64,000 nt of DNA. Origin: Dyella jiangningensis. Lineage in GTDB: Bacteria; Pseudomonadota; Gammaproteobacteria; Xanthomonadales; Rhodanobacteraceae. The stretch covers positions 806,001 through 870,000 of the forward strand of contig NZ_NFZS01000004.1 in NCBI RefSeq assembly GCF_003264855.1, written 5' to 3'. Each line of letters opens with the position of its first letter. The stretch's first letter is position 1. A program made the translations under genes and the position numbers. Below the pieces are notes generated by a model that was not told the DNA's origin, searched no databases, and was given only the letters and a program-made list of their open reading frames with translations. Shown here piece by piece: positions 1-64,000 of the stretch.

Positions 1-293
1 GCACCCTGGCGCAGGCCCCAAACGCGGTCCGTTTCCATGGACTTGGTGGTGATCATGACGATCGGAATGCCCGACGTCGCGGGATCGCGCGTGAGCGTAC
101 GCGTGGCCTGGAAGCCGTTCATGCCGGGCATGATGACGTCCATGATGACCAGGTTGGGCTTGTCCGAGCGCACGCGCTCGATGCCTTCTTCGGCATTGCC
201 CACGGAATCGACCTTGTAGCCGGCACGCTCCAGCAGCGTAGTGAACACGCGGACGTCGGTCGGCGAATCGTCGATGATGAGAATATTTGCCAC
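1..293 (-). CDS. pilH: Twitching motility response regulator PilH (3' end cut by the window)
   Basis: About 97 N-terminal residues of a single CheY-like receiver domain are visible, starting VANILIIDDSPTD and running through the phosphoacceptor segment NLVIMDVIMPG and the conserved T/S-K region ITTKSME. I start it at a GTG preceded by a run of five G. It lies 30 nt downstream of pilG on the same strand, the order seen in the Pseudomonas Chp chemosensory cluster, where PilH opposes PilG in controlling type IV pilus retraction through PilT and PilU. The C-terminal part and the expected pilI-pilJ genes lie outside the window. Confidence 0.9.
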   Translation of the reverse strand, partial: MANILIIDDSPTDVRVFTTLLERAGYKVDSVGNAEEGIERVRSDKPNLVIMDVIMPGMNGFQATRTLTRDPATSGIPIVMITTKSMETDRVWGLRQG

Positions 294-323
294 AGGTCCC
301 CCTAGACCCTGTTGCCGACGGCT

Positions 324-725
324 TTACACCGTGGCGACGTGTCGATGAATGGCACCAAGCAGCTCATCGCGGGTGAACGGCTTGGTCAGATATTGTTCGG
401 CGCCCACGATGCGTCCGCGTGCCTTGTCGAACAGACCGTCCTTCGAGCTGAGCATGATGACGGGCGTGGCGCGGAACTGCGGATTGTTCTTGATGAGCGC
501 GCAGGTCTGATAGCCGTCGAGTCGCGGCATCATGATGTCGACGAAGATGATCGCGGGCTTCTGGTCGGAGATCTTGGCAAGCGCCTCGAAGCCGTCGACG
601 GCCGTGAGCACGTCGCAGCCTTCTTTCTTGAGCAAGGTCTCCGCGGTTCGACGAATGGTTTTCGAGTCGTCGATCACCATGACCTTGAGGCCGGCCAGGC
701 CATTTCCGTTTATGTTCAAGTTCAC
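324..725 (-). CDS. pilG: Twitching motility response regulator PilG
   Basis: A 133-residue stand-alone receiver domain with no output domain. The acidic pair is in VMVIDDSKTIRR, the phosphoacceptor Asp is in IIFVDIMMPRLDG, and the conserved Lys is in YLTKPFTRDEL. The start is GTG after a G-rich ribosome binding site. In Pseudomonas and Xanthomonas PilG is phosphorylated by the ChpA kinase and promotes pilus extension. The neighbours pilH, gshB and tonB reproduce the P. aeruginosa order, which supports the name over other CheY-like proteins. Confidence 0.95.
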   Translation of the reverse strand: MNLNINGNGLAGLKVMVIDDSKTIRRTAETLLKKEGCDVLTAVDGFEALAKISDQKPAIIFVDIMMPRLDGYQTCALIKNNPQFRATPVIMLSSKDGLFDKARGRIVGAEQYLTKPFTRDELLGAIHRHVATV

Positions 726-1092
726 AACACCCCCCTGCGACCCGCCCCAGGCTCAGGAAAATCGTGGCATCGCCGGCGACGCGCCGGCAATCTCGTATGG
801 ACACAGAAATACAGCAAAGTTCCCTACGACGTACGACATCACTCAGCCGGCAGGCACTCGTGCGTAGCTGTTTACCGCCTGCCTGACGTGACGTCAAGCT
901 GAAATCTTGCGTGAAGCGTCCTACGTCATTGTATCGGCCAACGCATCGGGAACATGACTTGACAGGCCGCAGGTCTCGGACGGGTGAGCGCCCCTCTGCG
1001 GATACGCCCCAGAGACCACGTAAACTGCCCCGCTCTTCCCCGACCGGCGCCGGCGGGGGATCGTGAATGCGCTCTACTACCGGAGAATGACG
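726..1092. other. Intergenic region between divergent pilG and gshB
   Basis: This 367-nt spacer must hold the promoters of the pilG-pilH operon and of gshB-tonB. I see no RNA gene or convincing small gene. A TGACGTCA palindrome lies at 889-896 within TGACGTGACGTCA (884-896) and could be an operator, but nothing ties it to a known regulator. Open frames crossing the region are high-GC shadows. Confidence 0.5.
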
Positions 1093-2070
1093 ATGACCCT
1101 CAAGGTCGCCGTGCTGATGGACCCGATCAGTGCCATCAAGATCGCCAAGGACACGACGTTTGCCATGCTGCTGGAGGCCCAGCGGCGCGGCCACCAGTTG
1201 TACTACATGGAACAGGGCGACCTGGCTGCCCGCAGCGGCGAGCCCTGGGCCCGGTTGACTCCGCTTTCGGTCCGCGACGACCCGTCCGGCTGGTTCATGC
1301 TGGAGGAGCCACGCTGGCGCGACCTGCGCGAGATGGACGTGGTGCTGATGCGCAAGGACCCGCCGGTCGACGCCCAGTTCATCTACGACACCATGGTGGC
1401 CGAGCTGGCCGAGCGCGACGGGGTGACCGTGGTCAACCGCCCCCAGGCCCTGCGCGACTGCAACGAGAAGCTGTTCGCCATGCACTTCCCCCAGTGCATG
1501 GCGCCCACCCTGGTGTCGCGCGACCCCGCCGAGCTGCGGGCGTTCGTGGCGACCCATGGCGAAGTGGTGCTCAAACCGCTGGACGGCATGGGCGGGCGCG
1601 GGATCTTCCGCGTGGTGGCCGGCGACAGCAACCTCAATTCCATGCTGGAGACGCTGATCGCCGCCGGCCCCAAGGGCGAACACCGCCAGTTCACCATGGC
1701 ACAGAAGTACATCCCGCAGATCACCGAGGGCGACAAGCGCATCCTGGTGATCGATGGCGAACCGGTGCCGTATGCGCTGGCGCGCATTCCGCAGGGCAGC
1801 GATTTCCGCGGCAACCTCGCCGCCGGCGGCCGTGGCGTGGGCGTGCCGCTGTCGGATCGCGACCGCTGGATCGTGTCGCAGGTGGCGCCGGAGCTTCGCC
1901 GTCGCGGCCTGCTGTTCGTGGGCCTGGACGTGATCGGCGACTACCTCACCGAGATCAACGTCACATCGCCGACCTGTGCGCGCGAACTGGATGCCCAGTT
2001 CGGGCTTAATATCACCGGCCAATTGTTCGACGTCATCGAAAGCCTGAGAACCGGAAACCGCGCCGCGTGA
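1093..2070 (+). CDS. gshB: Glutathione synthetase
   Basis: Joins gamma-glutamylcysteine and glycine with ATP to make glutathione in the cytoplasm. The 325-residue length matches the prokaryotic family. The N-terminus VAVLMDPISAIKIAKD and the ATP-grasp segment VVLKPLDGMGGRGIFRV are characteristic. I prefer the ATG at 1093 because GGAG at 1082-1085 sits 7 nt before it; the in-frame ATGs at 1063 and 1087 lack a spaced site. The stop overlaps the tonB start by 4 nt, so the two are translationally coupled. Confidence 0.96.
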   Translation: MTLKVAVLMDPISAIKIAKDTTFAMLLEAQRRGHQLYYMEQGDLAARSGEPWARLTPLSVRDDPSGWFMLEEPRWRDLREMDVVLMRKDPPVDAQFIYDTMVAELAERDGVTVVNRPQALRDCNEKLFAMHFPQCMAPTLVSRDPAELRAFVATHGEVVLKPLDGMGGRGIFRVVAGDSNLNSMLETLIAAGPKGEHRQFTMAQKYIPQITEGDKRILVIDGEPVPYALARIPQGSDFRGNLAAGGRGVGVPLSDRDRWIVSQVAPELRRRGLLFVGLDVIGDYLTEINVTSPTCARELDAQFGLNITGQLFDVIESLRTGNRAA

Positions 2071-2930
2071 GCCAACCTGCTGTCCGCACCGGCGCCGACA
2101 TGTTCGGCGCCACGATGCTTTTCTCGCTGTTGCTGCATGGCGTGCTGATCCTCGGCATCAGCTTCAGCTATGTGAAGTCCAAGCCCAGCCTGCCCACGCT
2201 GGACGTGACCCTGGTCGATGTCGCCAATCGCGAGGCGCCGGACAAGGCCGACTTCCTGGCCCAGGCCAACAACAGCGGCGGCGGCGAGAACGACAAGGCC
2301 TCGCGCCCCTCCCAGCCATTCTCCGGCCCGCTGCCCACGCCGACGCCCGGCGTGGCGCCGCAGCCGGTCGAGGCCGCGACGCCGAAGCCGCAGGAAGCGA
2401 CGCCCGACAAGCTGCTCACCACCACCGGGAACAGCCACTACAGCGTCAACACCGATACGGCCAAGCTGGAACAGAACGCGCAGGACCTGCCGAGCGCGGC
2501 CGAGGCGAAACGCAAGCAGGAAATGGCGCAGCTGGCGGCCGAGCGGCGCAACAGCATCGACAACTACGCCAAGCGACCGAAGAAGAAATTCATCTCGTCC
2601 AACACCAAGGAATACGCCTACGCCGCCTACATGCGCGGCTGGGTCGACCGAATGGAGCGCATCGGCAACCTCAATTATCCGAACGAAGCACGACGCCGCG
2701 GGCTGCATGGCGACGTGCTGCTCACGGTGACGCTCAACCGCGATGGCACGGTCAAGGGCATCGAGGTCGTGCAAAGCTCGGGCCAGCCCTTGCTGGACGC
2801 CGCCGCGCAGCGCATCGTGCGGCTCGCCGCGCCGTTCCCTGCCCTGCCGCCCGACAAGGAGCGGATCGACGAGCTGAACATCACGCGCACCTGGCAGTTC
2901 ATGCCGAACGACGTGCTGAAGAGTCGATGA
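2067..2930 (+). CDS. tonB: TonB-family energy transducer (TonB3-like)
   Basis: 287 residues with a GTG start overlapping the gshB stop (GTGA). A single membrane segment at about residues 14-34 is followed by a low-complexity Pro/Ala/Glu periplasmic region and a C-terminal TonB domain from about residue 195 (YPNEARRRGLHGDVLLTV, then GTVKGIEVVQSSGQPLLD). Such proteins pass proton-motive energy from ExbB/ExbD to outer-membrane receptors. In P. aeruginosa the gene at this locus, tonB3, is needed for twitching and pilus assembly, so a pilus-linked role is plausible. No exbB or exbD is in the window. Confidence 0.9.
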   Translation: MSQPAVRTGADMFGATMLFSLLLHGVLILGISFSYVKSKPSLPTLDVTLVDVANREAPDKADFLAQANNSGGGENDKASRPSQPFSGPLPTPTPGVAPQPVEAATPKPQEATPDKLLTTTGNSHYSVNTDTAKLEQNAQDLPSAAEAKRKQEMAQLAAERRNSIDNYAKRPKKKFISSNTKEYAYAAYMRGWVDRMERIGNLNYPNEARRRGLHGDVLLTVTLNRDGTVKGIEVVQSSGQPLLDAAAQRIVRLAAPFPALPPDKERIDELNITRTWQFMPNDVLKSR

Positions 2931-3039
2931 CGAAGGAACCGTAAAGCGAAGGAATGCGCGGAGTCTTTGCTCCACCGTCCTCCGGTCCTCACTTCGCGCT
3001 AACGGGCGCTTGCCCCGCCCGAGGGCTTACAATGAGCCC

Positions 3040-3615
3040 ATGACTGAACCCAGTTCCCAGCCCCAGTCCCTCGCCGGTCATTTCCTGATCGCCATGCCCA
3101 GCCTGGCCGAGCCGCCCTTCTCGCGCGGCGTGGCCTTCATCTGCCAGCACGACGAAGACGGCGCGGTAGGACTGCTGGTGAACCAGCTTTCCGAATATCG
3201 CCTGGGCGACGTGCTGGCGCAGATGAAGCTCGACTGCAACGACCTGGAAGTCGCCGACGCACCGGTGCTGATCGGCGGCCCCGTGCAGCAGGAGCGTGGC
3301 TTCGTGCTGCATCGCGAACCCGGCCATTGGGAATCGAGCTACCGCATCAACACCGACTGGTCGGTGACCACGTCGCGCGACATCCTGGTCGCCATGGCCA
3401 AGGGGGAAGGTCCGCGCCTGGCGGTGATGGCGCTGGGCTATGCCGGCTGGAGCGCTGGCCAGCTCGAACAGGAGCTCAAGGACAATACCTGGCTGACCGT
3501 CGAGGCGAGCGAGCGCGTGGTGTTCCATACGCCGCTGGAGGAACGCTGGAGCGCTGCCGCCGGGCTCGTCGGCGTGGACCCGCTGCAGTTGCCCGGTTAC
3601 GCGGGCCACGCGTGA
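3040..3615 (+). CDS. yqgE: YqgE/AlgH family protein
   Basis: 191 residues of the UPF0301 family: LAGHFLIAMPSL at the N-terminus, VAFICQHDEDGAVGLLVNQ and the segment VLIGGPVQQERGFVLHR are diagnostic. The biochemical function is not settled. It precedes ruvX as in E. coli and Pseudomonas. The ATG at 3040 gives the canonical N-terminus MTEPSSQPQSLAGHF. The stop codon TGA shares its last base with the first base of a palindromic element (3615-3882), so the gene ends exactly where the repeat begins. Confidence 0.93.
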   Translation: MTEPSSQPQSLAGHFLIAMPSLAEPPFSRGVAFICQHDEDGAVGLLVNQLSEYRLGDVLAQMKLDCNDLEVADAPVLIGGPVQQERGFVLHREPGHWESSYRINTDWSVTTSRDILVAMAKGEGPRLAVMALGYAGWSAGQLEQELKDNTWLTVEASERVVFHTPLEERWSAAAGLVGVDPLQLPGYAGHA

Positions 3616-3882
3616 GAGCCTGTTTCATGGGTTTGCATAGCCCGCGTTGGTCCCCAGCGCCCGCCAGGGAGTGGGGCGCAGCGCAGCGCCTGACTGGCTG
3701 TCAGGTCAAGCGGCGCACCGCTTCCTGGCGGGCGCTGGGAACCAACCCTCCGGGCCGGGGCTGTTTGCCCACCAGCCTGCGTCATCACTCGGTCGTGTAT
3801 CGACATACACTCCCTCACTCTTCCTTGGCTGGCGGGCAAACAGCCCTCGGCGCGGGCCATGCAAACCCATGAAACAGGCTCT
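3615..3882 (+). repeat. Palindromic operon element, copy A (268 bp)
   Basis: Outer 32-bp inverted arms (3615-3646 and 3851-3882) differ at one position. They consist of AGAGCCTG, a copy-specific 16-mer TTTCATGGGTTTGCAT, one variable base and GCCCGCG. Inside are two hairpins in order. The first has a 22-bp stem with one mismatch around a conserved loop containing CTGACTGGCTGTCAG. The second has arms GGCTGTTTGCCC and GGGCAAACAGCC around a conserved loop containing GTGTATCGACATACAC. It fills the yqgE-ruvX gap, and the ruvX ATG (3869) lies inside its right arm. A frame is open from TTG 3647 straight into ruvX. Confidence 0.9.
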
Positions 3883-4315
3883 TAGCTGTGTGTTCGGTTT
3901 CGACTATGGCAGTCGCCTGATCGGCATCGCGGTCGGCAATCGCTTCACCGGCAGCGCACGCGGCCTCGGCACGGTGCCAGTGCGCGACGGCGAGCCCGAC
4001 TGGAACCGCCTCGACGCGCTCCGGCAGGAATGGCTGCCCGATACGCTGGTGGTCGGACTGCCGCTGACCCTCGACGGCGAGGAGCAGCCCGCCAGCCGCG
4101 GCGCCCGCCGCTTCGCCGAGAAGCTGGGCCAGCGCTATGGCCTGCCAATCGAACTCACCGACGAACGCCACAGCTCGCGCGAAGCCGCGCAGCGCTTCGC
4201 CAGCGCACGCGCGGCGGGGCTCAAGAAGCGCCGTGACGCCGCCACCATCGATGCCGAGGCCGCTGCCGTGATCCTCGAACGGTGGTTGGCCGGTGCCGTG
4301 ACTACCGGACACTGA
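3869..4315 (+). CDS. ruvX: Putative Holliday junction resolvase / pre-16S rRNA nuclease YqgF
   Basis: 148 residues of the RNase-H-fold YqgF family, needed for maturation of the 5' end of 16S rRNA. The N-terminal acidic motif is FGFDYGSRLIGIAVG; VVGLPLTLDG and the ELTDERHSSREA segment follow, with the last acidic residue in DAATIDAEAAAVILE. The only ATG giving a normal length is at 3869, inside the right arm of palindromic element A, so residues 1-5 (MKQAL) are repeat-derived. A GTG at about 3890 is an alternative start. The frame upstream is open into the element. Confidence 0.93.
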   Translation: MKQALSCVFGFDYGSRLIGIAVGNRFTGSARGLGTVPVRDGEPDWNRLDALRQEWLPDTLVVGLPLTLDGEEQPASRGARRFAEKLGQRYGLPIELTDERHSSREAAQRFASARAAGLKKRRDAATIDAEAAAVILERWLAGAVTTGH

Positions 4316-4339
4316 CACCTTCCACGACAATCGCCCGCC

Positions 4340-5266
4340 ATGAGCCAACGCCTGCGCCACCTCACCACGCTCGAACACCTGCCCCGCGAGACCATCGAGC
4401 GCCTGCTCGACCGCGCGGAAACCATGCGCGACGGTTGCGCCCACGGCACCCGCAAGCTGGACCTGCTGAGTGGCCGCACCATCCTCAACCTGTTCTTCGA
4501 ACCGTCCACGCGCACACGCACGTCGTTCGAACTGGCCGCGCGCCGCCTCGGTGCGGACGTCATCAACTTCGACATAGGCTTCTCTTCCACCAGCAAGGGC
4601 GAGGCGCTGTTCGACACGCTGCACACGCTGGAAGCCATGCACCTGGACGCCATCGTGGTGCGCCACAAGGTGTCGGGCACGCCCGAGGAACTGGTGCGCC
4701 ATGCCATGAGCGGCGTGTCGGTGATCAATGCCGGCGATGGCAATCGTGCACATCCCACGCAGGGGCTGCTCGACATGCTCACCATCCGCCAGCATCGGCC
4801 GGACTTCAGCCGGCTGACCGTGGTCATCTGCGGCGACGTGAAGCATTCGCGTGTGGCGCGCTCGGACGTCCACGCGCTGACCGCACTCGGCGCCAAGGAA
4901 ATCCGCCTGTGCTCGCCGCAGGCGCTGATGCCCTCGGCGGACGAATTCCCGCAGTGCGTGATCACCGACGATTTCGACGCGGCGATCGAAGGGGCCGATG
5001 CGGTGATCATGCTGCGCCTCCAGAAGGAGCGCATGGCCGTTACCGACCTGCCGGATGAGGCTGCTTATTTCACCCGCTACGGCCTGGACAACCGACGCCT
5101 CGAACGCGCCTCCAAGGGTGCGCTGGTCATGCACCCCGGCCCCATCAACCGCGGCATCGAGATCGCCTCGGAAGTAGCGGACGGCCCGCAATCGCGCATC
5201 CTGGAGCAGGTGGGCAACGGCGTCTTCGTACGCATGGCCGTGCTGGCCGAAGTACTGGGGCGCTGA
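4340..5266 (+). CDS. pyrB: Aspartate carbamoyltranscarbamylase catalytic subunit
   Basis: Condenses carbamoyl phosphate and aspartate in pyrimidine synthesis. Of its 308 residues, STRTRTSF (56-63) binds carbamoyl phosphate and HPTQGLLD (from 138) and HPGPINRG are typical active-site segments. It follows ruvX by 24 nt as in Pseudomonas, but pyrR is missing between them and no pyrC-like gene follows. In pseudomonads PyrB needs an inactive dihydroorotase partner, so the class of this enzyme cannot be settled from the window. Confidence 0.95.
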   Translation: MSQRLRHLTTLEHLPRETIERLLDRAETMRDGCAHGTRKLDLLSGRTILNLFFEPSTRTRTSFELAARRLGADVINFDIGFSSTSKGEALFDTLHTLEAMHLDAIVVRHKVSGTPEELVRHAMSGVSVINAGDGNRAHPTQGLLDMLTIRQHRPDFSRLTVVICGDVKHSRVARSDVHALTALGAKEIRLCSPQALMPSADEFPQCVITDDFDAAIEGADAVIMLRLQKERMAVTDLPDEAAYFTRYGLDNRRLERASKGALVMHPGPINRGIEIASEVADGPQSRILEQVGNGVFVRMAVLAEVLGR

Positions 5267-5509
5267 GTTCACGGGTCGGCGTTGGCGGCGAGTTGCCGAA
5301 CCGACCGCAAGCAGCACAGGGAGACGGCCGCACGACAAGGCCGTGCCGTCCCCACCGAGGGCTGGCGACAGCAGCAGTTTCGACGGCCTGCCGCCCGGCC
5401 CGGTCCCGCGCCTCGTTTCGCCGGGGACCATACCGTTCCAGGCCCCGCGGTATGTCACGAAAGCAGGCATAATGCGCGGCGCAACACCATCTCATTCAAG
5501 GGAATAGAC

Positions 5510-7273
5510 ATGCGATCGACGACGCGCATTGCTGCGCTGGGCTTCGCCGGCGTGCTGCTGGCTGCGTGCCATCACAAGGACAAGGACGCCCCCCTCGCCT
5601 TCGTGCCGGCCGACACGCCGTACGTGGTGGCGAATCTGGATGTGCTGGACGACGACACCCGCAAGGCGCTGCTCGCCCAGGCCGATGCCCAGTTGCCGGC
5701 CGAGATGGCTCAGTTGCGGTCCACCGCCGACGACCTGGCCGAGAAGGATCCGGATGCGTCGCGCCTGCTCAAGGCCATCATCGCCGAGCTGGACGGCAAG
5801 ACCATCGAGGCTTTCGCGCAGAACGCAGGCCTCAACATGAAAGGCCGCTCGGCCTTCTACGGCCTCGGCCTGTCGCCGGTGGTGCGTTTCGAGCTGATCG
5901 ACGCCAAGGCATTCGAAGCCTTCGTGGGCCGTCTCGAAGCCGCCTACGGCAAGCCGTTCGAGACGGCCACGCTCGGTGGCGTCAACTATCGCCGTCATGT
6001 CTCCGCCGAAGCCGGCATGCAGGTGGTGATGGCCGTGGTCGGCAAGCAGGCGGTCGCCGCGCTGCTTCCTTCCGACGCGCCCGAAACCACGCTGCGCCTC
6101 GCCTTCGGCCTGGATCGTCCCGCCAAGAACCTGCAGGACGACGGCCGCCTGGAGAAGCTGGCCAAGGCCAAGGATTACCAGCCGTGGGCCATCGGCCAGG
6201 TCGACCTGGTGCGCCTGCTGCCGCTCGCGGCCAGCGGCAAGGACCCGATGTTCAACGCGCTGATCAAGGCGCGCGCCGAAGCCGAGTCGGCCAAGACCGG
6301 CGAGCCGGTGGCCAACCAGCTGAAGGTGTCGCCCGCGTGCGAGGCCGATGCCGCGCGCATCGCCGCGCGCGTACCGTCGTTGAGCTTCGGTTACACCAAG
6401 CTCGACGAGAAGCACCAGGACATCCGCTGGGACGTTGCGCTGGCCGACGACATCACCAAGGCCTTCAGTGGCCTGAAGGTCGAACTGCCGGGCCTTGGCG
6501 CAGCGGGCACCGCACCGTTCGACATCAGCCTCGCCGTGCCGATGGTGCAGATGCGCGCGTTCTGGAGCGCACAGGCCGACGCCGTCGCCGCCAAGCCATT
6601 CGCCTGCCCGTCGCTGGCCGAACTCAACGAGAGCTTCGCCAAGATCGGCCTGATGTCGCAGCAGGCGGCCGTGCCGCCGGTCGGCGACCTGCTCGGCGCC
6701 CGCGTGGCGCTGGACAGTTTCGAGCCGGGCAGCAACGACAGCATGCCGAAGTTCAGCGGCCGCATCCTGATAGGCACCTCCAACCCGGCTGGCCTGCTCG
6801 CGATGGCGCAGATGGCGATGTCGGGCCTGCAGCAGCTCAAGCTCACCGCCGACGGCAAGCCGGTGGCGCTGCCGCCGGAAGTCATTGCGCCGCTGGGCAC
6901 GCCGGTGTGGGCAGCCATGGGTCCGAAAGCGTTGGCACTGGCCGTCGGCCCGGGCGAGGACAGCAAGCTCGGCGAGCTGCTCAGCGCGCCCAGCGGAGAC
7001 GCAGGCCGACTCGGTCGCCTGCACCTCAGCGGCGAGATGTACCAGGCATGGGTGAAGGCCATGGCGCAGAAGGCCGAGCACATCGCGGAGCTCACCGCAC
7101 AGGCCGATTCCGACGATCCGGAAGCCCAGGCCACGGCCAAGGCAACGGCGGAGCGCTCGAAGCAGCAGTTCGAATCGATGCAGGCGCAGGCTGCCCGCAT
7201 CAAGACGCTGAGCGGCGACGCGCACATGGAGAGCGGCGGCCTGGTGGTCACCAGCCAGACCGAACTGAAATAA
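5510..7273 (+). CDS. Large lipoprotein of unknown function
   Basis: 587 residues with a lipoprotein signal: basic MRSTTR, a hydrophobic stretch and a lipobox LAAC with Cys20. The mature part begins with His/Lys/Asp-rich linker residues and then PADTPYVVANL. The rest is soluble, Ala/Leu-rich and without a motif I recognise; near the C-terminus (about 500-575) it is helical and charged, possibly coiled coil. It is probably anchored to a membrane facing the periplasm. The 243 nt upstream hold no gene, and an intrinsic terminator follows, so it is likely monocistronic. I do not assign a function. Confidence 0.75.
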   Translation: MRSTTRIAALGFAGVLLAACHHKDKDAPLAFVPADTPYVVANLDVLDDDTRKALLAQADAQLPAEMAQLRSTADDLAEKDPDASRLLKAIIAELDGKTIEAFAQNAGLNMKGRSAFYGLGLSPVVRFELIDAKAFEAFVGRLEAAYGKPFETATLGGVNYRRHVSAEAGMQVVMAVVGKQAVAALLPSDAPETTLRLAFGLDRPAKNLQDDGRLEKLAKAKDYQPWAIGQVDLVRLLPLAASGKDPMFNALIKARAEAESAKTGEPVANQLKVSPACEADAARIAARVPSLSFGYTKLDEKHQDIRWDVALADDITKAFSGLKVELPGLGAAGTAPFDISLAVPMVQMRAFWSAQADAVAAKPFACPSLAELNESFAKIGLMSQQAAVPPVGDLLGARVALDSFEPGSNDSMPKFSGRILIGTSNPAGLLAMAQMAMSGLQQLKLTADGKPVALPPEVIAPLGTPVWAAMGPKALALAVGPGEDSKLGELLSAPSGDAGRLGRLHLSGEMYQAWVKAMAQKAEHIAELTAQADSDDPEAQATAKATAERSKQQFESMQAQAARIKTLSGDAHMESGGLVVTSQTELK

Positions 7274-7300
7274 GCCGCGGCCTTGCCGCAGGCCATGAAG

Positions 7301-7335
7301 CAAACGGGGCGCCTTGGCGCCCCGTTTGGTTTTTG
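7301..7335 (+). terminator. Intrinsic terminator after the lipoprotein gene
   Basis: Stem CAAACGGGGCGCC / GGCGCCCCGTTTG with a short loop, followed by GTTTTTG. It lies 28 nt after the stop codon and also faces the end of the convergent MHYT gene. Confidence 0.85.
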
Positions 7336-7350
7336 TGCGAAGGAACGACG

Positions 7351-8094
7351 TCAGATCGTCAGCGCTGCGCGACGCTGCTGCCGCACGATGTTGAGACCCA
7401 AGGCGAGCGCGAGCAGCACGACCACCACGCCGAACACCACCATGCCGAGATAGTCGCCGCTCAGGCCCTGCGCAAAACCCGCCGGCAACGTATCGCCCAT
7501 GGCCATGTCCACCGCCGACATGCCGGTGTAGTGCATGCCGCACACGGCCACGCCCATCACCAGCGCGCTGCCCAGCATCTGCAACCTGCCGCGCAGGTTG
7601 AAGGCCAGCCACAACGCAGCCATCGACGCCACGATGGCGATGACTACCGATAGAACCACGAAACCGCCGTCATAAGAGATCTGCGCGGACGTGAGCATCG
7701 CCGCCATGCCCAGATAATGCATGCCCGCGACACCCAGGCCCATCAGCACGCCGGCGAACAGCAGGTTGAGCCAACCTACCGCGCCCACGCTCACGACGGC
7801 CAGCCCGATCGAACAGGCCACGATGGCCAGCAAGGCGGAGATCGCCGTGAGCACCACGTCGTAGGTCACCTGCACGCCCATGTTGCACGCGATCATCGCG
7901 ATGAAGTGCATGGCCCAGATGGCGCCCCCGCCCATGGCCGTGCCGGCGGCCAGCACCGCGACCCAGCGCTGACCCGGGTTTTCGGCCCGCGATATGCCCA
8001 GCGCGAACTGCAGCGCGGTGAACGACCCGAGCACGGATACGACGTACGACAGCACGACCAATACGGCGTTGTAATGCTGATGCATCTCTTGCAT
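7351..8094 (-). CDS. MHYT-domain integral membrane sensor protein
   Basis: 247 residues with about seven predicted membrane helices and three copies of the MHYT-type motif: WAMHFIAM, GMHYLGM and GMHYTGM. In the family these His/Met residues are proposed to bind a metal and sense O2, CO or NO. Here no GGDEF, EAL or kinase output domain is fused. The start at 8094 (MQEMHQHYN) has GGGAGA just upstream; an in-frame TTG at 8112 is less likely. The V4R gene 60 nt upstream on the same strand may be its partner. Confidence 0.85.
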   Translation of the reverse strand: MQEMHQHYNAVLVVLSYVVSVLGSFTALQFALGISRAENPGQRWVAVLAAGTAMGGGAIWAMHFIAMIACNMGVQVTYDVVLTAISALLAIVACSIGLAVVSVGAVGWLNLLFAGVLMGLGVAGMHYLGMAAMLTSAQISYDGGFVVLSVVIAIVASMAALWLAFNLRGRLQMLGSALVMGVAVCGMHYTGMSAVDMAMGDTLPAGFAQGLSGDYLGMVVFGVVVVLLALALGLNIVRQQRRAALTI

Positions 8095-8154
8095 GACATC
8101 TCCCTCGGTCAATGGCGCCCTTCGCTGCGACAGCGTCGCGACGAAGGACGCTCG

Positions 8155-8916
8155 TCAATGGGATACCTCGAACACGCAGACCGGCGCGCCCAGGCTGTGG
8201 CAACTCGTTTCGCGCACGACGATGCCCTGCGCGTCGGCGGATTCGGCAAGCAGGCCTTCAATGAACCCGGTGAAGAAGCGCCCTCCGGAAGGCGAACCCG
8301 GCTGGCACAGCGGGCAACCGCGGATATGCAGCTGATGCTCCTGCTGCTCCACCGTCACCAGTACGCGAAGCGCCGGCAAGGCGATGCGCCTGATGGCATC
8401 CGCCAGCACAAGCCTCGCCCCCAGGGAAAAATCGCGCTTGAAAACCCACGCGCCCGTGCGCTTGCCGGCCAGGTAGAGCGAGGCATCGCGCGCTTCGGCC
8501 GATACGGCATATTCCAGGTTGATCAACCACGGAAAGATGCGCGGATAGTCCTTCGCCAATCCCGGCAGCATGCGTTCGACCCGCGCCACGTCCGCGCCAC
8601 TGGGCAATGACGACCATGGGTCGGCGGGCTCGGCGGTCTTCGCCAGCGGCGCGACGGATTCGGCCATGTCGCCCGATGGCTGCGAGGCACGTACCGATTC
8701 GAAATGGATCACGCGGGGGTGCGCGCCCAGCGCCTGTTCCAACGCCTCTTGCCGATCGGTCGGCCCGCGCAACACCAGGGTAAGACAGGCGCCTTGCGCC
8801 TCCTGTACCAGGCGTTGGCGCACGAGCACATGATGATGCTCGTTGACCACGCGCCCCAGTTCCAACAGAAGCCCGTCCCGGCGCTCCGATACGACGCGCA
8901 CTTCCAGTTCGGCCAT
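8155..8916 (-). CDS. V4R (4-vinyl reductase) domain protein
   Basis: 253 residues. The N-terminal ~90 residues (MAELEVRVVSERRDGLLLELGRVV...) resemble an ACT-like fold. The C-terminal part has the V4R pattern: FFTGFIEGLL, ETSCHSLGAPVCVFEV, and a Cys pair in RGCPLCQPG. V4R domains bind small hydrophobic or tetrapyrrole ligands and often sit in regulators. The start is an ATG after GGGGGGAA. With the downstream MHYT gene it forms a likely two-gene sensory operon. The specific ligand is unknown. Confidence 0.7.
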   Translation of the reverse strand: MAELEVRVVSERRDGLLLELGRVVNEHHHVLVRQRLVQEAQGACLTLVLRGPTDRQEALEQALGAHPRVIHFESVRASQPSGDMAESVAPLAKTAEPADPWSSLPSGADVARVERMLPGLAKDYPRIFPWLINLEYAVSAEARDASLYLAGKRTGAWVFKRDFSLGARLVLADAIRRIALPALRVLVTVEQQEHQLHIRGCPLCQPGSPSGGRFFTGFIEGLLAESADAQGIVVRETSCHSLGAPVCVFEVSH

Positions 8917-9323
8917 GATTCCCCCCGAAATCAAAGCAGCCCAAACGCTGTGCCAGCGAAACGAATGTGCCGTATAGCCGTCTATTCCACAAGCGGCACC
9001 CGCGCGGAATTTTGCATCGCGCGAAAGTCCTCGCGAGTCATGCCGGACAAGGTTGCCGCTGACGCACGCGGGCCTGCTGACGTGAAGCTGGCGCGAGCCC
9101 GACGTCATCGTGATGTGCATCACATTTAGCACGATCTTATCGAGCCAAACACTTTCAGGACATCGTGATGACACCGCGTTCGCAACCGTAATGCCGTGCT
9201 GAACCGGCACCCGTCGCAGCCATGCGGGATTCACGCGCAGGCTGGTGGTATGGGTTTCGCGGATACCGCCTCAGCGGCACCGCCTGCCATTTGGACAGTG
9301 CTTCCTCACACAGGAGATTTCCC
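8917..9323. other. Divergent promoter region between the V4R and BON genes
   Basis: A 407-nt spacer without a supported gene. It carries one good CRP/Clp-type site at 9109-9124 and a ribosome binding site AGGAG (9312-9316) for the BON gene. Both transcription units probably start here. Confidence 0.5.
9109..9124. promoter_or_regulatory. Putative CRP/Clp binding site
   Basis: CGTGA-TGTGCA-TCACA matches the CRP-family consensus TGTGA-N6-TCACA at nine of ten positions. It is 200 nt upstream of the BON gene start and 193 nt upstream of the V4R start, so it could act on either. Xanthomonads use the CRP homologue Clp with the same consensus. One such site could occur by chance. Confidence 0.5.
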
Positions 9324-9764
9324 ATGCGTACCAACAACCTGTTCCGCAAGACGCTGATCGCCGCCGGTCTCGCCGCAGCCTTCGCGACTGTGCCGTTTGC
9401 ACAGGTTGCCGCCCAGGATGCCGCCGCACGGCAGTCGCAGGACGCTGCTCAACGACAGCAGGACGCGGCCACCATGCGACAGACCCAGGATGCGGCCACC
9501 ATGCAGGACAAGTCGAGTAACGAGACCGTACCCGGCAAGACCAACGATGCCTGGATCACCACCAAGATCAAGTCCGAACTGGCAACGACCAAGGGTATCA
9601 AGAGCACCGACATCTCCGTCCAGACGAAGGACGGCACGGTAACGCTGACGGGCACCACTGCCAGCGCGGGCGAAAAGGCCAAGGTCGAACATGTCGCCAA
9701 GCAGGTGAAGGGCGTGAAGACCGTAGACGCCAGTGGCCTGATGGTCAGCGATGCCGCCCATTGA
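9324..9764 (+). CDS. Periplasmic BON-domain protein
   Basis: 146 residues with a Sec signal peptide (cleavage near AQVAAQ, about residue 30), then a Gln/Asp/Ala-rich segment with tandem QDAA-type repeats (about 31-62). A single BON domain follows (about 73-142), with ITTKIKSELATTKGIKSTDI, VTLTGTTAS and HVAKQVKGVKTVD. BON domains of the OsmY type attach to membranes and are commonly induced by osmotic or envelope stress. The ATG has AGGAG 7 nt upstream. The possible Clp site at 9109 suggests catabolite or starvation control. Confidence 0.88.
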   Translation: MRTNNLFRKTLIAAGLAAAFATVPFAQVAAQDAAARQSQDAAQRQQDAATMRQTQDAATMQDKSSNETVPGKTNDAWITTKIKSELATTKGIKSTDISVQTKDGTVTLTGTTASAGEKAKVEHVAKQVKGVKTVDASGLMVSDAAH

Positions 9765-9796
9765 TCGCTCGCACCTGCATAGGGCGGTGCTGAAAA

Positions 9797-9828
9797 CGAA
9801 GAAGGAGCCCCTTGGGCTCCTTCTTTTC
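9797..9828. terminator. Bidirectional intrinsic terminator between the BON gene and pilU
   Basis: Perfect stem GAAGGAGCCC / GGGCTCCTTC with loop CTT, A-rich on the left and TTTTC on the right. It can terminate both converging transcripts. Confidence 0.85.
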
Positions 9829-9847
9829 GTCTGCGGCCCGACCAGCC

Positions 9848-11014
9848 TCAGCGGTGCAGCAGGCCACCACCGAAGTTCTGCGAGTCGCGCGTCTCTTCCA
9901 GTTCGACGCCATCCAGGCCCTGTGACAGCGTGTGGGCATCGCCGCCCTGGGCGAGCTTGATGCGCAGGCGCACCTCGTTGGAACTGTCCGCGTGACGCAG
10001 CGCGTCCTCGTAGGAGATCTCGCCGGCGTGATAGAGCTCGACCAGGCTCTGGTCGAAGGTCTTCATGCCGAGGTTGGTGGACTCCTTCATCACTTCCTTG
10101 AGCTTGTGGATCTCGCCCTGGCGGATGTAGTCCTGCACCAGCGGCGTACCCAGCAGCACTTCCACCGCCACGCGACGCGCCTTGCCATCGGGGGTGGGGA
10201 TCAGCTGCTGCGCCACGATGCCCTTGAGGTTCAGCGACAGATCCATGAACAGCTGCGAGCGGCGGTCTTCCGGGAAGAAGTGCAGGATGCGGTCCATCGC
10301 CTGGTTGGCGTTGTTCGCATGCAGCGTGCACAGGCACAGGTGACCGGTTTCGGAAAAGTTGATGGCGTGTTCCATCGTCTCGCGCGTACGCACTTCGCCG
10401 ATCATGATTACGTCGGGCGCCTGGCGCAGCGTGTTCTTCAGCGCGTTGTCCCAGCTGTCAGTGTCGATGCCCAACTCGCGCTGCGTGATGATGCAGCCCT
10501 CGTGCTTGTGCACGTATTCGATCGGGTCTTCGATGGTGATGATGTGGCCGGTCGAATTGGCGTTGCGGTAGCCGATCATCGACGCCAGCGAGGTCGACTT
10601 ACCGGTACCCGTACCACCCACGAAGATGATGATGCCGCGCTTGGTCATCGCCAGCTGCTTGATCACCGGCGGCAGGCTGAGTTCTTCGATGGTCGGGATC
10701 TTCGACTCGATGCGGCGCAGCACCATGCCCACGCAGTTGCGCTGGTAGAAGCACGACACGCGGAAGCGGCCCACGCCCTGCGCCGAGATGGCGAACTGGC
10801 ACTCGTGGGTCTTTTCGAATTCCTCGCGCTGCGAGGGCGTCATCACGTTGAGCACCATGTCGCGCGACTGCTGCGCGGACAGCGGGCTCTGCGTGATCGG
10901 CACGACGCGGCCCTGCACCTTCATCGACGGTGGCACGCCGGCCGTGATGAAAAGGTCCGATGCCTTCTTGTGCACCATCAGCTTCAGGAACGAGGTGAAG
11001 TCGAAATCACTCAT
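9848..11014 (-). CDS. pilU: Type IV pilus retraction ATPase PilU
   Basis: 388 residues of the PilT/GspE secretion ATPase family. Walker A is GGTGTGKS (133-140); ITIEDPIEYVHKH is the Asp/Glu-box region and GHLCLCTLHANNANQAMDR the His-box. The longer C-terminal tail and the divergence from the neighbouring PilT identify it as PilU, the accessory retraction motor that acts together with PilT at the inner-membrane pilus base. It lies 46 nt downstream of pilT and probably shares its transcript. Confidence 0.95.
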   Translation of the reverse strand: MSDFDFTSFLKLMVHKKASDLFITAGVPPSMKVQGRVVPITQSPLSAQQSRDMVLNVMTPSQREEFEKTHECQFAISAQGVGRFRVSCFYQRNCVGMVLRRIESKIPTIEELSLPPVIKQLAMTKRGIIIFVGGTGTGKSTSLASMIGYRNANSTGHIITIEDPIEYVHKHEGCIITQRELGIDTDSWDNALKNTLRQAPDVIMIGEVRTRETMEHAINFSETGHLCLCTLHANNANQAMDRILHFFPEDRRSQLFMDLSLNLKGIVAQQLIPTPDGKARRVAVEVLLGTPLVQDYIRQGEIHKLKEVMKESTNLGMKTFDQSLVELYHAGEISYEDALRHADSSNEVRLRIKLAQGGDAHTLSQGLDGVELEETRDSQNFGGGLLHR

Positions 11015-11060
11015 GGCACGGACCTCCGGGTTCTAACGCCAACAGCCTACTGCCCACTGC

Positions 11061-12098
11061 TTACTTGAATATGTCCTTGTTGCGCGCATAGCCCATCGCC
11101 TGCTGGCGAGTGACCAGGCCGCGCTTCACGAGGTCCTGCAGGTTCTGGTCCAGCGTCTGCATGCCGTACTGCTGGCCGGTCTGGATCGACGAATACATCT
11201 GCGCCACCTTGTCCTCGCGGATCAGGTTACGGATGGCGGGAATGCCGACCATGATCTCGTGGGCCGCGATGCGTCCGCCGCCGACCTTCTTCAGCAGCGA
11301 CTGCGAGATCACCGCGCGCAGCGATTCGGAAAGCATCGAGCGCACCATCGGCTTTTCGCCGGCCGGGAACACGTCGATGATGCGGTCGATGGTCTTGGCC
11401 GCCGAGCTGGTATGCAGCGTGCCGAACACCAGGTGGCCGGTTTCCGCGGCGGTCAGCGCCAGGCGGATGGTTTCCAGGTCGCGCAACTCGCCCACCAGCA
11501 CGTAGTCCGGGTCTTCGCGGAGCGCCGAACGCAGCGCCTCGTTGAAGCCGTGCGTGTCGCGATGGACTTCGCGCTGGTTGATCAGGCACTTCTGGGAGGT
11601 GTGCACGAATTCGATCGGATCCTCGATGGTGAGGATGTGGCCGTATTCGTTCTTGTTGATGTGGTCGACCATCGCCGCCAGCGTGGTGGACTTGCCCGAA
11701 CCGGTCGGCCCGGTGACCAGGATGAGTCCCTGCGGCTGCTCGATCAGTTCGCGGAACACCGCCGGTGCCGCCAGGTCTTCCAGCGTGAGCACTTCGGACG
11801 GAATGGTACGGAATACCGCACCCGCGCCGCGGTTCTGGTTGAACGCGTTGACGCGGAAGCGCGCCAGGCCGGGAATCTCGAAGGAGAAGTCGACCTCGAG
11901 GAATTCTTCGTAGTCGCGTCGCTGCTTGTCCGACATGATGTCGTAGATCAGCGAGTGCACCTGCTTGTGTTCCAGCGCAGGGATGTTGATGCGGCGCACG
12001 TCGCCGTCCACGCGGATCATCGGCGGCAGGCCGGCGGACAGGTGCAAGTCCGAGGCCTTGTTCTTCACCGAGAAGGCAAGCAGTTCGGCGATATCCAT
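11061..12098 (-). CDS. pilT: Type IV pilus retraction ATPase PilT
   Basis: 345 residues. Walker A is GPTGSGKST (130-138, Lys136); ILTIEDPIEFVH and GHLVFGTLHTSSAAKTIDR are the other catalytic boxes, and the C-terminal AIRNLIRE motif needed for retraction is present (IPAIRNLIREDK). It powers depolymerisation of type IV pili in twitching, DNA uptake and phage infection. It is transcribed with pilU. The yggS gene that often lies between pilT and proC is absent here. Confidence 0.97.
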   Translation of the reverse strand: MDIAELLAFSVKNKASDLHLSAGLPPMIRVDGDVRRINIPALEHKQVHSLIYDIMSDKQRRDYEEFLEVDFSFEIPGLARFRVNAFNQNRGAGAVFRTIPSEVLTLEDLAAPAVFRELIEQPQGLILVTGPTGSGKSTTLAAMVDHINKNEYGHILTIEDPIEFVHTSQKCLINQREVHRDTHGFNEALRSALREDPDYVLVGELRDLETIRLALTAAETGHLVFGTLHTSSAAKTIDRIIDVFPAGEKPMVRSMLSESLRAVISQSLLKKVGGGRIAAHEIMVGIPAIRNLIREDKVAQMYSSIQTGQQYGMQTLDQNLQDLVKRGLVTRQQAMGYARNKDIFK

Positions 12099-12411
12099 CT
12101 GGTGTTCCCCTCAACCCGATCGTCTGGATGGCATGTTGCAGCGGTCGAGCGGGCGGAGGTTACCCTGTGGCAAGGCGACACCGCGCAAACGCGCCGGCGC
12201 CGTGCGAATGGTCCTGTCCCGATTCCCCATGCAAGCGGGCCGATACTACTCGTGCCAAGGCCCGGGCCACCAGTCTTTCCTTAGGTCTAGCGCGCAAAGT
12301 GCGGACCAGGTTCGAAAGCATGCCCGTCCGGCAGAGGCGCCGGGCGTTTCGCCAGGGGACGCCGGGGCGCCGCCTCCGGTAAGGTAAGGGGCGCTTTGAC
12401 GAGGAATCCGC
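12099..12411. other. Divergent promoter region between pilT and proC
   Basis: 313 nt without a gene. It must drive pilT-pilU leftwards and proC-yggT rightwards; a GAGGAA ribosome binding site precedes proC. I find no clear sigma-54 or CRP site. Confidence 0.45.
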
Positions 12412-13236
12412 ATGACACGACTCGCATTCATCGGCGGCGGCAACATGGCTCGCAGCCTCATCGGTGGCCTGCTGAAGACCGGCGTCGCCGCCTCCTCCAT
12501 CAGCGTGGCCGAGCCGCGCGCCGAGGCACGCCAGGAGCTGGGCCGCGAATTCGGCGTGGCCTGCTATGCCGACAACCGCCAGGCTGCGGGCGATGCCGAC
12601 GTGCTGATCCTGGCGGTGAAGCCGCAGATCATGCCGGCGGTCCATGGCGAGCTTAAGGACGTGCTGGCACGCCAGCGACCGCTGCTGATCTCCATCGCCG
12701 CCGGCGTGCGCATCGACCAGTTGGAACGCTGGTTCGGCCATGCGCTCCCCATCGTGCGCTGCATGCCCAATACCCCGGCACTGATCGGCGCGGGCGCCAC
12801 CGGCCTGTTCGCCAACCGCCGCGTGAGCGCCGAGCAGCGCGCGCTGGCGCAGCACATCCTCGACGCCGTCGGCCTCACCCGCTGGCTCGACGAGGAATCG
12901 CTGCTGGACACCGTGACCGCCATCTCCGGCTCCAGCCCCGCCTATTTCTTCGCCCTGGTGGAAGCCCTGGAAGATGCAGCGTTTTCCCAGGGCATGTCGC
13001 GCGATACGGCGCGCGCGCTGGCCGCCCAGGCCTGCCTGGGCGCCGGCCGCATGCTGACCGAGAGCGGCGAGGACCCGAGCGTGCTGCGCAAGCGCGTCAC
13101 CTCGCCGAACGGCACCACCCAGGCCGCCCTGGAAAGTTTCGCCGCCGACCACTTCAACCAGGTCGTCGCCCGGGCCGTGGCGGCGGCCACGCGCCGTGGC
13201 GGCGAGATGGCCGCCGCCCTGGACGACACCCCATGA
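12412..13236 (+). CDS. proC: Pyrroline-5-carboxylate reductase
   Basis: Last step of proline synthesis, reducing P5C with NAD(P)H. The 274 residues begin with the Rossmann motif FIGGGNMARSLIGGL and contain the P5CR signatures MPNTPALIGAGATGLF and SGSSPAYFFALVEALEDAA, then TSPNGTTQAALESF. The stop overlaps the yggT start by 4 nt (ATGA), indicating translational coupling. The proC-yggT pair beside pilTU is conserved in pseudomonads and xanthomonads. Confidence 0.97.
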   Translation: MTRLAFIGGGNMARSLIGGLLKTGVAASSISVAEPRAEARQELGREFGVACYADNRQAAGDADVLILAVKPQIMPAVHGELKDVLARQRPLLISIAAGVRIDQLERWFGHALPIVRCMPNTPALIGAGATGLFANRRVSAEQRALAQHILDAVGLTRWLDEESLLDTVTAISGSSPAYFFALVEALEDAAFSQGMSRDTARALAAQACLGAGRMLTESGEDPSVLRKRVTSPNGTTQAALESFAADHFNQVVARAVAAATRRGGEMAAALDDTP

Positions 13237-13808
13237 GCTATCTCGTCAACGCCTTTTCGTTCCTGCTCGAACTCGCCTTTGGTGCTGCCGCCGCATTGTT
13301 CATGCTGCGGCTGGCCGCGGAAGCCAGTCGCGCGGACTTCCACAATCCACTGAGCCAGTTCATCTACCGCACCACCAACCCGGTGCTTGCGCCGCTGCGG
13401 CGCCTGCTGCCCAACTGGCGCCGCATCAACGTGACGGCGCTGCTGCTGATCTTCCTGCTGATGCTGATCAAGCGCGTGGCGCTGTTCTCGCTGCTTGGCA
13501 TGTTTCCGCACGTGCTTGGCCTCATCGTGCTGTCGATCGCCGACACGCTCGATTTCATCGCGATGTTCTACGTGGTGCTGATCTTCGTGTGGTCGCTGAT
13601 GAGCCTGTTCCAAGTCGAGTCCTACCATCCGGTCTATCGCCTCGCCGGCAGCCTGGTCGACCCGCTGCTTCGTCCGTTGCGCGGCAGGCTGGTCGCCGGT
13701 GGTCTCGACTTCGGCCCGTGGGCCGTGATGATCGTGCTGATCCTTGCCCGCCTGCTGCTGGTTTCGCCGCTCACCGACCTCGGTGCCCGCCTGGCGCTCG
13801 GCATGTAA
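13233..13808 (+). CDS. yggT: YggT family integral membrane protein
   Basis: 191 residues with two repeats of the YggT domain, each ending in a conserved block: TTNPVLAPLRRLLP in the first half and LAGSLVDPLLRPLRGRL in the second. About four membrane helices are visible. The precise role is unknown; YggT proteins are linked to osmotic-stress tolerance and, in relatives, to division-site and photosystem assembly. The start overlaps the proC stop. Confidence 0.92.
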   Translation: MSYLVNAFSFLLELAFGAAAALFMLRLAAEASRADFHNPLSQFIYRTTNPVLAPLRRLLPNWRRINVTALLLIFLLMLIKRVALFSLLGMFPHVLGLIVLSIADTLDFIAMFYVVLIFVWSLMSLFQVESYHPVYRLAGSLVDPLLRPLRGRLVAGGLDFGPWAVMIVLILARLLLVSPLTDLGARLALGM

Positions 13809-13870
13809 GCCGTGGCCGCGCCACTCGCGCGCGGCCACCTTCCCTTTCGCTCCCAAGGAATTCTTCTCGC

Positions 13871-15934
13871 ATGCATGCGAATTCATCCCTCCTGCGCCGT
13901 CGTCTGCTCGCCCTCGCCCTGGCGGCTGCCGCCGTGGGCAGCGCCTACGCCGCCAGCCCGACCGTCGTCGCCAAACCGGATGTGGTTGCCGGCAACATCG
14001 ACACGTCGATCAACCCGGGCGATGACTTCTTCGAGTTCGCCAACGGCGCCTGGCTGAAGGCGCACCCGATCCCTGCCGAGGAATCGCAGTGGGGCATCGC
14101 GCAGGTGGTGCAGGACGAGCTCTACGCCAAGCTGCGCAAGATCAGCGAGGACGCCGCGGCGCAGAAGCAGGCCGCCGCCGGCAGCGACGAGCAGAAGATT
14201 GGCGACTTCTGGACCACGGCCATGGACCAGCCACTGGCTGATCGCCTGGGCGCCGCCCCGCTGAAGGACGAACTCGCGCGCATCGACGCCGTGCATGACG
14301 TGAACTCGGCGCTGGACGCAGCGTTCGCGCTGCAGCCACTGGGCGTCGACGCGTTCTTCGACTTCGGCGTGTCGCAGGACGAAAAGCAGAGCGACGCCAT
14401 GGCGGTGCATCTGGCCCAGGGCGGCCTGGGCCTGCCGGAGCGCGACTACTACTTCAACAGCGAGCAGGGCGTGGCCAAGGCGCGTACCGCCTACATCGCG
14501 CATCTGGGTCGCATGTTCCGTCTGCTCGGCGCTGACGAAACCGATGCAAGGCAGAGCGCCACGCAGGTGATGGCGTTCGAGACGGCACTCGCCAAGGTCT
14601 CCCGACCACTGGCCGACCTGCGCGATCCGGAAAAGAACTACAACAAGATGGCGCCGTCGGAACTGACGACGAAGCACACGCCAGCCATCGCGTGGGACAC
14701 GCGCCTCGCCGCGTGGAAGCTCTCGGCGCCGACCGTCATCGTCGGCCAACCCGAGTTCTTCGACGGCCTGCAGTCGCTGCTGGCGAAGACGCCGGCACCC
14801 GTACTGCGCGACTACCTGCGGGTGCATCTGGCCGACGAGTACGCCAGCTACCTGAGCCAGGCGTTCGACGACGAACACTTCGATTTCTACGGGCGCACCC
14901 TGTCCGGCCAGGCCCAGCAGAAGCCACGCTGGAAGCGCGCGTTGCGTGCCGAGAACGGTGCACTCGGCATGATCCTCGGCCGCATCTACGTGAAGGACTA
15001 TTTCTCCGAGGCCAGCAAGCAGCGCTACAACACCATGGTCGAAGCGGTCCGCACCGCCTACGGCGAGCGCATCGACAAACTCGACTGGATGAGCCCCGCC
15101 ACCAAGGCCAAGGCACACGAGAAGCTTGCCGCCGTCACCAGGAAGGTCGGCTATCCGGACAAGTGGAAGGACTACTCCAAGCTCATCATCGGCCACGATT
15201 CCTACGCGCAGAACATGATGCGTGCGCAGCGCTGGGCCTTCGATGACATGCTGTCCAAGTACGGCAAGCCGGTCGATCGCAGCGAATGGGAAATGACGCC
15301 GCAGACCTACAACGCGTACTACAACCCGTCCAACAACGAGATCGTGCTGCCCGCCGCGCAGTTCATGATCCCCGGCTTCGCCGACAGCGAGATCGATGAT
15401 GCCGTGGTGTACGGCTACGTCGCCGCTTCCACTATCGGCCACGAGATCACGCACGGCTTCGACGACGAAGGTCGCCAGTACGATGCGAAGGGCAACTTGC
15501 TCGATTGGTGGACCAGGCAGGATGCCGAGCGCTTCAACCAGCGTGCGCAGGTGATGGTGAAGCAGTTCAACGCCTTCGAACCGCTGCCCGGCTTGCACAT
15601 CAACGGACAGGCGAGCCTTGGCGAGAACATCGCCGACTTCGGCGGCATCATGATCGGGCTGGATGCGTTCAAGAAGACGGCGCAGTACCAGAAGGGCGAG
15701 AAGGTGGCCGGCTATACGCCGCTGCAGCGTTTCTTCCTGGGCTACGCATTGGGCTGGCTGTCGCAGCAGCGCGAGGCACGCCTGCGCAATTCGCTGCTGG
15801 CCGATGTGCATGCGCCGGCGAAATATCGCGTCAATGGTCCGCTGTCGAATGTGCCTGACTTTTATGAGGCGTTTGGCGTGAAGCCGGGGCAGCCGATGTG
15901 GCGACCGGAGAATCAGCGGGTGAAGATCTGGTAA
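13871..15934 (+). CDS. M13 family zinc metallopeptidase (neprilysin-like)
   Basis: 687 residues with a signal peptide (about 1-31, ending SAYAAS). The mature N-terminus FFEFANGAWLKAHPIPAEESQWG is typical of M13. The zinc site is HEITH (524-528) and the third ligand lies in ENIADFGG (Glu585); the substrate-binding NAYYNPSNNEIVLPA segment and a C-terminal W (DFYEAFGVKPGQPMW) are also present. It is exported, probably periplasmic or surface-associated, and cuts oligopeptides on the amino side of hydrophobic residues. AAGGAA precedes the ATG at a slightly long spacing. Confidence 0.93.
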   Translation: MHANSSLLRRRLLALALAAAAVGSAYAASPTVVAKPDVVAGNIDTSINPGDDFFEFANGAWLKAHPIPAEESQWGIAQVVQDELYAKLRKISEDAAAQKQAAAGSDEQKIGDFWTTAMDQPLADRLGAAPLKDELARIDAVHDVNSALDAAFALQPLGVDAFFDFGVSQDEKQSDAMAVHLAQGGLGLPERDYYFNSEQGVAKARTAYIAHLGRMFRLLGADETDARQSATQVMAFETALAKVSRPLADLRDPEKNYNKMAPSELTTKHTPAIAWDTRLAAWKLSAPTVIVGQPEFFDGLQSLLAKTPAPVLRDYLRVHLADEYASYLSQAFDDEHFDFYGRTLSGQAQQKPRWKRALRAENGALGMILGRIYVKDYFSEASKQRYNTMVEAVRTAYGERIDKLDWMSPATKAKAHEKLAAVTRKVGYPDKWKDYSKLIIGHDSYAQNMMRAQRWAFDDMLSKYGKPVDRSEWEMTPQTYNAYYNPSNNEIVLPAAQFMIPGFADSEIDDAVVYGYVAASTIGHEITHGFDDEGRQYDAKGNLLDWWTRQDAERFNQRAQVMVKQFNAFEPLPGLHINGQASLGENIADFGGIMIGLDAFKKTAQYQKGEKVAGYTPLQRFFLGYALGWLSQQREARLRNSLLADVHAPAKYRVNGPLSNVPDFYEAFGVKPGQPMWRPENQRVKIW

Positions 15935-15956
15935 GCCTCGCACTCCACCTTCGCGC

Positions 15957-15991
15957 CCTCTCCCCTCCGGGGAGAGGGTTGGGGTGAGGGG
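15957..15991 (+). repeat. CCCTCTCCCC/GGGGAGAGGG intergenic repeat
   Basis: A palindrome around TCCCCTCCGGGGAGAGGG followed by TTGGGGTGAGGGG. The same unit occurs at 24024-24061, in inverse form at 24131-24172, and as an inverted pair inside valS (26207-26323). Confidence 0.8.
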
Positions 15992-16033
15992 CCAATCTAG
16001 CCTCATGACCCATAGTTGCGTTGCTGTTTCCTT

Positions 16034-16105
16034 GTAGGAGCGCACCCTGTGCGCGACCGCAGAGGGCATCGCTGCGCCGCGGTCGCGCACAGGGTGCGCT
16101 CCCAC
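16034..16105. repeat. REP pair (BIME) with GTAGGAGCGCACC core
   Basis: Left unit GTAGGAGCGCACCCTGTGCG followed by CGACCGC; the right unit is its inverse ending GGTGCGCTCCCAC. The GTAG head with a GC-rich palindrome is the standard REP design. It lies between convergent genes. Confidence 0.85.
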
Positions 16106-16568
16106 AGGGACGTGCCCGCTCTTCGCTCTGGCTTTTGACCTCCGGCCCCCTATGCCGCGGCGGGCGGGTGGAGGAAAGCCCGAAGGGTGGCCGGCAGGGG
16201 TGCCGGCCAGTTTGTCGTCAGGGCAGGATGCCCTGTCGACAAACCCCGTAACCCGCCCGCGAACCTTCCGGGGCGTATGCCCGGAAGGCGCGGCATCGGG
16301 GTGGCCTTTCTCTTGGCATTGCCACCTTTACGGTGGTTACTTTTCTTGACTCCGGGCATCCTGCCTTTCGCCCTTCGGGCCGGCTTCGCCGTTCGCACGC
16401 GCTCCTGCGCGTGCGTGGCCACCCAAAGAGAAGTGACCCGGCCTCCGGCAGGAGGGCGGAAGCCCGCCGCAGGCGAGCCAGGTCGCCGTAACGCGACAAC
16501 CGTAAACCGAGGCCCTGGTCCCCGGCCTGCGCCGGGGCGACGAACGTAAGGACCGAGGCGAAAGGCCA

Positions 16569-16591
16569 TCGCGCACTGGGTGCGCTCCTAC
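16569..16591 (-). repeat. Single REP unit
   Basis: GCGCACTGGGTGCGCTCCTAC, the inverse-orientation REP unit, 31 nt beyond the 3' end of the solute-binding-fold gene. Confidence 0.8.
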
Positions 16592-16621
16592 AGGGGGAGA
16601 ATCCGCAGGCTGGTTCGCAGC

Positions 16622-17446
16622 CTATCCCCTCTGCCGCTTCTCCCACTCCACAAAAATCTTGTGCATCGCCTCCAACCCATCAAACAACGCCGCCGGCCCC
16701 GGCTGCAAAATAATCGGCGACTTGATCTCATGGAGATCGCCATGGCGCACGGCAGGAATCGCATCCCATCCCTCACGCGCCGCCACCTTCTCCGGCCGGA
16801 AGCGCTTGCCGCACCACGACCCCAGGATGATGTCCGGCGCCTGTTTCACCACCTCACCCGGATCGCCAAGGATGCGATGCTTTGCCAGTGATTCGCCCGA
16901 CATCTGTGGAAACACGTCGTCGCCACCGGCAAGCCGAACCAGCTCAGCCACCCAGCGAATGCCGGTGATCAGCGGATCGTCCCACTCCTCGAAATAAACC
17001 TTCGGACGACGGAAGAACGCCGCCGCAGCCGCTTCGATCGCAGCGATATGCCGTTCCGCCCGCTGGGCATAGGCCTCGGCCTTCTCCGCCGCACCGACCA
17101 TCGCACCCAACCTTCGGATGTAGCCAAGAATGCCGTCGACGCTGCGATGGTTGCTGATCCATACCTCCACGCCCGCCTTGATCAGGTCGCGCGCGATATC
17201 GGCCTGGATGTCGGAGAACCCGACCACGAAATCCGGCTGCAGCTTGAGGATCTCATCGATCTTCGCGCTGGTGAAAGCCGACACCTTCGGCTTTTCCTTG
17301 CGCGCCTTCGGCGGCCGCACGGTGAAGCCGGAGATGCCCACGATGCGATCCTGCTCACCGAGCGCATACAGCACTTCGGTGGGTTCTTCGGTCAGGCAGA
17401 CGATGCGTTGCGGGTAACGGTCGATGGTCGGCAAGTCGTCGGTCAC
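16622..17446 (-). CDS. BtuF-like cobalamin/metal solute-binding-fold protein without signal peptide
   Basis: 274 residues of the helical-backbone periplasmic binding family (BtuF/FhuD fold): RIVCLTEEPTEVLYALGEQDRIVGISGF at the N-terminus, DEILKLQPDFVVGFSDIQ, and PDIILGSWCGKRFRPEKV. The GTG start lies 4 nt after the yjbQ stop and leaves no room for a signal peptide, so the protein is probably cytoplasmic or the export signal has been lost. No permease or ATPase gene is adjacent. A cobalamin link is suggested by family and by cob genes at the end of the window, but the ligand is not proven. Confidence 0.75.
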   Translation of the reverse strand: MTDDLPTIDRYPQRIVCLTEEPTEVLYALGEQDRIVGISGFTVRPPKARKEKPKVSAFTSAKIDEILKLQPDFVVGFSDIQADIARDLIKAGVEVWISNHRSVDGILGYIRRLGAMVGAAEKAEAYAQRAERHIAAIEAAAAAFFRRPKVYFEEWDDPLITGIRWVAELVRLAGGDDVFPQMSGESLAKHRILGDPGEVVKQAPDIILGSWCGKRFRPEKVAAREGWDAIPAVRHGDLHEIKSPIILQPGPAALFDGLEAMHKIFVEWEKRQRG

Positions 17447-17450
17447 GCGT

Positions 17451-17888
17451 TCAATGTCCCAGCACGGTCACGACCACCTTGCGCTGGTGCGGATCGAGAC
17501 GGTGTTCCCACAGGTAGATGCCTTGCCAGGTGCCCAGCTGCACCTTGCCCGCATGCACGGGCACCACCAGGCTCACGCCGGTGAGGATGGCGCGCACGTG
17601 GGAGGGCATGTCGTCGGGGCCTTCTTCGTCATGGCGGAAGATGGCGTCGCCATCCGGTACTGCGCGCGTGAACCAGCGTTCCAGGTCGTCGCGCACGGTT
17701 GGGTCGGCGTTCTCGCTGATCAGCAGCGAGCAACTGGTGTGCAGGCTGAAGATGTTGGCGATACCGGTATGCACGCCGCTGGCCGCCACCACGTCACCGA
17801 CCTTGTCGGTGATCTCGGTGAAACCGCGGCCGCGCGTGTGCACGGTGAAGCCATTCTGGGCGACGTGATCGGCGGGCGTGGCACGCAT
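17451..17888 (-). CDS. yjbQ: YjbQ / UPF0047 family protein
   Basis: 145 residues of the secondary thiamine-phosphate synthase family. The C-terminal half carries the typical His-rich signature: SLVVPVHAGKVQLGTWQGIYLWEHR, with HTSCSLLISENADP earlier. E. coli YjbQ can make thiamine phosphate promiscuously; its physiological substrate is uncertain. It is 27 nt downstream of pdxH and 4 nt upstream of the binding-fold gene, so the three probably form one operon. Confidence 0.9.
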   Translation of the reverse strand: MRATPADHVAQNGFTVHTRGRGFTEITDKVGDVVAASGVHTGIANIFSLHTSCSLLISENADPTVRDDLERWFTRAVPDGDAIFRHDEEGPDDMPSHVRAILTGVSLVVPVHAGKVQLGTWQGIYLWEHRLDPHQRKVVVTVLGH

Positions 17889-17915
17889 GCTTCAGTCTCC
17901 GAATGGCAAAGGGCT

Positions 17916-18503
17916 TCAAGGATAGAGCAGGCGGCTGGTCCAGGTCTGGCCGTGCCGGCTCCAGCGCACGCGATCGTGCAGGCGGTATTCCGCGCCGTAC
18001 CAGAACTCCACCATGTCGGGCTCGACCACGTAACCGCCCCAATGCGGCGGGCGCGGCACGTCGTGCCCTTCGAACTCCTTCTCGTAGCGGGCGAAGCGCT
18101 GCTCGAAGGTGTCGCGATCAGGCAAGGTCTGCGATTGCAGCGAGGCCCAGGCGCCGATCTGGCTCGCGCGAGGGCGCGTAGCGAAGTAGGCGTCGGACTC
18201 TTCCTCCTGCAGCTTTCGCGCTGCGCCTTCCACGCGCACCTGCACGCCCTGGCGCAGTTGCTTCCAGTGGAAGCACAAGGCGACCTGGTGGTGCGCATTG
18301 AGTTGCGCGCCCTTGTCGCTTTCGTAATTGGTGTAGAAGCGGAAGCCGCGCTCGTCGGCGCCCTTCAGCAGCACGATGCGCGAACTCACGCGCCCGGCCG
18401 CATCGACCGTGGCCAGGTTCATCGCCGTGGCTTCGGGGTCACCTCCCGCCGCGGCCTCATCCAGCAGTTGCAGGAAAGTGTCAAGGATCTCTTGTTTCAA
18501 CAT
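17916..18503 (-). CDS. pdxH: Pyridoxamine 5'-phosphate oxidase
   Basis: FMN-dependent oxidation of PNP or PMP to the cofactor PLP. The 195 residues show AMNLATVDAAGRVSSRIVLLKG, FRFYTNYESDKGAQL (FMN binding), WASLQSQ and the C-terminal signature VEFWYGAEYRLHDRVRW...RLLYP. The usual RL-P ending is kept with Leu-Tyr in place of the common Ala. It heads a likely pdxH-yjbQ-binding-protein operon and is divergent from the kinase gene. Confidence 0.95.
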   Translation of the reverse strand: MLKQEILDTFLQLLDEAAAGGDPEATAMNLATVDAAGRVSSRIVLLKGADERGFRFYTNYESDKGAQLNAHHQVALCFHWKQLRQGVQVRVEGAARKLQEEESDAYFATRPRASQIGAWASLQSQTLPDRDTFEQRFARYEKEFEGHDVPRPPHWGGYVVEPDMVEFWYGAEYRLHDRVRWSRHGQTWTSRLLYP

Positions 18504-18543
18504 GGGGTCTTGAATCGTGGCCGCCGCGCGCCATCATGGCGAA

Positions 18544-19374
18544 ATGTCTCCAGATGCTAGCACGCAGAATTCGACCCTGGCCGGGCACCTGCTCGACCAG
18601 TTTGCCGGTCGCATCGCCCGCTCCCGCCGCCCCTACCTGCTGGGCCTCTCCGGCCTGCAGGGCAGCGGCAAAAGCACGCTCGCCAGGGAAATGAAGGCGC
18701 AGGCCGAGGCCCGCGGTTGGCCCACCGAGGTGCTCTCGCTGGACGATTTCTACTATTCACGCAGCGAACGCGAGGTGTTGGCCCACCAGGTCCATCCCCT
18801 GCTGCGGACCCGCGGCGTGCCTGGCACGCACGAGATCGAGCTGTTGCTGTCGGTGCTGGCCGCCCTGCCCCAGGCCTCGGACAAGCTGCCGGTGAGTCAT
18901 CCGCGCTTCGACAAGGGCCGGGACACGCGCATGCCGCCGTCGAAGTGGCCGAACGTGACACGGCCGCCGAAGCTGGTGATCCTGGAAGGCTGGGCGATCG
19001 GCCTGCGCCCGCAGACCCTCGCCGCGCTGGATGAGCCCGTCAACGCGCTGGAGCGCAATGAAGATCCCGAGGGCGTGTGGCGTCACTGGGTGAACAAGCA
19101 GTTGCGCGCCTATCAACCGTTGTGGCGCAAGCTCGATGTCCTGATCGTGCTGCAGGCGCCGAACTGGGAAATCGTGCGCAAATGGCGCAGCGAGCAAGAG
19201 GAGGAACTCCTCGCCCGCCACGCACCGCTGGCCATGGATGCCGAAACCATGGTGCGCTTCCTCGCGCACTTCGAGCGACTGAGCCGGCACGCGCTGGCCA
19301 CGTTGCCGGACCTCGCCGATACCACGGTCGAGTACGACGACAACCGTCACGTCATCGCACTCAACCACAGCTGA
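18544..19374 (+). CDS. P-loop kinase of the glycerate kinase-like (GLYK/Tda10) family
   Basis: 276 residues. Walker A is GLQGSGKST (Lys43), preceded by a hydrophobic strand YLLGLS. LSLDDFYYSRSEREVL is the acidic substrate-binding segment of the phosphoribulokinase/GLYK group; FDKGRDTRMPPSKWP and VILEGWAIGLRP follow. Plant GLYK phosphorylates D-glycerate at C3, but bacterial members are mostly uncharacterised, so the substrate is open. The in-frame GTG at 18517 is possible but would be only 13 nt from the divergent pdxH start. Its stop TGA abuts the convergent ybjQ stop in TGATCA. Confidence 0.8.
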   Translation: MSPDASTQNSTLAGHLLDQFAGRIARSRRPYLLGLSGLQGSGKSTLAREMKAQAEARGWPTEVLSLDDFYYSRSEREVLAHQVHPLLRTRGVPGTHEIELLLSVLAALPQASDKLPVSHPRFDKGRDTRMPPSKWPNVTRPPKLVILEGWAIGLRPQTLAALDEPVNALERNEDPEGVWRHWVNKQLRAYQPLWRKLDVLIVLQAPNWEIVRKWRSEQEEELLARHAPLAMDAETMVRFLAHFERLSRHALATLPDLADTTVEYDDNRHVIALNHS

Positions 19375-19719
19375 TCAGGTCAGCGGCTCGACCTGCACGG
19401 CCGTGCCATAGGCAAGTACTTCGGTGACGCCTTCGGCGACGTCGTTCGCGTCATAACGCATCGCGATCACCGCATTGGCCCCGCGCTCGGCGGCATGGCG
19501 CATCATCAGTTCGAAGGCTTCTTCGCGGGCTTTTTCGCACAGCTCGGTGTAGATCGAGATATTGCCGCCCACCAGCGTCTGCAGCGCCGCGCCGAGATTG
19601 CCGATGACACTGCGTGAACGCACCGTGATGCCGCGCACGATGCCCATCGGGCGGACGATGCGATAGCCGGGAAGCTCGTTGCTGGTGCTGACCATGTGAA
19701 GCGGGATATTGGCAGGCAT
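19375..19719 (-). CDS. ybjQ: YbjQ / UPF0145 family protein
   Basis: 114 residues of the heavy-metal-binding-like UPF0145 family: VSTSNELPGYRIVRPMGIVRGITVRS, EAFELMMRHAAERGANAVIAMRYDAN and LAYGTAVQVEP are diagnostic. These small proteins form pentamers; their role is unknown. A GGAGGAA ribosome binding site precedes the ATG. No co-transcribed partner is evident. Confidence 0.9.
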   Translation of the reverse strand: MPANIPLHMVSTSNELPGYRIVRPMGIVRGITVRSRSVIGNLGAALQTLVGGNISIYTELCEKAREEAFELMMRHAAERGANAVIAMRYDANDVAEGVTEVLAYGTAVQVEPLT

Positions 19720-19791
19720 GGATGTTCCTCCGTGGACAGGATCACTGGCCGCATGGTCATCCCGCCCGGCCTCCGCTTCCAGTGCCGTTGC

Positions 19792-20655
19792 TCACTGTCC
19801 GCCCAGCAGCGCGGCATAACCCTGCCGCGCATCCGGCCATTGCGGCGCGAAACCGCTGGCACGCAAGCGCGCATTGCTCAGGCGCTTGCTGCCCACGCCG
19901 GCCGGCGCCGGGCCATCGCTCGGCCGCGGCGCGCCGACCAGCGTGGCGAGATGGTCGTACAGCACACCCAGCGGCAGCGGCGTGTCGTCCACACCGAGGT
20001 AGAGCGATTGCGGATTGTCGATGGCGAGCAGATGCGCCATCGCGCCGGCCGCATCATCGACGTGGATGCGGTTTGCCCAATGCAGCTGCTGCCGTGGCAC
20101 ACCCACGGTGCCCGCACGCAGGCGCTCGATCAGTTGCAAGCGACCGGGGCCATAGAGCCCTGCCAGGCGCAACACCACGGAGGCAATGGGTTGAGCCATT
20201 AGCCAACGTTCCGCTTCCAGCAATACTTCGCCATTGAATCCCGGTGGATCGGCGGGCGTTTCTTCGTCCACCCACGCCTCGCCATGCTCGCCGTACACCG
20301 CGGTGGAAGACACCAGCAGCACGCGTCGCAGGGCGCGGCCATCGAGCGCATCGAGCAGATGTCGCAGGCCATCCACGAACAAGGCGCGATAGATCCGCGC
20401 ATCCCGCGCGCCGGGCGCCGGCAGATAGACGAGTTGTTCGATGCCGTCGGGCAGGTCGCGCAGCGTCTCCGGCCGCGTGAGGTCGCCCTGCAGCCACTGG
20501 ATGCCGTCGGCGTCGTCGCCTGCACTGCGCCGCAGCGCCCAGACTTCATCGCCCCTCGCCAAGAGGCGATGGGCCATGCGCTTCCCGACGTCGCCGCAGC
20601 CGGCAAGCAGCACCCGGGCGCTCACGCCGCCCATCCCATGCTGCAGCGCAGCCAT
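19792..20655 (-). CDS. NAD(P)-dependent epimerase/SDR family protein (YeeZ-like)
   Basis: 287 residues with an atypical SDR Rossmann fold: VLLAGCGDVGKRMAHRLLARG is the dinucleotide-binding turn, VLLVSSTAVYGEHGE carries the Ser and Tyr of the catalytic region, and SVVLRLAGLYGPGR and IHVDDAAGAM are the downstream extended-SDR motifs. Substrate unknown. The start is uncertain: the ATG at 20655 is only 28 nt from the divergent aroK start, and an ATG at 20634 or GTG at 20625 would leave more promoter room. Confidence 0.85.
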   Translation of the reverse strand: MAALQHGMGGVSARVLLAGCGDVGKRMAHRLLARGDEVWALRRSAGDDADGIQWLQGDLTRPETLRDLPDGIEQLVYLPAPGARDARIYRALFVDGLRHLLDALDGRALRRVLLVSSTAVYGEHGEAWVDEETPADPPGFNGEVLLEAERWLMAQPIASVVLRLAGLYGPGRLQLIERLRAGTVGVPRQQLHWANRIHVDDAAGAMAHLLAIDNPQSLYLGVDDTPLPLGVLYDHLATLVGAPRPSDGPAPAGVGSKRLSNARLRASGFAPQWPDARQGYAALLGGQ

Positions 20656-20683
20656 GCGCTTTCGCGCCTGTTAGCATTCACCC

Positions 20684-21223
20684 ATGAATCCATCGTGCAA
20701 CCTGTTCATCGTCGGCCCGACCGGCGCCGGCAAGACGTCCATCGGACGTCGGCTGGCCGAGCATTATGGGCTGAACTTCCTCGATCTCGACCAGGAGATC
20801 GAGCGGCAGTGCGGTGTGCCGGTCAGTGCGGTGTTCGAGATCGAAGGCGAAGCCGGCTTCCGCCGCCGCGAGAGCGCGTTGCTTGACGAGTGCAGCCATC
20901 AACGCGGCGTGCTCGTGGCCACCGGCGCCGGCGCGGTACTCGATCCGGCCAATCGCCGGATGCTGGTCGAGCGCGGCTTCGTGCTGTGGCTGCAGGCCAC
21001 GCTGGAACAGCAGCTCGAACGACTTGCGCATGACAAGCAGCGCCCGCTGCTGGCCAGCGGCGATCGCGCCGAGCGGCTCAGCGCCATGGCGCAGGCGCGC
21101 ACGCCGCTCTACCAGGAAATCGCCGATCTGGTGATTCCGGGTGAACACGAACACGTCCACGCTGCCAGCGCGCGCAGCATCCTCCTGATCGACCAACACT
21201 GGAAGCGCCAACAGGCCGCATGA
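20684..21223 (+). CDS. aroK: Shikimate kinase
   Basis: 179 residues. Phosphorylates shikimate at C3 in aromatic amino acid synthesis. P-loop [16 protein letters not shown], shikimate-binding [22 protein letters not shown] and [16 protein letters not shown], and the lid Arg in KQRPLLASG. It overlaps aroB by 4 nt (ATGA), the standard aroK-aroB arrangement. Confidence 0.96.
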
Positions 21224-22320
21224 GCACACTCGCCTCCTCCGTTCGCATCATCGATGTCGCGCTCGGCGCGCGCAGCTATCCGGTATGGATCGGCCCCGGC
21301 CTGCTCGCCGACACGGCGCGCTGGCGCGCCATGCTGCGCGGGCGCCACGCGCTGGTGATCAGCAATACAACGGTGGCGCCGCTCTATCTCGATCGCGTGG
21401 CCGAAGGGTTGGACGGGCTGCACTGGTCGCCTTTCCTGATCGACGACGGCGAAGCACACAAGACCTTCGCCAACGTGGGACGTGCGCTGGAAGCGCTGGC
21501 CCAGCTCGGCGCGACGCGCGACGCCTGCGTGGTGGCGCTCGGCGGTGGCGTGGTCGGCGACCTCGCCGGCTTCAGCGCTGCGTGCTGGATGCGCGGCATC
21601 GATTTCATCCAGATGCCGACCACCCTGCTGTCGATGGTCGATTCTTCGGTGGGCGGCAAGACCGGCGTGAACCTGCCCGCCGGCAAGAACCTTGTCGGCG
21701 CGTTCCACCAACCGCGCGCCGTCGTGGCCGACATCGACACGCTCGCCACGCTGCCCGATCGCGAATACCGCGCGGGGCTAGCCGAAGTGGTGAAAGGCGC
21801 GGCCATCGGCGATGCGGCGTTCTTCGCGTGGCTGGAACAGCACGCGGAGGCGCTGAACGCGCGCGAGACCGCGCCCTTGATCGAAGCCATCGCACGCAAG
21901 GTGCACTACAAGGCGGGCGTGGTGGCGCGCGACGAAACCGAGCAAGGCGAACGCGCCCTGCTCAATCTCGGCCACACGTTCGGCCATGCGCTGGAAACCG
22001 CCGGCAAGTACACCGCGCTGCTGCACGGCGAAGGCGTCGCTGTCGGCATGCTGCTCGCCGCGAAGCTGTCCGAGCGCCTGGGTATGAGCGAAGTCGGCGA
22101 CACGGCGCGCCTGCATCGCCTGCTGGAAACGCTGGGCCTGCCTACAGCGATTCCTCGAGGCATGGACCCGGAGCAACTGCTCGCCCTGATGCGACTGGAC
22201 AAGAAGAACCTGGCCGGCACGCTGCGATTGATCCTGTGGCGAGGCGTGGGCAGCGCGGAGATCGTCAGCGGCGTGAGCGAGACCGATGTCATGGCTGTAT
22301 TGGAAGCGGCCACGCACTGA
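21220..22320 (+). CDS. aroB: 3-dehydroquinate synthase
   Basis: 366 residues. NAD- and metal-dependent cyclisation of [26 protein letters not shown] (NAD loop), [32 protein letters not shown] and the metal-ligand [12 protein letters not shown] are all present. Translationally coupled to aroK. damX or an AAA gene, common downstream elsewhere, is absent; a REP-rich spacer follows. Confidence 0.97.
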
Positions 22321-22340
22321 TCGCCGCTACCCTCCCTTTT

Positions 22341-22421
22341 GTAGGAGCGCACCCTGTGCGCGACCGCAGCGCTTCATCGTTTCCGCTCCGTAGGCCTATC
22401 GCGCACTGGGTGCGCTCCTAC
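22341..22421. repeat. REP pair (BIME)
   Basis: GTAGGAGCGCACCCTGTGCG at the left and its inverse GCGCACTGGGTGCGCTCCTA at the right, with a 35-nt spacer that itself contains CCGTAGGC. Confidence 0.85.
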
Positions 22422-22487
22422 AGAAGAGACAAAAAGCCAGGCAAACAGTCGTGTGGCGGCCTCAGACGCGCACGCTGCGCCCCAGCT

Positions 22488-22568
22488 GTAGGAGCGCACC
22501 CAGTGCGCGACCGCAGCGGCCCATCGTTTCGGCTCCGTAGGCTCGTCGCGCACAGGGTGCGCCCCCAC
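22488..22568. repeat. REP pair (BIME)
   Basis: GTAGGAGCGCACCCAGTGCG at the left and CGCGCACAGGGTGCGCCCCC at the right. The spacer is nearly identical to that of the neighbouring pair (CATCGTTTC.GCTCCGTAGGC), so the two BIMEs look like a tandem duplication that later diverged. Confidence 0.85.
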
Positions 22569-22682
22569 ACAGAACAACCTGCGAATGGAACGCGGCGCAT
22601 CGCCGCGCTCGCTCCTTCGCGCCAAGCCTTCTAGAATGCGGCTTCCAAGGCCATTCGCCATCCCTGCTCCGAATCGACCTCC

Positions 22683-22943
22683 ATGCGCCTCTACCTGCAA
22701 GCCATGCCCGCCACCACCGAGGCGCCGCGCTATGTCCAGATCGCGCTGGAACAGGACCTGCTGGGCGGGTGGACGCTCTATCGCGAGACGGGCGTGCAAG
22801 GCGGCAAGGCCACGCTCAAGCGTGAGCAGTTCCTCGAACGCGACGATGCGCTCGCCGCGTTCCAGAAGGCACGCGACGCGCAGATCAAGCGCGGCTTCCG
22901 CGTGATGTTCAGCCAGGGCCTGGACGGCCCCTATGGATCCTGA
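22683..22943 (+). CDS. Small WGR-domain protein
   Basis: 86 residues that are essentially one WGR domain: [34 protein letters not shown], then helical [22 protein letters not shown] domains occur in PARPs and MolR-type proteins and bind nucleic acid ends; stand-alone bacterial versions are uncharacterised. The stop codon is 1 nt before the hemE start used here, so the two genes are probably co-translated. Confidence 0.85.
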
Positions 22944-22944
22944 G

Positions 22945-24012
22945 ATGAGTGACATCCTGAAGAACGACCGCTTCCTGCGCGCCCTGCGCCGCGAGGCTAC
23001 CGACACCACGCCCGTGTGGGTGATGCGCCAGGCCGGCCGTTACCTGCCGGAGTATCGCGCCACCCGCGCACGCGCCGGCAATTTCATGGGCCTGGCGCAA
23101 AACCCGGAGATGGCCTGCGAGGTAACGCTGCAGCCCCTCGATCGGTTCGAGCTGGACGCGGCCATCCTGTTTTCAGACATCCTCACCATCCCCGATGCGA
23201 TGGGCCTGGGCCTGAGCTTCGCCCAGGGCGAAGGCCCGCAGTTCGCGCATCCGGTGCGCACCAAGGCCGACATCGAGCGCCTCGGCGTGCCGGACATGGA
23301 GAGCGAGCTGCGCTACGTGATGGACGCGGTGCGCCTGATCCGTCGCGAGCTGCATGGTCGCGTGCCGCTGATCGGCTTCTCCGGCAGTCCGTGGACGCTG
23401 GCCTGTTACATGGTGGAAGGCCAGGGTTCGCGCGATTTCGCGCGCCTCAAGGCCATGTGCTGGAGCGAGCCTTCCCTCGCCAACCAGTTGCTGGACACGC
23501 TGGCCCGTTCCGTATCGGCCTACCTGATCGCCCAGGCCGCCGCCGGCGCGCAGGCGCTGATGGTGTTCGACACCTGGGGTGGCCTGCTCGGCCCCGCGCC
23601 GTTCCGCGAGTTCTCGCTGCGTTACATGGCCCAGGTGGTCGATGCGCTGAAGGCGGATGCCGCCAGCCGCGACCTGCCAGTGATCCTGTTCTCCAAGGGC
23701 GCCGGGCGGCATCTGGCCGCCATGGCCGACACCGGCTGTGCGGGCCTGGGCGTGGACTGGACCATCGACCTGGCCGACGCGCGCGGGGCCGTGAAAGACC
23801 GCGTGGCGCTGCAGGGCAACCTGGACCCCGCCATCCTGCTGGCCACTCCCGAGGTGATCCGCCGCGAGGTGCGCCGCGTGCTGGACAGCTACGGCAATCA
23901 CCCCGGCCACGTGTTCAACCTGGGCCACGGCATCACGCCGGAAGTCGACCCGGAACACGTGAAGGTGCTGGTGGACGAGGTGCACGCCTACGGGCGCCAG
24001 CTGCGCGGCTGA
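22945..24012 (+). CDS. hemE: Uroporphyrinogen decarboxylase
   Basis: 355 residues. Removes four carboxyl groups from uroporphyrinogen III in haem synthesis. The UROD signatures [16 protein letters not shown] and [16 protein letters not shown] are complete, as is [13 protein letters not shown] near the end. An ATG at 22933 would overlap the WGR gene and adds four residues; I use 22945, which gives the usual [14 protein letters not shown]. Confidence 0.96.
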
Positions 24013-24023
24013 GCGTCGCTGTA

Positions 24024-24061
24024 CTCCCTCTCCCCTCTGGGGAAAGGGTTGGGGTGAGGGG
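24024..24061 (+). repeat. CCCTCTCCCC-type intergenic repeat, direct unit
   Basis: CCCTCTCCCCTCTGGGGAAA then GGGTTGGGGTGAGGGG, just after hemE. It pairs with an inverse unit 70 nt downstream. Confidence 0.8.
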
Positions 24062-24130
24062 CGGGTGCTCGCGAGAGACCTGCCTAAGCCAAAGATCGCC
24101 CCCATATCCCGATGAGAACCGTGGCAAGCC

Positions 24131-24172
24131 CCGCCCCCTCATCCCAACCTTCTCCCCGCAGGGGAGAAGGAG
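24131..24172 (-). repeat. CCCTCTCCCC-type intergenic repeat, inverse unit
   Basis: CCCCCTCATCCCAACCTTCT then CCCCGCAGGGGAGAAGG. With the unit at 24024-24061 it forms an inverted pair upstream of valS, the same arrangement as the pair inserted inside valS. Confidence 0.8.
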
Positions 24173-24274
24173 CCAAGAGCGGCGCTTTTGGCACCCCGCC
24201 TCCCCCGCCCGTACAATCGACCCTTTCACGCCCATCCTCACGCGCCAGCCCCGGCGCGCAACCGCGAGCCCCTG

Positions 24275-27175
24275 ATGGAAAAGAGTTTCGAGCCCGGCCA
24301 GATCGAATCGAAGTGGTATGCCGCCTGGGAAGCCAGCGGTGACTTCAAGCCGTCCGGCCAGGGCGAGCCGTACTGCATCCTGCTGCCGCCACCGAACGTC
24401 ACCGGCACCCTGCACATGGGCCACGCGTTCCAGCAGACCGTAATGGACATGCTGATCCGCTACCAGCGCATGCGCGGCATGAACACACTGTGGCAGGTCG
24501 GCACCGACCACGCCGGCATCGCCACGCAGAAGATCGTGGAGAACCAGCTCGCCGTCGAGAACAAGACGCGCCATGACCTGGGTCGCGAAGCCTTCATCGA
24601 GCGCGTGTGGCAGTGGAAGGAGGAATCCGGCTCCACCATCACCAACCAGATGCGCCGCCTGGGCGTCGCCGCGGACTGGTCGCGCGAACGCTTCACCATG
24701 GACCCGGGCCTGTCCGAAGCGGTGCGCAAGGTTTTTGTCGAGTGGTACCGCGCGGGCCTGATCTATCGCGGCAACCGCCTGGTGAACTGGGATCCGGCGC
24801 TGGGCACGGCGGTGTCCGACCTTGAAGTGAACAACGTCGAGCGCGATGGCCATCTGTGGTCGATCCGCTACTACACCGTCGACGGCAAGGACAGCGTCGT
24901 GGTCGCCACCACGCGTCCGGAAACCATGCTCGGCGACGTGGCCGTGGCCGTGCATCCGGAAGACGAGCGCCACGCGCGCCTGATCGGCCAGATGCTGCGC
25001 CTGCCGCTGACCGGCCGCGAGATTCCCGTCATCGCCGACGACTACGTCGACCGCGAGTTCGGTACGGGCTTCGTGAAGATCACGCCAGCACATGACTTCA
25101 ACGACTACGCCATCGGCCAACGCCATGGCCTGGCGCCGATCAACATCTTCACGCTCGACGCGAAGGTCAACGAGAACGCGCCGGAGAAGTACCGCGGCAT
25201 GGACCGTTACGAGGCGCGCAAGGCCGTCCTGGCGGATCTGGAAGACGCCGGCCTGCTAGTCGAGACCAAACCGCACAAGCTACAGGTGCCGGTGAGCCAG
25301 CGTTCGGATGCGGTGATCGAGCCGATGCTCACCGACCAGTGGTTCCTCGACCTGACCAGCGAGAAGGGCCGCAAGGAAATCACCGAACCGGCGCTCCAGG
25401 CGGTGCGCGGCGGCGAGATCAAGTTCGTCCCTGAAAACTGGAGCACCACGTACACCCAGTGGCTGGACAACATCCAGGACTGGTGCATCTCGCGCCAGCT
25501 CTGGTGGGGCCATCGCATCCCGGCGTTCTACGACGAAGCCGGCAACATCTTCGTGGGCGAGGACGAGGCCGACGCACGTGCACATGCCACGGTGCAGCCG
25601 GTCGGCGCGCTGCGCCAGGACGAGGACGTGCTCGACACCTGGTTCAGCTCCGCGCTGTGGCCGTTCTCGACGCTGGGCTGGCCGATGAACGGCCCGGTGA
25701 AGGACGAGCACGGCAACGTCGTCGCGAATTGGGAAAACGACCAGGTGTTCCTGCCCAGCGCCGTGCTGGTGACGGGCTTCGACATCATCTTCTTCTGGGT
25801 CGCCCGCATGGTGATGATGACCAAGTACTTCACCGGTCGCGTGCCGTTCAAGCACGTCTACATCAACGCCATCGTGCGTGATGCGGAAGGCCAGAAGATG
25901 TCCAAGTCCAAGGGCAATACGCTGGACCCGCTGGACCTGATCGACGGCATCGAGCTGGAGCCGCTGGTGGCCAAGTCCACCAGGTCGCTGCTGATCCCGC
26001 AGGTGCGCGAGAAGGTGGAGAAGCGCATCCGCAAGGATTATCCGAACGGCATCCCTGCCATCGGCACCGATGCGCTGCGCTTCACCTTCGCCGCGCTGGC
26101 CAGCTACAGCCGCACCATCAACTTCGACATCAAGCGCGCCGAAGGCTACAAGGCGTTCTGCAACAAGCTGTGGAACGCGGCGCGATTCGTGTTGATGAAC
26201 CTCGAATCCCCTCTCCCATCGGGAGAGGGTGGCGCGCAGGCGCCGGGTGAGGGTTCGGGCAGCGCGCAGCTTGCCGCTTCGGCCGTACCCTCTCCCCAAC
26301 CCCTCTCCCGGGGGGAGAGGGGCTCCGCACCGGTGACCGAGGCCGAGCGTTGGATTCTCACGCGCCTGAAGCAGACCCTCGCCGACGTCGAGCAGCACTT
26401 CGCCAGCTACCGCTTCGACCTGCTGGCGCAGGAGCTGTACGAATTCACCTGGAACGAGTTCTGCGACTGGTTCCTGGAACTGTCCAAGCCGGCGTTGAAC
26501 GGCGACGATGCGGTGGCTGCGGCCTCCACGCGCCACACGCTGCTGGTGGTGCTGGAAACCATCCTCCGTGCGCTGCACCCGATCGTGCCGTTCATCAGCG
26601 AAGAGATCTGGCATTCGGTGGCGCCCAAGCTTGGCCTCGATGCGAAGTTCCTGCTGGAACGCCCGTGGCCGCGCGCCGACGAAATCACGGCCGATGAGGC
26701 CGCGACCGCCGAGATCGAATGGTTCAAGAACGTGCTGAGCGGCATCCGTCGCATCCGCGCGGAAATGAACATCGCTCCGGGCAAGACCATCCCGCTGCTG
26801 CTCGCCGACGGCGACGCCACCGATCGCGCACGCGCCACCAAGTTTGCCGCGCAGATCAGCTTCCTCGCTCGCGTGGACGCACCGCAGTGGATTGCCTCCG
26901 GCGCGGACGAACCGGCCGCCGCCGCCGCGGTGGTGGGTTCGATGCGCGTGCTGATTCCGCTTGCCGGCCTGATCGACCTCGGCGCGGAAAAGGCACGCCT
27001 GGGCAAGGAAATCAGCCGCATCGAAGGCGAGATCAAGAAGTGCGAGGGCAAGCTGGGCAATGCCAACTTCGTGGCGAACGCGCCCGCCGAAGTCGTCGCG
27101 CAGGAACGCCAGCGCATCACCGACTGGACCACGCAGCTCACCGCGCTGCGCGAGCAGTCGCAGAAGCTGGGCTGA
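24275..27175 (+). CDS. valS: Valyl-tRNA synthetase with an in-frame repeat insertion
   Basis: 966-residue class I synthetase. HIGH motif [11 protein letters not shown]; editing domain; KMSKS motif in QKMSKSKGN; anticodon-binding domain from about residue 688 ([13 protein letters not shown]); C-terminal coiled coil (about 905-965, [19 protein letters not shown]). Between FVLMN and AERWIL, residues about 645-683 are the translation of an inverted pair of the CCCTCTCCC intergenic repeat (PLPSGEGG ... PLSRGERG). E. coli ValS has a shorter, unrelated linker here. The reading frame is intact and the gene should be functional. ATG 24275 gives the expected [11 protein letters not shown]. Confidence 0.97.
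26207..26323 (+). repeat. Inverted repeat pair inserted inside valS
   Basis: CCCTCTCCCATCGGGAGAGG starts the first unit; the second, inverse, unit ends CCCCTCTCCCGGGGGGAGAG. These match the intergenic repeats at 15957, 24024 and 24131. The insertion is in frame, stop-free, and lies in the interdomain linker. Confidence 0.85.
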
Positions 27176-27223
27176 TCCCGCGTCAACGCGCGGTGCCACA
27201 AACGGCGCCGCGCCCTGCTTGTT

Positions 27224-27343
27224 GTAGGAGCGCACCCAGTGCGCGATCGCAGCCTGTCCTTCCATCTCGGTTGACGGTGGTCGCGAAGACCCACCACCGC
27301 GGCATGCATCCATGCCGCGGTCGCGCACTGGGTGCGCTCCTAC
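27224..27343. repeat. REP pair (BIME)
   Basis: GTAGGAGCGCACCCAGTGCG at the left and GCGCACTGGGTGCGCTCCTA at the right, with an 80-nt spacer containing CCACCACCGCGGCATGCATC. It fills the gap between convergent valS and rimI. Confidence 0.85.
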
Positions 27344-27356
27344 AAAGGTGGCGGGG

Positions 27357-27830
27357 CTATTGTCCTTCGCCCAGGTCGCGCGCCATCACGATGGCGTCCT
27401 CGCGCCCGTCCTTGGCGGGGTAGTACTTGGGGCGCCGTCCGATCTCTTCGAAACCCATCGCGCGATACAGGCTCTGCGCCACGGGATTGGAAGGGCGCAC
27501 TTCGAGGAACACGCGACCCGCACCATTCCAGCGGGCAATGTCGAGCAGCCGCTTCAGCAGGAAGCGTCCCAACCCGAGCCCCCGGTAATCCGGCCCCACG
27601 CATACGTTGAGCACGTGCGCCTCGCCGGCCGCCACCGACAGCACGCCATAGCCGGCGATCACGCCGTCCACCCACATGGCCCAGCTGGGATGACCGGCCT
27701 TCAGGCAGTCGGTGAAGATGCCGGGCGTCCACGGAAAGTCGTAGGAGGCGGCCTCCATCGCGGCCACGATGGGCACGTCGTCGCGCCGCATGGCGCGGAT
27801 CTCTGCAAGGGGACGTGCCACCGCGACCAT
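27357..27830 (-). CDS. rimI: Ribosomal-protein-alanine N-acetyltransferase RimI
   Basis: 157-residue GNAT enzyme that acetylates the N-terminus of ribosomal protein S18. The acetyl-CoA motif is VCVGPDYRGLGLGRFLLKRLL; FLEVRPSNPVAQSLYRAMGFEEIGRRPKYY is the RimI-type tail. Last gene of a pssA-holD-rimI operon, 6 nt after the holD stop. Confidence 0.93.
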   Translation of the reverse strand: MVAVARPLAEIRAMRRDDVPIVAAMEAASYDFPWTPGIFTDCLKAGHPSWAMWVDGVIAGYGVLSVAAGEAHVLNVCVGPDYRGLGLGRFLLKRLLDIARWNGAGRVFLEVRPSNPVAQSLYRAMGFEEIGRRPKYYPAKDGREDAIVMARDLGEGQ

Positions 27831-27836
27831 GGACGA

Positions 27837-28322
27837 TCACTCCGACGGTTGGGACAAGGCGCGACGCAGGCTGCGCAAGGCATTCCACAGGCGACGCTTG
27901 CCCGCGCCCGACGACAATACGCCGTTTGGCTCATCCGCGAGCACGATATGCGCACGGCTCAGCACGGCCGCCGGCAACTCCCGTCCCAATGCGTGGGCCT
28001 GGGCTTCGCCAAACACCAGATAGGCACGTGCCTCGGGAGCCTTCGGCAGATGACCGTTGCTCACCTCGATGCGCGGCGCCCGCGCCAGCGCCGGGCCACA
28101 ACTCATCAGCGCCCGGCCCACCAGATCGAGCTCGCGCGGCGAGCAGCCCGCGGGCAGCAGCACCACGCACTCCCCCGTGCCCATGGCAGTTGCCGGCACG
28201 TCTTCAGACGTAGCCGCGGCGACAACCTGCGCCGGCACGTTTCGCTGCGTCCACGGCGTGATGCCGAGCGCCCGCAGAACGCGTCCGCGACGGGCCGATG
28301 TGGCGTGTGCCGGGGCGGCCAT
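27837..28322 (-). CDS. holD: Probable DNA polymerase III psi subunit (HolD-like)
   Basis: 161 residues of low conservation. The N-terminus RVLRALGITPWTQRNV (about 14-29) lines up with E. coli psi (LGITQWSLRRP), the segment that links the clamp loader. The remainder (VVLLPAGCSPRELDLVGRAL, ARAYLVFGEAQAHALGRE) has the size and strand-helix pattern expected of psi. Position supports it: holD is immediately upstream of rimI in E. coli too. Here it begins 1 nt after the pssA stop. Name inferred from motif plus synteny. Confidence 0.7.
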   Translation of the reverse strand: MAAPAHATSARRGRVLRALGITPWTQRNVPAQVVAAATSEDVPATAMGTGECVVLLPAGCSPRELDLVGRALMSCGPALARAPRIEVSNGHLPKAPEARAYLVFGEAQAHALGRELPAAVLSRAHIVLADEPNGVLSSGAGKRRLWNALRSLRRALSQPSE

Positions 28323-28323
28323 G

Positions 28324-29100
28324 TCAGGCCGCTCCGCGACGGCGGCGGTGCGTGGCGCGACCCCACAAGGTCATCACCGGCCCCGACAGCAGGTAAAGCG
28401 AGAACACCACGAACAGCACGCGCGGCGGATCGATGAAGAACGGCACGAGCACCAGCACGCCCACGATGATCCACAGGAACGGCACGCGTCCCTCGCCGCC
28501 CATCGGCAGCGACTTGAAGCTGTAGTAGCGGAACCGGCTCACCATCAGCAACCCGACCACCACGGCGATCACCGGCGTGATGAAGCAGACCTCTTCGCCG
28601 AGGATGCCGAACTTGTCCATGCTCCACACGAAGGACATGCACACGGCCGCTGCCGCGGGACTGGCAAGGCCCTGGAAGTAACGCTTGTCGATCACGCCGA
28701 CCTGCGTGTTGAAGCGCGCCAGGCGCAGCGCGGCACAGGCGGCGTAGATGAAGGCGGCAGCCCAGCCGATCTTGCCCCAGGTCGGGCCGTACTCCTTGAG
28801 CGTGGAGAGCGACCAGCTGTACATGACCAGCGACGGCGCCAGGCCGAAGCTGATCAGGTCGGACAGCGAGTCGTACTGCACGCCGAACTCGGTCTGCGTA
28901 CCCGTGAGGCGCGCGACCCGGCCGTCCATGCCGTCGAGCAGCGCCGCCACGAATACGGCGATGGCGGCCGAGCTGAAATCCCCGCCCATGCTTGCCACGA
29001 TCGCGTAAAAGCCGGCGAACATCGCGCCGGTCGTGAACAGGTTCGGCAACAGGTAGATGCCCCGATGACGCGGGGGGCGGACGGGTACGCTCTCGCTCAT
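28324..29100 (-). CDS. pssA: CDP-diacylglycerol-serine O-phosphatidyltransferase
   Basis: 258-residue membrane enzyme of the CDP-alcohol phosphotransferase family, making phosphatidylserine for phosphatidylethanolamine. The catalytic pattern DG..AR....G.......D...D is complete in ALLDGMDGRVARLTGTQTEF and GVQYDSLSD. About six to eight membrane helices. IYLLPNLFTTGAMFAGFYA is the typical type II N-terminus. First gene of the pssA-holD-rimI unit. Confidence 0.94.
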   Translation of the reverse strand: MSESVPVRPPRHRGIYLLPNLFTTGAMFAGFYAIVASMGGDFSSAAIAVFVAALLDGMDGRVARLTGTQTEFGVQYDSLSDLISFGLAPSLVMYSWSLSTLKEYGPTWGKIGWAAAFIYAACAALRLARFNTQVGVIDKRYFQGLASPAAAAVCMSFVWSMDKFGILGEEVCFITPVIAVVVGLLMVSRFRYYSFKSLPMGGEGRVPFLWIIVGVLVLVPFFIDPPRVLFVVFSLYLLSGPVMTLWGRATHRRRRGAA

Positions 29101-29209
29101 GAATCAATCCGTGACGGAATGCGCGCAGTGTAAACCATCCCCCGCTTGAGTCCGGCCGTGGGGGGTGTTAACAAATGCGCACCCTTTGCCTGATGCCCCG
29201 GAGTACCTA

Positions 29210-29641
29210 ATGCGCCGCCTGCTGATCGCTACCGCACTGCTGCTTGCCGCGCCCCTGGTCGCCGCCCAGGCGTACAAGTGGACCGATGCCCACGGCACCG
29301 TGCACTACTCGGATGCGCCGCCGGCGCAGGGCACCAAGTACAGCAAGGTCACCACTACCGGGACGGTGGAACCGATTGCCGAGCCGGCGCCGTCGAAGCC
29401 CAGCGAGAGCACGTCCGAGGCCAAGCCGTCCGCGTCCCAGTCGTCGCTGCCGATGGTGGACAACCCTGAGAATCGCGCGAAGCTTTGCGCCAACCTCAAG
29501 AACAATCTCGATGCGCTCAAGGGCGGCGGGCCGGTGGTGATGGAACAGAACGGCCAGCAGAAGCTGCTGGATGCCGACCAGCGCCAGCAACAGCAGGCCA
29601 CCTCGCAAGCCCAATACCAGCAGTACTGCTCCGGCAACTGA
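29210..29641 (+). CDS. Secreted DUF4124-domain protein
   Basis: 143 residues. Signal peptide about 1-19 (MRRLLIATALLLAAPLVAAQ), then the DUF4124 motif AYKWTDAHGTVHYSDAPP, a Pro/Ser/Glu-rich linker and a C-terminal stretch with two Cys (KLCANLKNNLDALKGG, YQQYC). Such envelope proteins are common in Xanthomonadales; function unknown. GGAG upstream of the ATG at 29210 decides the start. Confidence 0.85.
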   Translation: MRRLLIATALLLAAPLVAAQAYKWTDAHGTVHYSDAPPAQGTKYSKVTTTGTVEPIAEPAPSKPSESTSEAKPSASQSSLPMVDNPENRAKLCANLKNNLDALKGGGPVVMEQNGQQKLLDADQRQQQQATSQAQYQQYCSGN

Positions 29642-29730
29642 AGCTCCTGCTCGCCGGGCCCCGACGCGGGCCCGGCTTGTGGCGCCGCGGATCGCTATAA
29701 TCGGCCTCTTTCACCCGCCGGATCCGCCAC

Positions 29731-31428
29731 ATGCGCCTCAGCCAATTCCACTTGGCCACCGTCAAGGAAGTCCCCGCCGACGCCGAAATCGCCAGCCACA
29801 GGCTGATGCTGCGTACCGGCATGATCCGCAAGCTTGCCGCAGGCCTGTACACCTGGTCGCCGCTGGGCCTGCGCGTGCTGCGCAAGGTGGAAAACGTGGT
29901 GCGCGAGGAAATGGATCGCGCAGGCGCCGTTGAACTGCTGATGCCTACCATCCAGCCGCAGGAGCTGTGGGAGGAAAGCGGCCGCTGGGCGAAGTTCGGC
30001 CCGCAGCTGCTGAAGATCAAGGATCGCAAGGAGCAAGGGTTCTGCTACGCGCCCACGGCCGAGGAAGTCATCACCGATTTCGCGCGCAACGAGCTGAAGA
30101 GCTACAAGCAGCTGCCGGTGAACTTCTACCAGATCCAGACCAAGTTCCGCGACGAGATCCGTCCGCGCTTCGGCGTAATGCGCGCGCGCGAGTTCCTGAT
30201 GAAGGATGCCTACTCCTTCCATCTTTCGCAGGATTCGCTGCAGCAGACGTACGACACGATGTATCGCGCGTACTCGAACGTCTTCACCCGCCTGGGCCTG
30301 AAGTTCCGCGCGGTGCAGGCGGATACCGGCGCCATCGGCGGCAATGCGAGCCACGAGTTCCAGGTGCTGGCCGACTCGGGCGAAGACGCGTTGATCTTCT
30401 CCGACGGCTCCGACTACGCGGCCAACATCGAAAAGGCCGAAGCGCTGGCGCCGACCATCGAGCGCCCTGCGCCGTCCGCCGAGCTCAAGCGCGTCGACAC
30501 GCCCACACAGAAGACCATCGATGAAGTGGCCGCCTTCCTCAAGGTGACGCCCGGGCAGTGCATCAAGACCATCCTGGTGCGCGGCAGCAAGGGCCTGGTG
30601 GCGCTGTGCGTGCGCGGCGACCACGAGGTCAACGAGGTGAAGGCCGGCAAGCTCGCCGAGATGCCCGGCGAATCCGTGCTGGCCACGGAAGAGGAAATCC
30701 TCGCGCTTACCGGCACGCGGCCCGGCTTCATCGGGCCGGTGGGCCTGCCCGCCGAAATCCCGGTAATCGTCGACCGCGATGCGGCCGTGCTCGCCGACTT
30801 CGTCTGCGGCGGCAATCAGGATGGCACCCATTACGCCGGCGCCAACTGGGAGCGCGACGCGCGCATCACCCGCGTGGAGGACATCCGCAAGGTGGTCGCC
30901 GGCGATCCGTCGCCCGATGGCAAGGGCACGCTGCAGATCGCGCGCGGCATCGAGGTGGGCCACGTGTTCCAGCTCGGCAACAAGTACGCCGAAGCGCTGA
31001 AGGCCACCGTGCTCGACGAAAACGGCAAGGCACAGGTGATGCTGATGGGCTGCTACGGCATCGGCGTCAGCCGCATCGTGGCCGCCGCCATCGAGCAGCG
31101 CCACGACGACGCCGGCATCATCTGGCCCGAGCCGATGGCGCCCTGGCGCGTCGCCGTGTGCGTGATCAATCCGAAGAACTCGCCGGAAATCGCCCAGGCG
31201 GCCGAAACGCTGTATCGCGAGCTTCAGCAGCGCGGCATCGACGTGGTGCTGGACGACCGCGGGCTGCGCCCCGGCGCGATGTTTGCCGATATGGAGCTGA
31301 TCGGCATCCCGCATCGCGTGGTGATCAGCGAGCGCGGTCTCGCGGCCGGCACGCTGGAATACCGCGCCCGCGATGAGGCCGAAGCCCGCGCCATCACGCA
31401 GGACGAGCTGCTCGCACTGCTGGGCTGA
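29731..31428 (+). CDS. proS: Prolyl-tRNA synthetase
   Basis: 565-residue bacterial-type ProRS. Class II motifs: [43 protein letters not shown], and the [14 protein letters not shown] motif 3. The insertion domain that edits Ala-tRNA-Pro is present (about 230-380, [23 protein letters not shown]). Single gene with its own terminator. Confidence 0.97.
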
Positions 31429-31448
31429 GGTCGTCGATGCGTTTGTGG

Positions 31449-31476
31449 AAAACGGCCGCGAAAGCGGCCGTTTTTC
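31449..31476 (+). terminator. Intrinsic terminator of proS
   Basis: Stem AACGGCCGC / GCGGCCGTT with a GAAA loop and TTTTTCG tail, 20 nt after the stop codon. Confidence 0.9.
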
Positions 31477-31506
31477 GTTATGCACACGCAAGGCAATAAT
31501 CCATGC

Positions 31507-31537
31507 ATGCCGGCATTCGAATATTAAATGCCGGCAT
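31507..31537. promoter_or_regulatory. Two identical palindromes upstream of the H-NS gene
   Basis: ATGCCGGCAT occurs at 31507-31516 and again at 31528-31537, exactly 21 bp apart start to start, i.e. two helical turns, joined by the AT-rich TCGAATATTAA. This spacing suits cooperative binding of a dimeric regulator. It lies 154-184 nt upstream of the H-NS start in a spacer richer in A/T than its surroundings. The regulator is unknown. Confidence 0.4.
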
Positions 31538-31690
31538 TAGCCCCTCCATTGGCCTCGATTATCCGGAAATAATCCCGCGCCTTTTGCAAATGCCCGCGAT
31601 TATCGGTAAGAATCGAAGGACTCTTATGGATGCACCGCCTTAAGTCGCGGCGCCATGCATTAGCTAATAACCCACCCCCGGGAGTTACTT

Positions 31691-32017
31691 ATGGCAGTTG
31701 ACATCAAGAACCTCAATCACAACCAGCTCAATGACCTGATCACCAAGGCGCAATCGCGCCAGCAGGAGCTGCGCAAGGAAAAAGTGGCCAAGCTGCGCGA
31801 CAAGATCCATGCGCTGATCAAGGCGGAGGGATTCTCGTTCGAGGATGTCTTTGGCCCGGGTCGTGGCGGCAAGGGTCGTCGTGCCGGTGGCACCGTGGCG
31901 CCGAAATACCGCAATCCGGCTGATCCCGAGCAGACCTGGTCCGGTCGCGGCAAGCGTCCCCGCTGGTTCAACGATGCATTGAAGGCGGGCAAGAAAGAAA
32001 AGGACCTGGCGATCTGA
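31691..32017 (+). CDS. H-NS family nucleoid-associated protein
   Basis: 108 residues: an N-terminal helical oligomerisation region (LNDLITKAQSRQQELRKEKVAKLRDKIHALIKAEG) and the C-terminal DNA-binding motif YRNPADPEQTWSGRGKRPRWF, with the core W-S-G-R-G-K-R-P. A shorter type like Xanthomonas XrvA. It silences AT-rich or horizontally acquired DNA and can affect virulence gene expression. Followed by a terminator, so monocistronic. Confidence 0.95.
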   Translation: MAVDIKNLNHNQLNDLITKAQSRQQELRKEKVAKLRDKIHALIKAEGFSFEDVFGPGRGGKGRRAGGTVAPKYRNPADPEQTWSGRGKRPRWFNDALKAGKKEKDLAI

Positions 32018-32046
32018 TCGCCATTCCTTTCATTTCTTCAGAAGAA

Positions 32047-32077
32047 AAACGCCGGCGATTCGCCGGCGTTTCGCTTT
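32047..32077 (+). terminator. Intrinsic terminator of the H-NS gene
   Basis: Stem AACGCCGGCG / CGCCGGCGTT with loop ATT and tail TCGCTTTC, A-rich on the other side, so it may serve the convergent thrE-like gene as well. Confidence 0.8.
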
Positions 32078-32088
32078 CGGTCATTCCG

Positions 32089-33363
32089 TCACAGCGACCG
32101 GCGTGGTGCGATCAGCAAATCGCCGAACAACAACCCCGCCACCAGCGCAATAAGCAGGGTAATCAGCAGCATGCTGCTATCCATGCCTAGCGTGGTGTCG
32201 CGTTCCAGCAAATAGGAAACGCTGCGAAATCCGACGCTTCCCGGCACCAGCAGGATAATGCCGGGCTCACGGATGATGGCACCCGGGCGATGCACGAAGC
32301 GCGCGTAAAGATTGGCCAGGCTGCTGAGCATCAGGCCACCGAGGAATACCCCGAATGGCGCCGCCGGCAGCTTGCCCGCCAGGGCGCCGCCCCAGCGCGT
32401 GGCGAGATAACCCAGCACCACCGCCGCCATGACCACCAGCCAGTCGCGTCGCGCCGCGCGGAACGACACGGCGAAGGCGAATGCGCCCACCAGCAAGGCC
32501 GGGTAATCGGTCCAAGCCGGCAAAGGCGTCAGCGCGTAATCGCGCCCCTCGATGCCGAAGGCGTTGCACAGCTGCGTCGCTGCCACGGTGCCGAAAGTGA
32601 GCTTGATCAGCGTGGCGATGGCGCCACCCATGCGTGCCACGCCAGCCACCAGATGCTGGCTGGAAATTTCGCGCACCGCCGTGGTGAGCGTCATGCCGGG
32701 CATCAGCACGATCAGGCCCGCGAGGATCACCGATTTGATCGCCAGCGGCACCACGAATTGGCTGACCACGATGGCGATGGTGGTAGCCACCAGCGCACTG
32801 ATCGCCTCGCTGGCCACGGCCAGCCGCGGACGCGTGGCCGAGAGCACGGTGATGGAGCCGATGATGAGCCCGATCACCGCCGCGGTGATCAGGTCGGCCC
32901 ACGAACTGTGCAGCAGCAGCGCCACCACACTCGCCGCGGCGAGGCTGTAACTGGCGATCACCCCCGCCTGTGCGCGACGCGTGTCGGGACGGCCGAGCTC
33001 GCGCAAACGGCGGAAGCCTTCCCTCAACTCGATGTCGCCGGCAATCACCTTGTCCGCGATCTCGTCCGCCTCGCTGAGCCGCGCCAGGTTCACGTCACCC
33101 GGCGCCAGCCTCATCACCTGGGTGACCTGGGCCACGTCATCCTCGCCCTGGTCCAGGTCGGTGAACGAAATGATGATCGCGGTGGGGCTGGACCACACGT
33201 CCGCCAACAGGCCAAGACGCTGCGCCGCCCCTCCGATGGCTCCCTCCAGGCGCGGTGCGGCCGTGCCGTACTGGTGCAGGCGACGCGCCAGCTCCAGCAG
33301 GAAGGCGATGCGGGTGTTCAGCGGCGCGGTAGCCAGGGGCGTGACGACCACGGGATGGTTCAT
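32089..33363 (-). CDS. Threonine/serine exporter (ThrE family)
   Basis: 424 residues combining both ThrE modules in one chain. The N-terminal ThrE domain begins FLLELARRLHQYGTAAPRLEGAI and holds the helices of the first half; the second, ThrE_2-like, membrane domain spans about 285-415 with four to five helices. About ten membrane segments in all. Related proteins export threonine and serine using the proton gradient. The exact substrate is inferred from the family. Confidence 0.88.
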   Translation of the reverse strand: MNHPVVVTPLATAPLNTRIAFLLELARRLHQYGTAAPRLEGAIGGAAQRLGLLADVWSSPTAIIISFTDLDQGEDDVAQVTQVMRLAPGDVNLARLSEADEIADKVIAGDIELREGFRRLRELGRPDTRRAQAGVIASYSLAAASVVALLLHSSWADLITAAVIGLIIGSITVLSATRPRLAVASEAISALVATTIAIVVSQFVVPLAIKSVILAGLIVLMPGMTLTTAVREISSQHLVAGVARMGGAIATLIKLTFGTVAATQLCNAFGIEGRDYALTPLPAWTDYPALLVGAFAFAVSFRAARRDWLVVMAAVVLGYLATRWGGALAGKLPAAPFGVFLGGLMLSSLANLYARFVHRPGAIIREPGIILLVPGSVGFRSVSYLLERDTTLGMDSSMLLITLLIALVAGLLFGDLLIAPRRSL

Positions 33364-33708
33364 CGGGCGCCAGCCCGGTTCGGCGGCGCGAGGGGCAAAA
33401 AAACGGCGAAAAGAGAGGTATCCGTCGACATGCCGCTAGTAGACCTGATTTGGATGACTATTGTCAGCGACAGCCCGCTTGCTCGGCACCACCTGTAGGA
33501 GCGCACCCAGTGCGCGAAAGGCCTTTACGTGTGCGGCGTGGGCGCTGGAGCGGCGACAACCCGGCTCTTCGGCCATGCCTGCCTCTGCGGTCGTGCACTG
33601 GGTGCGCTCCTACAGCCAAGGGGGATGATGAATCCGGGGGGAAACACCCCCATCTAGGACAAGGTAAACTTGGCGGTTCCGCCACCTCGCACGGGTTTCG
33701 AGTTTCCG
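33364..33708. other. Divergent intergenic region with a REP pair
   Basis: 345 nt between the ThrE gene and glnS. A BIME covers 33495-33613. No supported gene. The glnS promoter must lie in the last ~95 nt or overlap the repeat. Confidence 0.6.
33495..33613. repeat. REP pair (BIME)
   Basis: GTAGGAGCGCACCCAGTGCG at the left and TGCACTGGGTGCGCTCCTAC at the right, with a ~75-nt spacer. Unusually for the BIMEs here, it lies between divergent genes. Confidence 0.85.
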
Positions 33709-35478
33709 ATGTCCACCGATAAAGCCACCGTTGAACCCACCACCTCGCCCGCCACCCCGCAGGCCGAGGGACAACGGGACTTCATCCGCCAGATCATCCG
33801 CGAGGACCTGGCCACGGGTAAGCACCATGACATCCGCACCCGCTTCCCGCCCGAACCCAACGGTTACCTGCACATCGGCCACGCCAAGGCGATCTGCCTG
33901 AACTTCGGCATCGCCCGGGAGTTTACCGGCTGGTGCAACCTGCGCCTGGACGACACCAATCCGGGCAAGGAAGACCCCGAGTTCGTCGAGGGCATCAAGG
34001 ACGACGTGCGCTGGCTCGGTTACGAGTGGCACGACCTGCGCCACGCCTCGGATTACTTCGAGGTGTTCTATGACGCGGCGGTCAAGCTGATCCAGGACGG
34101 CGTGGCCTACGTCGACGACCTGAGTCCGGAAGACATGCGTGCCTACCGCGGCACGCTCACCGAGCCGGGCCGTCCTTCGCCGTTCCGCGACCGCAGCGTG
34201 GAGGAGAACCTCGACCTGTTCCGTCGCATGCGCGCGGGCGAATTTGCCGACGGCTCCAAGACGCTGCGCGCGAAGATCGACATGGCGTCGGGCAACATGA
34301 ACATGCGCGACCCGGCGATCTATCGCATCCGCAAGGTGGCGCACCAGAACACCGGCGACGCGTGGCCGATCTACCCGATGTACGACTACGCGCATTGCCT
34401 GTCGGATGCGCTGGAAGGCATCACGCACTCGCTCTGCACGCTGGAGTTCGAAGACCATCGTCCGCTGTACGACTGGTTCGTCGACAAGGTCGACCTGGTC
34501 AACCATCCGGAGCTGTGGCAGCACCTGCGCGAAGGCGGTTTCCGCACCGAGCCCGCCAAGCCGCGACAGATCGAGTTCTCGCGCCTCAACCTCTCCTACT
34601 CCATCACCAGCAAGCGCAAGCTCGCACAGCTGGTGAACGAGAACCTGGTGGACGGCTGGGACGATCCGCGCATGAACACGCTGCGTGGCCTGCGTCGCCG
34701 CGGCTTCACGCCGGGCGGCCTGCGCCTGCTGATCGAACGGCTGGGCGTCAGCAAGCAGAACAGCATCATCGACTACTCGATCCTCGAGAACTGCATTCGC
34801 GAAGACCTCGACGCCACGGCGCCGCGCCGCATGGCGGTGCTCGATCCGCTGAAGCTGGTGATCACCAACCTGCCGGAAGGGCACGAAGAGACGCTGACCT
34901 TTTCGAACCATCCCAAGGACGAGAGCTTCGGTACGCGCGAGGTGCCGTTCGCGCGCGAGCTGTGGATCGAGCGCGACGACTTCGCCGAAGTGCCGCCGAA
35001 GGGTTTCCATCGGCTGAAGCCCGAAGGCGAAGTGCGCCTGCGCGGCGTGGGCATCGTCAAGTGCGACGAGCTGGTGAAGGACGCCGACGGCAACGTCGTC
35101 GAACTGCGCTGCACGCTCGACCTCGAATCGCGCCAGGGCATGCCGGGCGCCGACCGCAAGGTGAAGGGCACCATCCACTGGGTAAGCGCGAAGCACGGCG
35201 TCTCCACCGAAGTGCGCGTCTACGATCGCCTGTTCAACGTGGCGGATCCGGACGACGAGAGCGACGGCAAGACCTGGATCGAACACATCAACCCCGACGC
35301 CAAGCGCGTGGTGCGCGCATGGCTGGAACCTGCCGCGGCCTCCGCGGAGCCTGAGCAGCGTTTCCAGTTCGAGCGCCTCGGCTACTTCGTGGCCGATCGC
35401 GTGGACCACAAGCCCGGCGCGCCGGTGTTCAACCGTGCCGTCACCCTGCGTGATACCTGGGCCAAGCAGGCCGGCTGA
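33709..35478 (+). CDS. glnS: Glutaminyl-tRNA synthetase
   Basis: 589 residues. HIGH motif in [38 protein letters not shown] binds ATP and tRNA; the KMSKS equivalent lies in [12 protein letters not shown]-terminal anticodon-binding beta-barrels follow. A ~35-residue Thr/Ala/Glu-rich N-terminal leader precedes the catalytic core, longer than in E. coli (554 aa). A short palindromic element begins 22 nt after the stop. Confidence 0.97.
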
Positions 35479-35499
35479 CGCCGACATCACAGGGAAACA

Positions 35500-35671
35500 A
35501 GAGCCTGATTATGCTCTCCATATCGCCTGCGCAACCCTTCGGGCCGGGCCTGTTTGCCCTCCCGCCGTCGTCATCATTCAGTCGTGTATCGACATACACT
35601 CCTTCACTCTTCCTTGGCTGGCGCGCAAACAGATCCCGGCGCGGGCCATATGGAGAGCATAATCAGGCTCT
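35500..35671 (+). repeat. Palindromic operon element, copy B (172 bp short form)
   Basis: Outer arms are perfect over 24 bp: AGAGCCTG then the copy-specific 16-mer ATTATGCTCTCCATAT, repeated in inverse at 35648-35671; two mismatches appear when extended to 32 bp. It lacks the first hairpin present in copies A, C and D; the missing stretch is 96 bp, a multiple of three. The second hairpin keeps CTGTTTGC / GCAAACAG around GTGTATCGACATACAC. It sits between glnS and the deaminase, whose ATG is 3 nt past the right end, in the same orientation to transcription as the other copies. Confidence 0.9.
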
Positions 35672-35699
35672 AGCATGCTCAGTCTTCAGATTCACCTGA
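35511..35699 (+). CDS. Element-borne small open frame, copy B
   Basis: A 62-codon frame beginning at the ATG in the left arm (element position 12) and running out of the element into the deaminase gene. It carries the family motif FGPGLFA ... RVSTYTPSLFLGWRANRSRRG found in the same frame in all four copies. There is no strong ribosome binding site. It may be only the by-product of a conserved nucleotide repeat; translation is not shown. Confidence 0.25.
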   Translation: MLSISPAQPFGPGLFALPPSSSFSRVSTYTPSLFLGWRANRSRRGPYGEHNQALACSVFRFT

Positions 35700-36232
35700 C
35701 CCTGCCGCCGTGGATCGGCGATGTGGTCGACGAGCGGAAGCGCTACGTCACCGACGAGGAGCGCGTGGGTTTGGCGATCGAACTGTCACGACGCAACATC
35801 GAGCATGGACAGGGCGGCCCGTTCGGCGCCGCCGTGTTCAACGCCGACGGCCGCGTCGTGTCGGTGGGCGTCAATCGCGTCGTGCCACAGACCTGCTCGG
35901 TCGCGCACGCGGAAATGATGGCGTACATGACCGCGCAGCAGCGCCTCGCCGCGTTCCGCCTCAACCAGGACGGTGGCAGCTACACGCTGGCCACCAGCGC
36001 GCAGCCGTGTTGCCAGTGTTACGGCGCTACCGTGTGGGCCGGCGTGGATGAACTGCTGATCGGCGCGCGTTCCGAAGACGTGGAAGAACTCACCGAGTTC
36101 GACGAAGGTCCGCTGCCGGCGGACTGGGTGGGCGAGCTGGAGCGACGCGGCATCGCCGTGCGCCGGGACATCCTGCGTGACGAAGCGCGCAGCGTGCTCG
36201 CCGCCTACGGCCAGACCGGGCAGCACTATTGA
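35675..36232 (+). CDS. Nucleoside/guanine deaminase-like protein
   Basis: 185 residues of the zinc-dependent CDA/dCMP deaminase fold: HAEMMAY supplies the His ligand and catalytic Glu, and QPCCQCYGA the two Cys ligands (PCxxC). GPFGAAVFNADGRVVSVGVNRV is the typical purine-deaminase strand pair. Most similar in pattern to GuaD-type guanine deaminases, but the exact base is not certain. The ATG follows palindromic copy B directly. The stop overlaps the next start (TTGA). Confidence 0.85.
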   Translation: MLSLQIHLTLPPWIGDVVDERKRYVTDEERVGLAIELSRRNIEHGQGGPFGAAVFNADGRVVSVGVNRVVPQTCSVAHAEMMAYMTAQQRLAAFRLNQDGGSYTLATSAQPCCQCYGATVWAGVDELLIGARSEDVEELTEFDEGPLPADWVGELERRGIAVRRDILRDEARSVLAAYGQTGQHY

Positions 36233-36966
36233 GCCGCCTGCGCGCTGCCTTGCCGCTGATCCTGCTGGTCGTGGCCGGCATCGTGCTGTTCAGCTCGGGC
36301 GCGCTGGACCGCCTGCACCCTGAGCAGCTGGTGATGCACCAGGCACAGCTGCGCACGGACATCGCCAATGCGCCCTGGCTCAGCCGCATCACCTTCATCG
36401 GCCTGCTCACCCTCGCCATGTCGACCGGCATCCCCGGTACGGTCATCATCATCATGGCCGGCGGGTTCGCCTTCGGCGCGCTGGAAGGAAGCATCTACGG
36501 CTCGATCGGGCTCACGCTGGGCACGCTGATCCTGTTTCTGGCGAGTCGCTATGCCTTCGGCGCCGGCAGCAAGCATCCGCCGGCGATCGTCGACAAGCTG
36601 CACCATGGTTTCGAGCGTCATCCGGTGGCTTACACCATGTTCCTGCGCTTCATACCGGTGGCGCCGTTCGGGTTGATCACGGTGGGGCTCGCCTGGCTGC
36701 GTTGCCCGCTGTGGCTGTTCCTCGGCGCCAGTTGGCTGGGCGGCACCGTCTCCCTGATTTTCGAGACGTCCATCGGCGCCGGACTCGGCGAGGCCCTGGC
36801 GCAAAGTCAGGGCCATTTCGGCCTAGGCCTTCTGATGCAGCGCTCGATCTGGATGCCGCTCAGTGCGATCGGACTGCTCGCCTTACTGCCCTTGCTAGTG
36901 GAACGCTTCAGCCGCCGACGACGCCAGGCAGGGCTCGCTACCTCGGCAAATTCCCACGACCGGTAA
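36229..36966 (+). CDS. TVP38/TMEM64 (DedA-like) membrane protein
   Basis: 245 residues with about five to six membrane helices. The VTT-domain features are clear: STGIPGTVIIIMAGGFAFGALEGSIYGSIGLTLG and MFLRFIPVAPFGLITVGLAWLRCPLWLFLG. Relatives are lipid scramblases or transporters. The TTG start overlaps the deaminase stop by 4 nt, indicating coupling. Confidence 0.85.
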   Translation: MSRLRAALPLILLVVAGIVLFSSGALDRLHPEQLVMHQAQLRTDIANAPWLSRITFIGLLTLAMSTGIPGTVIIIMAGGFAFGALEGSIYGSIGLTLGTLILFLASRYAFGAGSKHPPAIVDKLHHGFERHPVAYTMFLRFIPVAPFGLITVGLAWLRCPLWLFLGASWLGGTVSLIFETSIGAGLGEALAQSQGHFGLGLLMQRSIWMPLSAIGLLALLPLLVERFSRRRRQAGLATSANSHDR

Positions 36967-37038
36967 GGCTATACCCCCTCGGCCAATGGGCTAGCTGCCC
37001 TACTTCGTGAATCGCGCTAGGCTGGCGGCGCCTGGCGC

Positions 37039-38970
37039 ATGGACGCCGGAAGGGGTCGACGGCCGATGGGTGCAGGGGCGAACTCCCGAGCGGGACGGTG
37101 GTGGCGGCGCACGTCGCTGATGCAGCGATTGGCCCTGGTCGCGCTCGTGCCCACGCTGGTGACGGCCACGCTGCTGGTCGTCATCCTCACCCAGCACCAG
37201 CTCAACAGCCTGCGCGGCATGGCGCAGATCACCGCCGATGCCATCGCGACCCAGGCCGCCTCCGTTTCCACCACGGCGCTGCGCGACATGCAGCGTCGTG
37301 AACTGGTGCGTATCGCCGAATCGATCGGCGACCTGCCCCACGTCGCCCGCGTGCAGATCCGCGCGGCGGACGGCGAGATCCTCGCCGACAACCTCGGCCG
37401 CAGCGGCGGCGGCAACGCCGAGACACTGACGGTCGTGCGCGATGTCGTCGATACCGAACAACCCGGTCGCCCCGTGCTGGGCTCGGTGATGGTCGACGTC
37501 AGCCTGAGCGATGCCATCGCGGCGCAGCAGGCGAGCCTGCGCAATGCGCTCTTCGCCTTGGCGCTGAGCGTGCTGGTCGCCGCGGTCATCGGCTGGCAGG
37601 CCGCGCGCTGGATGAGCGCACCGCTGCGCCGCCTGGTGTCCGCCGTGCACCAGCTGGGACGCGGCGATCGCCACGTCGAGGTGGAGGTCACCGACCAGAC
37701 CGAAATCGGCGAACTGCAGCGCGGCTTCAACAGCGCCGCGCTCGCGCTGTTCGATGTGCAGCGCAGCATGGAAAAGGAGATCGAGCACGCCACGGTGGAA
37801 CTGGCGCGAAAGAACGCGGCGCTGGAGGCAGCCAGCGTGGCCAAGGCACGCTTCCTCGCCGCGGCGTCGCACGACCTTCGCCAGCCGCTCTATGCGCTGA
37901 CCTTGTTCTCCTCTTCGCTGGCCGAGGACGAGCGCGACCCGATCCGGCTCGACCGCATCGCCCACATCCAGGAATGCGTCGAGGCGCTCGATCATCTCTT
38001 CAGCGAACTGCTCGATCTCTCGCGGCTGGAAACCGGAGCGATGCAGATCGAGATCACCGAATTCCCGCTCGACCAGGTGCTGGAGGAAGTGAGCCGCAAC
38101 TTCCGCATGATCGCCGAGCAGCATGGCCTGCGCCTGATCATGCGCACTACCGATGTCTGGGTGCGCAGCGATCGCACGATGCTCGCGCGCATCCTCAACA
38201 ACCTGGTGAGCAATGCGCTGCGCTACACGCACGAAGGTGGCGTGCTGGTGGTCGCGCGTCGCCGCAGCGATGGCACCGTGCGCCTGGATGTATGGGACAC
38301 CGGCACCGGCATCGCGCCGGAACACCAGGCGCGCGTATTCGATGAGTTCTATCGCGTGGAATGCCACGGCAACCACGAGCACGACACCGGGCCGCGACGC
38401 GGCCTCGGCCTGGGCCTCGCCACCGTGCAACGCCTGGCCGAACTGCTGGACACCCAGGTGCAGCTGAAGTCGACGCCCGGGCGCGGCAGCGTCTTCAGCT
38501 TCCACCTGCCGCAGGTGCCTCCGCAGCAGGTGCCTCACGGCACGGACGAGGAAACGCCGCTCGATGTCTCGGGCATGCGCGTGCTGGTGATCGACGACGA
38601 ACCGGCCATTCTCTCGGGCATCCGCTACCTGCTGCGCAGCTGGGGCTGCGAGGTGGCGGTGGCGGAAGATCGCACGCAGGCGATGCTTGCCGCGGAGGAA
38701 TGGCCGACGCCGCCCGACATCGTGATCTCCGACCTGCGCCTGCGCGATGGCGAGAGCGGGCTGGACGTGCTCGCAGCGCTCGACCAGCACTACCAGCGCG
38801 ACGGCAACGCGCCATTCCCGCGCCTGCTCATCACCGGCGAAACACGCAGCGACCGCCTGCGGGAAATCATGGCCGCACGCATTCCCGTGCTCTACAAGCC
38901 GGTGTCGCCCGAACAGTTGCGTGAAGCGATGGTGGCCGCGTGGAGTACGAACCGCGCCACGGTGGCCTGA
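37039..38970 (+). CDS. Hybrid sensor histidine kinase/response regulator
   Basis: 643 residues. Domain order: basic N-terminus, TM1 (about 31-51), periplasmic loop (52-168), TM2 (169-190), HAMP (190-245), HisKA with phosphoacceptor His278 in ASHDLRQPLYAL, HATPase_c with N box LNNLVSNALRYT and GLGLGLATVQRL, then a receiver domain with VLVIDDEP and phosphoacceptor Asp565 in ISDLRLRDG. No Hpt domain is fused. The RQPL-type H box often pairs with NarL-type regulators such as the one at 41028. Signal unknown. Confidence 0.92.
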   Translation: MDAGRGRRPMGAGANSRAGRWWRRTSLMQRLALVALVPTLVTATLLVVILTQHQLNSLRGMAQITADAIATQAASVSTTALRDMQRRELVRIAESIGDLPHVARVQIRAADGEILADNLGRSGGGNAETLTVVRDVVDTEQPGRPVLGSVMVDVSLSDAIAAQQASLRNALFALALSVLVAAVIGWQAARWMSAPLRRLVSAVHQLGRGDRHVEVEVTDQTEIGELQRGFNSAALALFDVQRSMEKEIEHATVELARKNAALEAASVAKARFLAAASHDLRQPLYALTLFSSSLAEDERDPIRLDRIAHIQECVEALDHLFSELLDLSRLETGAMQIEITEFPLDQVLEEVSRNFRMIAEQHGLRLIMRTTDVWVRSDRTMLARILNNLVSNALRYTHEGGVLVVARRRSDGTVRLDVWDTGTGIAPEHQARVFDEFYRVECHGNHEHDTGPRRGLGLGLATVQRLAELLDTQVQLKSTPGRGSVFSFHLPQVPPQQVPHGTDEETPLDVSGMRVLVIDDEPAILSGIRYLLRSWGCEVAVAEDRTQAMLAAEEWPTPPDIVISDLRLRDGESGLDVLAALDQHYQRDGNAPFPRLLITGETRSDRLREIMAARIPVLYKPVSPEQLREAMVAAWSTNRATVA

Positions 38971-38988
38971 TCAGGCCAGCGCGAGACT

Positions 38989-40785
38989 TCAGCCTTCCGC
39001 CGCGATGCGGCGCGCCAGCAGGCGGTCGGCCGACAGGAAGCGACCGAACAGGTCGTCGACGAAATCGCCGCTGGGGGCGCTGGGCCGTGCGCCGCCGGTG
39101 AGGTACAGGCCGCACCACAACAGGCGACGGCCGGCGCTGCCTTCGCCGGCCATCAGCCGGTCGAGGAATACCTGCAGCCCACGTTGCAGCATGGGCAGCG
39201 ACTGCAGGAAAGCAAACACCTCGCGGCGTCCGTGGGCGTGGCGCTGCACGGCCAGAGCCGCCAAGGCCGCTCCCCGCAGGCGATGCCCCACCTCTTCACC
39301 ACGGACGTCCATACGTCCATGCAGTGGGGTCGGTCCGGGAGACGGCAAGGCGATCCGCCAACCCAGCACGCGCCTGAACACGGCCGACGGCAGGGTCGAC
39401 CTCACCGCGGCGTGGCCGGGCAATGCCTCCAGCCCGGTCACCACCACGTACAGCGGCAGCTGCAACTGCAGATGCCGCGTCGCTTCTCCGGCCATCTCCT
39501 GCAGCCGCGCGGCGCGGGCGCTGATCTGCGTGGTGGATTCGAGCAGGCTTTGCGCCGACACGCACAGCACCATGCCGTCCAGCGGGAGCTTGCGGCGCTC
39601 GCGCGCCAGCAGCGCGAGTGCCTGCGACCAGGATGACGCCTGCCCGTGCGGTTCGCCACCTGCCTGGAGCAGGTATCCGCCGGGTTCGATCGCGACCACC
39701 GAACGGAAGATCCACCAGTACCACGGGCGGGCTTCGGTATTCGTGGCGGAACTGCGTGCATGTGGTGCGTGCGCCGCAGCCTGCAGCAGGCTGCGCACCT
39801 CGGCCGCGCTGTCACCGAGGAACATCAGCCAGGGATGCCTGGACAGCTTCCGCCATTCGCCGCGGCGACGGAACGGATGCAACACCGTACCGCGCACGTG
39901 CCGCGCGGCATCGAGCAACACGGACCATACGTCGCCAATGCCATAGCTCGCCTCGGGGTGCGAGGCCACACGCGTGTGCGCACGCATCACCACCAGCCGA
40001 TGCCACGCCAGCGCACCGGCCCAGGCCAGCGCACTCGCGGCGACCACGCCCAGGCCCAGCAGCGACCAGGTCTGCATGGAAATCACGTGGCTGAATACCG
40101 GCGCCACGAACGCCACCAGCACGAGCAACACCACGGCCGCCGCGACGAACTGCATCGACCGGCGCCCCACCCATGACGCCGGCAACCGCAACGGCTGCGA
40201 CCCGGGGGCGAGATAGGGCTGCGGCGTGATCGGTTCGCGCTGCAGCGACTGCAGCACGCCCGGTGCCGTGATGCTGGGGCGGCAGTACAAGGCCTTGATC
40301 CTGCCCAGCTCGCCGCTGTCGTCCTGCTCGTAGTAGTACTGCCCGACATAGCCCAGCATCAGCGCCATGCCGAACACCTCGCGCACCTCTTCCGCCGTGG
40401 GCGGCAGGCGCGCGAGATGGTCGAAGAATTCACTGGCGGCGCTGGCCGTGCCGAACAGCTCCAATTGCAGGGGACTGGCCAGATGCTTCCATGCATCCTG
40501 GCGCATGACGATCTCGTCGAACCAGGCCACCGCGGCGAAGCCGGCCATCTCGACATCGGCCAGCGGCTTGCCTGCAGCAAGCGCCTTGCCGCGGGCCTCG
40601 TCCATGATGGCGCGGGCGCGCGCCTGCACGGTCGCCAGCTCGCCCGGGCCGTCAGGCGTCGATGCCTGCTCCTCGATGAGCAAGCCATACGAAAACAAAG
40701 GTGCGTAACACTCCAGCAGCCGCATGACACCCATGGCTCCGGCGTCGAGGCAAGGCGCCATGCGCATCACCCGACCCGTTCGCAC
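38989..40785 (-). CDS. Orphan DotU(TssL)-IcmF(TssM) fusion protein with degenerate P-loop
   Basis: 598 residues. Residues ~20-168 are a DotU/TssL domain (AAVAWFDEIVM, LQLELFGTASAASEFFDHL, ALMLGYVGQYYYEQ). Two membrane helices follow (about 210-236 and 240-266). Residues ~310-598 match the cytoplasmic IcmF/TssM domain: WWIFRSVVAIEPGGYLL, PLDGMVLCVSAQSLL, LQLPLYVVVTGLEALPG, WCGLYLTGGARPSAPSGDF. The usual Walker A is replaced by PWLMFLGDSAAEVRSLL, without GKT, and the later DTAG is EPGG, so NTP hydrolysis is unlikely. The TssM periplasmic domain and every other type VI gene are absent. GTG start; ATGs at residues 7, 18 or 21 are alternatives. Confidence 0.8.
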   Translation of the reverse strand: MRTGRVMRMAPCLDAGAMGVMRLLECYAPLFSYGLLIEEQASTPDGPGELATVQARARAIMDEARGKALAAGKPLADVEMAGFAAVAWFDEIVMRQDAWKHLASPLQLELFGTASAASEFFDHLARLPPTAEEVREVFGMALMLGYVGQYYYEQDDSGELGRIKALYCRPSITAPGVLQSLQREPITPQPYLAPGSQPLRLPASWVGRRSMQFVAAAVVLLVLVAFVAPVFSHVISMQTWSLLGLGVVAASALAWAGALAWHRLVVMRAHTRVASHPEASYGIGDVWSVLLDAARHVRGTVLHPFRRRGEWRKLSRHPWLMFLGDSAAEVRSLLQAAAHAPHARSSATNTEARPWYWWIFRSVVAIEPGGYLLQAGGEPHGQASSWSQALALLARERRKLPLDGMVLCVSAQSLLESTTQISARAARLQEMAGEATRHLQLQLPLYVVVTGLEALPGHAAVRSTLPSAVFRRVLGWRIALPSPGPTPLHGRMDVRGEEVGHRLRGAALAALAVQRHAHGRREVFAFLQSLPMLQRGLQVFLDRLMAGEGSAGRRLLWCGLYLTGGARPSAPSGDFVDDLFGRFLSADRLLARRIAAEG

Positions 40786-41027
40786 CGTCTCCCATCAAAA
40801 CAAACCCACGCAGCGTCATACCGTCGGCGCCGCCCCTGTTGCTTGGTGCAATGGACGACCACCGTCGCACCGTACCGATTCTCTCGGCCGCCTGCATGCC
40901 GGGCCATATGACCTTATGACTAGACCGTTCGTAAGCGCCGCGAGGTTGCCGTAGGCGCACGCTGGGGCTATGTTGCGTTCGCGATGCATGGCGATGGGAG
41001 CGCCGTGCGCGCGTCACGGGGAACGAC

Positions 41028-41717
41028 ATGCGCATACTGATTGCGGACGACCATCGACTGATCGTCGAAGGGGTCAAGCTCAAGCTGGCTGAGCTTGGGC
41101 CGGGCACCGACTTTGTCACCGCCATGGACATGGCCGAGCTGCGCGATGCGATCCACGCACCCGACGCAGCGTCGCTTTCGCTCGCACTGATCGACCTGGC
41201 CATGCCCGGTGTCCAGGGCAGCGAACACCTGACGGAAGTGATCGAACAACTGCCCGAACTGCCCGTCATCGTGCTGTCGGGCGTGGAAGATCCCAACCTC
41301 ATGAAGAACCTGCTTGCGATGGGCGTGCAGGGCTTCATCCCCAAGGCCTATTCGCCGGACGTCATGCTGTCCGCCGTGCGCCTGGTGCTGTCCGGCGGCG
41401 TGTACGTGCCGCCGCTGATGCTGCAGGAGCGCAGCGATGGCGCGATCAATGGCGCAGCCACCGCGACGGTGCAGCCGCCCGCGCCGATGTCCACCCCGTC
41501 CGACTCGCTGGAAGAGCGCTTGCGCAAGCTGCTCACCGAACGCCAGATCGACGTGCTGCGGCTGCTCTCGCAGGGCAAGCCGAACAAGCTGATCGCGCGC
41601 GACCTCGGGATCAGCGAAGGCACGGTGAAGATCCATCTCGCCGCCATTTTCCGCGCGCTCAACGTGCGCAATCGCGTGGAGGCGGTGGTGGCCTCGCGAC
41701 GCATCAGCGGCCTGTAA
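41028..41717 (+). CDS. NarL/LuxR-type response regulator
   Basis: 229 residues. Receiver domain (1-120): ILIADDHRLIVEGV, phosphoacceptor in LALIDLAMPGVQG, Lys in FIPKAYSP. Linker of about 40 residues rich in Ala/Pro, then a LuxR-type helix-turn-helix (about 165-225, LTERQIDVLRLLSQGKPNKLIARDLGISEGTVKIHLAAIFRAL). A DNA-binding regulator. It starts 242 nt from the divergent fusion gene and is followed by the binding protein and kinase genes, its probable signalling partners. Confidence 0.93.
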   Translation: MRILIADDHRLIVEGVKLKLAELGPGTDFVTAMDMAELRDAIHAPDAASLSLALIDLAMPGVQGSEHLTEVIEQLPELPVIVLSGVEDPNLMKNLLAMGVQGFIPKAYSPDVMLSAVRLVLSGGVYVPPLMLQERSDGAINGAATATVQPPAPMSTPSDSLEERLRKLLTERQIDVLRLLSQGKPNKLIARDLGISEGTVKIHLAAIFRALNVRNRVEAVVASRRISGL

Positions 41718-41802
41718 GGTCGACGCGCCCGTGGCGACTGCAGCCCATCCCCTTCGTACGCCGATGGCGTCGAGCGTCTGAGGCTTCCAGGAGAACGCCG
41801 TC

Positions 41803-42858
41803 TTGCCGAAGGGATGGGTGACAAGCCGGAGTTTCCGGTCCATCCGGCGGGCCGCCATCGGCCTGATGCTGGCGTGCCTGAGCGGCATCCCGGCACATGC
41901 AGCGCAACCCGCCAGTCCTCCGCACGACGCCAAGCACATCAGCGCCCTCACCTTCGGCATCCTGCCGATCGGCGGGCCATCGGAATCGCTGGCCGCATGG
42001 CGGCCGATGCTGGACGACCTGAGCCACACGCTGGGGCTGCCGATCCACAGCATTTCGGTCAGCACGTATGAAGGCCTGGCCCAGGCGCTGTCCGAGGAAC
42101 GCGTCGATTTCGCCTTCGTTTCCGGCCGGCTGGCGCTCGACGCCGTCACCCACGATCGCATGCGGGTGATTGCCCAGCTGACACGCACCAACGGTTCGCG
42201 CGGCTATTACTCGGTGCTGCTGGTTGCCAAGGACTCGCCGCTGCGCGACGTGGAGGACATGTTCCGCCAACCGGGCCGCCTGAGGTATGGCCGCGGCGAA
42301 GTGCTGTCGGTTTCCGGCTACCTGGTGCCGGAAACCCAGCTGTTCGCCAACCGCCGCCTCGATTCGGACACGTTCTTCGCGAATGTCATCGTGGACAACC
42401 ACCAGAACAATGCCCTGGCGGTCGCGAACAACGAGGTCGACGTCGCCACCAACAACACGGCGGACCTGGAGCGCTTCGCCAAGCGATTTCCCGACCAGTA
42501 CGCGCGGCTTCGCGTGTTATGGACGTCCAGCCTGATTCCGCATGCCGTCGTGGTGATACGCGAAGACCTGCCCGCCGAACTTCGCCAGCGCGTCGCTGCC
42601 GCCCTTACGACCTATGGCACCGGAAAGAACGCGCAGGCCGAGCTGGCCAAGCTGCAACTGATCCACGACATCAGTGGCTTCGCGCCAGCCGGCAACGAAA
42701 CGCTGGTGCCTTTCGCGGACATCGAGTTCAACCTCGACCGGCGGCGCGCCTACAGCGCGCAATGGGTCAGCGATGCCGCCATGCAGGCGCGCCTGCACAA
42801 GATCGACGCCGAACACCAGATGCTGGTCCACCAGTTGATGGCGCCGACGAAACCGTAG
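41803..42858 (+). CDS. PhnD-like periplasmic substrate-binding protein
   Basis: 351 residues with a signal peptide (hydrophobic core about 18-28, cleavage near AHAAQP). The mature protein has the phosphate/phosphonate-binding fold: LTFGILPIGGPSESLAAWRPMLDDLSHTLGLPI, ALSEERVDFAFVSG, and NNEVDVATNNTADLERF. No ABC permease or ATPase is nearby, so it more likely acts as a ligand-binding partner for a sensor kinase. The start is TTG at 41803 with AGGAGA 8 nt upstream; no in-frame ATG fits better. Confidence 0.82.
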   Translation: MPKGWVTSRSFRSIRRAAIGLMLACLSGIPAHAAQPASPPHDAKHISALTFGILPIGGPSESLAAWRPMLDDLSHTLGLPIHSISVSTYEGLAQALSEERVDFAFVSGRLALDAVTHDRMRVIAQLTRTNGSRGYYSVLLVAKDSPLRDVEDMFRQPGRLRYGRGEVLSVSGYLVPETQLFANRRLDSDTFFANVIVDNHQNNALAVANNEVDVATNNTADLERFAKRFPDQYARLRVLWTSSLIPHAVVVIREDLPAELRQRVAAALTTYGTGKNAQAELAKLQLIHDISGFAPAGNETLVPFADIEFNLDRRRAYSAQWVSDAAMQARLHKIDAEHQMLVHQLMAPTKP

Positions 42859-42867
42859 TCGCCGCGC

Positions 42868-42895
42868 CGCCTCGTGCGGACGCCCGCACGAGGCG
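42868..42895. terminator. Hairpin between converging genes (no U-tract)
   Basis: Perfect 12-bp stem CGCCTCGTGCGG / CCGCACGAGGCG with a 4-nt loop, between the PhnD-like gene and the convergent DUF3617 gene. No T-run follows, so it is a weak or Rho-assisted terminator candidate. Confidence 0.4.
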
Positions 42896-42918
42896 GGCCT
42901 CCACGCAGAACGCAGCAC

Positions 42919-43440
42919 TCAGTGGTGCTGCATGTCCTTGATGTTCATGGTGCTGCCATTGGGCATCACCATGTCGCCGGGCTTCTGACCTGCCGGACAC
43001 TCGCCAACCCAATGGCCCGAGCTGGTCATCGCCATCTCGCTCTGGCCCATCACCGCCGGCTCGTACTTCATGTGGCCTTCGGTGCGATAAGCCGTGTCGC
43101 CGTCGAACTTGGTTTCGCTGTGGCTGGTCATGTTGACCGCGCCATTGGGCGTGTTGAGCTTGCAGACGGCATCGGACACGACCGTGGCGCCCTGCACGTT
43201 GACGTTGAACTTGCTGCACATCTGGCCGCTCATCTGCGAGCCCATCTTGTACATCGCCTGGTCGGTGTCCGCGTCCAGGCAAAGCTTCATCATCTGGGCG
43301 TGGCCGCCCATGCCGGAGGTCTGCATCTCCCACAGGCCTGGCTTGCGCTTGGGCATGTTGGCCGGAAGATCCTGCGCCATGGCGACGGTAGCGAAGCCAA
43401 GCAGGGAAAAGGCGAGCAGCAGACGACGAGGTGCGGACAT
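42919..43440 (-). CDS. Secreted DUF3617-domain protein
   Basis: 173 residues. Signal peptide about 1-22 (LLLAFSLLGFATVAMAQ). The mature part has the DUF3617 features: KPGLWEMQTSGM near the start, four Cys spaced as KLCLDA, QMCSKF, AVCKLN and VGECPAG, and a Met/His-rich C-terminus ending KDMQHH. The abundance of Met and His might mean metal binding, but that is inference. The ATG at 43440 has GGAG 6 nt upstream, deciding the start. Confidence 0.85.
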   Translation of the reverse strand: MSAPRRLLLAFSLLGFATVAMAQDLPANMPKRKPGLWEMQTSGMGGHAQMMKLCLDADTDQAMYKMGSQMSGQMCSKFNVNVQGATVVSDAVCKLNTPNGAVNMTSHSETKFDGDTAYRTEGHMKYEPAVMGQSEMAMTSSGHWVGECPAGQKPGDMVMPNGSTMNIKDMQHH

Positions 43441-43816
43441 GAGGATCTCCATGAGGCCCGGTGGGCCATGCGGTTGTGCAAGGTAGCGCCAAACGGCTTC
43501 GGCGTCATGCAATCGCCACCGCGTCCGCTTGGCCCCGGTTCTTGCGCCGCAACATGCTGCCCGGCAGGGCATATAGGCCGTTCGAACTATGGCGCCTCGC
43601 GCTAGAACGAAGTGGCTATCGTTGCCTCCCGGCGAATTCTTTAGAGTGCATCCCAGGGCATTTCACCAAGATGACGTGCGCCAAGGGCCGTTCCTATCGC
43701 CGACCATCGCGAGCCACACATCATGAAGCCGACGCCAGCCATGCCGTGCCAGAGGACGTCCGGGCGATGCGTGGGGCGGCTTGCCTTGCCACCCGCGGCC
43801 ATGGAGGCCTGACGCC
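43441..43816. other. Divergent promoter region
   Basis: 376 nt between the DUF3617 gene and the histidine kinase gene. I see no gene, RNA or repeat in it beyond the GGAGG (43803-43807) upstream of the kinase ATG. Confidence 0.4.
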
Positions 43817-45253
43817 ATGGAATCGCGCCAGCGACTGCTCCCGCGCCTCTTCATCGACGTCATCCTGCCCAGTACGATCGCCGCGCTGGCGCTCGTGCTC
43901 GCACTGTGCGTGCAGCAGACGCACACCATGAGCGAGCGCGCCGAGGCCGCCATCACCTTGCGGCTGGAACATCTCGCCGGCGAATTGGGTACCGATGCGG
44001 GCTCCTCGCCGCAGGGCGCACTCGACCAGGCGCTGCGCGATGGACAGGCGGACCAGCTGCGGCGCGTCGAGCTGCATCGCCCCGATGGCAGCCTCTACAG
44101 CAGCGGCACGGCGCTCTCGCAGGGCGGCACGGTCTATCGCGGCGAAATGCATGGCAGCGGTAATCCGCCCTCATGGCTGAGCATGCAGGTGGACATCCGT
44201 CCGCTTCGCCTGGCGCAGGGCCTGGTCTGGTTGCTGGGCGGCCTTTGCGCGGCAGGCATTCTCGTGCTGGCCTGGCTCGCGCGCGTCACCCTGCGCCATC
44301 ACGTCCTCGTGCCCCTGGGGCACGTACAGGACGCGCTGCATGAAATGGTCAATGCGCGCCCACCCGTGATCGATGCCGAGCCCACCGGTCCGGAGTTCAA
44401 CGACATCCGCCTCACCCTGCAACGGCTCTCGGAACTGCTGGAAGAACAGCGCCGCGACTGGAGCACCATGCAGCACGACAATGCCGTGGAGGCGCTCGAT
44501 CGCCTGCGGCAGAGCCAGGCCGCCACGCGCAGCAAATCGCAGTTCATCGCCCTGGTCAGTCACCACTTCCGCCAGCCATTGCAGGCACTCGAGCTGTTCG
44601 CCGCCGGCGTGGACGGTGGCAGCGAAGAGGAACGCCAGTCGCTGTTCCAGCAGATGCGCACCAGCATCGCCGCGATGACGCGGCTGCTCGGCGCCCTGCT
44701 GGAGATTTCGCGACTCGACGCCGGCGTCATCGCCGTCAAGCCCAGCGGCTTCTCGGCGGCCGAGCTGTTCATGCGCGATCGCAGCTCGCTCGCCGACCAG
44801 GCGGCGGAGCATCACGTCACGCTGGTGTGGCGCGGCAGCCACCATCAACTGCACGGGGATGCCGAGGTGGCCGCCAGCCTGCTCTACCAGCTGGCCAGCA
44901 ACGCCATCATCAACGCCCCCGAAGGACGCGTGTTGATCGCCGCGCGTCGGCGCGGCCAGGCGGTGCGCATCGAAGTGCGCGACAACGGCCCCGGCATCGC
45001 GGTGATCCACCAGCAGCGCATCTTCGAGGAATTCGTGCAGTTGCAGGCGGGAGAAAGCGAGCGGCGCGGCGGCTATGGTCTCGGCCTCGCCATCGCCGAA
45101 CGGCTCGCCCGGCTGCTTGGCACGCGCATCGGCCTGCGCTCCGAACCCGGTCGCGGCAGCACGTTCTGGTTTGAACTACCGCGCATGCCGGTCATGGAGC
45201 GCAACTCCACGGCCCGCAAGCAGAGCTCGCCCGCCTGGCGGCAGGCCGGCTGA
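43817..45253 (+). CDS. Sensor histidine kinase
   Basis: 478 residues. TM1 about 12-32, periplasmic region 33-133, TM2 about 134-157, a HAMP-like linker, HisKA with phosphoacceptor His249 in SHHFRQPLQALEL, and HATPase_c with N box LLYQLASNAIINAPEG, DNGPGIA and GGYGLGLAIAERL. No receiver is fused, so it needs a separate regulator; the NarL-type protein at 41028 is the nearest candidate. The PhnD-like protein encoded between them could bind its periplasmic domain. Confidence 0.9.
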   Translation: MESRQRLLPRLFIDVILPSTIAALALVLALCVQQTHTMSERAEAAITLRLEHLAGELGTDAGSSPQGALDQALRDGQADQLRRVELHRPDGSLYSSGTALSQGGTVYRGEMHGSGNPPSWLSMQVDIRPLRLAQGLVWLLGGLCAAGILVLAWLARVTLRHHVLVPLGHVQDALHEMVNARPPVIDAEPTGPEFNDIRLTLQRLSELLEEQRRDWSTMQHDNAVEALDRLRQSQAATRSKSQFIALVSHHFRQPLQALELFAAGVDGGSEEERQSLFQQMRTSIAAMTRLLGALLEISRLDAGVIAVKPSGFSAAELFMRDRSSLADQAAEHHVTLVWRGSHHQLHGDAEVAASLLYQLASNAIINAPEGRVLIAARRRGQAVRIEVRDNGPGIAVIHQQRIFEEFVQLQAGESERRGGYGLGLAIAERLARLLGTRIGLRSEPGRGSTFWFELPRMPVMERNSTARKQSSPAWRQAG

Positions 45254-45284
45254 TCCAGCAACCGCTTTGCCCTGCATCTCTTTT

Positions 45285-45313
45285 GTAGGAGCGCACCCAG
45301 TGCGCGACCGCAG
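45285..45313 (+). repeat. Single REP unit
   Basis: GTAGGAGCGCACCCAGTGCG followed by CGACCGCAG, without an inverse partner. It lies just after the histidine kinase gene. Confidence 0.8.
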
Positions 45314-45418
45314 AGACGAGATTGGCCACGCATCGGGTTCTCGCCGCGGATACCCCAGCGCGAATGAAACGATCCTCACCCCGCCCGCTTATCGCGCGTG
45401 ACAGTCGTCCCCCAAGGC

Positions 45419-45453
45419 AAAAAAAAGGACTTGCGCAGACGCAAGTCCTCGAT
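45419..45453 (-). terminator. Intrinsic terminator of tRNA-Lys
   Basis: On the minus strand GGACTTGCG, loop TCT, then GCGCAAGTCC followed by eight T residues. It starts a few nt after the tRNA 3' end. Confidence 0.9.
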
Positions 45454-45457
45454 GCTT

Positions 45458-45533
45458 TGGTGGGTCGTCCGAGATTCGAACTCGGGACCAATAGATTAAA
45501 AGTCTACTGCTCTACCGACTGAGCTAACGACCC
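45458..45533 (-). tRNA. tRNA-Lys (UUU)
   Basis: 76 nt with an encoded CCA end. Acceptor GGGTCG / CGACCC, D-arm AGCTCAGTCGGTAGAGC, anticodon loop CTTTTAA (anticodon TTT), T-arm GTTCGAATC. Closely matches E. coli tRNA-Lys. Transcribed leftwards from its own promoter and ended by a strong terminator. Confidence 0.98.
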
Positions 45534-45553
45534 GCTGCCAAGGCAAGCCCGTA

Positions 45554-45582
45554 ATTTTATGGGCTAGCTGCCCATGGCACAA
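45554..45582 (-). promoter_or_regulatory. Probable sigma-70 promoter of tRNA-Lys
   Basis: On the minus strand TTGTGC (45577-45582), 17-bp spacer, TAAAAT (45554-45559), then a G/C-rich discriminator. This predicts a leader of about 13 nt before the tRNA. Confidence 0.5.
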
Positions 45583-45593
45583 GCCAAAATCGT

Positions 45594-46280
45594 TCAGATA
45601 TAGCGCGTCGGGTCCGGCAGCCCGGCCGTCTTGAAGCCCTGCGCGCGCAGATGACAAGCGTCGCAATGGCCGCATGCACGCCCTTCGGCATCGGCCTGGT
45701 AGCAGCTCACCGTCTCGGAGAAATCGACGCCGAGGCGCTGGCCCTCACGCGCGATGTCCGCCTTGCTCATGCGCATCAGCGGCGCGTGGATGCGGATGCC
45801 CGCCCCTTCCACGCCCGCCTTGGTCGCCACGTTCGCCAGCTGCTCGAACGACTCGATGAAGGCGGGACGGCAATCGGGATAACCGGAGTAGTCCACCGCG
45901 TTCACGCCGCACCAGATGTCCGTGGAACCCAGTACCTCGGCCCAGCCCAGCGCGATCGACAGCATGATGGTGTTGCGTGCCGGCACGTAGGTCACCGGGA
46001 TGCCGGCGTCGCCCGTCTGGTCGAGCGGCACGTCGATATCGGCGGTGAGCGCCGAACCGCCGATGGAGCGCAGGTCCACCTGCACGGTCTTGTGCTCCAC
46101 CGCGCCCAGCATGCGCGAGACACGCTCGGACGCCGCCAATTCGGCACTGTGGCGCTGGCCATAGGCCACGCTCAGTGCGTGTACCTGATAACCCTGCTCA
46201 CGGGCGATGGCGATGGTGACCGCCGAATCCATGCCGCCGGAGACGAGCACGACGGCCTTGCGGGGAGATGATTGAGACAT
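45594..46280 (-). CDS. queC: 7-cyano-7-deazaguanine synthase
   Basis: 228 residues. Converts CDG to preQ0 with ATP and ammonia in queuosine synthesis. PP-loop [31 protein letters not shown]; zinc site ETVSCY ... [14 protein letters not shown]. Downstream of queE. The start at 46280 gives [16 protein letters not shown] and has GGAG upstream. Confidence 0.96.
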
Positions 46281-46465
46281 CGGTAGATCCACTCCTGGGT
46301 TCAGGCCGGTGATCCGGCCGAAGTGCGCCACCGGCAGACAGGCCGGCGCGCGGAAAAGCTATTGTCTGGGCAACGGCAGCGTCCGGAAAAGTCGCTGCGG
46401 GGCCACGTGCATCTCGATTGTGGGTCACCAGCACGGGAGAGCGCGCCTGCGCGTTCCCGCGACCG

Positions 46466-47152
46466 TCAGTGCCCCGGCTCGTCGTTCCACAGCAGCTTGT
46501 GCAGTTGCAACTGGAACCGCACGTCGAGCTTGTCCTCGATGATCCACTCGGCCAACTCGCGCGGCTGGATCGCGCCATGCACCGGCGAGAACAGCACCAT
46601 GCAGCGCTCGGCAAGCTTGTGCTCGGCAACGGCCTCGCGCGCCCACTCGTAATCCGCGCGGCTGGCGATGACGATCTTCACCTGGTCGTGCGGCAGCAGG
46701 TGGCCGATGTTCGACCACAGGTTGCGCTTGGCTTCGCCGGAATCGGGCGCCTTCAGGTCCATCACTTTGCGCACGCGTGGATCGACCATGGAAACATCAA
46801 GCGCACCCGAGGTTTCCAGCGACACGTCATGGCCGGCGTCGCACAGGCGCGTCAGCAGGATCAAACACCGCTTCTGCGCGAGCGGCTCACCGCCGGTCAC
46901 GCACACGTGCCTTGCGCCATGCGAGGCCACTTCGGCCACGATGTCGTCGATCGAACGCCAGTTGCCGCCGTAGAACGAATACTCGGTATCGCACCACACG
47001 CAGCGCAGCGGGCAACCCGTCAGGCGCACGAACACCGTGCGCCAGCCGATCGCGTCGGCTTCGCCCTGGATCGAGTGGAATATCTCGGTAATGCGCAGGC
47101 GTTCGGCCTGCGCTGGCGTGGTGGGTGCCACGCTCGTGCTGCTACTGCTCAC
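46466..47152 (-). CDS. queE: 7-carboxy-7-deazaguanine synthase
   Basis: 228-residue radical SAM enzyme making CDG from CPH4. EIFHSIQGEADAIGWRTVFVRLTGCPLRCVWCDT contains the CxxxCxxC cluster motif, with VTGGEPLAQ as the SAM-binding motif. The GTG start follows the cpoB stop by 10 nt, so queE reads on from the tol-pal operon, an arrangement also found in pseudomonads. queD and queF are not in the window. Confidence 0.95.
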   Translation of the reverse strand: MSSSSTSVAPTTPAQAERLRITEIFHSIQGEADAIGWRTVFVRLTGCPLRCVWCDTEYSFYGGNWRSIDDIVAEVASHGARHVCVTGGEPLAQKRCLILLTRLCDAGHDVSLETSGALDVSMVDPRVRKVMDLKAPDSGEAKRNLWSNIGHLLPHDQVKIVIASRADYEWAREAVAEHKLAERCMVLFSPVHGAIQPRELAEWIIEDKLDVRFQLQLHKLLWNDEPGH

Positions 47153-47162
47153 ACCGTCAACC

Positions 47163-48077
47163 TCAATTGGCCGACGACTGCACCTGCAGGCGACGCAGGC
47201 GCTCCTGGGCCAGGCCGGCAGCCTTGGAACCCGGGAACTTGGCAGAAACGTTCTTCAGCGTGGCCTTGCCGGCATCGACCTGCTTGAGCTCGATCTGGCT
47301 GTAGCCGACCTTGAGCATGGCGTCGGGCGCCTTCTCGCTCTGCGGGAACTGGCTGAGCAGGCGCTGGAAAGCCTCGAGCGCCACCGAATAGTTCATGGTG
47401 ACGTAGTACGACTCGCCCAGCCAGTAATAGGCGTTGGGCAGCAGCGGACTGTCGGGATACTGCTGGATGAAACCGCGGAAGCCGCGTGACGCTGCCACGT
47501 AGTCGCCGGCGCGCAGCGACTTGAAGGCTTCGTCATAAGCCGCCTGAGCCCCTGCCGCATTGGCGGGAGCTGCACCGCCCTTGCCGTTGGCTGTGGCAGC
47601 GCCTACCGTGGCACCGGCGGCCGCAGCCGCAGGCTTGCCGCCCTTGCCTGCATCCGCCGCGGGGGCCGGAGCCGGCGCCGGGGGCGCGGGGGCCGCGGCC
47701 GGAGGCGGATTCGCATTGGCTGCATTACCCGGATTGTTCGCCGCTGCACCGGCACCGCCTTCGAGGCGGCCCAGGCGCGAATCGAGATCCACGTACTGCG
47801 CCTTGTTCTTGTCGTTCGCTTCCTGCAACTGATGCTGCAGTTCTTCGATCTGGCCCTGCATCTGCTGCAACTGCGACTGCAGTGCCTGCACCTGGTTCAC
47901 CAGGCTCGTGCCGCCCTGGTTCTGGTTCTGCGCCTGCTGCTCGAGCCGCGACACGCGGTCGGCGAGGCTGAGGCGGGAATCCTGCGCGAATGCCGGGACA
48001 GCAAAAAGCATGGCGGACGCGATCGCGCCCGCCATGCCCATCCTGGCCGTGAAGCTGTTAGCCAGTAGCTTCTTCAT
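47163..48077 (-). CDS. cpoB: Cell division coordinator CpoB (YbgF)
   Basis: 304 residues. Signal peptide about 1-31 (AVPAFAQ), N-terminal coiled coil for trimerisation (about 37-105, SLADRVSRLEQQAQ ... LQLQLQQMQG-like heptads), a Pro/Ala/Gly linker of about 70 residues, and C-terminal TPR repeats from about 180 (AAYDEAFKSLRAGDYVAASRGFRGFI). Coordinates peptidoglycan synthesis with outer-membrane constriction via TolA. Its ATG shares one base with the pal stop (TAATG). Confidence 0.94.
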   Translation of the reverse strand: MKKLLANSFTARMGMAGAIASAMLFAVPAFAQDSRLSLADRVSRLEQQAQNQNQGGTSLVNQVQALQSQLQQMQGQIEELQHQLQEANDKNKAQYVDLDSRLGRLEGGAGAAANNPGNAANANPPPAAAPAPPAPAPAPAADAGKGGKPAAAAAGATVGAATANGKGGAAPANAAGAQAAYDEAFKSLRAGDYVAASRGFRGFIQQYPDSPLLPNAYYWLGESYYVTMNYSVALEAFQRLLSQFPQSEKAPDAMLKVGYSQIELKQVDAGKATLKNVSAKFPGSKAAGLAQERLRRLQVQSSAN

Positions 48078-48583
48078 TACTTCGCCGTGTAGACGATCTC
48101 GACGCGACGGTTCTTGCTCCAGCAGTCTTCGTTGTGCTCACGGCACACCGGCTTTTCCTTGCCGTACGAGATCACGTTGATCTGGCTGGCCGAGCCGCCG
48201 TTCGACTGCAGGGCGCTGGACACGGCGTTGCCGCGGCGCTCGCCGAGGCCGAGGTTGTACTCGCGGGTGCCGCGCTCGTCAGCATTGCCTTCCAGGCGGA
48301 TCTGGGCCATCGGGCGATCCTGCAGGTACTTGGCGTGGCACGCCATGATCTGCTGGAACTCCGGCTTGATTTCGTCCTTGTCGAAATCGAAGTACACGAC
48401 GCGCTGACGCAGGCAGGCGTCGGTGTCGAGGTCAGCCGGGGTGTACTTGGTCGGGCCGGAAGCCGGGGCGGTCACCGGAGCCTGTTCCGGCTGCGGCTGC
48501 GGCTTGACTTCCTGCTTCTTCGAGCATGCGGCCGCGCCAACGCAGAGCAGGGCGACCAGGGCGACGCGAACGGTCTTATTCAT
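48077..48583 (-). CDS. pal: Peptidoglycan-associated lipoprotein Pal
   Basis: 168 residues. Lipoprotein signal with Cys20 in VGAAACSKK. OmpA-like domain: VYFDFDKDEIKPEFQQIMACHAKYL, GNADERGTREYNLGLGERRGNAV and ISYGKEKPVCREHNEDCWSKNRRVEIVY, with the DAP-binding Asp and Arg present. Anchors the outer membrane to peptidoglycan and binds TolB. A 253-nt spacer separates it from tolB. Confidence 0.96.
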   Translation of the reverse strand: MNKTVRVALVALLCVGAAACSKKQEVKPQPQPEQAPVTAPASGPTKYTPADLDTDACLRQRVVYFDFDKDEIKPEFQQIMACHAKYLQDRPMAQIRLEGNADERGTREYNLGLGERRGNAVSSALQSNGGSASQINVISYGKEKPVCREHNEDCWSKNRRVEIVYTAK

Positions 48584-48836
48584 GGTGGACGTTCCTTCAA
48601 ACGGGTTTGAGTTCCGACAGTCAGTAATGATTGCGGTTTCGGGACAGTGTTCGCCGGTGAACCGGCTGTTATTTTGACATTTTTGCTGCCGGCGGTGCGC
48701 TGTCTCGCAACCACCTGACCCGCCAGCCGCGACAGATTGCCACGGCCGGCAAGTTGTTTTGACCCGGATTGTGTCGTTTATGGCTTCACGCCCGGATCAC
48801 ATGACCCCGACGCTCGCGCGCCGGGGCATGAACTGG

Positions 48837-50162
48837 TCAACGTTGACGATAGGGACCCCAGGCCGGCTCGCGAACATCGCCATCGGCCAACACGAGACGT
48901 TGCCGCACAAGACCATCGGCCGATACGGCGTAGAGGACACCACGTCGACCTTCGGAGGCGGCATACAACAGCATGCTGGCGTTGGGCGCGAAACTCGGGG
49001 TTTCGTCGATCGGACCCGGCGAGATGAAGCGCACCTGCCCACCCAGACTGCGATCCATAATGGCAATACGATACACGTTCCCGTTGCCCTGCACCATGGC
49101 GATCTGCTTGCCGTCATAGCTGATCGAGGCATTGGCGTTGAACTGGCCCTGGAACGTGATGCGGTCTGCCCCGCCGCCACCGGCGGGCATCTGGTAGAGC
49201 TGCGGACGACCCGAGCGGTCGGAGGTGAAGATGATGCTCTGGCCATCCGGCGTCCAGCGCGGCTCGGTGTCGATGGCCAGGTTGTTGGTCAGGCGGGTCT
49301 CCGCGCGGGAGCCCACGTCCATCACGTAGATCTCCGGATTGCCCTGGTACGAGAGCGCCAGCGCCAGCTTGCTGCCGTCCGGCGACCAGGCCGGCGCGCC
49401 GTTGATGCCCTTGGCGCGGGCCGAGATCAGCTGACGCGAACCCGTCGTAATGTCTTGCACGTAGATGGCCGAGTTGCCGCTTTCGAACGACACGTAGGCG
49501 ATCTTGCGGCCATCCGGCGACCACGACGGCGACAGCAGCGATTCGCGCGAGCGCGCCACGACCTGCGGGTTGTAGCCGTCCGAATCGGCCACGATCAGCG
49601 AGTAGGTGGTGTTGTTGCCCAGGCCCACGGCGGTGATGTACGCGATGCGGGTCCAGAAGGCGCCACGCACGCCGGTGATCTTCTCGTAGATCGCGTCGGC
49701 GATCTGGTGGGCGACGCCACGCAGGTCACCGGCCGGCGCGGTGTACGCCTGGGCCAGCAGGCTCTGCTGCTTGTTGACGTCCCACAGTTCGTATTCCACC
49801 CGCAGCATGCCGCCGCCGGCGTCGCTGATGCGGCCGATGGTGAGGTAGTCCTGCTTGAGCAGGCGCCAGGTGGCGAAGTTGACGTCCGAACCCTTGGACG
49901 GGGTCTCGACGATCTCGCTCTTGGCCAGCGAACGGAATTTGCCCGAACGGTTGAAGTCGTTGCGGATGACGTCGGCCACGTCGGTCGGCAGCGGCGCACC
50001 GCCCGCCTGGGCGAACGGGACCACGGCGATCGGCGTGGCGGTCTTGAGGCCGCCGACGATGTCGACATTGAGCGACTGGGCTGCTGCGGGACCGGCGATC
50101 AACGCGGCCACGACGAGCAGGACGAAAGCAAAGCTTGAGCTCAATTTACGCATGGGCTTCAT
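48837..50162 (-). CDS. tolB: Tol-Pal system beta-propeller protein TolB
   Basis: 441 residues. Signal peptide about 1-29, N-terminal domain (about 30-165, ending before FWTRIAYITAVG), then a six-bladed propeller with repeated PSWSPDGRKIAYVS, PAWSPDGSKLALAL and PRWTPDGQSIIFTS blades. Periplasmic; binds Pal and TolA. The ATG overlaps the tolA stop by one base (TGATG). A second Met three codons in is an alternative start. Confidence 0.96.
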   Translation of the reverse strand: MKPMRKLSSSFAFVLLVVAALIAGPAAAQSLNVDIVGGLKTATPIAVVPFAQAGGAPLPTDVADVIRNDFNRSGKFRSLAKSEIVETPSKGSDVNFATWRLLKQDYLTIGRISDAGGGMLRVEYELWDVNKQQSLLAQAYTAPAGDLRGVAHQIADAIYEKITGVRGAFWTRIAYITAVGLGNNTTYSLIVADSDGYNPQVVARSRESLLSPSWSPDGRKIAYVSFESGNSAIYVQDITTGSRQLISARAKGINGAPAWSPDGSKLALALSYQGNPEIYVMDVGSRAETRLTNNLAIDTEPRWTPDGQSIIFTSDRSGRPQLYQMPAGGGGADRITFQGQFNANASISYDGKQIAMVQGNGNVYRIAIMDRSLGGQVRFISPGPIDETPSFAPNASMLLYAASEGRRGVLYAVSADGLVRQRLVLADGDVREPAWGPYRQR

Positions 50163-51103
50163 CACTGCGGCCTGAAAGTGAAATCGATCTGACGCTGGAA
50201 TACGCTTTCGAAACCCTTGTAGGGCAAGGGCTGCGCGCGCAGGACGGCGTTTTCGATGGAGCGCTTGCCGGCCTCGTCGTACGGACAGCTCGAGTCGACC
50301 TTGGCGCTCATCACGTCGCCGCCCGGCAGCTGCACGATGTGCACGATGCACGGCGTGTTCGGCATGTTATCCGGGCGTAACCAATTCTGCGTGACCGCGT
50401 TCTGAATCGACGCCAAATATTGCGCCAGCAGGCCGGCATCGGGACCGTTGTTGCCGGTCTGCCGCTGGGCGGCATTGGGCACGTTGGCCAGGCCATTGTC
50501 CTGGGCGTTCTTCAGGTCTTCCATCTGCTGCTTGGCCTGCTTGGCCTTGTTGTCCGCCCGCTTGGTCTGCTGGTCGGCCGCGTCCATCTTGGCGAACAGC
50601 TCGTCGAGCTGTTTCTGCTTTTCCTGCTTCTGCTTGGCGGCCTGGGCATCCAGTTCGGCGGCGCGCTGGCGCTGCTTCTCTTCCTGCTCCTTCTTGGCAT
50701 CCTCGGCCTTCTGCAACGCATCGGCCACCACCTTCTCCTGATCCTTGGTGTCCGGATGCTCGGGCGGGGGCGGCAAGGTCTTCACCTTGGGCGCTTCGGG
50801 CACCGGCGGCGGCGTCACGGTCGGCGGCGGGGGCACGGTATCGGGCACCGGCTTCGCCTTGACCGCCTTCGGCGGCGGGGCACCGGTCGGGCCGACCAGG
50901 GTCGCCTCGATGATTTCGCCCGGCAGCTCGATCGGCTTGGCGCAGGTGATCGGATTCCAGCTCGCCGGCAGATGCAGGGTTTCGAACAGGCCCTCGTAGA
51001 ACGAGCACGGGATCACCGCGAGGGCCAGAAAGCCCACGATGCCCAGATGCAGGATGGCGGAAAGAACGACCGCCTTGGATGTGCCTTCAGAGCTTGTTTT
51101 CAT
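50162..51103 (-). CDS. tolA: Cell envelope integrity protein TolA
   Basis: 313 residues. Single TM at about 11-31, a proline-rich stretch (about 85-115), a long Lys/Gln/Glu/Ala-rich helical domain (about 118-215) and a C-terminal TolA/TonB-like domain (DAGLLAQYLASIQNAVTQNWLRP, with CIVHIVQLPGGDVMSAKV). The start ATG AAA ACA AGC lies inside the arm of palindromic copy C, and this ATG overlaps the TGA of the element's own open frame (ATGA). So the first codons of tolA are repeat-derived and its initiation region is inside a long hairpin. Confidence 0.95.
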   Translation of the reverse strand: MKTSSEGTSKAVVLSAILHLGIVGFLALAVIPCSFYEGLFETLHLPASWNPITCAKPIELPGEIIEATLVGPTGAPPPKAVKAKPVPDTVPPPPTVTPPPVPEAPKVKTLPPPPEHPDTKDQEKVVADALQKAEDAKKEQEEKQRQRAAELDAQAAKQKQEKQKQLDELFAKMDAADQQTKRADNKAKQAKQQMEDLKNAQDNGLANVPNAAQRQTGNNGPDAGLLAQYLASIQNAVTQNWLRPDNMPNTPCIVHIVQLPGGDVMSAKVDSSCPYDEAGKRSIENAVLRAQPLPYKGFESVFQRQIDFTFRPQ

Positions 51104-51356
51104 ATGCCAAGCGCCTCGCGCCGGGGGCTGTTTGCCCGCAGGGCAAGGAAGAACGAAGGCGTGTATGTCGATACACAACTGAGTGATGACGCAACCCTGT
51201 GGGCAAACAGCCCCGGCCCGCAGGGTTCCGCTTGAGCGGCCGCCAGGCGATAGCGCGCGGCTTGACCTGCCAGCCAGGCAGGCGCTACGCCACGCACTAT
51301 CGCCTGGCGGCCGCTCAAGCGGAACGCGAGGTGCTTGGCATATGAAAACAAGCTCT
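51089..51356 (-). repeat. Palindromic operon element, copy C (268 bp)
   Basis: Arms of 32 bp with one mismatch: AGAGCTTG, copy-specific 16-mer TTTTCATATGCCAAGC, then CCTCGCG. The first stem (in transcription order) is a perfect 29 bp beginning GTTCCGCTTGAGCGGCCGCC, with a loop hairpin CTGCC-TGGCT-GGCAG, where copies A and D have CTGAC-TGGCT-GTCAG. The second stem GGGCTGTTTGCCCaCAGGG pairs with CCCTGcGGGCAAACAGCCC around GTGTATCGACATACAC. It lies between tolR and tolA. Same total length as A and D despite unrelated stem sequence. Confidence 0.92.
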
Positions 51357-51371
51357 TAAGGGAGTCGGCCC

Positions 51372-51375
<4 letters not shown>
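51100..51375 (-). CDS. Element-borne small open frame, copy C (coupled to tolR and tolA)
   Basis: 91 codons. The ATG overlaps the tolR stop (ATGA) and the TGA overlaps the tolA start (ATGA), so the frame exactly bridges the two genes. It contains WLAGQAARYR, CGPGLFAHRVASSLSCVSTYTPSFFLALRANSPRRE, shared in frame with the other copies. No signal peptide, TM or known domain. It could keep ribosomes moving from tolR to tolA, or be an incidental open frame. Translation is unproven. Confidence 0.35.
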
Positions 51376-51801
<426 letters not shown>

Positions 51802-51809
<8 letters not shown>

Positions 51810-52071
51810 CGTTTAGAGCCTGACTATGGTCTTCACGTTGCCCGCGCCGGGATCTGTTTGCGCGCAAGCCAAGGAAGAACGATGGAATGTATGTCGATAC
51901 ACGACGGAGTGATGACGCAGGATGGCGGGCAAACAGACCCGGCCCGAAGGGTTGAGCCCGAATGCCCGGCTGGGTGCGACGCGCGTCTTGACCTGACAGC
52001 CAGTCAGCTGCGGCGCCACGCGCCACACCCAGCCGGGCATTCGGACTCAACGCGGGCGACGTGAAGGCCAT
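51802..52071 (-). CDS. Element-borne small open frame, copy D (between tolQ and tolR)
   Basis: 89 codons starting at the ATG at element position 12, with GGAGA straight after the tolQ stop as a plausible ribosome binding site. The stop (GAT GCG TAG) overlaps the tolR start codon region by 8 nt. It shares ADWLSGQDARR and FGPGLFARHPASSLRRVSTYIPSFFLGLRANRSRRG with the frames in copies A-C. Function and translation unknown. Confidence 0.35.
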
Positions 52072-52082
52072 AGTCAGGCTCT
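51815..52082 (-). repeat. Palindromic operon element, copy D (268 bp)
   Basis: Arms of 32 bp with two mismatches: AGAGCCTG, copy-specific 16-mer ACTATGGYCTTCACGT, variable base, GCCCGCG. First stem 25 bp with one mismatch, beginning TTGAGTCCGAATGCCCGGCT in transcription order, around loop hairpin CTGAC-TGGCT-GTCAG. Second stem CTGTTTGC / GCAAACAG around GTGTATCGACATACA. It fills the tolQ-tolR gap in the same orientation as copy C. Confidence 0.92.
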
Positions 52083-52087
52083 TCTCC

Positions 52088-52777
52088 TTAAGCCGTCGGA
52101 TCGTCGGTCTGGATCTGACGCTGCAGCACCGAGGAGAACTCTTCCTGGAACACCTCGTAGCGGGAGGCGACGCGCTCGACCTTGTTGGCGAAACGGTTGT
52201 AGGCCCACACGGCCGGGATCGCGGCGAACAGACCCATCGCGGTGGCGATCAGCGCTTCGGAAATGTGCGGGGCCACCACGGCGATGGTGACGTCCTTCAT
52301 CTCGCCGAGGCCCTGGAACGCGCCCATGATGCCGATGACGGTGCCAAACAGGCCGACGTACGGGCTGATCGAGCCGACGTTGGCGAGGAACTCCAGGTTG
52401 CGTTCGAGGCGACCGATCTCGCGGGTGCCGGCCACCCGCATGGCGCGCTCGGAGCCTTCGATGACGATGCGCATGTCATGCGTCTTGCGCTGACGCTGGC
52501 GCACGAACTCGCGGAAGCCCGACTCGAACACCGTCTCCATGCCGCCGTTGCCGGCGCCACGGTTGCTCACCTCGCGGAACAGCTGGGCGAGATCGGCGCC
52601 GGACCAGAAGCGCTCCTCGAAGCCCTCGGCTTCTTCCATCGCGGACTTCAGCTGCTGATGCTTGCGGATGATGATCACCCACGAGAGGAACGAGAACACG
52701 AGCAGCACCAGCATGACCGCCTGCACCAGGACGCTCGCCTCGGCGATCAGCTTGAAAATGTTGACTCCACTGTTCAT
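52088..52777 (-). CDS. tolQ: Tol-Pal system protein TolQ
   Basis: 229-residue MotA/TolQ/ExbB channel protein with three TMs (about 13-38, 138-160, 172-193). The conserved blocks ANVGSISPYVGLFGTVIGIMGAF and ISEALIATAMGLFAAIPAVWAYN form the proton path with TolR. It is 27 nt downstream of ybgC. Palindromic copy D begins 5 nt after its stop. Confidence 0.96.
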   Translation of the reverse strand: MNSGVNIFKLIAEASVLVQAVMLVLLVFSFLSWVIIIRKHQQLKSAMEEAEGFEERFWSGADLAQLFREVSNRGAGNGGMETVFESGFREFVRQRQRKTHDMRIVIEGSERAMRVAGTREIGRLERNLEFLANVGSISPYVGLFGTVIGIMGAFQGLGEMKDVTIAVVAPHISEALIATAMGLFAAIPAVWAYNRFANKVERVASRYEVFQEEFSSVLQRQIQTDDPTA

Positions 52778-52804
52778 TGCTCGAAGGTTCTCCAGCGCAC
52801 GTGC

Positions 52805-53236
52805 TTATTGAGGGGGAAGGCCGGGGATGAGATCGGCCGGAATCTGCACCGGACGCATGCGGTTGACGTCGACACACGCCACGCGCACCTTCGCGCGGAT
52901 CAGCTCCGCGCCGTCCGCCCGGCGGATCGTTTGGGCGAAAAGGATACTGGCTGCGCGCCGCTCTTTGACTTCAACGCTTACCGACAGTTCATCATCCAGC
53001 AGGGCCGCCTTGAGGAAGTCGATTTGCATCTCGCGGACCAGGAAGGCCAGGCCGGTCGATTCCTTGACGGCCGACTGGCTGATGCCCATGCCGCGCAGCC
53101 ACTCGGTGCGGGCACGCTCCATGAAACGCAGGTAGCTGGCGTGGTAGACCACCCCGCCCGCGTCCGTGTCTTCCCAATAGACGCGGACCGGCCACTGGAA
53201 CGGGTCGGTGACGGGTACGGACGAATGATCAGACAT
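52805..53236 (-). CDS. ybgC: Acyl-CoA thioesterase YbgC
   Basis: 143-residue hotdog thioesterase. [31 protein letters not shown] carries the catalytic Asp and conserved His/Tyr; [17 protein letters not shown] follows. Hydrolyses short or medium acyl-CoAs at the inner membrane. Its start overlaps the ruvB stop by 8 nt, joining the ruv and tol-pal clusters in one transcription direction. Confidence 0.95.
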
Positions 53237-54278
53237 CGGCGTTGCCGGCAGTGAAGAGGTCGGCGGAACTGGGCTGGCGCGGCGGCGGGGTCAGGCCGAG
53301 ATGGCGCCAGGCCTTGGCGCTGGCCATGCGGCCGCGGGCCGTGCGGATCAGGAAACCCTGCTGGATCAGGTAGGGCTCGACTACGTCTTCGAGCGTGCCG
53401 CGGTCTTCACTCAAGGCTGCCGCCAGCGACTCCACGCCCACCGGTCCGCCGTCGAAGTTCTCGATGATGGTGGACAGCAGGCGGCGATCGAGCTCGTCGA
53501 AACCTTCGGCATCGACCTTGAGCATGTCCATCGCGGCGCGCGCGGCATCGCGGGTGATCTGTCCGCCGGCGCGTACCTCGGCATAATCGCGCACGCGTCG
53601 CAGCAGGCGGTTGGCGATGCGCGGTGTGCCGCGCGAGCGGCGCGCGATCTCCTGCGCGCCTTCCGGCTCGCAGGCAATGCCCAGGATGCGCGCCGAGCGA
53701 CGCACGATGGCAGTGAGCTCGTCGGGCGTATAGAACTCCAAACGCTGCACGATGCCGAAGCGATCACGCAGTGGCGCCGTGAGCAGGCCGGCGCGCGTGG
53801 TGGCGCCGATCAGCGTGAAAGACGGCAGGTCGAGCTTGATCGAGCGGGCCGCGGGGCCTTCGCCGATCATGATGTCGATCTGGAAATCTTCCATCGCCGG
53901 ATAAAGGACTTCCTCCACCACCGGCGAGAGGCGATGGATTTCGTCCACGAACAGCACATCGTGCGGCTCGAGGTTGGTCAGCAGCGCGGCGAGATCCCCT
54001 GCCCGCTCCAGCACTGGGCCGGAGGTCGAGCGAACGTTGACGCCCAGCTCGTTCGCGATCACATGGCTGAGCGTGGTCTTGCCCAGGCCAGGCGGACCGA
54101 AGATCAGCACGTGGTCCAGTGCGCCACCACGCTTCTTGGCCGCTTCGATGTAGATCGACAGCTGTTCGCGCACCGCCTGCTGGCCCAGGTATTCGGCCAG
54201 CCGTTTCGGACGGATGGAGGCTTCCAGGGCCTCGTCGTCCATCTGGGACGCGGCGGTAACGATGCGGTGTTCGGTCAT
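53229..54278 (-). CDS. ruvB: Holliday junction branch-migration helicase RuvB
   Basis: 349-residue AAA+ motor. Walker [12 protein letters not shown], Walker [10 protein letters not shown], sensor [10 protein letters not shown], sensor II / winged helix [21 protein letters not shown] and the Arg-rich C-terminus. Drives branch migration on RuvA. Here it is separated from ruvA by kup instead of directly following it. Confidence 0.97.
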
Positions 54279-54344
54279 GGGGCGAAATTATGGCAGAGCG
54301 GGATGACGCAGGCATTGAAAAATGCCCGTCCTGCCAGGCCCGCA

Positions 54345-54374
54345 AAGAAAAAAGCGCCCGAGGGCGCGTTTTTT
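54345..54374 (-). terminator. Intrinsic terminator of kup
   Basis: On the minus strand GCGCCC, loop TC, GGGCGC and TTTTTTC, with A-rich sequence before it. It separates the kup transcript from ruvB. Confidence 0.85.
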
Positions 54375-54376
54375 CA

Positions 54377-56278
54377 TCAGATCTCGACCTGTGCGCCCAG
54401 TTCGATCAGGCGATTGCCCGGAATCTGGAAAAACGCCGTGGCCGGCAAGGCATTGCGCGCCATGAAGGCGAACAGCTTGTCGCGCCACAGGGCCATGCCT
54501 GGGCGGCGGGCGTCCGCGATGATCGTTTCGCGCGACAGGAAGAACGTCGTGTCCATCATGTCGAACGGCAGGCCGACCTTGGAGCACTTGGACAGCGCCA
54601 GCGGGATGTTCGGATCCTCGGCGAAACCGAAGCGCAGCGCCAAGCCGAAGAAGTCGCCACCCAGCTCGCTGATCTCGATGCGCTCGCCGGGATCGGAGGT
54701 GGGAATTTCCAACATCTCCACCGTCAGCAGCACGTTGCGCTCATGCAGCACCTTGTTGTGCTTGAGGTTGTGCAGCAGCGCGTGCGGAACGGCATGCTGG
54801 TTGGCGGTGAGGAACACTGCAGTGCCCGGCACGCGCAGCGGCGGGTGCTCGGCGATGTTCTCGATGAAGGGCTCCAGCGCGAGACCGGACTGCTTGATCT
54901 CGCGCACCACCAGTTCGCGACCGCGGCGCCAGGTGGTCATCACGACGAAGACGCCGACGCCCAGCACCAGCGGGAACCAGCCGCCGTACTCGATCTTGAT
55001 GAGGTTCGCGCCGAGGAACGAGAGGTCGATCGTCAGCAGCAGGATGCCGGCGAAAATGACGGTGACCAGGCTCCAGTTCCACTGCCGGCGCGCCACGATC
55101 AACGCGAGGATGGTGGTGATGGTCATGGTGCCGGTCACGGCAATGCCATAGGCCGCGCTCAGGTTTTCCGAGCTGCGGAAACCCAGCACCGCCGCCAGCA
55201 CCATCACCAAGAGGAAGTTGTTCACCCATGGCACGAAGATCTGGCCCGACATTTCGCGCGAGGTGTGCACCACCGGCATGCGCATGGAGTAACCCAGCGA
55301 CATGGCTTCGCGCGTCATCGAGAACGCACCGGAGATCACCGCCTGCGATGCGATCACCGTGGCCACGGTGGCGAGGCCGATCATCGGGTACAGCAGCGGC
55401 TCGGGAGTGAGCTTGAAGAACGGGCTGTCGATTGCCTCGGGGTGATTGAGCAGCAACGCGCCCTGGCCGAAATAGTTGAGCACCAGCGCGGGCAGTACAA
55501 AGCTGAACCAGGCGAACCGGATCGGCCGCTTGCCGAAATGGCCCATGTCCGCATAGAGCGCCTCGGCACCAGTCAGCGCCAGCACCACGCCGCCCAGCGC
55601 AATGAACGCCTGCAGGCCATGGGTGAAGAAGAACCTCACGCCGTAGTAAGGATTGAGCGCCGTCAGCACATGCGGATTGCGCACGATCATGCGAAGGCCA
55701 AGCAGCGCGATGACGACGAACCACACCACCATCACCGGGCCGAACAGCTTGCCCACGCGCTCCGTACCGTGCCGCTGCAGTGCAAACAGCAGGAACAAGA
55801 TCACCGCCGTAATGGGCACGATCCAGTGATCGAGGCCCGGCGCAGCCACCTTCACGCCTTCCACGGCCGACAACACGGAAATGGCGGGCGTAATCACGCC
55901 ATCGCCATAAAACAGCGAGGCACCGAAGATGCCGATGATGGCGAGCAACCAACGCTGCCTCGGCTGACCGCCCACGCTGCGCAAGGCTAACGCGAGTAGC
56001 GCCATGATGCCGCCCTCGCCCTTGTTGTCCGCACGCATGATGAAGACCACGTACTTCAGCGACACCACGATGATCTGCGCCCAGAAGATCAGCGAGAGCA
56101 CACCGTAGATGCTTTCCGGCGTCGGCTTCAGGCCGTCATGGCTGAGCGTGGTTTGCAGCGTGTACAGCGGGCTGGTGCCGATGTCGCCGTACACCACGCC
56201 GACGGCGCCGAGCGCCAGCGCAGCGAGGCGTCGCTTGGCGTCAGCGTCGGTCATGCCGTGGGTGGAATCCGGAGTCAC
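54377..56278 (-). CDS. kup: KUP-type potassium uptake transporter
   Basis: 633 residues with about 12 membrane helices. The N-terminal signature ALGAVGVVYGDIGTSPLYTLQTTL, LFYGDGVITPAISVLSAVEG and GVVLALTGAEALYADMGHFG are diagnostic of K+/H+ symporters of the KUP family. The C-terminal ~170 residues are cytoplasmic. GTG start 3 nt after the ruvA stop; an ATG eight codons in is an alternative. Lies between ruvA and ruvB. Confidence 0.95.
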   Translation of the reverse strand: MTPDSTHGMTDADAKRRLAALALGAVGVVYGDIGTSPLYTLQTTLSHDGLKPTPESIYGVLSLIFWAQIIVVSLKYVVFIMRADNKGEGGIMALLALALRSVGGQPRQRWLLAIIGIFGASLFYGDGVITPAISVLSAVEGVKVAAPGLDHWIVPITAVILFLLFALQRHGTERVGKLFGPVMVVWFVVIALLGLRMIVRNPHVLTALNPYYGVRFFFTHGLQAFIALGGVVLALTGAEALYADMGHFGKRPIRFAWFSFVLPALVLNYFGQGALLLNHPEAIDSPFFKLTPEPLLYPMIGLATVATVIASQAVISGAFSMTREAMSLGYSMRMPVVHTSREMSGQIFVPWVNNFLLVMVLAAVLGFRSSENLSAAYGIAVTGTMTITTILALIVARRQWNWSLVTVIFAGILLLTIDLSFLGANLIKIEYGGWFPLVLGVGVFVVMTTWRRGRELVVREIKQSGLALEPFIENIAEHPPLRVPGTAVFLTANQHAVPHALLHNLKHNKVLHERNVLLTVEMLEIPTSDPGERIEISELGGDFFGLALRFGFAEDPNIPLALSKCSKVGLPFDMMDTTFFLSRETIIADARRPGMALWRDKLFAFMARNALPATAFFQIPGNRLIELGAQVEI

Positions 56279-56281
56279 GTG

Positions 56282-56881
56282 TCAGTTTCCTAGTGCGGCG
56301 CGCAGCGCCTTGCGGATGATCGATTCGGCGGTGTCGCCTTCGGCAGCCACCTTCTGCACCAGGCGGGTGACTTCCGCCGGCTTGTAACCCAGCTGCTGCA
56401 GCGCCACCGTCGCCTCGCCTGCCGGGTCGAGTGGCGCACCATTCGTTGTGGCGCTCGTACCCGGCAGCGTGACGGCCAGGCCATCCACGCGATCACGCAG
56501 TTCGACCACCATGCGTTCGGCGGTCTTTTTGCCAATGCCGGGGATCTTGGTCAACGCGACCACATCACCGGTCTGCACGAGGCGCGCGAAATCGTTGGTG
56601 GACACCCCGGACAACACGGCCAGCGCGATCTTCGCGCCGATGCCGCTGACCTTCTGCAGGTTGCGGAACAGCGCGCGCTCGGCTTCATGCATGAAGCCAT
56701 ACAGCGCGACGCTGTCTTCCTTCACCGCGTAATGCGTGAGCAGGGTGACTTCCTTGCCGGTGGAGGGCAGGTCGTAGATGGTGGACATCGGCGCTTCGAG
56801 CTCGTAGCCCACGCCGCCCACCTCCACCAGCAGCCACGGCGGCTGCTTGGATACCAGGATGCCGCGAAGGCGACCGATCAT
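56282..56881 (-). CDS. ruvA: Holliday junction DNA helicase RuvA
   Basis: 199 residues. OB-fold domain I ([28 protein letters not shown]), two helix-hairpin-helix motifs ([37 protein letters not shown]) and C-terminal domain III (about 150-199, [15 protein letters not shown]) that contacts RuvB. ATG overlaps the ruvC stop by 4 nt. Confidence 0.96.
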
Positions 56882-57396
56882 CGCCGTCTCCACGCGGTAC
56901 GCGGAATGCCGACACGCTGCAGGCTCGCGCGCGTGTGCGCATGCGTCACGGCGATCGCGAGCGCATCCGCCGCATCGGCCTGCAGCGGCCCCTTGAGTCC
57001 GAGCAGGACACCGATCATGTGCTGTACCTGGGTCTTGTCGCCTCGGCCACTGCCGACCACGGCTTGTTTGACTTCTGTCGCTGCGTATTCGTGCACCGCG
57101 ATCCCCTGACTGACGACCGCGCAGATCGCGGCTCCCCTCGCCTGCCCCAGTTTCAGTGCCGAATCGGCGTTGCGCGCCATGAATACCCGTTCCACGCCGC
57201 ACTCATCCGGTCGATGGGCGGCGATGATGGCACACAGCTCGTCAAAGATGCGTTTCAGGCGCAGGGGAAAGGAGGCCTCGCCGGCCACCGCCAGCGCGCC
57301 ATGGAAAACGTGGGACAGCTTGCCGCTGGCGTCGACATCGATGATGCCGACACCGGTGCGCTGGCTGCCCGGATCAATGCCGATGATGCGTGTCAT
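56878..57396 (-). CDS. ruvC: Crossover junction endodeoxyribonuclease RuvC
   Basis: 172 residues. The four catalytic acids are visible in [27 protein letters not shown], and [13 protein letters not shown]. Cuts Holliday junctions with RuvAB. The ATG at 57396 gives the canonical [10 protein letters not shown]; an ATG seven codons upstream is unlikely. Confidence 0.96.
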
Positions 57397-57435
57397 GTGT
57401 GTGGCGTCGCCGGGCATGGCGAACGGCAGGACGGC

Positions 57436-58170
57436 TTAGCTCGCCGCCTCGGCGGGCAGCAGCGCGTTGTGCGAAACGTCACTGACGTCGTCGAGGCTGT
57501 CGAGTTTCTCGAGCAGGTCGAGCAGCGGTTCCAGCGCCTCCTCGGGCACGGGCACGCGATTGTTCGGGCGCATGCCGACGCCGGCATGCTGGGCATTCAG
57601 GCCGGCCGTGGCGAGCGCCTGCTGCACGGCTTCGAAGTTTTCCGGCGCGCACAGCACGGTGCTTTCGCCGTTCTCGTTCACCACGTCGTCCGCACCGGCG
57701 TCGAGCGCGGCTTCCAGCACCTTTTCTTCGGCCGCTTCATCGCCACCGGTGGCGAACACGAGCTCGCCCAGGCGAGAGAACTGGAACGACACCGAGCCGG
57801 AGGTGCCGAGGTTGCCGCCGTGCTTGGTCAGCGCGTGGCGCACGTCGGCCACGGTACGGGTCGGGTTGTCGGTGAAGCAGTCGATGATGAGCGCGACGCC
57901 ACCGGGGCCGTAGCCTTCGTAACGCAGCTCTTCCATCGAGGCGCCGCCATCGGCGCCCGAGCCGCGCTTGATCGCGCGCTCGATGGTGTCCTTGGGCATG
58001 TTGGCCGACAGGGCCTTGTCCACGGCCGAGCGCAGACGCGGGTTGAGCGAAGGGTCGGGCACACCGGCACGCGTGGCGACGGTGATTTCGCGGATCAGCT
58101 TGGTGAACACCTTGGCGCGCTTGGCGTCTTCGGCGTTCTTGCGACCTTCGATGGACGGGCCTCTACCCAT
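57436..58170 (-). CDS. yebC: YebC/PmpR family regulator
   Basis: 244 residues of the YebC/TACO1 family, typical N-terminus [31 protein letters not shown], then [28 protein letters not shown] and [22 protein letters not shown]. Family members are transcriptional regulators or, as recently shown for several, relieve ribosome stalling. First gene of yebC-ruvC-ruvA. The usual MAGHSKW is replaced by MGRGPS. AGGAAG precedes the ATG. Confidence 0.94.
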
Positions 58171-58248
58171 GGCACTTCCTGCAGTCTGGCTTAACGGACA
58201 AGACGCGAATTGTATCGCCTTGGGGCGGGAGGCTAGCAAGCCGCCGGA

Positions 58249-58905
58249 TCAAGCGCCGCTGCCGGCCCGGGTGGTGGGGCGGTCGAAATGGCCGGTCTGC
58301 AGGAACTGCGTGACCTGCCGCGCCACCTCCGGCACGAACAGCAGCCCGGTATGGTTGGACTCCACCACGCAGTGGTCGGCAATGCCTGGCAGGCGCGTTT
58401 CGGCCACGGTCACGCAGCCGTCGTTGTCGCCGTCGAACTGGCCGATCATCGCACCCAGGCCGAGGGAGACCCGGCCCGCGACCACGCCGACGTCGCGCGG
58501 CCCCGTCCAGCGCTCGAAACCGTGTTCGAGCAGCTCGCGGTTGTGGCCCAGCAGCACCTCGCCGCCTTTACCCATGCCGGCGAAGCGGCGTGCGGCCGCA
58601 CTGCCCTTCAGGGGCGAGCCCAGGCAGACGACCCGGCCCGGCGGCAGTTGCGCGCCTTCGGCACAGGTGCGCAGCGCCAGCAATCCGCCGAGGCTATGGC
58701 CGACCAGGTGCACGGTGCGGCCATCCTCGGCCAGCTCGCGCATGCGCGCCTGCAAACGGCCGAGGATGCGCTCCTGCGTGGTCGCGACACTCATGTAGTC
58801 GAACCGATGCACGCGAAAGCCCGCCTCCATCATCCGACGGTGCAGCATGAGGAGCGCGAAACCGCGCATCCACAGGCCGTGCAGCAGGATCACTTGATCG
58901 GACAT
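58249..58905 (-). CDS. Alpha/beta hydrolase (lipase/esterase-like)
   Basis: 218 residues. Oxyanion segment ILLHGLWMRGFALLMLHRRM, nucleophile elbow HLVGHSLGGLLAL, and late Asp/His candidates in GDNDGCVTV and VESNHTGLLFVP. No signal peptide, so cytoplasmic. Resembles small bacterial PGAP1/triacylglycerol-lipase-like hydrolases; substrate unknown. Confidence 0.85.
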   Translation of the reverse strand: MSDQVILLHGLWMRGFALLMLHRRMMEAGFRVHRFDYMSVATTQERILGRLQARMRELAEDGRTVHLVGHSLGGLLALRTCAEGAQLPPGRVVCLGSPLKGSAAARRFAGMGKGGEVLLGHNRELLEHGFERWTGPRDVGVVAGRVSLGLGAMIGQFDGDNDGCVTVAETRLPGIADHCVVESNHTGLLFVPEVARQVTQFLQTGHFDRPTTRAGSGA

Positions 58906-59055
58906 CGGAAAAATCGGACTTCCATCGGCGGGAAAACGAACGTCCGGGCGGCGGCGCCAGCCCGGACGTCATGGGAGTCCATTCTGCACGGAAAGTTGCG
59001 CAGGAACCGCGACGAGGCGCGCTGAACGACCGGCATCGCGTTCGGGCGCCTTTGC

Positions 59056-59185
59056 CTGTCATTCCGGCGCAGGCCGGAATCCAGAGACGCGTGGCGCGGC
59101 TTTCGCGTGACGGCAGGCGCTCTGTACCGGAGGCGAAAATCCGACGCTCCGGCCACTGGATTCCGGCCTGCGCCGGAATGACGGA
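59056..59185. repeat. Inverted intergenic repeat pair
   Basis: GTCATTCCGGCGCAGGCCGG followed by AATCCAG at 59058-59084, and its exact inverse ending GCGCCGGAATGAC at 59157-59183. Each unit is itself palindromic (CCGGCGCAGGCCGG). The pair encloses ~72 nt and sits between the hydrolase and aspS. Confidence 0.85.
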
Positions 59186-59193
59186 CCGAAGCA

Positions 59194-60963
59194 TCAGGCC
59201 GGCTTGGCTTCCGTGGCGACCTTGACGTGCAGCTCCTTCAGCTGCGCCTCGGCCACCGGCGACGGCGCGTCGGTCATCAGATCCTGCGCGCTGGTGGTCT
59301 TGGGGAAGGCGATCACGTCGCGAATCGACTCGGTGCCGGCCATCAGCGCCGCGATGCGGTCGATGCCGAAGGCCAGGCCGCCGTGAGGCGGGGCGCCGAA
59401 CTTCAGCGCCTTGAGCAGGAAGCCGAACTTGGCCTCGGCCTCTTCCGCGCCGATGCCCAGCAGCTCGAACACCGTGCTCTGCATCTCGGGACGATGGATA
59501 CGGATGGAACCGCCGCCGATCTCGTTGCCGTTGAGCACCATGTCGTAGCCGCGGCTCACCGCGATGGCCGCGTTGGCGCGCAGGTCGGCGACATCGTCGA
59601 CCTTGGGCGCGGTGAACGGGTGATGCAGGGCGACGAAGCGCTTTTCTTCCTCGTCATACTCGAACATCGGGAAGTCGGTGACCCACAGCGGCTTCCAGCA
59701 GTTTTCCACCATGCCACGGTCCTTGCCGACCTTGAGGCGCAGCGCGCCCATGAAGTCGGTAACGGCCTTCCAGCTGCCCGCGCCGAAGAACACCATGTCG
59801 CCGCTCTGCGCGCCGGTGAGCTTGAGCACGCCTTCCAGCGCGGCATCGTCGAGGAACTTCGCCACCGGCGAGTTGATGCCCTCGCGGCCCTTGGCAAGGT
59901 CGTCCACGCGCAGCCAGGCCAGGCCCTTCGCGCCGTACTTGGCGACGTATTCGGTGAGCTGGTCGATTTCCTTGCGGGTGATGGTGGCGCCGCCCGGCAC
60001 GCGCAGCGCGGCCACGCGGCCGTTCGCATCGTTCGCCGGTTCGGCGAACACCTTGAACTCCACGTGCTTCACCGCGTCGGCGATGTCGGTCAGTTCCAGC
60101 GCGATACGCAGGTCCGGCTTGTCCGAACCGAAGCGACGCATCGCTTCCGCCCAGGTCATGCGCGGGAAGGTGGCGTCGAGCTCGACGTTCTGCACTTCCT
60201 TGAACACGTGGCGGATCAGCTCCTCCACGAAATCCTGCACGTCCTTCTCTTCGACGAAGGCGAACTCGAGGTCGAGCTGGGTGAATTCCGGCTGGCGGTC
60301 GGCGCGCAGGTCTTCGTCGCGGAAGCAGCGGGCGATCTGATAGTAGCGGTCGAAACCGGCCATCATCAGGATCTGCTTGAACAGCTGCGGCGACTGCGGC
60401 AGCGCGTAGAACTGGCCCGGATGCACGCGGCTGGGCACCAGGTAGTCGCGTGCGCCTTCCGGCGTGGCCTTGGTGAGGATCGGCGTCTCGATATCCTGGA
60501 AACCGCGCGCGTCGAGGTAGCGGCGCAGCGCCTGCACCAGCTTGATGCGCGTGCGCATCATCTTCTGCATCTCGGGGCGGCGCAGGTCGAGGTAGCGGTA
60601 GGTCATCCGCATGTCCTCGTTGGGATTCTCGTGCAGCGCGAACGGCAGGTCCTTCGCGGCGTTGAGGATCTCCACCGTGTCGGCCAGCAGTTCCACCGTG
60701 CCGGTGCGCAGCTTGTCGTTGACCGACAGGCGCTTGCGGATGGTGCCGGTGACGCGCAGGCAGTATTCGTTGCCGATCTCGCCGGCCACGGCGAAGCCCG
60801 CGGCGTTCTCGCGCTCGATCACCACCTGGGCGATGCCCTCGTGGTCGCGCAGGTCGACGAAAGCCACGTGGCTCTGCAGGCGCAGGGTGTTGACCCAGCC
60901 ACAAAGGGTGACGGTCTGGCCGACCAGTGCCTCATCGATGAGGCCGCAATAATGCGTGCGCAT
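59194..60963 (-). CDS. aspS: Aspartyl-tRNA synthetase
   Basis: 589-residue bacterial-type AspRS. N-terminal OB anticodon domain ([23 protein letters not shown]), class II motif 2 in [31 protein letters not shown] insertion domain (about 280-410) and motif 3 in [16 protein letters not shown] start at 60963 (MRTHYCGL). No fmdB-aspS overlap; a DUF3011 gene lies between them. Confidence 0.97.
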
Positions 60964-61092
60964 GCGCTTGGAACTCCGGGCCGCGAAGCGGCGTGATGCG
61001 TGGACAAGAGGACCCGGAATGTTAACACCGGTGCGTCCGGTGGCGGGCGCGTGCGTGGCGCTCAGGCCACGCACGCCGTCCGAAAAGCGGGC

Positions 61093-61674
61093 TTACCAGC
61101 GGCGATCGACCGAGAACAGGCCGCGGCAGCCCCGGTTGACCCATACGCCGGCGCGGTTCCAGCCCCAGCTGTAGCCTTCCTCGCAGGGCGTGCCCGACAT
61201 CTGGCGCAGCAGCCTCACGCGTCCGTGGCCGCCGACGTCCACCTGGCAGAACTGGTAGCGCTTGTCGTTGCTCTCGCAGGAGAAGCGGATTTCGCGGTCC
61301 CAATCCGGGCCCGGGCGCCAGCCACCGTCATCGGGCGGGCGATAGCCCGGCGGCGGGTAGTAGCCACCACCACCCGGCGGTCGATAACCGCCACCTCGCC
61401 CCATTTCGACGAACTGGCCGCGGCAGCCGCGATCGACCCACAGGCCGCCGCGATCGACGCCCCAGGTCTGGCCGCGTGTGCACGGGCTGTTCGATTCCTG
61501 GCGGATCAGTTCCGCGTCGCGCCACGGCACCTGGCAGCGGGTGAATCGTCCGTCGTCACTGCCGCAGCGGACACTGTCGCGTCCCTGCGCCTGTGCGGCC
61601 GGCGCAGCCATCCCCAAAAGACCGATGGCGAGGCCGGCGGCGATGCCCATCAAGCCCGTACGTATGCGAAACAT
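61093..61674 (-). CDS. Secreted DUF3011 protein with two repeats
   Basis: 193 residues. Signal peptide about 1-29 (AAPAAQAQG). Two DUF3011 units, each with Cys-containing strands and a closing W-V-x-R-G-C-R-G motif: GLWVDRGCRGQFVEM and GVWVNRGCRGLFSVD. They are joined by a Gly/Pro/Tyr-rich linker. Eight Cys probably form disulfides. Common in xanthomonads; function unknown. Confidence 0.88.
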   Translation of the reverse strand: MFRIRTGLMGIAAGLAIGLLGMAAPAAQAQGRDSVRCGSDDGRFTRCQVPWRDAELIRQESNSPCTRGQTWGVDRGGLWVDRGCRGQFVEMGRGGGYRPPGGGGYYPPPGYRPPDDGGWRPGPDWDREIRFSCESNDKRYQFCQVDVGGHGRVRLLRQMSGTPCEEGYSWGWNRAGVWVNRGCRGLFSVDRRW

Positions 61675-61797
61675 GGATTCCCACTCCTGCGGTGACGTGG
61701 CGTCACGCTAGCGGGCGCATCATCAACCAAGATTGAACATCTTGCGATGGTTTCGCAGGAATCTGCACGCCGGCTACGCGGCGTTCAGACAAGCGCC

Positions 61798-62079
61798 TCA
61801 GCTGTCGCCGGATGAACTGGGCGCGGGCGCGGGCGCAGGCGCCGGTGCCGATGCGGCCGCACCGCTGTCGCCGGCAAGATTGCGCTTCTTGTCGCCGTCC
61901 TTCTTGAAGTCGGTCTCGTACCAGCCGCTGCCGGCGAGGCGGAAGCCGGGCGCGCTGACGCGGCGCTTCACTTCGGCGACATCGCAGGCGGGGCAGACCG
62001 CCGGGTCGGGGTCGGACATCTTCTGCAGGCGATCGAAACGATGGCCGCAGCTGCTGCATTCGAATTCGTAGATAGGCAT
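61798..62079 (-). CDS. FmdB-family zinc ribbon protein
   Basis: 93 residues. N-terminal zinc ribbon MPIYEFECSSCGHRFDRLQKM with CxxC ... CPAC as ligands (residues 8-11 and 29-32), then KRRVSAPGFRLAGSGWYETDFK typical of FmdB proteins, and an Ala/Pro-rich tail (APAPAPAPAP). Role unknown; often adjacent to aspS. Confidence 0.9.
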   Translation of the reverse strand: MPIYEFECSSCGHRFDRLQKMSDPDPAVCPACDVAEVKRRVSAPGFRLAGSGWYETDFKKDGDKKRNLAGDSGAAASAPAPAPAPAPSSSGDS

Positions 62080-62181
62080 GGAAACTCCGCAATCCAGCCG
62101 GCGTGTCTGCGTGACCCGTCGGGCCACGCGCCGGCAGCCCTGCATTATCGAGGCGCAGGCCCCAAATTCAATGCGGCAAGC

Positions 62182-62904
62182 TCAGGTCGCCAGTGCGAGC
62201 GCCACCAGGATGGCGGCTTCCACCAGCTCGGTCAGCGCCCCGCAGGTGTCGCCGGTCATGCCGCCCAGCCGGCGCATGCAGGCCAGCCGCCACAGCACGA
62301 ACAGGGCGACGGCCACGAGCAACGCCCGAAGACCCAGCCACCCCGCATACAGGCACAGCGCCACTGCAAACGCCAGGCCCGCCAGGCAGGCCGGCCGAGA
62401 CGCCGATACCAGCGCGCTGCCCAGCCCCCCGCTGCGCACGTAAGGTGTGGACAGGAAGGCGGCGGTAAGCACGGCGCGCCCGAGCATGGGCGCCAGCCAC
62501 AAGGCGGCACCGGGGTGAGGCAGGCTCGCCAGGGCGGCAAACTTCAACAGCAACACGACAACGATGGCCGTCACGCCCATCGGGCCGCTGCGCGGGTCCT
62601 TCATGATGGCGAGGGTGCGTTCGCGGTCGCCCAGGCCGCCCACCCACGCATCCGCGCTATCGGCGAGACCATCCAGGTGGAGGCCACCGGTGAGCAGCAC
62701 CCATCCCAGCAGCAGCACGCCGGCCGACAGCAACGGCGGCGCCGCCGACAACATCCAGCCAAGCATCCACAGCAGCACACCGATCAGCCATCCCACCGCG
62801 GGATACCACGCAAGCTGCGTGGCTGCCGTGTTCGCACCGCCGAATGCGCGAACCGGCACCGGCAACCGGGTGAGAAAGCCTATGGCGGCAAGCAGTGCGC
62901 GCAT
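62182..62904 (-). CDS. cobS: Adenosylcobinamide-GDP ribazoletransferase
   Basis: 240-residue membrane enzyme that joins adenosylcobinamide-GDP and alpha-ribazole in the last steps of cobalamin assembly. GFLTRLPVP at the N-terminus, LLTGGLHLDGLADSADAWVGG with the metal-binding Asp pattern, and DPRSGPMGVTAIVVVLLLKFAAL are diagnostic. Downstream of cobC and cobT; the cluster continues beyond the window. Confidence 0.95.
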   Translation of the reverse strand: MRALLAAIGFLTRLPVPVRAFGGANTAATQLAWYPAVGWLIGVLLWMLGWMLSAAPPLLSAGVLLLGWVLLTGGLHLDGLADSADAWVGGLGDRERTLAIMKDPRSGPMGVTAIVVVLLLKFAALASLPHPGAALWLAPMLGRAVLTAAFLSTPYVRSGGLGSALVSASRPACLAGLAFAVALCLYAGWLGLRALLVAVALFVLWRLACMRRLGGMTGDTCGALTELVEAAILVALALAT

Positions 62905-62913
62905 GGGTGCCGC

Positions 62914-63480
62914 CTAGGCCGCGGAGGACGACGCCCACGCGAGCGTGTGCAGCGAAGCGTGCGGCACCTCGATGCCGGCCATGTCGCCGAAGTCGCGGCC
63001 TTCGGACTCGCAACGCAGCAGGCGGATCGCACCGCCGTGCGTCACGACCAGCACGCGCTGCGTAGCGGCCTCGTTCGCCACGTCATCCAGCGCGGCGCAC
63101 AGGCGCTGCCGGAACGCGGCGAACGATTCAGCGCTTGGCGGCGGATGCGCGACCGGATCGGCCCAGAAGCGCGCCAGCGCATCGCCCTGGTCTCTCGCCA
63201 GGGTTTCGATGGGAACGCCTTGCCAATCGCCGAAGTGATACTCGGCCAGGCGCGGGTCCACGCGCAGCGGCACGCGGCGCGCCGAGGCGAGTTCGCTGGC
63301 GAATGCCGAGCAGCGACGCAGCGGCGATGTCACGATGGCGTCCCACACACGCCCGAAGATCGCCGCGCGCAACTGCGTCCAGCCAAGCGCGCTCAGCGCA
63401 TCGTCCAACTGTCCGCGATAACTGCGCTGGCCGGTGTCGCCGTGGCGCAACAGATCGATGCCTGGCTGCTTGACGATCAT
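62914..63480 (-). CDS. cobC: Alpha-ribazole phosphatase (histidine phosphatase family)
   Basis: 188 residues. The catalytic RHG motif is [14 protein letters not shown], the second Arg is in [12 protein letters not shown], and the late His is in [12 protein letters not shown]. Position between cobT and cobS supports removal of phosphate from alpha-ribazole phosphate or cobalamin phosphate. ATG overlaps the cobT stop (ATGA). The start at 63480 gives the correct family N-terminus. Confidence 0.88.
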
Positions 63481-64000
63481 GCGCCGCTGACTCCCGCCTG
63501 CGCGAACGTCGCCATGCGCGAATGCAGTTCGCAGGCCAGTCGCATCAGCGGCACCGCCGCGGCCGCACCGCTGGCCTCGCCCAGCCGAAGACCGAGATCG
63601 AGCAGCGGATCGGCTTCCAGCGCGGCAAGCAGGCGCGCGTGGCCCCGCTCGCGCGAGCGATGCGCGAAGAACATCCATTCGCGACAGCGCGGATTGATGC
63701 GCACGGCCGCCAGCGCCGCGACCGTGGTGATGTAGCCATCGACCAGTACGGGCAGGCCATGTTGCGCAGCCGAGATATAGGCGCCACAGAGGGCGGCGAT
63801 CTCGAAGCCGCCCACGCGCGCCAGCCAGGCCAGCGCATCGCCGTCGACGGGGTACCGCGTCAGCGCGCGCTCGATCACCGCGGCCTTGTGCTGCACGCCG
63901 GCCGCGTCGAGCCCGGTTCCCGCGCCGGCAAGCATCGCCGGCGATTCATCGAGCAGCGCGCAAGCCAGCGCCGCCGCAGACGTGGTGTTGGCGATGCCCA
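63477..64000 (-). CDS. cobT: Nicotinate-nucleotide-dimethylbenzimidazole phosphoribosyltransferase (5' end outside window)
   Basis: C-terminal ~174 residues. The reading frame runs to the window edge: [16 protein letters not shown], then [23 protein letters not shown], the DMB/NaMN-binding strand region, [34 protein letters not shown] and [15 protein letters not shown]. Makes alpha-ribazole phosphate for the lower ligand of cobalamin. Confidence 0.93.

Follow-up and report, generated by a model that had tools for sequence, protein, structure and literature searches.

How the two arms of a long palindrome remain complementary while their sequence changes from copy to copy is the question raised by an element of 268 nt near the beginning of a 64 000-nucleotide stretch of the Dyella jiangningensis genome (contig NZ_NFZS01000004.1, positions 806 001–870 000, hereafter the window). 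Whether perfect stems owe their persistence to selection or to one arm acting as template for the other is a question posed in PMC8794818, and the initial annotation of the window had arrived at the same pair of possibilities, namely strong selection on structure or the copying of one arm onto its partner. This dilemma turned out to be a real one, and could be sharpened by the comparison of a large number of copies, with neither side being singled out.

Copies in the window and plan of the element

Copy A (3615–3882, plus strand, 268 nt) is located at the junction between yqgE (AlgH-like) and ruvX, and copy B (35500–35671, plus strand, 172 nt) at that between a Glu/Gln-tRNA synthetase gene and a deaminase-family gene. 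Copies C (51089–51356) and D (51815–52082), of 268 nt each, lie on the minus strand, in opposite orientation to A and B; the former occupies the junction of a tolR/exbD-like gene with the one that follows, and the latter that of a tolQ/exbB-like gene with the tolR/exbD-like gene. The gene next to C gave no Pfam match and is called tolA solely from its position. The coordinates and lengths initially given for the four copies hold, as does the symmetry claimed within each of them: the first 24 nt of the arms pair at 24/24 positions in A, B and C and at 23/24 in D, while the best chance matches in 25 shuffled samples, searched in a comparable way, reached only 14–17/24. The four loci had also been proposed to form one family, and the copies indeed align as such, for which reason their interpretation as unrelated hairpins was rejected. 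The 16 nt described as private to each copy do differ between copies, but they are not unrelated sequences; they are diverged forms of a single arm, AGAGCCTGTTCA...TCTCC..., as is seen from other copies in the same genome.

The element is composed of an outer stem, P1 (alignment columns 1–32 with 237–268), a hairpin, P2 (33–131), a mini-hairpin, CCCNNNGGG, with a stem of 3 bp (132–140) and a further hairpin, P3 (141–236). In copy A, these parts correspond on the plus strand to the P1 5′ arm, or terminal inverted repeat (TIR), at 3615–3646, which is symmetric with the 3′ arm at 3851–3882; to P2 at 3647–3745, with arms that are variable yet symmetric and an apical loop that is conserved, as judged from folding and covariation; to the mini-hairpin CCCTCCGGG at 3746–3754, recognized from its sequence and from the covariation test; and to P3 at 3755–3850, the core of which, GTCATCACTCGGTCGTGTATCGACATACACTCCCTC, stands out by conservation and covariation. 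Copy B equals the family consensus without P2, which is missing as a clean gap of 96 nt.

The covariation test suggested by the initial annotation covered 98 pairs in 39 diverse copies, and 96.1% of the cells are standard pairs. Cells changed on both sides number 683, compared with a mean of 182 after shuffling and with 76–108 when a slid partner is used, and on each of five covariation measures none of the 500 shuffles reached the observed value. Conservation is far higher in the loops than in the stems of P1 and P2. A standing A.C mismatch is present at columns 25/244 in 107 of the 182 full-length copies, which indicates that the symmetry of the arms is not blind. Pair counts were restricted to copies of 266–269 nt with an arm match of at least 18/24, a symmetry filter that removed a single copy of that length; truncated and contig-end copies, as well as the 172 nt copy B, do not enter the pair statistics. 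In the first set, which was picked by profile span alone, 134 of the 137 copies display an arm match of at least 20/24.

No Rfam covariance model matched the element at the gathering score in the window, the sole match being a tRNA gene (45461–45533, minus strand). The possibility that the element is a coding ORF was rejected on the basis of open-frame counts in 120 copies: the three frames of the plus strand are open in 24, 16 and 26 copies and those of the minus strand in nine, 14 and one, compared with approximately 12% in shuffled sequences. On the minus strand, the tip of P3 can be read by eye as tandem GA.

The window harbours further repeats. One of them, TGTAGGAGCGCACCC(A/T)GTGCGCGACCGC, is likewise dispersed and palindromic and may be described as REP-like; it is present at 16025–16107, 16559–16593, 22332–22570, 27213–27345, 33484–33616 and 45274–45327, in several places as inverted pairs. 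A palindromic repeat of 37 nt, CCCTCTCCCCTCC..GAGGGGC, is found at 15956–15992 and 24026–24062 (95% identical), and the members of an inverted pair starting with GTCATTCCGGCGCAGGCCGGAAT (59058–59103 and 59137–59182) are spaced by 33 nt.

Target sites and candidate helper transposases

Comparison of orthologous loci, which had been put forward as a means of finding the insertion boundaries, revealed that 16 of the 20 Dyella genomes have an exact empty site in place of copy A; there, the yqgE stop codon overlaps the ruvX start and the sequence is continuous. The target of this insertion was TGA, and the element is now preceded by TGA and followed by TTA. Copy C is absent from all of the 18 relatives compared, whereas D is present in one of 18 and B in one of 19. 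At the site of copy B, different sequence is present in loci L310 (71 nt) and L320 (349 nt). A relic of copy A in genome G009 (L212, approximately 2060–2130) has lost nearly the whole element and keeps the 3′ arm and the ruvX start codon.

Insertion takes place at CTNAG-like sites with duplication of TNA, as shown for recent copies. Indeed, in a recent burst in genome G009 the TNA is identical on both flanks in nine of the ten copies listed. Over 144 copies the flanks display the preference C-T-N-A-G, and the three-base flanks are identical in 27 (TNA in 24), against a mean of 9.8 and a largest value of 22 in 2000 shuffles. Three pairs of loci (L147/L342, L178/L373 and L334/L349) contain elements in opposite orientation at the same or a nearby site in different genomes. 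Since the arms differ between the partners, these candidates for a flip represent independent insertions at one site, and inversion of the spacer was rejected; the sites are apparent insertion hot spots.

The initial annotation missed the identity of the arms, which form the terminal inverted repeats in an apparent IS5-type transposition system. An IS5-family element of 846 bp in genome G058, a candidate helper, carries the TIR GAGCCTGTTCAAAGTCTC on both ends and is flanked by TAA and TTA, and the same 18 nt are found in both arms of an element in genome G021 (L262; 18/18). In G485, a distant genome from outside the family, the element arm GGGCCTGTTAACACTA matches the TIR of a resident insertion sequence, GGGCGTGTTAACACTA, at 15/16 positions. 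Genome G009 contains relics of an IS5-family transposase (DDE_Tnp_1, with DUF4096 below the cut-off) with the TIR GAGCCTGTTCAAAATCT. A search with PF13340 gave matches in nine of 22 element-bearing genomes and none in the other 13. For seven of the nine, a comparison with an element arm was possible: the match is two-ended in two (G058 and G485) and limited to one end in G023, G533 possesses a complete insertion sequence with a different TIR and three have no credible TIR pair. The 20 Dyella genomes yielded just two matches to PF13340, below the cut-off and in one genome.

Several attributes of a MITE are found together in this element, which is short (268 nt) and devoid of a transposase gene, shares its TIRs with putatively autonomous elements (18/18 for G058 and L262, 15/16 for G485), duplicates its target site and has empty sites in relatives. 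From the shared TIRs, the target duplications and the empty sites we infer that it is probably a MITE mobilized by IS5-family transposases. With the arms being the TIRs of an apparent IS5-type system, the arm of a young copy resembles the TIR of the presumed helper. Carriage by plasmids or phages was rejected, as P3 of copy A had no match in either the plasmid or the phage collection.

Joint change of the arms: copying and selection

Identity to the nearest copy at another locus served to rank the 182 full-length copies and gives an approximate measure of age. The arms of the youngest class match the putative helper TIR at 14.9 of 18 positions and those of the oldest at 10.4 (Spearman 0.56), and the arm symmetry of the successive classes, from young to old, is 23.3, 22.9, 23.1 and 23.0 of 24. 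These comparisons show arms that start near the TIR of the presumed helper and then drift jointly after insertion. Symmetry is slightly lower with age (Spearman 0.19, p = 0.012), which counts against the copying view. Between nearest neighbours of falling identity, differences in one arm amount to 3–6%, while those in both arms rise from 2% to 26%. Nine orthologous pairs, defined as mutual nearest copies, contain 11 two-arm changes compared with 1.5 expected. In a set of 28 orthologous pairs, in which some of the distant same-orientation 'orthologues' could be repeated insertions at one site, the four closest pairs differ on one side only and the more distant pairs mostly on both sides, with wide scatter; a mismatch therefore seems to arise first and to be resolved later. 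Decaying arms are found in genome G017, in copy A (20/24) and, by eye, in copy B. Simple divergence of the arms without compensating changes, an outcome that the initial annotation had set against its own proposal, is excluded by the covariation, by the two-arm changes in the pair counts and by the symmetry kept in the older age classes.

The best explanation, which on the sequences compared we consider to have an even chance of being correct, is that of a MITE-like element mobilized by IS5-family transposases, in which template switching would maintain P1 and the lower part of P2 and selection would act on the core. A new copy has arms close to the TIR of its presumed helper. After insertion the two arms leave this TIR together, a mutation in one arm seemingly giving rise to a temporary mismatch that is then matched in the opposite arm. 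In P1 and the lower half of P2, the replicating strand would fold and one arm would serve as template for the other, as in template switching at quasi-palindromes, while the upper half of P2, like the P3 tip, would be under additional selection for the fold of one strand, as the strand-specific G.T preference suggests. Among the collected copies, insertions are found chiefly where the neighbouring gene stays translatable, which would reflect their preferential persistence at such places.

The distribution of mismatches differs along the element. In P1, G.T (46) and A.C (63) mismatches show no strand preference in either gene orientation (19 and 29, respectively, in forward copies and 11 and 11 in reverse copies), which speaks for a DNA-level process such as copying and differs from the pattern of a stem selected as RNA. 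The lower part of P2 displays a weak preference (47 versus 26, p = 0.019). In the upper part of P2, G.T mismatches number 203 versus 16 for A.C, and the tip of P3 displays the reverse preference, with 62 A.C versus 18 G.T. The preferences of the upper part of P2 and of the P3 tip change little with the orientation of the neighbouring genes and are therefore not derived from the host mRNA of each copy. Transversions are relatively richer in two-arm changes (130:69) than in one-arm changes (111:31; p = 0.011), an excess that is not predicted by pure copying and to which repeated hits could contribute. The persistence of the A.C mismatch at 25/244 in more than half of the full-length copies also implies that copying is not universal.

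Part of this evidence fits a different account, in which natural selection on the folded structure preserves the pairing of the arms through compensatory substitutions, with mismatches being mildly harmful, becoming fixed and later being compensated, and no templated copying taking place. The overwhelming covariation is in line with such selection, the wealth of transversions in two-arm changes would follow if transversion mismatches were costlier, the pairing preference of one strand is clear in the upper part of P2 and in the P3 tip, the fixed A.C at 25/244 shows that particular bases are kept, and mismatches live long enough to appear as one-sided differences between species. On the other hand, selection on mRNA structure would be expected to produce a large excess of G.T over A.C on the transcribed strand, which P1 does not display; the oldest class is still symmetric (23.0/24); and orthologues have changed symmetrically in all three gene contexts seen, for which a shared host benefit is hard to name. 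Selection as the sole cause is a candidate to which we would assign a less than even chance.

Gene starts, relatives and known systems

All four copies in the window are located at gene starts and are co-directional with their genes, the gene calls having been made by a custom gene finder trained on the window and on 54 core-motif loci. The P1 3′ arm of copy A includes an ATG (3869) in the frame of ruvX, and this ATG is kept in the four genomes with the insertion or its relic, its frame having been assessed by translation in two of them and by eye in G015 and G009. Copy C replaces the first codons of the downstream gene (native MRADSPKGTSKAVV to MKTSSEGTSKAVV) and provides it with an SD-like GAGG and an ATG (51103). 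Copies B and D separate the SD from the ATG of the deaminase-family gene and of the tolR/exbD-like gene (AAGGAG in the latter), respectively, with both SDs being recognized by eye. In an arm subtype defined by an ATATGAA-like motif, the ATG is in frame with the next gene in 11 of 11 copies, from nine independent loci, and is preceded by GAGG in ten of the 11. At tight operon junctions, with no more than 20 nt to the gene on either side, forward loci number 42 and reverse loci nine, compared with 33 and 34 elsewhere. The replication loci alone comprise 13 forward and five reverse at tight junctions (p = 0.10) and 16 and nine elsewhere, so that the effect of orientation is clear in the first set and suggestive in the second.

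These observations could also be accommodated by a class of cis-regulatory RNA, riboswitch-like or acting as a translational coupler, that was spread by transposition and in which P1 would sequester the start of the next gene and the core would open or stabilize it. The excess of forward copies at tight junctions, the in-frame ATG and GAGG of the arm subtype, and the placement of B and D between SD and ATG, which is reminiscent of phage T4 genes 25 and 38, whose initiation regions are split (PMC3014915), would all be explained in this way. Such a role, which is compatible with mobility as a MITE, with copying and with selection, is nevertheless unlikely. The forward bias of the replication set extends beyond tight junctions; an SD to the left of the insertion is not generally enriched (12/41 versus 42/205 control windows, p = 0.22), as a result of which a split SD was rejected as a general rule; none of the 76 new copies belongs to the ATATGAA-like subtype; and P1 shows no G.U preference and the element no Rfam match.

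In all, 247 copies of the family were collected. Copy A matches 20 places in its own genome (three further rows represent A against itself), and matches are present in 19 of 20 Dyella genomes, this genome included. The 54 loci of the core-motif records belong chiefly to Dyella and Rhodanobacter, but also to Frateuria and to MAGs. At the family level, 85 of 197 genomes match. With a covariance model built on the mini-hairpin and P3, matches were obtained in 40 of the 200 genomes searched for the order and in 22 of the 274 searched for the class, each count including the own genome and the E-values being rough; several of these genomes contain many copies. In the family, order and class searches the copy numbers are at least those counted. 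Of 17 distant loci inspected, 12 were trimmed and folded: nine measure 267–271 nt and share the plan of the element with different palindromic arms, and the remaining three measure 205, 286 and 290 nt. The core is found again in genomes across the Gammaproteobacteria, with arms that differ.

In seven of 13 evaluable elements, which are distant relatives (L401–L403, L405, L407, L410 and L412), P2 on the plus strand resembles P3 on the minus strand (the comparison comprised 14 rows, with L399 left out); this likeness is absent from the two Dyella copies tested and from the Dyella consensus. Since P2 resembles the reverse complement of P3 in these relatives, the core may have originated by inverted duplication. 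Tentatively, and at less than even confidence, the elements may be viewed as a gammaproteobacterial superfamily in which the 268 nt three-hairpin core would be heritable, the ends would be swapped to suit the resident IS5-family helper and the stems would be kept perfect by template switching during replication.

That the arms differ merely because subfamilies used transposases with different TIRs, with no equalization of the arms in place, is very improbable: the proximity of recently moved copies to the helper TIR and the other TIR-like arms of distant lineages would fit, but orthologous insertions have changed symmetrically in place, which refutes it as a complete explanation, P2 behaves likewise and is no TIR, and the oldest copies, despite their poor match to the helper TIR, are symmetric, so that it would revive only if the orthologues were repeated insertions at the same site, such as are seen to occur for opposite orientations.

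According to PMC10969869, Correia (NEMIS) elements and bacterial MITEs are likewise short and gene-less, possess folding TIRs, duplicate their target and often lie just 5′ of genes. The present element is distinguished from them by its length of 268 nt, its three hairpins, the duplication of TNA within CTNAG, the co-drifting arms and a core that is common to genomes across the Gammaproteobacteria. Correia elements differ in their sizes and have TA as their target. Insertion sequences of the IS5 family with a DUF4096-type transposase share the TIR of the element in two lineages, and that of G058 also has TNA-type flanks; in contrast to these, the element has no transposase gene and its interior consists of the hairpin core. 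REPINs depend on REP sequences and on RAYT transposases. In common with the element they are dispersed, palindromic and non-autonomous (PMC3116915), but here a DDE helper is indicated and target duplications are present. Rickettsia palindromic elements, as presented in PMC10969869, are also in-frame insertions of palindromes that add residues to host proteins, whereas here the last five codons of the arm alone become an N-terminus, and in one subtype. The proposal closest in mechanism is that of RNA hairpins maintained by template switching, put forward for matched two-arm changes in PMC8794818; that work reconstructs RNA genes, among them rRNA, while here many mobile copies provide replicate histories. 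In the literature searched, no description of the family was found.

The family offers replicate palindromes by the hundred, the boundaries of which are known, together with pairs of orthologues and a measure of age in the form of the distance from the helper TIR, and this makes the question of selection versus copying testable. It also illustrates that a mobile element can settle at the starts of operon genes, such as ruvX and the tol-like genes, where it either lends a start codon or parts the SD from the ATG. If the superfamily reading is true, arm-to-arm copying would be recorded in replicate within one genome, up to dozens of times, and some of these records would now be the start regions of operon genes.
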